Origin: Sphingobacteriaceae bacterium
GTDB taxonomy: Bacteria; Bacteroidota; Bacteroidia; Sphingobacteriales; Sphingobacteriaceae
DNA: 32,090 bases
Direction of reading: 5' to 3'
Assembly: GCA_903644075.1 (NCBI GenBank)
Contig: CAHJXH010000019.1
Coordinates: forward strand, 1-32,090
The notes under the pieces were generated by a model that had not been told where the DNA came from, did not search any database, and saw only the letters and a program-made list of their open reading frames with translations. Of this stretch, positions 1 to 32,090 are shown piece after piece (position 1 is the first letter of the stretch; every line of letters starts with the position of its first letter). A program made the translations under genes and the position numbers.

Positions 1-282
1 TCTGTTGCTTTTTTAACCCAAGAGGGCATCAGGGAAAACAGAATTAGTGTTGAGGATTATAAGAGATTAAAAAATAGGCTCGAGAGCGAATTCCATGTAA
101 AGTTTCCTGTTAAAAAAGAACGTAAAAAGGGTTTGGAAGAAAGTGTGAAACGATACGAAAGTTTATCAGAGCGGGATAAAGAACTACTTGGTCCGGATGG
201 ACTTCAAAATTATAAAGAGGACAAAGAGTTATTGGCTAAAGGTGTTGATGTATTCGGTAATTCTTTTGATTCGGGTAAATAG
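1..282 (+). CDS. C-terminal part of an ankyrin-type protein (5' end outside window)
   Basis: An open frame runs from the first base to a TAG at 280-282, giving 93 residues of the C-terminus of a longer protein. No ankyrin repeat lies in the visible part. Its last ~75 residues align with the tail of the next gene: both carry EFHV-FPVK, then KRYESLS, then D-K-LLGP, then a charged helix ending near G-D-F. The gene is therefore a tandem paralog of the 291-1211 gene, and ankyrin repeats upstream are inferred from that. The gap to the next start is only 8 bp, so the two are probably co-transcribed. Function is unknown. Similar ankyrin lipoprotein arrays are sometimes immunity proteins, but nothing visible here tests that. 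Confidence 0.8.
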   Translation, partial: SVAFLTQEGIRENRISVEDYKRLKNRLESEFHVKFPVKKERKKGLEESVKRYESLSERDKELLGPDGLQNYKEDKELLAKGVDVFGNSFDSGK

Positions 283-290
283 ATGATTGT

Positions 291-1211
291 ATGAAGGGGC
301 TGATTTTTCTATTTACTGGTGTATTTATCGCGACCTCGTGCATGAATGTATCCGAAAGTAAATCGAAAAAGAATTGCCCACCTAAAGAATATTTTAGCGG
401 AAGAGATTTAAAGATGGCTGAAGCTATTTATGCAGGGAACATACACCAAATAGAGAATCTTATTAAAACAGGTGGGTATAATGTGAATGGGAGAGGTGAA
501 AATCCCAAGTACACTTATTTAGGTTATGCTGTTCTGGTAGATGAAGTGAAATCAGCAGAAACGTTGTTACTGCTTGGGGCTGATGTTAACTCAACTTCGA
601 TGCAAAAAAATTTAGCGCTGCGTTCAAATATTAGTATTGCTTGCGATAATAAGAATAAAGAGATGATTAATCTGCTACTTAAATATCACGTTAATTTAAA
701 CCCGCCGCTTGATGGTTCACCTATAGAAGGGTTGTTAATTGGTAACGTTGATAAAAGTGAAGTTGATCTGTTACTGAACAAAGGCGCCGATATCAATCAC
801 AAAGATTATGTCGCTGGTGATACACCATTGATCTCGGCTTATCAGATGTTTAAGTTTGATTATGTAAATTATTTTCTCGACAAAGGTGCAAATCCATTAC
901 AGGTGAACTACCAGGGTAATTATCTTGCTTATTTGTTGCAAAAAGATTTGGATGAGCACCGGTTAAATAAAGGCCTGCTTGATGAGATGGCTAAGTTAAA
1001 ACACAGGTTAGAGACCGAATTCCACGTCGTGTTTCCGGTAAAAAGCCAGATGAAAAAAAGCCTTATAGATAAGATAAAACGATATGAAAGTTTATCAGGT
1101 GCCGACAAAACTTTATTAGGCCCGGAAGAAAAAGAAGATTACGAAAAGAATAAGGAAAGACTTGAAAAAGGCTTAGATGGTTTCGACAGGCCACTTGTAC
1201 CCGGACAATAA
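291..1211 (+). CDS. Ankyrin-repeat lipoprotein
   Basis: This 306-residue protein has a lipoprotein signal peptide: a hydrophobic stretch at residues 4-13, then a lipobox ending in TSC with Cys17. It is therefore probably anchored in a membrane facing the periplasm. Residues ~40-215 hold degenerate ankyrin repeats, seen in phrases such as AETLLLLGADVN, LLLKYHVNLNPP, LLLNKGADINHKD and YFLDKGANPL. The last ~75 residues form a charged tail, predicted helical, that is shared with the partial gene just upstream. Ankyrin repeats bind proteins; the partner is unknown. The start at 291 is the one that gives a signal peptide, and it lies 8 bp after the previous stop. A strong terminator follows. The ankyrin assignment is good; the biological role is not known. 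Confidence 0.85.
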   Translation: MKGLIFLFTGVFIATSCMNVSESKSKKNCPPKEYFSGRDLKMAEAIYAGNIHQIENLIKTGGYNVNGRGENPKYTYLGYAVLVDEVKSAETLLLLGADVNSTSMQKNLALRSNISIACDNKNKEMINLLLKYHVNLNPPLDGSPIEGLLIGNVDKSEVDLLLNKGADINHKDYVAGDTPLISAYQMFKFDYVNYFLDKGANPLQVNYQGNYLAYLLQKDLDEHRLNKGLLDEMAKLKHRLETEFHVVFPVKSQMKKSLIDKIKRYESLSGADKTLLGPEEKEDYEKNKERLEKGLDGFDRPLVPGQ

Positions 1212-1277
1212 TAATTGATAATCGGAGCTAAATTTCGTCGGGGAAAACTTAAAGCCAGGTTACGCAGAGATGGATTA

Positions 1278-1318
1278 AAACAAAGCAGGCGATCATTAAT
1301 CGCCTGCTTTGTTTTTTA
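1278..1318. terminator. Bidirectional rho-independent terminator
   Basis: A perfect 16-bp inverted repeat (1278-1293 with 1299-1314) encloses a 5-nt loop and is followed by T residues on the plus strand. A run of A residues precedes it, so it can also work on the minus strand. It lies between the convergent ankyrin gene and DUF2911 gene and probably serves both. Confidence 0.9.
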
Positions 1319-1327
1319 TAGAACTGA

Positions 1328-1861
1328 TTACTTAACCCACACTGGAACAATCAAATTTTCCCAGGCCAGAGCGAAACCTTTATCAGAAATCTGGTAAACC
1401 AAACGTTCTTTCGTTTCTGATGATTTTACCGGTTTAGTGGTTACTACTAATACATCTTTAGATGCATCATCAGTAGTAGAGCCATCGCGGTTAATACCCC
1501 ATTGACCAGTTTGTGAATTGAAAATGATTTTCCATTCTTTTTCGCCAGGAATAGCATACAAGCTATATTTTCCTGCCGGAAGGGTTTTACCTTGAATGGT
1601 TAATGCTTTATCTGTTGTAAAAATGGTTGCCTGGTTAGCACCTGCGCGCCATACTTTATCATATGGTACCAAGCCTCCCCAAATTTGGCGGCCTTTAACT
1701 GCAGGGCTGCTGTAGTTAATAGTCACAGTGGCACCTTTGATGCTCCCAGTTGCTGTTTCGGCAGGGCTTGCCGGGGCTGGTTTATCTTGTGCCATAATGG
1801 TTAAGGTCATTAACATGCTGAATAATGACAGCAGGAATGATTTTTTTAAGATTTTGCTCAT
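1328..1861 (-). CDS. Secreted DUF2911 family protein
   Basis: The protein has 177 residues if started at 1861 (MSKILKKSF). The open frame extends 12 codons further upstream, but this start places the hydrophobic signal peptide directly at the N-terminus, with likely cleavage after MAQ. The mature part matches the DUF2911 family as I know it: INYSSPAVKGR, then GGLVPYDKVWRAGANQAT near the N-terminus, then LPAGKYSLYAIPG and WKIIFN. DUF2911 proteins are small exported beta-rich proteins common in Bacteroidota, with no established activity. The gene stands alone, convergent with the ankyrin gene and sharing its terminator. It is separated by a repeat element from the minus-strand peptidase gene that ends downstream of that repeat. 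Family assignment is secure; function is unknown. Confidence 0.9.
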   Translation of the reverse strand: MSKILKKSFLLSLFSMLMTLTIMAQDKPAPASPAETATGSIKGATVTINYSSPAVKGRQIWGGLVPYDKVWRAGANQATIFTTDKALTIQGKTLPAGKYSLYAIPGEKEWKIIFNSQTGQWGINRDGSTTDDASKDVLVVTTKPVKSSETKERLVYQISDKGFALAWENLIVPVWVK

Positions 1862-1953
1862 GCGATTCAATGTTTTCTGTTGGTTAATAAGAAGCAAGTT
1901 ACAAGATATTGATGAATAAAAGAGTAAAAAGAGAAGGCGGCCGAACCTTATAA

Positions 1954-2035
1954 CGTCATTGCGAGGTATGAAGTAATCCCCGATCTACAGAGTGGCTCTG
2001 TAAAGTTCGCGATTGCTTCGTACTTCGCAATGACG
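1954..2035. repeat. REP-like intergenic hairpin element, copy 1
   Basis: A 25-bp arm at 1954-1978 is repeated inverted at 2011-2035 with three mismatches. Between them is a second small hairpin (tacagag, tgg, ctctgta at 1986-2002). A third half-arm resembling the same consensus (cctcgcaatg) lies at about 2076-2086, just before the end of the peptidase gene. The arms read like cgtcattgcgagg-acgaagc, a motif that recurs at 13606-13630 and in a variant form near 18748-18767. The whole 1898-2096 gap holds this element and no gene. Confidence 0.8.
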
Positions 2036-2096
2036 TGGTGGAGAGTATTGGCTACGAGTTTGCTCGTCGTACCTCCTCGCAATGAAACTTTTTGAG

Positions 2097-4574
2097 TTAC
2101 TTCAACCCCTTTATAGCATCCTCTGCAACTTTAGCGGATGCATCATCATTCATTTTTAAACGTGCATCGCGAATGTTGTTCAGATGATCAACTATCGCAG
2201 ATACAAAACCTGCATTTCTAACCATTTTGCCAGTTTTCAACAATTCGGCAATACCTTGCTGTGCGTAGGCTGGCGATTTTACATGTGCCGTCATGGTGGC
2301 AAAGTTTTCCATCAATTCAACGCGTTCGGCGCGGCGTGAGGTTTTGAACTGGTCGTAAACAAATGGCCATTCTTTGTCCTCGCCGCTGGCTGCTAAAATG
2401 TAAACCACGCGCAGTTTTAACGGGCCTTCACTATCCGCTTTTAGTTTGTTGGCATAGGTTAAGCCTTCGGCAGGGTTAATCTGGTAAATGCCGTTTAATG
2501 CCGCGGCTTGTACTGCATACGATTCGCTGCCGATACCTTGTTTAAACAAGTTATAATAACCTTGAGATTTTTGTTTGGCCAGTACATTCAATGCAGCTGC
2601 TTGTACCAATGTGTTTTTGCTGCTTTGTGCTACAGTAGCCAAAACTGGTAATGCTGCATTGCGTACGTCGGCATTGTTTAGGTTGAGGCCCTGTATGGCT
2701 TCAATTTGTAAAGGGGCATATTTATCCTGCAGGGCAGCAATTAGTACTTTACGGGCACCTTCATTATCCTGGTGAGGGGCAAGGGCTTCGAGAGCCTCGT
2801 GCCTGTCGAGGTAAAGCGGGCCGTTAAAATATTGGTAAGCAAATTCGGCAGGGGTTTTATTGTCGACTTTTAGGGCTAATAAAACTTTATCGGCATCCAC
2901 ATTTACTAAGTTGGGTTTAGCACCTAAATGGAAAGTTAAAGTATCAGCTTTGCTGCGCATCCAAACTTGCTTGCGTTCTTTATTGCTGTTGTTGTAAATG
3001 TCAACATTCAACGGCAAGATAAAAGCATCACCATCCTGAGTTTGTTGTAGGAAAACCTTTTGCGTTTTGGTATCCTCATCCCACTGGTAGCTAATGTTTA
3101 ACACCGGGTGGCCTGCTCCGTAATACCATTGGTTAAAGAACCAATTTAAATCCTTTCCGCTGGCTTCTTCCATGGCTAAACGCACCTGCTGGGCTTCGCC
3201 GGTTTTAAAGGCGTTGGTTTTTAGATAGATGTTGAGGCCTTTATAAAAAGCTTCGTTACCTAAATAATGACGAAGCATGTTTAAAATGCGGCCACCTTTT
3301 TCATAAGTTACTACGTCGAAAACATCTTCCTTGTCGTCATAATGGAAACGTACCAAAGGTTCGGTATAAGCTTTTGGTGATGACAGGTATTTCTGCATCG
3401 CTTTATAGTTGTACTCATTACCTGCATCCATGCCGTTTTTATGCTCCATCCACATGGTTTCGCTAAAATCGGCGAATGATTCATTAACGGTTAAATTGCT
3501 CCAGCTTTCGGCAGTAACATAATCGCCAAACCACTGGTGGAACAATTCGTGTACAATGTCAATTCGGCTTTCATCGCCGCCATCAATCAGTTCGCGGCGG
3601 GTGTGTTGTACCTGCTCACCGTGTAGGGTTGCAGATGTATTTTCCATTGCGCCGCTTACATAATCGCGCACTACAATCTGGGCATATTTATTCCATGGGT
3701 AATCAACTCCTAAAGTTTTTGAGTAAAACTCCATCACTTCTGGCGTAAAACCGAAAATATCTTTAGCGTATGGTGCATATTTAGGTTCGAGGTAATAGCT
3801 CACTTCTTTGCCTCGCCATTGGTCGCGGTAAATTTTGAAGTTACCCACCGCCATCATAAACAGGTAAGGTGCATGCGGCAAATCTTGTTTCCAGGTATCA
3901 GTACGGGTACCATCAGCATTCTTTTTCTGTGAAGCTAAACGGCCGTTTGATAGGGTTACATATTTGCCCGGCACCGTCATGCTGATCTCGTCAGTAGTCT
4001 TCTGGTTCGGCTTATCAATAGTAGGGAACCAGGCCGACGAACTTTCAGATTCGCCCTGCGTCCAGATCTGTACCGGTTTGCCTTTCTCGGTACTGTCGGG
4101 GTTGATAAAAAACAATCCCTTATCTGAGTTAATAGCAGCGCTACCACCGGCTTTCAATTCATTAGGTTTTGATGTATAGTCGATATAAATGGTATAGCTC
4201 TCGGTATTTGTATATTTTTTATCGAGGTTAATATTAATCGACCGTTCATCGTAAGTATACTTCAGCGGAGTATTCTTTCCGTTTTTAACAACCGATATAT
4301 TATGAATGTCCATCCCCTTGGCATCCAGCCTTAGCGAATCGGTAGCATACATGTGCGGCTTTAAAGTAACCCACTCTTTACCGTACAGGTAGCGTTTTTT
4401 ATAATCAAACCTTACATCCAGTTTGGTATGTACCAGATCGTTAATCTTAGTAGTAGTTTCGCGGTAAATGCTCATCGGGTCGGCATTACTCTCCGTTTGT
4501 GCCTGTGCTTCCGATGTTTTAAGCGATACGGTGAATATGGCCGCTATCGCTAAAGCGGGGTATTTTAAATGCAT
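2097..4574 (-). CDS. Secreted M1 family zinc aminopeptidase
   Basis: This 825-residue protein starts with a signal peptide (hydrophobic residues ~7-18, likely cleavage after AQA near residue 25), so it works outside the cytoplasm. The central domain has the M1 hallmarks. The exopeptidase motif GAMEN lies near residue 308. The zinc site HELFH lies near residue 342, followed 18 residues later by the third ligand Glu in NESF. The C-terminal third is helical with alanine-rich repeats of HEAT/ARM type (for example LVQAAALNVLA and YAVQAAALNGI), as in leukotriene-A4-hydrolase-like and Bacteroidota M1 enzymes. It should remove N-terminal residues from peptides. Its start lies 5 bp after the stop of the amidohydrolase gene, so the two form one operon. 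The length is normal for a secreted M1 enzyme with helical repeats. Confidence 0.95.
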   Translation of the reverse strand: MHLKYPALAIAAIFTVSLKTSEAQAQTESNADPMSIYRETTTKINDLVHTKLDVRFDYKKRYLYGKEWVTLKPHMYATDSLRLDAKGMDIHNISVVKNGKNTPLKYTYDERSININLDKKYTNTESYTIYIDYTSKPNELKAGGSAAINSDKGLFFINPDSTEKGKPVQIWTQGESESSSAWFPTIDKPNQKTTDEISMTVPGKYVTLSNGRLASQKKNADGTRTDTWKQDLPHAPYLFMMAVGNFKIYRDQWRGKEVSYYLEPKYAPYAKDIFGFTPEVMEFYSKTLGVDYPWNKYAQIVVRDYVSGAMENTSATLHGEQVQHTRRELIDGGDESRIDIVHELFHQWFGDYVTAESWSNLTVNESFADFSETMWMEHKNGMDAGNEYNYKAMQKYLSSPKAYTEPLVRFHYDDKEDVFDVVTYEKGGRILNMLRHYLGNEAFYKGLNIYLKTNAFKTGEAQQVRLAMEEASGKDLNWFFNQWYYGAGHPVLNISYQWDEDTKTQKVFLQQTQDGDAFILPLNVDIYNNSNKERKQVWMRSKADTLTFHLGAKPNLVNVDADKVLLALKVDNKTPAEFAYQYFNGPLYLDRHEALEALAPHQDNEGARKVLIAALQDKYAPLQIEAIQGLNLNNADVRNAALPVLATVAQSSKNTLVQAAALNVLAKQKSQGYYNLFKQGIGSESYAVQAAALNGIYQINPAEGLTYANKLKADSEGPLKLRVVYILAASGEDKEWPFVYDQFKTSRRAERVELMENFATMTAHVKSPAYAQQGIAELLKTGKMVRNAGFVSAIVDHLNNIRDARLKMNDDASAKVAEDAIKGLK

Positions 4575-4579
4575 AATAA

Positions 4580-5860
4580 TTATTGGTTCTTGTAAATCTT
4601 TCCTTCTTTCATCACAAAGGCCATGTTGCCCATTGCTTTGATATCTTGCAGCGGATCTCCGTCAACGGCCACAATATCCGCAAATTTACCTTTAGTAATG
4701 CTACCGGTTATTGCCGTTATGCCTAATAAGTCAGCAGCGCTGGTGGTTGCAGCTTTAATTGCTTCCATTGGCGGCATGCCGGCTTCAACCATATAGCCAA
4801 ATTCCATCCAGTTTTTACCATGCGGGTAAACGCCCGCATCGGTACCGAAAGCAATTTTTACACCTGCCTTGTAAGCTTTACCAAAAGTATTTTGGATCAC
4901 CGGGCCAACCTCTAAAGCCTTGCGCGCAATTACCGGCGGAAAGTAACCTTTAATCTTAGCCGAATCCATTACCGAGCGGCCTGCAATAATGGTTGGCACC
5001 AAATAAACGCCATTCTTTTTAGCCAGGTCCATGTCTTCTGCATCCATAAATGTGCCGTGCTCTATCGAGGTTACGCCGCCTAAAATGGCGCGTCTGATGC
5101 CTTCTGCGCCGTGGGCATGACAGGCTACCTTCATCCCGTAATCTTTAGCAGTTTCTACCACAGCCTTAATTTCTTCAATGCTGAATTGTGCACCCGAACC
5201 GTCTTCGCTTAAATCCAGCACACCACCGGTGGAGGCTATTTTGATCAGATTTGATCCCCGTTTGAATTGCAAACGAACGGCTTTAATCAGTTCATCTTTG
5301 CCATCGGCAATACCATCATCCGGCCCTTGCGGGTGAGCGAATGCATCATCCCTAAAACCATCAGAACTATCCATATGGCCGCCGCTGGCAGAAATTGCAC
5401 GGCCGGCAGTATAAATCCGCGGGCCATCAACCAAACCCTGGGCAACAGCTTTGCGCAGGCTAATATTTACACCAGAACCACCCAGATCGCGCACGGTAGT
5501 AAAACCGGCCATCAGTGTAGTTTTGGCGTGAACGGCGGCATGGTAAGCAATATCTGCATCTGTAAAGCGAAAATGATCCAACGCCGAACTTTTGGTGAAC
5601 TCATCTTCGAGGTGCACATGGCAGTCGATCAAGCCGGGCATTACGGTTTTATTTTTCAGTTCAATCACTTGATCGGCTGATGTGCCTGTGGTATACCCTT
5701 TTTCTATACCGGAAATTTTATTGCCTTCTACTACAATAGTTACCTCACTTTGGGGCGAATTTGCCACACCGTCTATTAATTTTCCACAGTGGATATACGT
5801 TTTTTGGGCAACAGCCAGCTGGGTAGCGGCAATTAATAACAAGGGTAAAAGTTTTTTCAT
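4580..5860 (-). CDS. Secreted metal-dependent amidohydrolase (Xaa-Pro dipeptidase-like)
   Basis: This 426-residue protein has a clear signal peptide (MKKLLPLLLIAATQLAVAQ). It carries the amidohydrolase-superfamily metal ligands in order: the HxH pair H81/H83 in DCHVHLED, a probable carboxylated K207 in LIKIASTGG, H248/H250 in ACHAHG, H268 in SIEHGT and D341 in GTDAG. This pattern matches the imidazolonepropionase/prolidase-like branch (COG1228), whose characterised members hydrolyse Xaa-Pro or other N-acyl dipeptides; the actual substrate cannot be read from sequence. It is the first gene of an operon with the M1 aminopeptidase, 5 bp apart. Together they suggest extracytoplasmic breakdown of peptides: the aminopeptidase trims, and this enzyme may finish dipeptides. 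Confidence 0.9.
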   Translation of the reverse strand: MKKLLPLLLIAATQLAVAQKTYIHCGKLIDGVANSPQSEVTIVVEGNKISGIEKGYTTGTSADQVIELKNKTVMPGLIDCHVHLEDEFTKSSALDHFRFTDADIAYHAAVHAKTTLMAGFTTVRDLGGSGVNISLRKAVAQGLVDGPRIYTAGRAISASGGHMDSSDGFRDDAFAHPQGPDDGIADGKDELIKAVRLQFKRGSNLIKIASTGGVLDLSEDGSGAQFSIEEIKAVVETAKDYGMKVACHAHGAEGIRRAILGGVTSIEHGTFMDAEDMDLAKKNGVYLVPTIIAGRSVMDSAKIKGYFPPVIARKALEVGPVIQNTFGKAYKAGVKIAFGTDAGVYPHGKNWMEFGYMVEAGMPPMEAIKAATTSAADLLGITAITGSITKGKFADIVAVDGDPLQDIKAMGNMAFVMKEGKIYKNQ

Positions 5861-6020
5861 GGTGCTTTTTTGATTGAGTTTCTTGCGGTAAGTTAGTTAA
5901 GCTTCAATATATGAACTTTTAGCAATTAGCAGTGTGCAAATAATTTACTTGTTGGTTGTACCACTGCTTATACTGGCACCTTAATTGAATTACCTCTGTA
6001 GTGTTGAACAGATAGAAAAA

Positions 6021-6025
6021 GGAGG
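6021..6025 (+). promoter_or_regulatory. Strong Shine-Dalgarno site
   Basis: GGAGG (preceded by AA) sits 5 nt before the ATG at 6031. Most genes in this window lack such a site, as is usual in Bacteroidota, so its presence supports this short reading frame being translated. Confidence 0.7.
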
Positions 6026-6030
6026 ACAGT

Positions 6031-6222
6031 ATGAATTCGTTTAGAATAGTTTTATCATTGGCAATTATATTTATAATAGGCATTGCCGCAAACTCGACTA
6101 AGGGTTATATGTTTTTTTACAGGCACATCGATATTTTATTATTGATATGTAGTGTGGCCTTTCTGCTGTTTGTACTTGCGGCAACCGCTTACCGAAAAAT
6201 TAAAAACGGAACTTCAGTATAA
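6031..6222 (+). CDS. Two-helix membrane miniprotein
   Basis: This 63-residue protein consists almost entirely of two hydrophobic segments (about residues 5-20 and 34-53), separated by a short polar loop with KGYMFFYRH and ended by a basic tail (YRKIKNG). I do not recognise a family. Support for it being real comes from the strong ribosome-binding site 5 nt upstream and a terminator hairpin that begins at its stop codon. It is a single-gene unit, divergent from the amidohydrolase operon. The next gene also encodes a two-helix small protein of similar size, but the two sequences are not obviously related. A role as a small membrane regulator is possible but untested. Confidence 0.65.
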   Translation: MNSFRIVLSLAIIFIIGIAANSTKGYMFFYRHIDILLLICSVAFLLFVLAATAYRKIKNGTSV

Positions 6223-6256
6223 CAATAAAGGTCTCAATTTTGAGGCCTTTATTGTT
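6221..6256 (+). terminator. Terminator hairpin
   Basis: A 16-bp stem with one G-U pair (6221-6236 with 6241-6256) and a 4-nt loop starts inside the stop codon of the miniprotein gene. The downstream arm contains cctttattgtt, but there is only a weak T tract. Confidence 0.75.
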
Positions 6257-6326
6257 ATATTTAATGCTTGATTTTTAGTAACTTAGTTATATAATATCGT
6301 ATATCATTATACATAATTATATAGGT

Positions 6327-6536
6327 ATGAATTTTCTTAAAGAGTTATTACTGGCCTTTGTTACCGTTACGGTTGTTGTGTTTATATTTCACTACAGCTT
6401 TGATAGCCACAGGCTGATTTTTAAAACCATTGTACTTCACTCCATCGAAAGTGGGATAATGGTAACATTAGGTATTGCTTCAGTTAGATTGATAAGGCTT
6501 GCCTATAATAAGCATCATAATAAACACGTGGCCTGA
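6327..6536 (+). CDS. Two-helix membrane miniprotein
   Basis: This 69-residue protein has a first hydrophobic segment at about residues 6-22 (LLLAFVTVTVVVFIFHY) and a second at about 43-58 (GIMVTLGIASVRLIRL), ending in a His/Lys-rich tail (NKHHNKH). I recognise no family. It sits alone between two terminator hairpins, with no strong ribosome-binding site. Codon use looks similar to its neighbours and the frame is closed by a strong terminator 14 bp downstream, which supports a real gene. The region from 6257 to 6326 is A+T-rich and may hold its promoter. Confidence 0.6.
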   Translation: MNFLKELLLAFVTVTVVVFIFHYSFDSHRLIFKTIVLHSIESGIMVTLGIASVRLIRLAYNKHHNKHVA

Positions 6537-6550
6537 AAGAGAGGTTACAT

Positions 6551-6596
6551 TAAACGGAAAAAGCCGCAGATTATAATCTGCGGCTTTTTCCGTTTA
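6551..6596. terminator. Perfect bidirectional terminator
   Basis: The 46 bases form a perfect palindrome (6551-6573 with 6574-6596) with a G+C-rich core (gccgcaga) flanked by A and T runs on each side. It lies between the convergent miniprotein and bacilliredoxin genes and can terminate both. Confidence 0.9.
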
Positions 6597-6608
6597 ATTA
6601 TATGCTGA

Positions 6609-7022
6609 TTAGCAGTACTGATCAAAAGCGTGGATCAGGTTATCGGCAATCATTTGGGCATTGCGGCCTTCAATTTGGTGGCGCTCTATCATGTGTACCA
6701 ATTTACCATCTTTAAACAAAGCCATTGATGGCGATGATGGAGGGTAAGGCAACATATAGTTACGTGCAGTATCAACAGCATCTTTTTCCATGCCTGCAAA
6801 TACGGTTACTAACCTATCCGGGCGTTTTTCGTAACCGGCAGCAACTTTAGCAGCAGGGCGTGCATTGGCAGCAGCGCAACCGCAAACAGAGTTTACCATT
6901 ACTAATACGGTACCTTCGCTTTCAACAGCGCCTTTTACCGCATCGGCATCTAGCAGCTCTTCGAAGCCCGCGTTTGTTAAATCAGCCCGCATTGGAGCCA
7001 CTAAATATTCTGGATACATCAT
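6609..7022 (-). CDS. BrxA/BrxB family bacilliredoxin
   Basis: This 137-residue thioredoxin-fold protein matches the BrxA/BrxB (YphP/YqiW, DUF1094) family: MYPEYLVAPMR at the N-terminus, the active-site SVCGCAAANARPA with the CGC pair near residues 47-49, then VFAGMEKDAV, PSSPSMALFKDG and IERHQIEGR. In Bacillus, bacilliredoxins remove bacillithiol from oxidised proteins. Bacteroidota also carry members, so a de-bacillithiolation or disulfide-isomerase role is the family expectation. The start at 7022 (MMYPEYL; 7019 is equally possible) was chosen because the frame upstream of it encodes a hydrophobic stretch not seen in the family. A C-terminal Cys (QYC) is present. The gene is divergent from the M23 peptidase. 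Confidence 0.92.
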   Translation of the reverse strand: MMYPEYLVAPMRADLTNAGFEELLDADAVKGAVESEGTVLVMVNSVCGCAAANARPAAKVAAGYEKRPDRLVTVFAGMEKDAVDTARNYMLPYPPSSPSMALFKDGKLVHMIERHQIEGRNAQMIADNLIHAFDQYC

Positions 7023-7042
7023 TTTCTTATATATTTGGATTA

Positions 7043-7050
7043 CAAAAATA
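7043..7050 (-). promoter_or_regulatory. Possible -7 element for the bacilliredoxin gene
   Basis: Read on the minus strand this is TATTTTTG, which fits the Bacteroidota -7 consensus TANNTTTG, about 20 bp before the chosen start. I see no TTG at the expected -33 spacing, so this is tentative. It also favours the start at 7022 over the longer frame. Confidence 0.4.
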
Positions 7051-7166
7051 ACGATTAAGCACTGAAATAATTTTGCATAACAAAATAATAACATTGCGTT
7101 GACGTTACTTTTTATGCCGGCATCCGTATAAGGCGCCGAACCCTGATTAAAAATTTAAACTATTGT

Positions 7167-8051
7167 ATGAACTTAAAACAAATGGATTTAGGTGTGGACG
7201 AGGTATTGATGGAGCGCGATTATCAGCCAAAAGTATTACAGGTTAAAGAAAAGCATTTTAAAAGATTAAAGTTTACAGCAGTTGCAGCTGTTTGCTTAGC
7301 CACAATATTAACCTACACAGTTAAGCAATTGCATGATGCCAGCGAACAAAAAGCGCAGGAAAATGCAAAACTAATATCGCAGATCTCGGCCCTGAGAAGT
7401 CAGGTTGACGAAAGTTCGACCAAGCTCGAAGCTATTACCGCATCGAGCGATAGCAGCAACACTAAAGCGCTAAGCTATATAGATGGTATACAAACCAGCT
7501 TGAAAAAAATTAATGATTACCTGGGTAAACGCGGTTTAAGAGCGGTTTCTTTCAGAGGCATTAAAACCGGCAGCGATAAAAAAATAAGCAACTTGCAATT
7601 GTATTCTAAATACAATAGTTATTTGGAGCAGCTGGTTAACAATGTAGCCATGGTGCCTATGGGTTATCCGCGGGCTGCCAACTTTACATCATTTTTCGGT
7701 TACCGTGGTAACCCGTTCGATTTTGGCGGCCGTAACGAGTTTCACCCTGGGCTTGATTTTAAAGGTAAAATAGGCGACCCGGTTAAATGCACCGCCAGCG
7801 GTAAAGTAATTTTTACAGGCAAAGCAGGTGGTTACGGTAACTGCGTACGTATACAGCATCTGGGCAATATCGAAACCTGGTACGGGCACCTATCGCGCAT
7901 TAATGTGCACGAAGGCCAGCGTGTAACCGTGGGCGATGTTATTGGTAAGGTAGGTTCAACAGGCCGTTCAACCGGCCCACATTTGCATTACGAAGTGCGT
8001 AGAAATGGCAAACCAGTTAATCCGGTACAGTATTTAACATTGAATCAATAG
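7167..8051 (+). CDS. Membrane-anchored M23 (LytM) family endopeptidase
   Basis: This 294-residue protein has a cytoplasmic N-terminus of about 33 residues and one membrane segment (about 34-52). A predicted coiled coil follows (about 55-125, rich in Q/K/E/S), and the C-terminal M23 domain spans about 170-290. The zinc and catalytic residues are present: H193 and D197 in HPGLDF, H241 in YGHLS, and H272/H274 in HLHYE. All ligands being intact, it is expected to cut peptidoglycan cross-bridges or stem peptides in the periplasm rather than to be a degenerate regulator. The layout resembles the N-terminal helix plus LytM proteins used in cell-wall remodelling in Bacteroidota. It is a single-gene unit with its own terminator, divergent from the bacilliredoxin. 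Confidence 0.93.
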   Translation: MNLKQMDLGVDEVLMERDYQPKVLQVKEKHFKRLKFTAVAAVCLATILTYTVKQLHDASEQKAQENAKLISQISALRSQVDESSTKLEAITASSDSSNTKALSYIDGIQTSLKKINDYLGKRGLRAVSFRGIKTGSDKKISNLQLYSKYNSYLEQLVNNVAMVPMGYPRAANFTSFFGYRGNPFDFGGRNEFHPGLDFKGKIGDPVKCTASGKVIFTGKAGGYGNCVRIQHLGNIETWYGHLSRINVHEGQRVTVGDVIGKVGSTGRSTGPHLHYEVRRNGKPVNPVQYLTLNQ

Positions 8052-8079
8052 GCGAAAATTTCCGCTAATAAATATCTTG

Positions 8080-8115
8080 AGCCCTGCATTGTTAAAAGCA
8101 ATGCGGGGCTTTTTG
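8080..8115 (+). terminator. Rho-independent terminator of the M23 gene
   Basis: An 11-bp stem with one G-U pair (8080-8090 with 8100-8110) and a 9-nt loop is followed by a T tract. Confidence 0.85.
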
Positions 8116-8151
8116 TTGGATATAAATATTGTTTAGTTTAACATAGCCGTA

Positions 8152-8168
8152 GGGGATTACAAATCCCC
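8152..8168. repeat. Short perfect hairpin (ggggatt-aca-aatcccc)
   Basis: Seven-bp perfect arms enclose a 3-nt loop. It sits 13 bp before the first of two direct repeats that also contain hairpins, and it is probably part of the same composite intergenic element. Confidence 0.75.
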
Positions 8169-8181
8169 GGAAGCATTAAGC

Positions 8182-8263
8182 ACGCGTTGCAAACGCGCGC
8201 AAGTTGATGGGCTCGAATATTGTATACAAATCGCGCTGAATTACGCGTTGCAAACGCGCGCAA
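8182..8263. repeat. Pair of 21-bp direct repeats, each a small hairpin
   Basis: The 21 bases at 8182-8202 recur identically at 8243-8263, with a 61-bp period. Each contains the inverted repeat cgcgtt-gca-aacgcg. Two copies with a 40-bp spacer and no further units do not make a CRISPR array; they look like REP/MITE-type intergenic repeats. Confidence 0.8.
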
Positions 8264-8482
8264 ATTTGTTAACTAGTATTTGAAAACGAACATTTAGTCA
8301 TGCTTCGGCACCTGTGGCCCCGCTGTTTGCTTTACTCCGTACCGCGCCCATCGGGTTTATGGATGAGCGTAGGTTTTCCTGTCTTGATTCTTGTCTCTCG
8401 ATTCTTGATTCTATTTCTCATATCTAATATCTCAAATCTCATATCTAACCCCAATTCATTTCATTTTCATATACTTATTAGT
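8264..8482. other. Gene-free stretch with G-free, repeat-rich tract before ahcY
   Basis: No gene was found here. From 8380 the plus strand becomes a string of short imperfect repeats (gattcttg units, then tctcatatctaa at 8416-8427 and again at 8437-8448). Positions 8408-8480 contain no G at all on the plus strand. The tract lies upstream of the likely ahcY promoter, so it is probably not transcribed with ahcY. It could be a degenerate microsatellite or a protein-binding stretch. No SAM or SAH riboswitch-like structure was seen. Confidence 0.6.
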
Positions 8483-8490
8483 TAATTTTG
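8483..8490 (+). promoter_or_regulatory. Likely -7 element of ahcY
   Basis: TAATTTTG matches the Bacteroidota -7 consensus TANNTTTG and lies 22 bp before the ahcY start. No TTG was found at the usual upstream distance, so only the half-site is supported. Confidence 0.5.
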
Positions 8491-8512
8491 TAGTCTAAAA
8501 AAAACAAACACT

Positions 8513-9829
8513 ATGTCATCAGTAGAGACTGCGTACGTAAAAAACAAAGTAAAAGACCCATCATTAGCTGCATGGGGACGTAAAGAAATAGAATTGGCCG
8601 AAGCAGAAATGCCGGGCTTAATGTCGCTTCGTGCGGAGTTTGGCGCATCTAAGCCATTAGCAGGTGCGCGTATTGCAGGTTGCCTGCACATGACTATCCA
8701 AACTGCGGTTTTAATTGAAACGCTGATTGAGCTTGGTGCAGAAGTTACCTGGTCGTCATGTAATATCTTCTCAACTCAAGATCACGCTGCTGCTGCTATT
8801 GCTGCTGCAGGTACTTCTGTTTATGCCTGGAAAGGTTTAAATGAAGAAGAGTTTAACTGGTGTATTGAGCAAACTTTGTTCTTTGGCGAAGACCGCAAAC
8901 CATTAAACATGATTTTGGATGATGGTGGCGATTTAACCAACATGGTATTTGATAAATACCCAGAGCTGGTTGCCGGCATCAAAGGTTTATCAGAAGAAAC
9001 CACTACCGGTGTTCACCGTTTATATGAGCGCATGAAAAACGGTACTTTGCCAATTCCTGCAATCAACATTAACGACTCTGTTACCAAATCAAAATTTGAT
9101 AACAAATATGGTTGCCGCGAATCATTGGTAGATGCGATCCGTCGTGCTACCGATGTAATGATGGCTGGTAAAGTTGCTGTTGTTTGTGGTTATGGCGATG
9201 TGGGTAAAGGTTCTGCAGATTCATTGCGTAATGCAGGTGTACGTGTTATCGTTACCGAAATTGACCCTATTTGTGCTTTACAAGCTGCAATGGAAGGCTT
9301 TGAAGTTAAAAAATTAGGTACTGCTATTAAAGAAGCCGATATCGTGGTAACAGCTACAGGTAACTGTAACATTGTTCGCGAAGAGCACTTCCGTGCTTTA
9401 AAAGATAAAGCTATCGTTTGTAACATCGGTCACTTCGATAACGAGATTGACATGGCATGGTTAAACGGCGCTTATGGCAGCTCTAAAATTGAAATTAAAC
9501 CACAGGTTGATAAATACACGATCGATGGCAGCGATGTTATCGTGTTGGCAGAAGGCCGCTTGGTTAACTTAGGTTGTGCTACAGGCCACCCAAGTTTTGT
9601 AATGTCGAACTCGTTCACCAACCAAACCTTAGCGCAATTAGAGCTTTGGTTACATACCGAGCAATACGAAAACAAAGTTTATACTTTACCTAAGCACCTG
9701 GACGAAAAAGTTGCCCGTTTACACCTTGCTAAAATTGGTGTAGAACTGGAAGTACTTGACAAAGATCAGGCTGACTATATCGGTGTACCGGTAGAAGGTC
9801 CGTTTAAAGCTGAGTATTACAGATATTAA
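8513..9829 (+). CDS. ahcY: Adenosylhomocysteinase
   Basis: This 438-residue cytoplasmic enzyme hydrolyses S-adenosylhomocysteine to adenosine and homocysteine, keeping methylation reactions from being product-inhibited. The N-terminal phrase [16 protein letters not shown], the substrate-domain [13 protein letters not shown] and [13 protein letters not shown], the NAD-binding [10 protein letters not shown] at residues 226-235, and the C-terminal [13 protein letters not shown] and [13 protein letters not shown] are all family hallmarks. The length is normal for the bacterial enzyme. The start at 8513 follows an A-rich leader and gives the expected N-terminus. It is monocistronic, with a -7 element upstream and a terminator 30 bp downstream. 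Confidence 0.98.
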
Positions 9830-9861
9830 TTCTTTTTAGTCGAAAGGCTGAAGTGGAATTG

Positions 9862-9896
9862 AAAGGCTTCTGATCGTATGATCGGGAGCCTTTTTT
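9862..9896 (+). terminator. Terminator of ahcY
   Basis: A 14-bp stem with two G-U pairs (9862-9875 with 9880-9893) and a 4-nt loop runs into six T residues. Confidence 0.85.
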
Positions 9897-9912
9897 GTTG
9901 GTGAATAAAATA

Positions 9913-9964
9913 TAGATATCTAACCCTTGCATTTTACAAAAGTATTTAGATATTTGTCTAAATA
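9913..9964 (+). promoter_or_regulatory. Promoter with overlapping operator palindromes for the sdpR-sdpI pair
   Basis: A -33 TTG (9927-9929) is followed after exactly 19 nt by GATATTTG (9949-9956), one mismatch from the Bacteroidota -7 consensus. Two palindromes surround it. The perfect tagatatcta lies at 9913-9922, and 8-bp arms tatttaga/tctaaata at 9943-9950 and 9957-9964 cover the -7 element. This layout is what an autorepressing SdpR/ArsR-family protein would need. Confidence 0.6.
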
Positions 9965-9981
9965 TATAATCAACCAAAGCA

Positions 9982-10191
9982 TTGAACCTACTTTTTAAAG
10001 CATTAAACGACCAAACCCGACGGGAGATACTGGAATACCTGAAAGAGAAAGACCTGACTGCCGGTGAAATAGCCGACAAGGCCGGGCTGGTGGTGTCTGT
10101 TAAAGAAGGCCAGTTTGTTTATTACTCGTTAAACACCACGGTAATGGATGAAATGCTGAAGTGGATTTTGCAATTTAAAACTGAAAAATAA
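9982..10191 (+). CDS. SdpR-like ArsR-family regulator lacking the recognition helix
   Basis: This 69-residue protein begins with the SdpR/ArsR-type N-terminus (FKALNDQTRREILEYLKEKD). After TAGEIADK (residues 26-33) it jumps straight to AGLVVSVKEGQFVYYSLNTT, the beta-wing of the same family. From my knowledge of the family, about 18-20 residues normally lie at that junction. They include the DNA-recognition helix with its SISHHL-type motif and the following LK-Q segment. Intact homologs are about 90 residues. The deletion is in frame, so the fold may partly survive, but specific DNA binding should be lost or altered. The start is TTG at 9982; an in-frame TAA at 9967-9969 rules out an upstream start. 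The next gene, sdpI-like, starts 12 bp downstream. In Bacillus, SdpR represses the sdpRI operon. Confidence 0.75.
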   Translation: MNLLFKALNDQTRREILEYLKEKDLTAGEIADKAGLVVSVKEGQFVYYSLNTTVMDEMLKWILQFKTEK

Positions 10192-10203
10192 CCTTATACC
10201 ATC

Positions 10204-10863
10204 ATGAAAAAGTACAATTTGAGCGATCTGCTTCTTTTAGTTATTTGGCTGCTGCCTCTTATTTATTTAGCCCTTATTTATACACAATTGCCGGCAATTG
10301 TCCCCGTGCATTTTGGCATCGGCGGTAAGCCAGATGGATATGGGCCCAAATCTGATATTATATTTCTGATGGCTTTTGTAAATGGAGCATCGGCAGTAGC
10401 TTATTTTTTAATGAAGTATCTGCCGGCCATTGATCCTAAAAAGCAGGTAAAATATGGCGAGGCCAATTTCAATAAGTTTGCGTTCGGTATTGTGTCGTTT
10501 TTATCGCTCATCTCGCTTACTATTATTTACGCCGTAATACATAAAGGCTTTAAGTACGATAACCTGGAGTTTGTGATCATTAGCCTCATGTTTGTGTTTT
10601 TGGGTAATGTGATGTACAATGTAAAGCCTAATTACTTTGTAGGTATCCGCATTCCCTGGACTTTGGAGAGCGAGGATAACTGGCGCGCCACACACCGTTT
10701 AGCTGGCAAGCTTTGGGTTGGCGGTGGTATTGTGTTGACCGGCCTCATGCTCATTATCCACGGCGAAATGGGGGAGAAGGTATTTATGTACTTTATTGCT
10801 GTGTTGGCTTTGGTGCCGATGATTTATTCGTACAATTATTTTAGAACCCATACTATAAGATAG
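10204..10863 (+). CDS. SdpI family membrane protein (DUF1648 plus SdpI domain)
   Basis: This 219-residue integral membrane protein has about six hydrophobic segments. The N-terminal part carries the DUF1648 phrase LPAIVPVHFGIGGKPDGYG. The C-terminal part carries the SdpI-domain signature NYFVGIRIPWTLESEDNW followed by ATHRLAGKLW. In Bacillus subtilis, SdpI gives immunity to the SdpC toxin and senses it for SdpR. Outside Bacillus the family is widespread and the role is mostly unknown. Here it is co-transcribed with a helix-deleted SdpR-like regulator 12 bp upstream. No sdpC-like toxin gene or sdpAB maturation genes lie nearby, so a stress or envelope role is as likely as immunity. Confidence 0.9.
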   Translation: MKKYNLSDLLLLVIWLLPLIYLALIYTQLPAIVPVHFGIGGKPDGYGPKSDIIFLMAFVNGASAVAYFLMKYLPAIDPKKQVKYGEANFNKFAFGIVSFLSLISLTIIYAVIHKGFKYDNLEFVIISLMFVFLGNVMYNVKPNYFVGIRIPWTLESEDNWRATHRLAGKLWVGGGIVLTGLMLIIHGEMGEKVFMYFIAVLALVPMIYSYNYFRTHTIR

Positions 10864-10886
10864 CATCTAAGTAAAGGTGCTGTATA

Positions 10887-10923
10887 ATAACAAAGGCCGC
10901 GATTGTATCGCGGCCTTTGTTAT
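10887..10923. terminator. Bidirectional terminator
   Basis: A perfect 17-bp stem (10887-10903 with 10907-10923) with loop tgt has a G+C-rich core (ggccgcgat). It lies between the convergent sdpI-like and Kelch genes. Confidence 0.9.
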
Positions 10924-10939
10924 ATGAATAATCGTTGGC

Positions 10940-11917
10940 TTAGCGGCTTGCTGAGTAAGTGTTTACTAAAGCACTAATATCTGCAACCTGTACGCTTTTC
11001 ATGCCTCCCACTTCGTTGTGGAATTTAGAAGTGCCGCCAAATACATAAAGTTTGTTGTCAACTATGGCCGCACCGGCTGCCCGGCGGCCTTCCATGTTCG
11101 ATTTTAGCTGGGTAAACTTTTGGGTATTAACATCGAAGTAGCCTAAAAAGCTTTCATCATCATAATTACCTACAACAAAAATAAGATTGCCACTGGCAAC
11201 AACTGCATTGGCAGATATAGTTTGCGGTAATTTACCAACCTTATGCCAGGTGTTTGTTTTTATATCGTAAGCATTGATGCTTTGCGAGCCGCGGTGCAAA
11301 AATTCATCATAACCACCAAAAGTGTATAAAGTTCCGTTAACGATGGCGCCTGCTGCTTGCAGGTGCTCGGGCATATCGGCCAATGGGGTAAATTGCTGCG
11401 TTTGCGTATCAAATTGATACAGTAAAGACAAAGTTTGTTTACCAGATGCTGTTCCGCCGAATAAATAGATCTTATCGCCCCAGGTAACGGCGCTGGCGTA
11501 GGTTGCGGCTATAGGGTTACTAATATCGAGTGTGGTGGTGTTACCTGTGCTCATATTGATGGCTTGTACCCCTCTGAATATTTTTTTGCCGTTAGACCGG
11601 CCTCCAAATAGGTAAGTGTTTCCATTGTTGTAAGCCGCAGCAACCTGGAGTTTGTAACCCGCAGTGTTGTTAAACGTAACCCACTGGTCTGTTAGCGGAT
11701 CGTACCTCAATGTGTTGGAGGTAATCCCTCCCGAAGGAACGAAGCCGTTAATAGCATAAATAAACCTGCCATCGGTAACTGTAGCGGGCCATACCAAACG
11801 GTAAGGCATATCGTGCAGGGTTTTAAAAGTTAACTGGGGCTTAGTAGTATTTTGAGCAACTGCCATGCAGGAGGTTAAAAGCAGTAAGCTAAGTGCTATG
11901 TTTTTTAAAGTTTTCAT
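10940..11917 (-). CDS. Secreted Kelch-repeat protein (paralog A)
   Basis: This 325-residue protein has an N-terminal signal (MKTLKNIALSLLLL). It is followed by TSC, which could serve as a lipobox, or cleavage could be after AVAQ. The rest is a chain of about five to six Kelch repeats, each with a YLFGG-, IYLFGG-, LYTFGG- or LYVFGG-type strand followed by a conserved W or Y, which should fold as a beta-propeller. Such exported propellers bind glycans or proteins or act as sialic-acid mutarotases; nothing here fixes the substrate. It is about half identical by eye to the next gene, including the phrases LVWPATVTDG, NLIFVVG and SVQVADIS. It has its own Bacteroidota-type promoter, so the two paralogs may be separately controlled. 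Confidence 0.88.
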   Translation of the reverse strand: MKTLKNIALSLLLLTSCMAVAQNTTKPQLTFKTLHDMPYRLVWPATVTDGRFIYAINGFVPSGGITSNTLRYDPLTDQWVTFNNTAGYKLQVAAAYNNGNTYLFGGRSNGKKIFRGVQAINMSTGNTTTLDISNPIAATYASAVTWGDKIYLFGGTASGKQTLSLLYQFDTQTQQFTPLADMPEHLQAAGAIVNGTLYTFGGYDEFLHRGSQSINAYDIKTNTWHKVGKLPQTISANAVVASGNLIFVVGNYDDESFLGYFDVNTQKFTQLKSNMEGRRAAGAAIVDNKLYVFGGTSKFHNEVGGMKSVQVADISALVNTYSASR

Positions 11918-11936
11918 ATTCAGGCTATTGGTTGTC

Positions 11937-11966
11937 TAAATATACTAAACATTTGTATTGGAACAA
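11937..11966 (-). promoter_or_regulatory. Promoter of Kelch paralog A
   Basis: On the minus strand a TTG (11964-11966) is followed after exactly 19 nt by TATATTTA (11937-11944), one mismatch from TANNTTTG. It lies 20 bp before the start, between the two Kelch genes, which supports independent transcription. Confidence 0.6.
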
Positions 11967-11996
11967 TGGTTAGGCTGCAATTAAGTTGCATTAATT

Positions 11997-13028
11997 TTAA
12001 TTGCTTGCCGTGCTGGTATTGGCTGCATTTAATATGCCCGAAATGTCGGCTACCTGTACAGATTTGGTACTGCCGCCTACAGCCATATCGTATCCTGCTT
12101 TACCGCCAAATACATAAAGTTTGTTGCCGATTACCATTGCACCGCCAGATCTGCGGGCTTTCATGTTCGATTTTAATTGGGTAAACTTATTGGTTACAGT
12201 ATTGTAATAACCTAAAAAGGTGCCCTTATCATAATCGCCAACAACAAAAATAAGATTGCCAACTGCGGCTACCGTATTTGAAGACAAGGCTATAGGCAGT
12301 TTTGCAACGGTTGTCCAAACATTGGTAGAAATGTTATAAGCATTAATGGTTTTATATTTCGTGTTTAAGAAAGTTTCATAGCCGCCAAAGGTGTAAATAA
12401 CCCCATTTATAATTGTGCCCGATACCTCGCCTTGCTGCGGCATATCTGCAAGCTGTGAAAAGGTTTCAGATTTCGGGTCGAAACTATAAAGTGAAGCAAT
12501 TGCGTGGCCTTGGTTTGGCGCTGAACCCAAATGGCCATATTGGGTACCTCCCCAAATATAAATTTTACCATTCCACTCGGCAGAGAATGAATAGGCTGCT
12601 GAATTTGTATTAATAACATTTAATGTTTTTACGTCGCCGGTTTTAAGGTCAATACTTTTTACATCGCGCGACGTGCTTGCATTGGGCATCATGCCACCGA
12701 ATACATACGCATGGCCATCTGCAGGTACATAAGCCGCGGTTGATTGTAATTTAGCTCCAGCCGCTTTGCTTACCAAAGCCCAGCTTTCATTCTCAGGGTT
12801 GTATCTTACAACACCGCTGCTAAAAGTGCCGTTAGAAGGTGCGTGCCCGTTAATTACATAAATATACTTGCCATCGGTAACTGTAGCTGGCCATACTAAG
12901 TCAACCGGCATGTCTTTAAGGTCAGTAAATTTTAAATAATTGTCTGCAGTAGTGGGGTTTGTTTGTGCCGTTGAAAGTTTGGCAACCAAAATAAGCAGAA
13001 ATACTGCGAAGTTTTTAAAAGTTTTCAT
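11997..13028 (-). CDS. Secreted Kelch-repeat protein (paralog B)
   Basis: This 343-residue protein has a signal peptide (MKTFKNFAVFLLILVAKLSTAQ) and Kelch repeats with YVFGG, IYIWGG, IYTFGG and LYVFGG strands. It lacks the Cys near the cleavage site seen in paralog A, so it is probably released rather than lipidated. Relative to A it has an insertion around IWGGTQYGHLGSAPNQ and a slightly longer C-terminus ending in an Asn/Ser/Thr-rich stretch. The tandem arrangement, similar length and shared phrases throughout show a local duplication followed by divergence. A ligand-binding or lectin-like role is plausible but unproven. The YbjQ-family gene lies just upstream on the same strand, with a 67-bp gap. 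Confidence 0.88.
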   Translation of the reverse strand: MKTFKNFAVFLLILVAKLSTAQTNPTTADNYLKFTDLKDMPVDLVWPATVTDGKYIYVINGHAPSNGTFSSGVVRYNPENESWALVSKAAGAKLQSTAAYVPADGHAYVFGGMMPNASTSRDVKSIDLKTGDVKTLNVINTNSAAYSFSAEWNGKIYIWGGTQYGHLGSAPNQGHAIASLYSFDPKSETFSQLADMPQQGEVSGTIINGVIYTFGGYETFLNTKYKTINAYNISTNVWTTVAKLPIALSSNTVAAVGNLIFVVGDYDKGTFLGYYNTVTNKFTQLKSNMKARRSGGAMVIGNKLYVFGGKAGYDMAVGGSTKSVQVADISGILNAANTSTASN

Positions 13029-13095
13029 AGATAAAGGTTTGCTTAAACTAATTTAGGCAAATCTTTATCTATTCTGAGAAAATCTATTGTAATAA

Positions 13096-13428
13096 TTATG
13101 TTGTTTTTTCAACTACTACCGCTGTACCATAGGCAAGTACTTCGGTAATGCCCTGCATTATTTCATTGGCATCGTAACGCATATTAATAATGGCATTAGC
13201 ACCAATAGCCTGGGCATGCTGTATCAATAACTGGTATGCTTCTTCGCGGGTGTTTTCGCAAAGTTCTACATAGATAGATAAACGGCCACCAAATAAAGAT
13301 TGGAACCCACCTGCAATATTGCCCAGCGCACTGCGGCTGCGCACGGTGATACCGCGAACAACGCCTAAATGTTTGGTGATTTTATAACCTTCTAAACTTG
13401 TGCTGGTTGTTATTAATGAATGATCCAT
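13096..13428 (-). CDS. YbjQ/UPF0145 family protein
   Basis: This 110-residue soluble protein matches the YbjQ (UPF0145, DUF74) family: ITTSTSLEGYKI, then GVVRGITVRSR, the central FGGRLSIYVELC, then REEAYQLLIQHAQAIGANAI and the C-terminal YGTAVVVE. Family members form pentameric beta-rich assemblies, sometimes annotated as heavy-metal-binding, with no proven function. The length is normal. It is upstream of the Kelch pair on the same strand, and downstream of a REP-like repeat that separates it from the deacetylase gene. Nothing in the context clarifies its role. Confidence 0.92.
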   Translation of the reverse strand: MDHSLITTSTSLEGYKITKHLGVVRGITVRSRSALGNIAGGFQSLFGGRLSIYVELCENTREEAYQLLIQHAQAIGANAIINMRYDANEIMQGITEVLAYGTAVVVEKTT

Positions 13429-13543
13429 GATTGATTTTTATTGATTGGATTGAAAATGAGGCGAATTGTTACTGATTAACGGTTGTAGGATTATGAATGT
13501 TTGTCCCGTATAGTTTCCGCTGGTGGGCTTATTACTTCAACTT

Positions 13544-13630
13544 GTCGTTGTGAGCGATAGCGTGGCAATCTCGTCGCTAGTGGTTATTCGATCGGTATAG
13601 TCAGGAGATTGCTTCGTTCCTCGCAATGTC
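13544..13630. repeat. REP-like intergenic hairpin element, copy 2
   Basis: The right arm at 13606-13630 reads, on the minus strand, gacattgcgaggaacgaagc, nearly the same as the arms of the copy at 1954-2035. The left arm (13544-13571) is a more degenerate inverted partner (gtcgttgtgagcgatagcg). The 13429-13645 gap holds only this element. Confidence 0.75.
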
Positions 13631-13645
13631 AAGGTGTAGTATTTT

Positions 13646-14629
13646 CTAATTCCCTCCCTCAAACTCTTCATCAACACTTTCCCTTAAATCATACAACAAC
13701 CACTGTTTATTGGCTATAGATTTTGTTTCCGATTGCAGCAGTTTAATGAAGTCATTCACGCCAACAGGTTCGTTGCCGTTACCATGGATCAGTACTATGC
13801 TTCCGGCCTGTGGTTTCTGGCCTTTAGCCAGCCAGGCATCGGTGCCGATGGGGATCAACCCGAAATCAGTAATGCTGAAAACCAATTTCTGATCAGATAC
13901 TAATCCCGGGAACCGAAAAAATACTGACGGTAATAAACCATTCGCCAGCATATCTTTCTCAGTTTCTAAAACTTCGTAGTTAATGTTAGTGCCGGGTTCT
14001 AACAGGAAATTTTCCTTCAACGGCGCGCTTTTGCTTACGCGGTGATTGTAAGAGTGGTTAATCCAGGTGATATAAATTTCGTGCTTGGCCTGCATTTCTT
14101 TTAACCAGGCCAGGTCTGCCTGATGCGTGTTCATCCATAGTCCGGTTACAGAGAGGGCAACGGGTACGGGCTGTTCAACTTTTTTAAACTCGTTAAATAT
14201 GTCCGTAAAAATGCGACGGTCTAATGGTTTGTGCGATGGGCATAGATCTGCTGTTAAACTAATGCCGGTCTCTTTGGGTAAACCGCGTTCTATCCCGGCA
14301 TCCTGGATCATAACTGATGAATTTTCGGCCTTGCGTAATGCTTTCTGATAAGGCGTGTTTTTGAAGAAGGTTTTGGCTTCATCGGCAGTCATCGGTTTTA
14401 CCGCATAAAAGCTGCTGTCGTCAATTTTGGTCTCGAGTGTTTGCGGGTTTACCAATAGGTAATAGCTTTTATTACGATCTGTAAACTTGCGGATCACCAT
14501 CCAGTCCTGCGGGGCATGGTGCGCCCAGCCGAAATAAACTTTATAATCTTTAATCTGCGTGTAGCGGGCTTGTGCACCAGCTTGCAAAGTGTATATCAAT
14601 AAAAAAAGCGTAAGTATTTTCAATTTCAT
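13646..14629 (-). CDS. Exported polysaccharide-deacetylase-like protein
   Basis: This 327-residue protein has a signal peptide (MKLKILTLFLLIYTLQAGAQA) and a C-terminal NodB-like barrel starting near residue 120. Motif 1 is LTADLCPS rather than the usual TFDDGP, so only the first Asp is kept. Motif 2 is NHSYNH, giving the two zinc His. Motif 3 is FFRFPG, with the catalytic-site Arg, and the last motif is IVLIHGNG. The zinc site is thus mostly present, but the missing second Asp (normally the general base) means deacetylase activity is uncertain. The N-terminal ~110 residues, with HHAPQDW, are not a domain I recognise. The substrate may be a cell-wall or capsular glycan. It is divergent from pdxJ. 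Confidence 0.82.
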   Translation of the reverse strand: MKLKILTLFLLIYTLQAGAQARYTQIKDYKVYFGWAHHAPQDWMVIRKFTDRNKSYYLLVNPQTLETKIDDSSFYAVKPMTADEAKTFFKNTPYQKALRKAENSSVMIQDAGIERGLPKETGISLTADLCPSHKPLDRRIFTDIFNEFKKVEQPVPVALSVTGLWMNTHQADLAWLKEMQAKHEIYITWINHSYNHRVSKSAPLKENFLLEPGTNINYEVLETEKDMLANGLLPSVFFRFPGLVSDQKLVFSITDFGLIPIGTDAWLAKGQKPQAGSIVLIHGNGNEPVGVNDFIKLLQSETKSIANKQWLLYDLRESVDEEFEGGN

Positions 14630-14729
14630 ATTAGCGGTTCAGCAGTATTTCAAAATAAAATAATCAGAAAAATGTTTGCGTTGTTAAACTGTTGTATGAT
14701 ATTTACCCTCGTACTTCAATATTACAACA

Positions 14730-15491
14730 ATGACCCGATTATCTGTTAATATCAATAAAATAGCAACACTGCGTAATTCACGAGGTGGCAATAATCCCGA
14801 TCTGATACAGGTTGCCAAAGATTGTGAAGCTTTTGGCGCGCAGGGTATCACCGTACATCCAAGACCAGACGAACGCCACATCCGCTATGCTGATGTTTAC
14901 GCTTTGAAACAGATCTTAACTACGGAGTTTAATATTGAAGGCAATTGCGACGAGGATAAATTTGTTGAACTTGTACTGGCCAGTAAACCGCATCAGGTTA
15001 CTTTGGTGCCCGATGCCTTAGGCCAGTTAACATCAAACCACGGCTGGGACACCATCACTAATAAAGTTTATTTGACCGATATGGTGAAACGCTTTAAAGA
15101 TCAGGGCATCCGTGTATCTTTATTTGTTGACCCCATTGCCGATATGGTTGAAGCTGCCGCCGAAACTGGTACCGACAGGGTAGAGCTTTACACCGAAGGC
15201 TATGCCATCCATTATGCGCAAGGGCACGAATTTGCTGCTGCACCTTACATCCTTGCTGCTAAAAAAGCGCAAGAGGTGGGCTTAGGTCTAAACGCAGGGC
15301 ATGATTTGGACCTGAATAACCTCAAATACTTCGCTGAAAATGTACCGGGTTTGCTGGAGGTAAGTATTGGCCACGCACTTATTAGCGATGCCTTATATTT
15401 CGGTTTAGAGAATACGATACAGATGTATTTACAACGATTATCCAGCATCCCGTCTGATGGGGAAGAGGTAGGTACTGTGGGTACAATCTAA
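14730..15491 (+). CDS. pdxJ: Pyridoxine 5'-phosphate synthase
   Basis: This 253-residue cytoplasmic TIM-barrel enzyme joins 1-deoxyxylulose 5-phosphate with 3-amino-2-oxopropyl phosphate, the last ring-forming step of the DXP-dependent vitamin B6 route. Family phrases are [18 protein letters not shown] at the N-terminus, [13 protein letters not shown] (phosphate and catalytic His/Arg region), [28 protein letters not shown] and the C-terminal GLNAGHDL and [12 protein letters not shown]. The length is normal. Its start is supported by close family agreement from the first residues. The C-terminal ~15 residues ([12 protein letters not shown]) extend a little past the typical end. It provides pyridoxal phosphate, which the downstream GcvP uses, but each gene seems to have its own promoter. 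Confidence 0.97.
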
Positions 15492-15582
15492 AATTCGGGC
15501 TAAATCTGCCCATACTCTATAAAATTGGTCGTTTTTAAGGTTGGTAATAATGTTAATTCTATTGTAAGTATTGCTTTACGAA

Positions 15583-15613
15583 TTGTTACTCAGGTAGTAA
15601 AATCTTACCTTTG
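15583..15613 (+). promoter_or_regulatory. Promoter of gcvP
   Basis: TTG at 15583-15585 is followed after 20 nt by TACCTTTG (15606-15613), a full match to TANNTTTG, 28 bp before the gcvP start. No glycine-riboswitch-like structure was seen in the 150 bp between pdxJ and gcvP. Confidence 0.65.
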
Positions 15614-15641
15614 CGGCATTAAAACGTGAGGGGTTCTGTAC

Positions 15642-18551
15642 ATGAGTATCAATATCAATTACCAGGAAAAATTTCAAGCCAGACATATTGCGCCTAACGA
15701 AACAGACACAGCTAAAATGCTGAAAACTGTAAAGGCCGATTCATTAGACCAGCTCATCGAGCAAACCGTGCCTGCCAAAATCAGGTTAAAGAAACCGCTT
15801 AACCTGCCTGCAGCCAAAAGCGAGTTTGATTACCTGAACACACTGAAGCAAACCGCTTCGAAAAACAAGGTGTTTAAGTCGTATATCGGCCAGGGTTATT
15901 ATGATGTAATTGTACCGGGCGTTATCCAGCGCAACATCTTGGAAAACCCGGGATGGTACACCCAATACACACCTTACCAGGCAGAGATTGCACAGGGCCG
16001 TTTACAAGCCTTGTTAAACTTCCAAACCATGGTTATTGATTTAACCGGAATGGAAATTGCCAATGCATCTTTACTGGATGAAGGTACTGCCGCTGCTGAA
16101 GCCATGTTTATGCAATACAGTTTGCGTAAAAATTCTGCAGCCAACATTTTCTTCGTTTCTGAAGATGTGTTCCCGCAAACTATCGATATTTTAAAAACAC
16201 GTTCTGAGCCTTACGGTATTCAGCTACAAATTGGTGATCACCGCGCGGTTGAACTAAACGATCAAATGTTTGGCGCCATAGTGCAATATCCTGCCGGCGA
16301 CGGACAAGTTTACAACTACACTGATTTCGCTAATGCAGCGCATCAGAAAAATATAAAACTAACCGTAGTAGCCGACTTAATGAGTCTGGTACTATTAACG
16401 CCACCGGGACAATGGGGTGCTGATATTGTGGTTGGTACTTCGCAACGCTTTGGCGTACCGATGGGCTTTGGTGGCCCGCACGCTGCGTTCTTTGCTACTA
16501 AAGAAGAATACAAACGCTCTATCCCGGGCCGTATTATCGGTGTAACTATTGATAGCGCTGGTAACTACGCCTTACGTATGGCATTGCAAACCCGCGAGCA
16601 GCACATCCGCCGCGATAAAGCAACTTCAAATATTTGTACTGCGCAGGCATTACTGGCTATTATGGCTGGTATGTATGCCGTATATCATGGCCCGCAAGGC
16701 ATTAAATTAATTGCAGAGCGTATCCACGGCTTAAGCGTATTGCTTGCTGAGTCATTAAAACAACTGGGTTACGAGCAGTTAAATGATACTTATTTCGATA
16801 CCCTTAAATTTGATCTGGGTGTATTAGCCGGCCCGTTACATGGCGAAGCTTTAAACAACGAAATGAACCTGCACTACAAAGGTTCGGTAGCGACCATCTC
16901 TTTAGATGAAACTACCAATGTTCAGGACATCGAAACTATCGTTCGTTTCTTTGCCAAGGTTAAAGGTAAAACAATTAACGATGTAGCTTTCGAAGAATTG
17001 AAAGGTAGTATCGAAACCGTTATCCCAGCTGAACTACAACGTGCAGGTGAGATCTTAACCCACGCTATCTTCAACTCGCATCATTCAGAACATGAAATGC
17101 TGCGTTACATTAAATCGCTGGAGGCAAAAGATCTTTCACTTTGCCACTCGATGATCGCCTTAGGTTCATGTACCATGAAACTAAACGCAACGACCGAAAT
17201 GGTACCTGTTACCTGGGCCGAGTTTAGCAAGATGCACCCCTTTGCACCAACCGATCAGGTGGGTGGTTACATGCAGATCTTTAGCGAACTGAACGATTGG
17301 TTAAGCGAAATCACCGGCTTTGCAGCCATGAGTTTACAGCCAAACGCCGGTGCACAAGGCGAGTACGCAGGTTTAATGGTGATCCGTGCTTATCATAACG
17401 ATAGGGGCGATAACCACCGTAATATTGCGCTGATCCCTTCATCTGCACATGGTACTAACCCGGCTTCGGCAGCTATGGCCGGTATGAAGATCGTGGTTGT
17501 TAAATGCGACGAGCTGGGTAACATTGACGTAGCCGACCTTAAAGCCCGCGCCGAGCAATATAAAAATGAACTATCATGTTTGATGGTAACTTACCCATCA
17601 ACCCATGGTGTGTTCGAAGAATCAATCATCGAGATCTGCGAAATTATCCACGCTAATGGCGGCCAGGTTTATATGGATGGTGCCAACATGAACGCACAGG
17701 TAGGCCTAACCAGTCCTGCTAATATCGGTGCCGACGTTTGTCACCTTAACTTGCACAAAACCTTCTGTATCCCTCACGGTGGTGGTGGCCCTGGCATGGG
17801 CCCAATTGGAGTAGCAGCACACTTAGTGCCTTACTTACCAGGCCACGCGGTGGTTGATATTGATAAAGGAAAATCAATCCCGGCTGTTTCTGCAGCGCCA
17901 TGGGGTTCTGCATCTATCCTGATCATCTCTCACGCTTATATTGCCATGATGGGCAGCGAAGGTTTAACCAACGCAACTAAATACGCTATCCTGAACGCCA
18001 ACTATATTAAATCGCGTCTGGAGGCTCATTATCCTGTGCTTTACACCGGCTCTAACGGTCGCTGTGCACACGAAATGATCTTAGATTGCCGTTCCTTTAA
18101 AAACTTTGGCGTTGAGGTTACCGATATCGCTAAACGTTTAATGGATTATGGTTTCCACGCACCAACTGTATCATTCCCGGTTGCGGGTACGGTAATGGTT
18201 GAACCAACCGAATCTGAGCCTAAACACGAGCTTGACCGTTTTTGTGATGCCATGATTGCCATCCGTTACGAGATTGACAGTGTTGAAAAAGGTATCTCTG
18301 ATAAAACAGATAATCCATTAAAAAATGCACCTCACACCGCTGCTGTAATTACAGCCAATGAGTGGGAGCATCCATATACCCGCCAAAAAGCAGCCTTCCC
18401 TCTGCCTTATGTGGCGCAATACAAATTCTGGCCGTCAGTTGGCCGTGTAAACGATACCTACGGCGATCGTACTTTAATCTGCTCATGCCCTCCGTTAACG
18501 GATTATGAGTTTGAGGAAAGTGAAGTAACCACACCAGAGTTTGGTACGTGA
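15642..18551 (+). CDS. gcvP: Glycine dehydrogenase (decarboxylating), P protein
   Basis: This 969-residue protein is the fused two-subunit-type P protein of the glycine cleavage system. It removes CO2 from glycine and passes the aminomethyl group to lipoylated H protein. The N-terminal half has [18 protein letters not shown] and [15 protein letters not shown], plus the inactive pseudo-catalytic domain. The C-terminal half has [33 protein letters not shown] and the PLP lysine K706 in [17 protein letters not shown]. It ends with the typical [20 protein letters not shown]. The length is standard. The gcvT and gcvH genes are not in the window, so the system is dispersed. It has its own promoter and a terminator. 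Confidence 0.98.
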
Positions 18552-18594
18552 GAATAGAATTTTCTTGAACCAGAATTTATAAAATTTATGAATT

Positions 18595-18623
18595 GCCAGA
18601 ATTTGTTACATTCTGGCTTTTTT
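18595..18623 (+). terminator. Terminator of gcvP
   Basis: An 8-bp stem (gccagaat at 18595-18602 with 18610-18617) has a 7-nt loop and is followed by six T residues. Confidence 0.8.
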
Positions 18624-18703
18624 ATTTTTGTTATTCAGAACGACAGCGAAGAACCGACCGTAAGTAGCTCATTAATGCCGATAAAACAAACACCTCATTA
18701 ATA

Positions 18704-18767
18704 ATCTTCTTCGATCTGCAAGTGGCTATACAGGGTGAAGAAGATTCCTCGTTCCTCGGCATGACGG
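18704..18767. repeat. REP-like intergenic hairpin element, variant copy 3
   Basis: Inverted 10-bp arms aatcttcttc/gaagaagatt (18704-18713 and 18738-18747) are followed by cctcgttcctcggcatgacg (18748-18767). That tail resembles the arm ends of the elements at 1954-2035 and 13606-13630 (cctcgcaatgacg type). It lies between the convergent gcvP and HAD genes. A weaker partner (cgacagcgaagaaccg) occurs at about 18641-18656. Confidence 0.65.
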
Positions 18768-18781
18768 GTTTATAGTATGGC

Positions 18782-19447
18782 TTACACCAACCCCTCATCC
18801 TCCAAATAATCCCTCACCTCCCTAAAATCTAAAAACAACCGATCGGCAATATTCAAATTAGGATGCTCTTCTGTATTGCTTTGAATAACAAAACAAGTTA
18901 GCCCAGCTGCCTTGGCGGATTTTAACCCGTTGATAGTATCTTCAAAAGCGATGCATTCATCTTTAGTGAAACCCAACTTTTCAACACAAACATTATAACT
19001 CTCGGGGTCGGGTTTGCTTTTGGTAACCTCACTACGGGTAATGATGAGTTTGAAATATTTATCCAGACCATTGCGCTCAAAAATGGCATCCACATCTTTC
19101 CGCGGACTTGATGTTACCAGGGCCATGGTTAAGCCCTTCGATTCAAAGAAGTCCATCACCTCGGTTACATAAGGCATCAGGTTAACATCTTTTGTTTTCA
19201 GGCGCTCCAAGGTTAAAGCTTCGCGGCGTTCAATTAATTCTTGTAAAGGAATTGGGATGTTAAACCGGTGTATTAACGTCTGTGCATTTTTCGGTAAGGG
19301 AATACCTGCATGGTTTTTCAGCCACTCTTCGTAAGTTAATTTACCTCCCCATTCTGCCAGAATTTCATTCCAAAGTTCATAATGAAAGTATTCCGAATCA
19401 ATCAGTGTTCCATCCAGATCAAATAATAGCGCTTTAAGTTTAGGCAT
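18782..19447 (-). CDS. HAD-superfamily sugar-phosphatase / beta-phosphoglucomutase-like hydrolase
   Basis: This 221-residue cytoplasmic enzyme belongs to HAD subfamily IA. Motif I is FDLDGTLIDSE, with nucleophile D10 and acid/base D12. Motif II is LVTSSPRKD, with the Ser/Thr. Motif III is the Lys in TKSKPDPESY, and motif IV is FEDTINGLKSAKAAGL. The helical cap inserted after motif I and the FEDT-NG phrase place it near beta-phosphoglucomutase and 2-deoxyglucose-6-phosphatase-like enzymes. Which phosphosugar it acts on cannot be told. It lies 45 bp downstream of the trehalase gene on the same strand, so a link with glucose from trehalose is possible. However, trehalase gives free glucose, not beta-glucose-1-phosphate, so a mutase role is not required by the context. 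Confidence 0.88.
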   Translation of the reverse strand: MPKLKALLFDLDGTLIDSEYFHYELWNEILAEWGGKLTYEEWLKNHAGIPLPKNAQTLIHRFNIPIPLQELIERREALTLERLKTKDVNLMPYVTEVMDFFESKGLTMALVTSSPRKDVDAIFERNGLDKYFKLIITRSEVTKSKPDPESYNVCVEKLGFTKDECIAFEDTINGLKSAKAAGLTCFVIQSNTEEHPNLNIADRLFLDFREVRDYLEDEGLV

Positions 19448-19492
19448 GGTAGCTTGTATTTATGTTTTAAAGTAAAGCATAAATAATAACTA

Positions 19493-21061
19493 TTAACGCT
19501 TTGGATTTTCTATTCCATAATCATTTATCAATTTTAATAGTACCCCATTAGTCCAGCCGAAACCATCTTGTAATGGATATTCGCCGCCGCCTGCGATAGC
19601 GCCGTGGCTTTCTAAATCATATTTTTCTAAAAGCTTGCCTGTTTGCTTAAAGCCTGTGGTGTTTACTTTGATCCAACGCAAGGCTATTACTTTAGCTAAA
19701 CTATCCTGATGGTAATTTTTTAACCCCATAATAGTGATGTACTGCAACGGTGCCCAGCCGTTTGGCCTGTCCCACTGCTGGCCGGTTTTAAGCAGGGTGG
19801 TAGATACACCGCCTGATTGCAGGAACTTATGTTCTACCAAATCGGTAACTTTTTGTGCCTGCTGCTGATCTGCCATCTCGAAATACAGCGGGAACGTAGT
19901 GGAGATATTAATTAACGGTGATTGAGTTTTTAGCTTCCAGTTGTAATCTACATAACAGTTGGTGCTATTGTCCCAGCAGTATTTATTAATAGCCGCTTTA
20001 CGTTTATAAGCTTTAGCCAGGTACAATGATGCCAGCTTTTTATTACCCTTTAACTGGTACGACTTGGCGATTACGGTTTCGAGGTGATACATCAAACAAT
20101 TTAAATCAACAGGGATTAGGTTGATAGTTTGGATGGTGTACAGGTTCTTTCCATCGGCCAACCAACGGCTGCTGAAATCCCAACCCGACTCGGCTGCCGC
20201 GCGCATGTTACGGTAAAGATCTCCCGGTTTCTGTTCGCTCTTTTTGGCTTCCAGTACGTCTTCCCTATACGATTCTTCGCGGGGCTGATTACTGGCATCG
20301 TAATAGCGGTTAAGCAAAGTACCATCATCGAGGCGCACAACATGTTCAGTTGCGTTGCCTGATTTTAATGCATCGCTGCTGTGCATAAAGTATTGGTATT
20401 CTTTTAATAATTCGGGTTGATAAGTAACCAGGGCCTTTGGCCCTTTAGTTTTCGCCAGTAATTCCACCATCATAGAAAAAAAAGGAGGCTGCGAACGGCT
20501 GAGATAATAGGTGCGGTTACCGTTAGGAATGTGGCCATAAGTATCGATGAGGTAGGCGAAGTTTTTAACTTCATCCTCAACTACCTTGTAGCGGTGGCTT
20601 TCTGCAAGCCCCAGCATGGTGAAGTAAGAATCCCAGTAATAAACTTCGCGGAAACGGCCACCAGGAACCACATAAGAATGGGGCAGAGGGATAAGCGAGG
20701 TGCCTTTAACGGTATCGGCTACGCGTTGTAGAACAGTCCAGAGGGTATCAATATGCTTGCGGATGCCTGCATTAATATCGCTCTTAAACGGTGTGCTGTT
20801 GGTAGCGGGTGCATTGAAGTTCTGCTTTACAAATGCATCGAGGTTAAAATCGGGCTTATTCTTTAAGGCTTCATAATCCTTCAATATTTTTTCGGGCGAC
20901 CGGCGCGGCGATGCATCGGGGAAGGTTTTGCCATCGGGATATATTTTTTGCATCTGCACGGCTTCAAATAAATCGCCGTATAATTGTGCAGGTGATTTCG
21001 GTTGCGCTTGTGCCAGGTAAATACAGCAATTCAGTATCAGTAGGGCCAGTATCTTTCTCAT
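19493..21061 (-). CDS. treA: Periplasmic alpha,alpha-trehalase (GH37)
   Basis: The protein has 522 residues from the start at 21061 (MRKILALLILNCCIYLAQAQ), which begins with a signal peptide. The frame extends 24 codons further upstream, but that part has no signal-like character at its start. Both GH37 signatures are present: PGGRFREVYYWDSY at about residues 133-146 and QWDRPNGWAPLQY near the C-terminal third. LIPVDLNCLMYHLE and GGGEYPLQDGFGWTNGV (with the catalytic-region Glu) also fit. It splits trehalose into two glucose molecules outside the cytoplasm. It is upstream of a HAD phosphatase, probably in one transcript. It is divergent from yceI. Confidence 0.95.
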   Translation of the reverse strand: MRKILALLILNCCIYLAQAQPKSPAQLYGDLFEAVQMQKIYPDGKTFPDASPRRSPEKILKDYEALKNKPDFNLDAFVKQNFNAPATNSTPFKSDINAGIRKHIDTLWTVLQRVADTVKGTSLIPLPHSYVVPGGRFREVYYWDSYFTMLGLAESHRYKVVEDEVKNFAYLIDTYGHIPNGNRTYYLSRSQPPFFSMMVELLAKTKGPKALVTYQPELLKEYQYFMHSSDALKSGNATEHVVRLDDGTLLNRYYDASNQPREESYREDVLEAKKSEQKPGDLYRNMRAAAESGWDFSSRWLADGKNLYTIQTINLIPVDLNCLMYHLETVIAKSYQLKGNKKLASLYLAKAYKRKAAINKYCWDNSTNCYVDYNWKLKTQSPLINISTTFPLYFEMADQQQAQKVTDLVEHKFLQSGGVSTTLLKTGQQWDRPNGWAPLQYITIMGLKNYHQDSLAKVIALRWIKVNTTGFKQTGKLLEKYDLESHGAIAGGGEYPLQDGFGWTNGVLLKLINDYGIENPKR

Positions 21062-21134
21062 AAGTGTTTTTCTCCTTGGTATTAACCAATCTTGTGGCCA
21101 ATTGTCAGCAGAAAGCAAAAAATAATAATACATG

Positions 21135-21164
21135 TTGCAACATCTATTTTTTGCATTACCTTTG
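21135..21164 (+). promoter_or_regulatory. Consensus Bacteroidota promoter of yceI
   Basis: TTG at 21135-21137 is followed after exactly 19 nt by TACCTTTG (21157-21164), 26 bp before the start of yceI. It is the best match to the TTG-N19-TANNTTTG pattern in the window, which suggests strong housekeeping expression. Confidence 0.75.
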
Positions 21165-21190
21165 TGTCACAATTTTGAAACAAAGAAAAA

Positions 21191-21787
21191 ATGAAAGCAC
21201 TTAAATCAATCGCTGCAGCCTTAGTAGTAACAAGCATGTTTGCTTTTACAGCAGCTAAAAACGAAACTTATAAAGTAGACACTCAAAAAAGCAATATCGA
21301 GTGGACAGGTAAGAAAATTGGTGGCGAGCACAAAGGTACTATCAAAGTATCTGGCGGTGCTGTAGTTATTAATAGCAAAGCACCTGTTAGCGGTAACTTT
21401 ACTATCGATATGAAATCAATTGCTAATACCGACTTAACTGATGCTGATTATAATGCAAAATTAGTTGGCCACTTAAAATCTGATGATTTCTTCGGTGTTG
21501 ACAAATATCCAACTGCAACATTTGTAGCTACTAAAATTACCCCAGCTGGTAACGGTGTTGCAAACGTAACCGGTAATTTAACCATCAAAGGCACAACCAA
21601 CCCAATCAGTTTCCCTGTTAATTACACAGTTAACGGCAATACTTTAACTGCAGTTGCTAAAGGTGTAGCAGTTGACCGCGCTAAATACAATGTTAAATAT
21701 GGCTCAAAAAGCTTCTTCGAAAGCATTGGCGACAAAGCAATTGAAGATAACTTTATCTTAGATATTACGCTTGTAGCCCAAAAATAA
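21191..21787 (+). CDS. YceI family periplasmic protein
   Basis: This 198-residue protein has a signal peptide (MKALKSIAAALVVTSMFAFTAA). The mature beta-barrel lipocalin-like domain has the YceI phrases YKVDTQKSNIEWTGKKIGG, GNFTIDMKSI, LKSDDFFGVDKYPTATF and GNLTIKGTTNPISFPV. YceI folds bind polyisoprenoid or amide-type lipids in a hydrophobic channel; the physiological role is unsettled and includes stress response. Family members often lie near cytochrome b561 genes, which are absent here. It is monocistronic, with a very good promoter and a terminator. The codons are enriched for A/T-ending forms typical of highly expressed genes here. Confidence 0.95.
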   Translation: MKALKSIAAALVVTSMFAFTAAKNETYKVDTQKSNIEWTGKKIGGEHKGTIKVSGGAVVINSKAPVSGNFTIDMKSIANTDLTDADYNAKLVGHLKSDDFFGVDKYPTATFVATKITPAGNGVANVTGNLTIKGTTNPISFPVNYTVNGNTLTAVAKGVAVDRAKYNVKYGSKSFFESIGDKAIEDNFILDITLVAQK

Positions 21788-21812
21788 TTGACTTAATTAT
21801 AAGTTTTTATGC

Positions 21813-21848
21813 AAAAACCCGGAATAAAAATTTGTTCCGGGTTTTTTA
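21813..21848 (+). terminator. Terminator of yceI
   Basis: A 12-bp perfect stem (aaaaacccggaa at 21813-21824 with 21835-21846) is followed by T residues. Confidence 0.9.
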
Positions 21849-21903
21849 TTTATCACATTTGATAATAAAACCTTTTATTTGCTATTGGCGTATAAACATC
21901 TAT

Positions 21904-22323
21904 ATGAGTAATAATCCCCGTTCCGTTAGTATTTTGCTTGTTGACGATGATGAGATAAACAACTTTATCTCCATTAAACTAATTAAAAAAGCATTAGTCA
22001 GCAGTGAAATAAAGGCTTGCCTTAATGGGAAGTTTGCTATTGATGAACTGCTGAAGATGCAGGCAAGTGGCACAGAAAATTTGCCGGACTATATCCTACT
22101 GGATATAAATATGCCCTTAATGAACGGGTGGGAGTTTTTAGATGAGTACAAAAGGTTAAATATTGACCCGGAGGGTAAATCAAAAATCTTTATTATTTCT
22201 TCATCAGTGTTCAGCAATGATATTAACAAGGCAAAATCTTATACCCTGGTAAAAGATTTTATCTCGAAACCGCTAAACATCGACAAGATCCGCGAATTGT
22301 TTGAAGCAGAAAAGCACGCTTAA
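21904..22323 (+). CDS. Stand-alone receiver-domain response regulator
   Basis: The protein has 139 residues from the start at 21904 (MSNNPRSVSILLVDDDEINN). The open frame begins 24 codons earlier, inside the upstream terminator, so that longer form is unlikely. It is a single CheY-like receiver: acidic pocket D14-D16, phosphoacceptor D67 in ILLDINMPLMNGWEF, the Ser in IISSS, and the Lys in FISKPLN. No output domain follows. It resembles Rcp1/CheY-like proteins common in Bacteroidota, which usually relay from hybrid histidine kinases. No kinase gene is adjacent, so its partner is elsewhere. The gene is flanked by terminators on both sides and is transcribed alone. Confidence 0.92.
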   Translation: MSNNPRSVSILLVDDDEINNFISIKLIKKALVSSEIKACLNGKFAIDELLKMQASGTENLPDYILLDINMPLMNGWEFLDEYKRLNIDPEGKSKIFIISSSVFSNDINKAKSYTLVKDFISKPLNIDKIRELFEAEKHA

Positions 22324-22359
22324 TTTCTAATACATCTTAATGCTTTTAAAAATATAAGG

Positions 22360-22384
22360 CCTCAATATTTATTGAGGTTTTTTT
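22360..22384 (+). terminator. Terminator of the receiver gene
   Basis: A cctcaata/tattgagg stem (22360-22367 with 22370-22377; the innermost pairs probably open as loop) is followed by seven T residues. Confidence 0.75.
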
Positions 22385-22416
22385 GTTTGATAAATTATTA
22401 ATCGTAATATTGCGAT
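22383..22416 (+). promoter_or_regulatory. Promoter and overlapping operator of the ars cassette
   Basis: TTG at 22383-22385 is followed after exactly 19 nt by TAATATTG (22405-22412), one mismatch from TANNTTTG. A 16-bp near-palindrome atcgtaatattgcgat (22401-22416) covers the -7 element and ends 3 nt before the arsR start at 22420. A related site sits at 22767-22783. This predicts autorepression and a very short or absent 5' leader. Confidence 0.6.
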
Positions 22417-22419
22417 ATA

Positions 22420-22749
22420 ATGGGAACTACTAAGACAGAAATATTTTCTGAGGAGCAAAACAGACTGGCATTATTGCTTAAAGCAATAGCGCACCCGGCC
22501 CGTATTGCCATTTTGCAGCATATTATTACAGCTAACGCCTGCATATGTGGCGACTTGGTAGAAGAATTAGGTTTAGCGCAAGCCACCATTTCGCAGCATT
22601 TAAAAGAATTGAAAAACGCCGGGATTATACAAGGCACTATTGAAGGCGTTAAAGTTTGCTATTGCATTGAGCTTAAAACATGGAAACTGCTCCAGGCACG
22701 GTTAGGCGAATTCTTTGGGGCGTATAAAGGTGAAACCGGCTGCTGTTAA
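22420..22749 (+). CDS. arsR: ArsR-family metalloregulatory repressor
   Basis: This 109-residue winged-helix protein has the ArsR layout: ALLLKAIAHPARIAILQHI, the metal-site-type segment NACICGDLVEEL (C41 and C43), the recognition helix AQATISQHLKELKNAGII and a beta-wing with KVCYCIEL (C80, C82). The C-terminus ends in CC (C108, C109). The C-x-C at 41-43 sits where classic ArsR proteins bind As(III) or Sb(III), and the extra cysteines could give the third ligand. Ligand identity is inferred from these cysteines and from the downstream arsenate reductase. It is the first gene of the cassette. Its predicted operator overlaps the promoter just before the start codon, so it should repress itself and be released by the metalloid. 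Confidence 0.92.
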   Translation: MGTTKTEIFSEEQNRLALLLKAIAHPARIAILQHIITANACICGDLVEELGLAQATISQHLKELKNAGIIQGTIEGVKVCYCIELKTWKLLQARLGEFFGAYKGETGCC

Positions 22750-22766
22750 AATTTTTTAATTAAATC

Positions 22767-22783
22767 AATCGTAATATTACAAT
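22767..22783 (+). promoter_or_regulatory. Second ArsR-type operator
   Basis: Twelve bases aatcgtaatatt (22767-22778) repeat the first operator (22400-22411) exactly, continuing as acaat to form an imperfect palindrome. It lies in the short gap between arsR and the DUF6428 gene, so it could give internal control of the rest of the cassette. Confidence 0.6.
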
Positions 22784-22794
22784 AAATAGAAGGT

Positions 22795-23364
22795 ATGAAT
22801 ATAGGAGAATTAATGAACTGGCAGACTTTTAAAGAAAAGTTATTGCAATACCCGGAGCTTACCCTGCAATTTCAATACGCTGCTGATATCTGGGTAGATG
22901 CTTCATATCATATAACCGAGATTAAACAAGCTCCCATTACCTCGGTAGATTGCGGCGGGAAGATGAACAGCTGGACAGAGGTTATCATGCAATTATGGGA
23001 ACCTGCGGATGGTGACGATAGCCGTGCCATGCAGGTGAACAAAGCTTTGTCAATCATCCAACTGGTTGAAAAAACATTACCCTTAAATCCATTGGCAATT
23101 GTAAAGATAGAATTTGGGAATTCGCAGTTTGACACCCGCCAGATGTATCCTGGTGATATGATTGTTCAAGATGAAAACTTCATCGTCGATCTCAATCCTG
23201 ATTTTACACAATGCAAAGCAATAAGCAGGGGAGGCAGTTGTGGCACCAATGATAAAGGCGAAGAGTGTTGTACGCCTGCTACCACGGAGGCTAAGCCTAA
23301 AGTACAGCTGGTAAACCTGGCTACAAACAGTCCTGCTTGTGCACCGGGTTCAGGTTGTTGTTAA
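22795..23364 (+). CDS. DUF6428-like Cys-rich protein of the ars cassette
   Basis: This 189-residue soluble protein matches DUF6428 as I know it from Bacteroidota ars loci: MNWQTFKEKLLQYPELTLQF, HITEIKQAPITSVDCGGK, TEVIMQLWEP and a segment with the PLNPLAIVKIEFGN phrase. The C-terminal ~40 residues are Cys-rich (GSCGTNDKGEECCTPAT, then ACAPGSGCC), giving seven cysteines that could hold a soft metalloid. The start may be at 22795 or at the second Met (22813). It follows arsR after 45 bp, with a second ArsR-type operator in the gap, and it precedes a 44-residue miniprotein by 1 bp. A metalloid chaperone or sink role is inference from cysteines and context. Confidence 0.8.
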   Translation: MNIGELMNWQTFKEKLLQYPELTLQFQYAADIWVDASYHITEIKQAPITSVDCGGKMNSWTEVIMQLWEPADGDDSRAMQVNKALSIIQLVEKTLPLNPLAIVKIEFGNSQFDTRQMYPGDMIVQDENFIVDLNPDFTQCKAISRGGSCGTNDKGEECCTPATTEAKPKVQLVNLATNSPACAPGSGCC

Positions 23365-23365
23365 A

Positions 23366-23500
23366 ATGTTAGCCAAACTGATTAGATATAAAAAGCCGCT
23401 TGTAATTACCATGTCGGTGTTGGTATTGCAGCTCATTTTTGGCTGGGATGCCAAGTTCTGCATCATCAACATCATTTGGTTATTGCCTTTAAATAAATAA
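23366..23500 (+). CDS. 44-residue membrane miniprotein in the ars cassette
   Basis: An ATG at 23366 opens a 44-codon frame ending at 23500. It begins 1 bp after the DUF6428 stop and ends 1 bp before the arsC start, so the spacing is that of a real operon gene. The protein has a basic start (LAKLIRYKKP), a hydrophobic segment (about residues 11-25, VITMSVLVLQLIFGW) and a second hydrophobic stretch with one Cys (KFCIINIIWLLP). I do not recognise a family. It could be a small membrane partner of the metalloid system, or a remnant of a longer membrane gene such as an efflux component. Confidence 0.55.
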   Translation: MLAKLIRYKKPLVITMSVLVLQLIFGWDAKFCIINIIWLLPLNK

Positions 23501-23501
23501 A

Positions 23502-23918
23502 ATGAAAAAAATACTAGTACTATGTACCGGCAACAGTTGCAGAAGCCAGATTGCCGAAGGTTATCTAAGAGCATTTGCAGGCGATAAGGCAGAAGTTTAC
23601 AGCGCCGGGATAGAAACCCATGGTGTAAACACACGCGCCATTGAAATTATGAAAAGGGACGGCATAGATATATCGGCACATACATCCAATAACATCAATG
23701 AGTATATGGATGTTAATTTCGATTATGTAATTACCGTTTGCGATAATGCAAAAGAAAGCTGCCCATATTTTCCTTCAAAAGCCGTAAAACTACACTACAA
23801 CTTCCCCGATCCGGCCAAAGCTACAGGTACGGAAGAACAGGTGATGGAAGCTTTTCGCGAGGTACGCGAGCAGATTAGAAGTTATACGCGGAACTTTGTG
23901 AATGAGAATTTTAGGTAA
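23502..23918 (+). CDS. arsC: Thioredoxin-coupled arsenate reductase (low-molecular-weight PTPase fold)
   Basis: This 138-residue cytoplasmic enzyme has the P-loop CTGNSCRS with nucleophile C8 and R14. The redox pair is C80 and C87 in VCDNAKESCPYFP, spaced as in the Staphylococcus pI258 ArsC (C10, R16, C82, C89), and the Asp lies in FPDPAKA. It should reduce arsenate to arsenite through a C8-C80-C87 relay regenerated by thioredoxin. The extra cysteines separate it from ordinary low-molecular-weight tyrosine phosphatases. It is the last gene of the cassette. The arsenite exporter (ArsB or Acr3) that normally accompanies it is not in the window, so arsenite must leave by a pump encoded elsewhere. 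Confidence 0.93.
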   Translation: MKKILVLCTGNSCRSQIAEGYLRAFAGDKAEVYSAGIETHGVNTRAIEIMKRDGIDISAHTSNNINEYMDVNFDYVITVCDNAKESCPYFPSKAVKLHYNFPDPAKATGTEEQVMEAFREVREQIRSYTRNFVNENFR

Positions 23919-23956
23919 AGAGGGCATTTAATAATACACCTACAGCTTTGAGAGCC

Positions 23957-24057
23957 TACCCCTTATTAAAGCTGGTGGTATTAGCAATGCCTTTGCCTTC
24001 CCCTAAATAGGGGAAAACTACTGTCAATGCAACTTGCAAAAACGCAAATAAGGGGTA
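23957..24057. repeat. Nested inverted-repeat element after arsC
   Basis: Outer 11-bp perfect arms taccccttatt/aataaggggta (23957-23967 and 24047-24057) enclose an inner hairpin ttcccc-taaata-ggggaa (23998-24015). No gene lies within. It is MITE-like in layout, but target duplications were not evident. It may also serve as the transcript end after arsC, for which no other terminator was seen. Confidence 0.55.
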
Positions 24058-24106
24058 TAATTTAGATATGTAATAGACACGCAACCACTCACCTAATCAA
24101 CCATGC

Positions 24107-24169
24107 ACCTACGCCGGTGTCTCTGTGCTGGCGCGAGCGTGTCGCTCGTGTCCAACCTACGCCGGTGTC
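24107..24169. repeat. Direct repeat flanking a small hairpin; overlaps the end of the hydrolase gene
   Basis: The 15 bases acctacgccggtgtc at 24107-24121 recur identically at 24155-24169. Between them is a hairpin cgagcg-tgt-cgctcg (24134-24148). The second copy supplies the final codons and stop codon of the minus-strand metallo-hydrolase. Confidence 0.75.
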
Positions 24170-24930
24170 ACCGTAAAAGCATCATGCTCCGATAATTGTA
24201 CATTACCAATCGGCATATTCTTCGCATGGTAAAATAAGCAGGTCCAACCCTCGGCTGCTGCTTTGTGGCCGTAAATATCGCGCAGTTCCATAGCCTTACG
24301 GCCGTCAAAATCGTATTTGGCAATGAATTTACGTAATAGCTGCTCTGGCTCAGGCAGCTCATCTCCACCAAAAAATACTTTTTTGCCTTCTATATCAAAC
24401 CAGAAAACCTGGTGAAAAGGGCAATGCCCGCCCGATAGCTCGTAATTAATGCCTGGCATATATTCGCCCGAACCTTCAAGGAAAGTAACATCAGCAGATC
24501 GCCGTAACGACTCAAAAATCTCCGGGCGGTATGAGTATGATTTACCCGCAAAAGCGGTTTCCCATTCGCTGCGTTGTATCACGTGCTCGGCTTGCGGAAA
24601 GCTGGGGTGCAGGCGGCCGTTCTCTTCGTATACCAAGCCGCTGGCATGGTCGTAGTGCAGGTGAGACATCAGTACCTTGGTCACATCCTGCGGGTCGAAG
24701 CCATGCTTGCGGATGTTTTTGTGGAGAATTAATTCACCATCCTCCGCTTTCATGCCTAAACCGGTATCCAATACCATCAGGTCTTTTTCAGTCTTGATTA
24801 AAAAAGGGTTGACATGGATAAATATAGAGCCGGGGCGCGATTTAGCATCGTCCTTGGCGGGGTCGAAGGGAATAAACTTTTTTGTAGAATCAACCGAATA
24901 TGAACCTTCTCCCAATGCAAAAACTTCCAT
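24157..24930 (-). CDS. Metallo-beta-lactamase-fold hydrolase
   Basis: This 257-residue protein has the MBL metal site: HLHYDH with H90, H92, D94 and H95, then H169 in GGHCPFH, D190 in FFGGDELPE, and a C-terminal His in FYHAKN. It has no signal peptide, so it is cytoplasmic. The motif set and length resemble the lactonase/glyoxalase-II-like branch of MBL hydrolases, but the substrate cannot be named; quorum-signal lactonase is only one possibility. Its last four codons and stop (TPA-stop) lie in the second copy of a 15-bp repeat, so the original 3' end may have been replaced. It is divergent from recJ. Confidence 0.9.
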   Translation of the reverse strand: MEVFALGEGSYSVDSTKKFIPFDPAKDDAKSRPGSIFIHVNPFLIKTEKDLMVLDTGLGMKAEDGELILHKNIRKHGFDPQDVTKVLMSHLHYDHASGLVYEENGRLHPSFPQAEHVIQRSEWETAFAGKSYSYRPEIFESLRRSADVTFLEGSGEYMPGINYELSGGHCPFHQVFWFDIEGKKVFFGGDELPEPEQLLRKFIAKYDFDGRKAMELRDIYGHKAAAEGWTCLFYHAKNMPIGNVQLSEHDAFTVTPA

Positions 24931-24957
24931 GTTATATTATATATGCTTTTTTGACCT

Positions 24958-24965
24958 TACCTTTG
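24958..24965 (+). promoter_or_regulatory. Likely -7 element of the recJ operon
   Basis: TACCTTTG matches the Bacteroidota -7 consensus fully and lies 52 bp before the recJ start. No TTG was found at the standard -33 distance. Confidence 0.5.
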
Positions 24966-25017
24966 TTTGTTAAATTAACCGGATAATTATATCATTACGG
25001 TTTAAACACACAAAGAT

Positions 25018-26727
25018 ATGCAAAAACGGTGGTCGGTGCGCGAAATGCCGGATCAGGGAAATGTAGAAAAGCTGGCTTCCGAACTAAACATCGATCCGGT
25101 ACTGAGTGCTATACTGCTGCAACGCGGTATTGCCGATTTTGAAGAAGCACGTTTCTTCTTCCGTCCCGATATTCGCCACCTGCACGATCCTTTCCTGATG
25201 GCTGATATGGAAAAGGCCATCAACCGGATAGAAACTGCCATCCAGAACAACGAAAAGATCATGATCTACGGCGATTACGACGTAGATGGCACCACGGCAG
25301 TATCTATCGTTTACAGTTTTTTCAAAAAATTGACCGATAATATCGAATACTATATCCCGAACCGCTATACCGAAGGTTACGGAATTTCGACCCAGGGGAT
25401 TGACTACGCTGCTGAAAATAATTTCGACCTGATCGTGGCTTTAGATTGCGGCATCAAATCAGTAGATAAAATTGCACATGCGAATGATCTGGGTGTAGAT
25501 TTTATTATCTGTGATCACCATTTACCCGGAGAAGAACTACCTGCCGCTATAGCTGTGCTCGATCCCAAACGTAGCGATTGCGAATATCCATACAAAGAAC
25601 TTTCAGGCTGTGGTATTGGCTTTAAACTGATACAAGCTTACGCCGAAAAGAACGGCATCCCTTTCGAAGAAATAAGCTGCTACCTCGACCTGGTAGCCAT
25701 TAGCATAGCCTGCGATATTGTACACGTTACCGGCGAAAACCGCACACTGGCACATTATGGTTTACAGCAGTTAAATACCAACCCATGCACCGGTGTTAAG
25801 GTACTGATGGAAGTTGCAGGCCGAAAAGAAAAAGTAAACATCTCTGATGTGGTATTTCTCATCGGTCCGCGTATTAACGCTGCGGGCAGGATTGATGATG
25901 CCAAGCACGCTGTGGCTTTATTAATTGCTGATTCTATTGAAGATGCCCGTGAGAAAGGTGCGTTGATCAATATCCAGAATACCGAGCGTAAGGGGCACGA
26001 TCTATCTATCACAGACGAAGCCCTGAATATTATCAAACAAAACCAGGTATTGATCGACCGAAAATCGACCGTGGTTTTTAATGAAACCTGGCATAAAGGG
26101 GTTATCGGGATTGTGGCATCTCGCCTGACCGAGAAATACTATCGCCCAACCGTAGTGCTTACGCGCTCTAACGGGCACGTAGCTGGTTCTGCAAGGTCTG
26201 TGGTAGGGTTTGACCTGTACGAAGCTTTGAGTGGCTGTAGCGACCTGCTAACGCAGTATGGCGGGCATAAGTATGCGGCAGGCTTAACTATGCCGCCTGA
26301 GAATGTGCCTGCATTTATGGATCGCTTTGAAGAAGTGGTAGGCATGACCATTACCCCCGAGCAGTTAATACAGGAAATACGGATCGATGCCGAAATAAAA
26401 TTAGATCAGATCGATAGTAAGTTTTTCCGTGTATTGAGCCAGTATGGCCCATTCGGTCCGGAGAATATGACGCCGGTATTTTTATCACGCGGGGTAAGCA
26501 TTCACGGTCAGCCATCTGTAGTAGGGGCCGATCATTTAAAAATGTGTGTAATGCAGCAAGGTTCGGCTATATTTGATTGCATTGCCTTTGGGCAGGCCGG
26601 CGGTTGGCTGATGGATTTAAAAAGAGGCTTGCCTTTTGATATTTGTTATTGCATTGAAGAACATGTTTGGCGCGATAAGCGTTCAATCCAATTAAACATT
26701 AAAGGGATTAGATTAAGCGATCAATAA
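25018..26727 (+). CDS. recJ: Single-strand-specific 5'-3' exonuclease RecJ
   Basis: This 569-residue cytoplasmic nuclease degrades single-stranded DNA from the 5' end in recombination and mismatch repair. The DHH-family motifs are in order: D86-Y-D88-V-D90 in IYGDYDVDGTTA, D147 region in VALDCGIKS, D166-H167-H168 in ICDHHLPG, DLVAISIACDIV, then RINAAGRIDDA. The DHHA1 domain has HKGVIGIVASRL and VAGSARSV with GGHKYAAGLTM, and a C-terminal OB-like domain follows with LSQYGPFGPENM. The length is normal. It heads a run of genes on the plus strand and is followed by lptB after 51 bp. Confidence 0.97.
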   Translation: MQKRWSVREMPDQGNVEKLASELNIDPVLSAILLQRGIADFEEARFFFRPDIRHLHDPFLMADMEKAINRIETAIQNNEKIMIYGDYDVDGTTAVSIVYSFFKKLTDNIEYYIPNRYTEGYGISTQGIDYAAENNFDLIVALDCGIKSVDKIAHANDLGVDFIICDHHLPGEELPAAIAVLDPKRSDCEYPYKELSGCGIGFKLIQAYAEKNGIPFEEISCYLDLVAISIACDIVHVTGENRTLAHYGLQQLNTNPCTGVKVLMEVAGRKEKVNISDVVFLIGPRINAAGRIDDAKHAVALLIADSIEDAREKGALINIQNTERKGHDLSITDEALNIIKQNQVLIDRKSTVVFNETWHKGVIGIVASRLTEKYYRPTVVLTRSNGHVAGSARSVVGFDLYEALSGCSDLLTQYGGHKYAAGLTMPPENVPAFMDRFEEVVGMTITPEQLIQEIRIDAEIKLDQIDSKFFRVLSQYGPFGPENMTPVFLSRGVSIHGQPSVVGADHLKMCVMQQGSAIFDCIAFGQAGGWLMDLKRGLPFDICYCIEEHVWRDKRSIQLNIKGIRLSDQ

Positions 26728-26778
26728 TTCCGTTTATAAACCCGGCCGCCGTATTGGTAAAAGGCCTAAATTTAAGAT

Positions 26779-27516
26779 ATGATATTACGTGCCGAGCACC
26801 TGGTAAAAAAGTATAAACAGCGTACCGTTGTTAATGATGTATCATTTGATGTTGCACAGGGCGAAATTGTAGGTTTGCTTGGCCCTAATGGTGCGGGTAA
26901 AACCACATCGTTTTATATGATTGTGGGTTTAATTAAACCCAATGAAGGCCGCATTTATTTAGACGAAAAAGATATAACCACCGACCCGATGTACCGCCGT
27001 GCCCAAAAAGGGATTGGCTATCTGGCACAGGAGGCTTCTATTTTTAGAAAGCTATCTGTAGAAGATAATATCAAAGCTGTATTGGAAATGGGTAATATGC
27101 CTAAAGATAAGCAGCAGGATAAATTGGAAGAGCTGATTGACGAGTTTAGCTTGCACAAAGTACGCCGCAACCGTGGTGATTTATTATCGGGTGGCGAGCG
27201 CCGCCGTACCGAGATTGCCCGCGCACTGGCCGCCGAGCCTAACTTTATTTTATTGGATGAGCCGTTTGCAGGGGTTGACCCGATTGCGGTTGAGGAGATC
27301 CAGGCGATGGTAGCTAAATTGAGGCACCGTAACATCGGCATCCTGATTACCGACCACAATGTGCAGGAAACCTTATCCATTACCGACAGGGCTTATTTGC
27401 TGTTTGAGGGTAAGATCCTCGAATCGGGTATACCAGAGGTATTGGCCGCTAATGAACTGGTACGTAAAGTGTATCTTGGAGCAAACTTTGTTTTGAAGAG
27501 AAAGACCTTTTTATAA
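26779..27516 (+). CDS. lptB: LPS export ABC transporter ATPase
   Basis: This 245-residue ATPase drives the LptBFG complex that moves lipopolysaccharide from the inner membrane to the outer membrane. Walker A is GPNGAGKT at residues 35-42, the Q-loop is in [12 protein letters not shown], the signature [16 protein letters not shown] begins at residue 135, Walker [14 protein letters not shown] begins at residue 156, and the switch His is in ITDHNVQE. The phrases RKLSVEDNI and GERRR are typical of LptB rather than of other ABC ATPases. The start gives the expected N-terminus. It lies between recJ (51 bp) and the GH3 gene (15 bp), so it is probably co-transcribed with both. Confidence 0.95.
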
Positions 27517-27531
27517 GCCTGAAACTAACAT

Positions 27532-29043
27532 ATGACACTCATTAACTCCGTTGCTACCTGGCTCATGAAGAAACGCATGCACCAGATAGAGCTTTTTATG
27601 AAGTACCCCAACGAGGTGCAGGAGGAGTGGTTTGAAAAATTAATATCGGCAGCAGAGAATACAGAATGGGGGAAACTGCATCATTATAAAAGCATTAGCA
27701 CCTTACAAGAGTTTAAAGAACGGGTACCGATACAAAATTACGATACCCTGAAACCATACATAGAGCGCATGCTCAAAGGCGAGCAAAATGTGCTTTGGCC
27801 TTCGGAGATTAAATGGTTCGCCAAATCATCAGGCACTACAAACGATAGGAGCAAGTTTATCCCAGTAAGCGAAGAAGCGTTGGAAGAATGCCATTTTAAA
27901 GGCGGTAAAGACATGTTAACCATGTACTTTAACAACCGCCCCGACTCTAAACTATTTACAGGAAAAATTCTGACGCTTGGTGGCAGCCACCAGGTGAGCC
28001 AGCTCAATGCCGATACTTTTTTTGGCGATCTATCGGCGGTGATTATGAAAAACCTGCCGCTTTGGGCGCAGTTTTATCGTACGCCACATCTGGATATTGC
28101 CCTGCTCGAGAACTTTGAAGAGAAGATAGAGAAAATGGCCCATGCCACTATCGACTCCAATATGACCGGCATCAGCGGTGTACCTACCTGGAACATCCTG
28201 CTGTTTAAACGAATTTTAGAAATTACCGGGAAGGATAACCTGTTAGAGGTTTGGCCTAACCTCGAATTATATTTTCACGGTGCGGTTAACTTCACACCTT
28301 ATCGCGAACAGTTTAAAAAACTGATTCCCGACCGCGAAATGTATTACCTCGAAACCTATAACGCAACAGAAGGTTTCTTCGGGATACAGGATCTGGAAGA
28401 ACCGGGCGAAATGCTGCTGATGTTGGATTACGGCATTTTTTATGAGTTTTTACCAATAGAAGATCTGGGCAAACAAAACCCGCAGACTTTAACATTGGAT
28501 GAAGTACAGATGGGCGAAAATTACGCGCTCATCATAAGCACCAATGCCGGCTTATGGCGATATATGATAGGTGATACCATCCGGTTTACATCACTGGAGC
28601 CGTTCCGTATCCAGATAACCGGTCGAACCAAACACTACATCAATGCCTTTGGCGAAGAAGTAATTGTTGACAATGCCGACCGTGCGCTGGAAGAAGCCTG
28701 CCGCCAAACCGGTGCCATTGTGCAGGAATATACAGCCGGCCCGGTTTATTTTTCAGATAATAAGGCCGGTAGCCATGAGTGGATCATCGAGTTTGAGAAA
28801 AAGCCCGCAGAGTTTGAACGCTTTGTTGATCTGCTGGATGAAAGCCTGCGCAAAATTAACTCCGACTATGATGCCAAGCGCTTTAAAGATATGGCCCTGC
28901 ACCGCCCGCTGGTGCATGTAGCCCCTCGCGATACCTTTTTTAAATGGATGAAAGAGAAGGGTAAACTAGGTGGGCAACACAAGGTTCCGCGCCTGGCTAA
29001 TAACCGCGAATACATCGAGAGTATTTTAAAGTACCTCAACTAA
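27532..29043 (+). CDS. GH3-family acyl-adenylate / amido synthetase-like protein
   Basis: This 503-residue cytoplasmic protein is a bacterial member of the GH3 family, known in plants for linking amino acids to jasmonate or auxin by an acyl-adenylate. Visible family motifs are the P-loop-like AKSSGTTNDRSKFIPVS near residues 100-116, YNATEGFFGIQ (the adenylate-binding Tyr-Glu region) and LWRYMIGDTIRF followed by ITGRTKHYINAFGEE. The C-terminal part (HRPLVHVAPRDTFFKWM, then KLGGQHKVPRL) is typical of the Bacteroidota members. The substrate is unknown. It lies 15 bp after lptB, which hints at a role near lipid or LPS metabolism; that is inference from context. Confidence 0.93.
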   Translation: MTLINSVATWLMKKRMHQIELFMKYPNEVQEEWFEKLISAAENTEWGKLHHYKSISTLQEFKERVPIQNYDTLKPYIERMLKGEQNVLWPSEIKWFAKSSGTTNDRSKFIPVSEEALEECHFKGGKDMLTMYFNNRPDSKLFTGKILTLGGSHQVSQLNADTFFGDLSAVIMKNLPLWAQFYRTPHLDIALLENFEEKIEKMAHATIDSNMTGISGVPTWNILLFKRILEITGKDNLLEVWPNLELYFHGAVNFTPYREQFKKLIPDREMYYLETYNATEGFFGIQDLEEPGEMLLMLDYGIFYEFLPIEDLGKQNPQTLTLDEVQMGENYALIISTNAGLWRYMIGDTIRFTSLEPFRIQITGRTKHYINAFGEEVIVDNADRALEEACRQTGAIVQEYTAGPVYFSDNKAGSHEWIIEFEKKPAEFERFVDLLDESLRKINSDYDAKRFKDMALHRPLVHVAPRDTFFKWMKEKGKLGGQHKVPRLANNREYIESILKYLN

Positions 29044-29088
29044 TAACAAATCTTGATTCTTTGGGCAGCAATGCGTATTTTCATAGCC

Positions 29089-29682
29089 ATGAAAAAAATA
29101 TTTCTGCTACTGATATTCTCAATATGCAGCTATAGTGTTTTTTCACAAACCACTGTCCCCGATTTTGTACCCAATCTGCGTTACGTAGGCCACATTGATA
29201 CCCTGTTAAGAAGTCACGTAAAGCAATTCGATCTCATCATCGCCTTCAGGGTACACTATGGTTGGAAATACGAATCTGAATACCATTTACTGGTGCTTAA
29301 CAACGGGCACTGGCAAAAAATGAACTTTCATAACAAGCGTGGCAGTTTAGCCAAATATGATCCGCCTGTACCTGTTCCTGATAGGTATAAAGGAGAGGCT
29401 GATTCATTATATTCAAAAATGTTAGCCAACAATGTACTTACGATAGATGATGACGATGTTTATCCAGCCTGCGCAGAGGCAGACACCGTGATAAACGGCA
29501 GGCACCGTAAATTTAAGGTTGGTATTGATAATGCTGCGGCCTACTCGTTCTGGTTTATCAGGGCCGATAAAACGCGCCAGCTTTATTTCTATGCGCCAGA
29601 ATATTTTATCCAGTACTGCTCACCATATTGGGACAGGCGTAATGCTATTGATATAATTACGCTATTTACCCGCAACTGGTAA
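29089..29682 (+). CDS. Exported hypothetical protein
   Basis: The protein has 197 residues from the ATG at 29089 (MKKIFLLLIFSICSYSVFSQ), which starts a clear signal peptide. The frame opens 12 codons earlier, but that would bury the signal. I do not recognise a domain. The mature part has a His/Tyr-rich beginning (RVHYGWKYESEYHLLVLNN), a middle KYDPPVPVPDRYKGEAD, an acidic DDDDVYPACAEAD and an aromatic C-terminus (FYAPEYFIQYCSPYWDRR) with two Cys that could form a disulfide in the periplasm. It follows the GH3 gene after 45 bp and is probably co-transcribed. Its stop codon directly abuts the stop of the convergent DUF421 gene. Confidence 0.78.
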   Translation: MKKIFLLLIFSICSYSVFSQTTVPDFVPNLRYVGHIDTLLRSHVKQFDLIIAFRVHYGWKYESEYHLLVLNNGHWQKMNFHNKRGSLAKYDPPVPVPDRYKGEADSLYSKMLANNVLTIDDDDVYPACAEADTVINGRHRKFKVGIDNAAAYSFWFIRADKTRQLYFYAPEYFIQYCSPYWDRRNAIDIITLFTRNW

Positions 29683-30174
29683 TTACTTTTTCTTGATTAC
29701 GCTCACCTCGCCGCTGGTCTCCATATAAATTTCGCTTACTTCGTTCAGGGTTTTAACGTTTGCTTGCTGGCGTACATCGCTCAGGATATCTTTTTCGCTC
29801 AATAAACTTTTTTCAAGGTTTTCTTCGTGAAGCTGCCCGTTTCGATATAGGGAGATCTCGTCGCCTTTAATTAACTGGCCTACTGCTTTACTTTTAATGC
29901 TGATCCATGCCAGCCCCCGGTGCAAGAGCACCAATACCAGGCAACAAACCACAGTAGGCACAAATGGCGATGCACCAACCACCGCACGGCTTAACACAGC
30001 GCCTAAAATAATCGCCGAGGTATTATCAAAAGCTGACCGCTTACCGAAAGTTCGCCTGCCAGATATACGTATTAAAGCGAGTGTAATAAAGAATATCACA
30101 AACGCGCGGCTGCTCATCTGCAACGTATCCAGATCGCGGCCCTCACCAAATAGTTTATAAAGTAAAAGCTCCAT
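29683..30174 (-). CDS. DUF421 (YetF-like) membrane protein
   Basis: This 163-residue protein has two to three N-terminal membrane segments: about residues 25-40 (FVIFFITLALIRISG), 50-66 (AIILGAVLSRAVVG) and 71-90 (VPTVVCCLVLVLLHR). A cytoplasmic C-terminal DUF421 domain follows, with GDEISLYRNGQLHEENL and a run near LSEKDILSDVRQQ. Phrases such as RISGRRTFGKRSAFD match the family. YetF in Bacillus has a membrane anchor and a regulatory-looking C-terminal domain; its role is unknown. It lies 19 bp before folP on the minus strand (folP upstream), so the two may be co-transcribed. There is no intergenic space between it and the convergent plus-strand gene. Confidence 0.9.
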   Translation of the reverse strand: MELLLYKLFGEGRDLDTLQMSSRAFVIFFITLALIRISGRRTFGKRSAFDNTSAIILGAVLSRAVVGASPFVPTVVCCLVLVLLHRGLAWISIKSKAVGQLIKGDEISLYRNGQLHEENLEKSLLSEKDILSDVRQQANVKTLNEVSEIYMETSGEVSVIKKK

Positions 30175-30193
30175 GACGCATGTGAAGAAACCG

Positions 30194-31045
30194 TTACGTT
30201 AGCATTGAGAAAATGTTAACTGCTTCTACAGCTTCTTTTACATCGTGTACCCGTAAAATGTTTGCGCCTTTTGTTAAGGCAATGGTATTTACTACGGTGG
30301 TGCCGTTTAAAGCATCAGCAGCGGTGCCACCGGTTATGTTATAGATCATCCGCTTGCGCGAAACACCAACCAGTACAGGAAGGCCTAATATATCAAAATC
30401 GTGCATGCGGCCGAGTAGCTCATAACTCTGCTCACTCTTTTTAGCAAAGCCGAAGCCGGGATCGAGGATCACATCTTCAACACCAAGCTTTTTTAACTCT
30501 GCATATTTCTGTTGCAGGTAATCGAAAACTTCTGTAAAAATATCGTTGTAATCTGTCAGCTGCGTCATGGTTTGCGGGGTGCCGCGCATATGCATCAGGA
30601 TGTAGGGGACTTGCAGGCGGGCAACGGTCTCGAACATTTGCTCATCTAATTGTCCGCCCGAAATATCATTGATAATATGTGCGCCGCCTTTAATGGCAGC
30701 TTCGGCAACAGAAGCCCGGAAAGTATCGATAGATAAAACAGCCTGCGGAAATGCTGCAGAAATAGCTTCAACGGCAGGTAATAATCGGTCCATTTCTTCC
30801 TGAGCCGAAATATCAATAGCACCGGGGCGCGATGAGTAAGCGCCGAGGTCTAAAAAGGCAGCACCATCGGCCAGCATTTTTTCGGCTTGCTGCAGGGCAT
30901 CGGTGGCATGGGGCTTGCGGCTTTGGTCGTAGAATGAATCGGGGGTAAGGTTAATAATGCCCATCACTTTTGGGGTGCTTAGGTCAATGAGTGTTCCGCC
31001 TGCATTCAGGGTTGTCTTTTTGCGAAAATATGTATCTTTAGCCAT
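30194..31045 (-). CDS. folP: Dihydropteroate synthase
   Basis: This 283-residue cytoplasmic TIM-barrel enzyme joins 6-hydroxymethyl-dihydropterin pyrophosphate with p-aminobenzoate in folate synthesis and is the target of sulfonamides. Motifs are GIINLTPDSFYDQ near residue 29, GAAFLDLGAYSSRPGA (pABA-site loop), LSIDTFRASVAEAA, HIINDISGG, YILMHMRGTPQTM, DVILDPGFGFAKKSEQSYE and the C-terminal VGVSRKRMI and LRVHDV. The usual GG in DxGAxSTRPG reads GAYSSRPG, which is a common variant. It begins 63 bp from the divergent DUF1599 gene. DUF421 follows 19 bp downstream. Folate links it functionally with gcvP, but they are far apart here. Confidence 0.96.
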   Translation of the reverse strand: MAKDTYFRKKTTLNAGGTLIDLSTPKVMGIINLTPDSFYDQSRKPHATDALQQAEKMLADGAAFLDLGAYSSRPGAIDISAQEEMDRLLPAVEAISAAFPQAVLSIDTFRASVAEAAIKGGAHIINDISGGQLDEQMFETVARLQVPYILMHMRGTPQTMTQLTDYNDIFTEVFDYLQQKYAELKKLGVEDVILDPGFGFAKKSEQSYELLGRMHDFDILGLPVLVGVSRKRMIYNITGGTAADALNGTTVVNTIALTKGANILRVHDVKEAVEAVNIFSMLT

Positions 31046-31108
31046 TGCCTTTGGGATGATATTTTATCCCTCGCGGCAAATATCGAAGAAAATTTTAACA
31101 CTACCGTT

Positions 31109-31648
31109 TTGAGTAAAACTACAGCCGAATACGACGCAGTTATTAATGTATGCAAGGGTTTATTTATGAAAAAAACTCGCGACTACGGCACTGCATGGCG
31201 TATTTTAAGACTACCATCCATAACCGACCAGATTTTTATTAAAGCCCAGCGCATCCGCACGCTCGAAGAAAAAAAAGTTTCGAAAGTGGGCGATGATATT
31301 ACCGGCGAGTATATCGGCATTGTTAATTATTGCGTTATAGCCATGATGCAATTAGAATGCGGTAACGAAACTTCGACAGAACTGGCACCCGACCATGTGG
31401 AGCAATTATTTGATGCCAAGGTAAAAGAAACCCAGGAACTGATGTTTGCCAAAAACCACGACTACGGCGAGGCTTGGCGCGATATGCGCATCAGTTCATT
31501 AACCGATCTGATACTGCAAAAGATCTTCCGCGTTAAGCAAATAGAAGATAACAAAGGCTTGACCGAAGCTTCTGAAGGTGTGAAAGCCAATTACCAGGAC
31601 ATGCTGAACTATGCTGTTTTTGCATTAATAAAATCGGATGTAAAATGA
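31109..31648 (+). CDS. DUF1599 protein with two tandem domain copies
   Basis: The protein has 179 residues from a TTG start at 31109, divergent from folP. It contains the same domain twice: DYGTAWR at residues 25-31 and DYGEAWR at 118-124, SITD at 37-40 and SLTD at 130-133, IVNY at 71-74 and MLNY at 165-168, a period of about 93. DUF1599 (PF07659) has been linked by others to nucleotide modification; I recall this rather than having checked it. No enzymatic motif I can name is certain. The ATG of the next gene overlaps its stop (ATGA), so translation of the two is coupled. Confidence 0.88.
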   Translation: MSKTTAEYDAVINVCKGLFMKKTRDYGTAWRILRLPSITDQIFIKAQRIRTLEEKKVSKVGDDITGEYIGIVNYCVIAMMQLECGNETSTELAPDHVEQLFDAKVKETQELMFAKNHDYGEAWRDMRISSLTDLILQKIFRVKQIEDNKGLTEASEGVKANYQDMLNYAVFALIKSDVK

Positions 31649-32090
31649 AGGTATTAGTTTGGGTTTGCCGTATAGCCGTGGGCTTGCTGTTTATATTTTC
31701 GGGCTTGATAAAGGCTAATGACCCGCTGGGGTTCTCTTATAAACTGCAGGAATACTTCGAAGTATTTCACATGATGTTTTTAAACCCGCTGGCTTTAACC
31801 GCGGCTATTACCTTATGTGCCTTAGAAATATTGCTGGGCTTTGCCTTGTTAATTGGTATTCGTGCTAATGCGGTAGCCTGGGGATTGTTGCTGCTGATCA
31901 TCTTTTTCGGTTTCCTAACCTTTTACTCGGCATTCTTTAAAGTGGTGCAAACCTGCGGTTGTTTCGGCGATGCCATCCCGCTTACGCCTTGGCAATCCTT
32001 TAGTAAGGATATGTTATTGCTTGCTTTAGTGCTGGTGATATTTGCTAATCGTAGAACTATTTTGCCTTTGTTTAATCCATCGGTAGGTAA
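31645..32090 (+). CDS. DoxX-like membrane protein (BT_3928-like), 3' end outside window
   Basis: An ATG at 31645 overlaps the stop of the DUF1599 gene by 4 bp and opens a frame of 148 codons that runs off the window. The product has about four membrane segments so far (VCRIAVGLLFIFSGLIK, LTAAITLCALEILLGFALL, WGLLLLIIFFGFLTF and DMLLLALVLVIFA). It also has the motif VQTCGCFGDAIPL, with two Cys flanking a Gly, as in the DoxX/MauE-type family found in Bacteroidota under the name BT_3928 family. The N-terminal FSGLIKANDP and FSYKLQEYF fit that family. The partner and function are not known. Its C-terminal extent cannot be seen. Confidence 0.85.
   Translation, partial: MKVLVWVCRIAVGLLFIFSGLIKANDPLGFSYKLQEYFEVFHMMFLNPLALTAAITLCALEILLGFALLIGIRANAVAWGLLLLIIFFGFLTFYSAFFKVVQTCGCFGDAIPLTPWQSFSKDMLLLALVLVIFANRRTILPLFNPSVG

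Follow-up and report, generated by a model that had tools for sequence, protein, structure and literature searches.

The sdpR gene typically lies directly upstream of sdpI. This setting is also supported by PMC1626106, according to which SdpR of Bacillus subtilis is an autorepressor that keeps the sdpRI operon at its basal level and that SdpI, responding to SdpC, sequesters at the membrane. A literature search on SdpR combined with Bacteroidetes and ArsR, and on Mucilaginibacter combined with SdpI, returned nothing. In the present analysis, an sdpRI locus was compared with these systems in the window, by which we mean the whole stretch of DNA that was analysed (32,090 nucleotides). The window spans one entire contig from a draft assembly (4.67 Mb, 346 contigs, 86.3% complete, 1.3% contamination). 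Its gene order matched that of Mucilaginibacter polytrichastri RG4-7 over most of its length and, judging from this match, the organism would belong to an uncultured lineage of Mucilaginibacter.

Results

The sdpR gene of the window (Table 1) encodes a short protein in which TAGEIADK is joined straight to AGLVVSVKEGQ, exactly as an earlier note on this DNA had read the 69-residue product. Alignment with the sdpR of M. polytrichastri RG4-7 showed that the missing piece was exactly 51 bp, i.e., 17 whole codons (FNISKPSISHHLDLLRQ), which bears out the claim that the reading frame was kept across the deletion. The loss of residues that the earlier note had described is real, while its estimate of 18–20 residues or about 57 bases was too large. 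The junction was placed at 10080|10081, a position that is good to about two bases. The absent piece corresponds to residues 34–50 of the M. polytrichastri protein and comprises the end of one helix, a turn and the whole predicted helix 38–50, which we take, from what is known of the family, to be the recognition helix of the ArsR winged helix. Replication slippage was considered as the origin of the junction; the relative carries CGACA at both ends of the piece, with the two copies 52 bases apart. An exact slip between these copies would take out 52 bases and shift the frame, and hence slippage does not account for the junction in its present form.

Table 1. Features of the sdpRI locus and its upstream region, with positions numbered from the first base of the window.
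Feature	Position	Strand	Remarks
Terminator-like hairpin after ahcY	9861-9894	+	15-pair stem, T-rich tail; also an inverted repeat
10-bp palindrome TAGATATCTA	9913-9922		Named in the earlier note; found in 0/80 loci
Putative SdpR operator	9943-9964		Conserved palindrome; core ATTTAGAYATTTGTCTAAAT starts 38 bp before the start codon
sdpR, internally deleted	9982-10191	+	TTG start, 69 aa; in-frame 51-bp deletion
Deletion junction	10078-10083	+	Lys codon AAG 10078-10080, Ala codon GCC 10081-10083; DNA alignment with M. polytrichastri
sdpI	10204-10863	+	Open, 219-aa membrane-protein gene, second in the operon

Against NF033789, the model of the autorepressor SdpR family, the short protein scored 80.8 bits in two stretches, under the curated cut-off of 100, and against the NCBIfam ArsR/SmtB model NF033788 it reached 47.5 bits with a cut-off of 55. 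The Pfam domain HTH_5 (PF01022) was matched above its threshold (23.3 bits vs. 22), but only over profile positions 1–27 of 47. Matches were found to 25 distinct PDB sequences at E values up to 1e-4, and the names of these were mostly those of ArsR-type regulators. The recognition helix of the winged helix-turn-helix that belongs to the SdpR family is lacking, and the typical setting of the family is present, with sdpR directly upstream of sdpI and 12 bp between them. AlphaFold2 gave the short protein a pLDDT of 58.2 and a pTM of 0.31 (36 aligned sequences), compared with 88.9 and 0.76 for the intact M. polytrichastri protein (35 sequences), in which a helix was predicted at 38–50. These models suggest that the short protein may not fold, with the reservation that AlphaFold2 confidence is no measure of stability.

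The protein encoded by the second gene matched the SdpI/YfhL family over positions 2–71 of 71 (Pfam PF13630, E 1.5e-21, 76.7 bits vs. a gathering threshold of 28.2) as well as DUF1648 (E 1.5e-13). The alignment of sdpI with its M. polytrichastri orthologue was free of gaps, and the gene is constrained (pN 0.127, pS 0.72). Its synonymous divergence from M. polytrichastri was far larger than that of sdpR (pS 0.72 vs. 0.20). The possibility that sdpI is a recombined piece was set aside when pS was computed for sdpR and sdpI in 528 pairs, in which the window was compared with all 32 loci tried and none was dropped; among the 25 pairs in which sdpR had its lowest pS, sdpI was the more diverged gene in 24, the reverse being seen in L099-L112. 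Two other regions of the window were noted. Two tandem kelch-like secreted proteins, as read from the sequence, are encoded at 10940-13028, after sdpI, and in M. polytrichastri the flanks that match those of this region are only about 70 bases apart. A three-gene cluster at 22420-23918, read as an ArsR-type regulator, an unknown protein and a low-molecular-weight phosphatase or arsenate-reductase-like protein, has no orthologue in the part of M. polytrichastri that was compared.

Twenty-seven genes of the window were compared one by one with M. polytrichastri (the ORFs 291-1211, 10940-11917 and 11997-13028 were left out). Four of the 27 were unmatched in the compared stretches, the only match of 22420-22749 was a distant paralogue, and that of 19493-21133 was an 83-aa piece. 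Apart from sdpR, 20 genes had a usable orthologue, and the largest indel among them was three codons. The retained codons of sdpR differed from those of M. polytrichastri by nine synonymous and three nonsynonymous changes and, with 21 Mucilaginibacter loci as the outgroup, two of the latter (M80L and S84T) were assigned to the branch of the window and one to the other branch. A gene without constraint since the two lineages separated should have gathered many more nonsynonymous changes. Having so few amino-acid changes outside of the deletion means that the loss is recent or that the remainder is still under selection; judging from these differences, a recent loss would be the simpler reading.

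How widespread the short form is was assessed in 149 genomes of the genus, which were queried with the short SdpR at E 0.001 and with sdpI at E 1e-25. SdpR was matched in 49 genomes, and the identical 49 matched sdpI. The NF033789 cut-off was reached in 47 of the 149, which is 47 of the 48 others with an SdpR match, and direct reading found the helix motif in all 47; in one of these (G129), the end of the contig cuts sdpR after the helix. The motif was likewise present in 80/80 named Bacteroidota loci, the best 80 of the 120 relatives found. The samples of the family, order and class (399, 400 and 395 genomes) were non-exhaustive and overlapped each other and the genus set. In these, the match in each of the 36, 35 and 34 other matching genomes, respectively, was split into a front and a back piece, the pattern expected of a gene with the helix in between, and at E 0.001 nothing was matched in 362, 364 and 360 genomes. 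A second helix-less SdpR was not found in the sampled genomes of the family, order and class. One match in the class sample (G578) has a stop inside the matched stretch. The idea that the deletion might be fixed in the clade, with a short form throughout the genus, is therefore rejected for the genomes examined, and the loss of the helix is specific to one lineage among the genomes read.

A further damaged sdpR was met in G075, a genome of the same genus that is 63% complete. At 349-480 of its contig C116 (locus L171), sdpR is reduced to its C-terminal end, directly followed by a full-length match to sdpI. As in the window, the remnant is without the DNA-binding part and sdpI is kept. Unlike in the window, the whole front of the gene has been lost together with the operator, to which no match was found in the 3000 bases read. 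Because the breakpoint differs, this is an independent event, if it is not a fault of the assembly; such a fault is possible, given that the remnant lies about 350 bases from the start of the contig.

Of the two palindromes that the earlier note had placed in the promoter, the one at 9943-9964 proved to be real. Its core, ATTTAGAYATTTGTCTAAAT, was searched for within 120 bases before sdpR in 80 loci and was found with no mismatch in 42, one in 23, two in 12, three in two and five in one, i.e., with at most one mismatch in 65/80 and at most two in 77/80, while the best of 20 shuffles for each locus had 4–8 mismatches. The window contains two matches (the site and its own reverse) compared with 0.02 expected. 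In the whole assembly, the sole exact copy is at 9943-9963; the two other matches, with three mismatches each, are the same site on the opposite strand and one site elsewhere. Given its conservation, this palindrome very probably serves as the operator of SdpR and, as only a single exact copy was found in the assembly, SdpR probably controls just the operon that encodes it. Strong conservation of the palindrome extends from Mucilaginibacter to distant Bacteroidota loci, and a limited literature search showed no description of it.

The other palindrome, TAGATATCTA, does exist in the window, but it is not conserved: in all 80 loci it was absent from the 150 bp that precede sdpR, and consequently it is probably due to chance. 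The -7 motif of Bacteroidota is TAnnTTTG. It occurs upstream of sdpR in only 11/80 loci, and the proposal that one palindrome covers a -7 element could not be established; TTTAGANNTTTG, which lies inside the operator palindrome, is present upstream of sdpR in 64/80. A sigma-70 scan, which is uninformative for Bacteroidota, gave three promoter-like sites vs. 3.7 expected, none of them on the plus strand before sdpR. Two terminator-like sites were found compared with 1.0 expected. The one after ahcY, a hairpin that M. polytrichastri also has at the matching place in the alignment, probably separates ahcY from sdpRI, which fits an independent promoter of the operon.

Discussion

Taken together, we consider that a single Mucilaginibacter lineage has undergone a recent in-frame deletion in sdpR that produced a null allele, with the loss of autorepression and a constitutive sdpRI operon, and we give this reading a probability of roughly three in four. 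The deletion removes the turn and the recognition helix from the winged helix of this ArsR-type protein, and the product would be either unstable or unable to bind the operator. Following the logic of the B. subtilis system, the operator would be left empty, autorepression would cease and the sdpRI transcript would become constitutive. Because the frame and the stop codon of sdpR were kept, sdpI should still be translated and would be permanently expressed. The constraint on the retained codons fits a recent loss, but it also fits a short protein that is still under selection. The earlier note had offered either a decaying repressor with a constitutive sdpI or a helix-less form that acts as a dominant-negative partner or co-sensor. 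The lost repressor is the better-supported alternative, because among the genomes read the helix is missing only here, both sdpI and the operator have been preserved and the fold is not predicted with confidence; the term decaying is too strong for a gene that, outside of the deletion, has only two amino-acid changes on its own branch.

The chief doubt about the null allele is an artefact of the draft assembly or of a mixed-strain consensus, in which case the sdpR of the organism would be normal. The assembly is indeed fragmented and incomplete, and the deletion is known from one genome only. Nevertheless, with the relative as a proxy, the flanks share only about two bases at the junction, which would probably be too short for the collapse of a shared word. 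Moreover, the frame is preserved, the 20 other compared genes of the window contain no indel longer than three codons, and a strain mixture was set aside after a search of the assembly at E values up to 10 revealed no intact second allele of sdpR. We therefore regard an artefact as rather unlikely. An explanation in which the short form is peculiar to a clade and binds DNA in another way can practically be dismissed, as the helix motif is present in every genus genome above the cut-off and in all of the named loci, the nearest relative included.

The remaining alternatives assign a function to the helix-less protein. As a working co-sensor that is blind to DNA, it might meet SdpI at the membrane and tune signalling; the wing and the C-terminal helix have been retained with few changes, and the remnant in G075 likewise keeps the C-terminal part. 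However, the short form occurs in no relative examined, its predicted fold is poor and, with no repressor remaining, a target for such tuning is not evident, which makes this role improbable. It is highly improbable that SdpR has turned into a partner of SdpI that is blind to DNA, in which the wing and C-terminal helix were kept for binding SdpI at the membrane and of which G075 would be a second case. The helix-less protein might also be a dominant-negative partner of an intact ArsR or SdpR protein. ArsR proteins work as dimers, and other ArsR-type proteins are encoded in the genome (C289:1931-2158, with 82.6 bits against the SdpR model, and 22420-22749 of the window). However, the other matches to the short protein in its own genome are 33–39% identical over short stretches, and no other SdpR above the NF033789 cut-off was found in the 86%-complete assembly, so within that assembly the dominant-negative form has no evident partner, and this role is very improbable. 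The absence of an intact SdpR from this incomplete assembly and of the short form from the relatives examined thus speaks against both of the functional roles that had been proposed earlier. The null allele, in turn, looks like an ordinary loss of function of a known kind of repressor and not like a new type of regulator.

Since the DNA-binding part was lost in nature while the operator and sdpI were kept, the null allele may be used for probing the role of sdpRI in Bacteroidota. More useful in general than the allele itself is ATTTAGAYATTTGTCTAAAT, which provides a concrete candidate operator before the sdpR genes of the Bacteroidota loci examined.

The toxin SdpC was also considered. No genome among the 149 of the genus had a match to its model (TIGR04032) above the cut-off; the only match at E 0.001 was a weak one (52.2 bits vs. 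99.2) at G031:C1:1310280-1310567 (L207), in a genome that is not one of the 49 in which both sdpR and sdpI were matched. Compared with B. subtilis, the SdpR of the window is likewise a small protein of the ArsR type that is encoded directly before sdpI, and its kept residues match NF033789. It differs in lacking the recognition helix and in falling under the cut-off of that model, and its assembly is without a match to SdpC. The closest system is the orthologue in M. polytrichastri RG4-7 (L091), which has the same gene order after ahcY and the same operator, with 96% identity over the retained residues; unlike the protein of the window, it is full-length (84 aa) and its helix is present.
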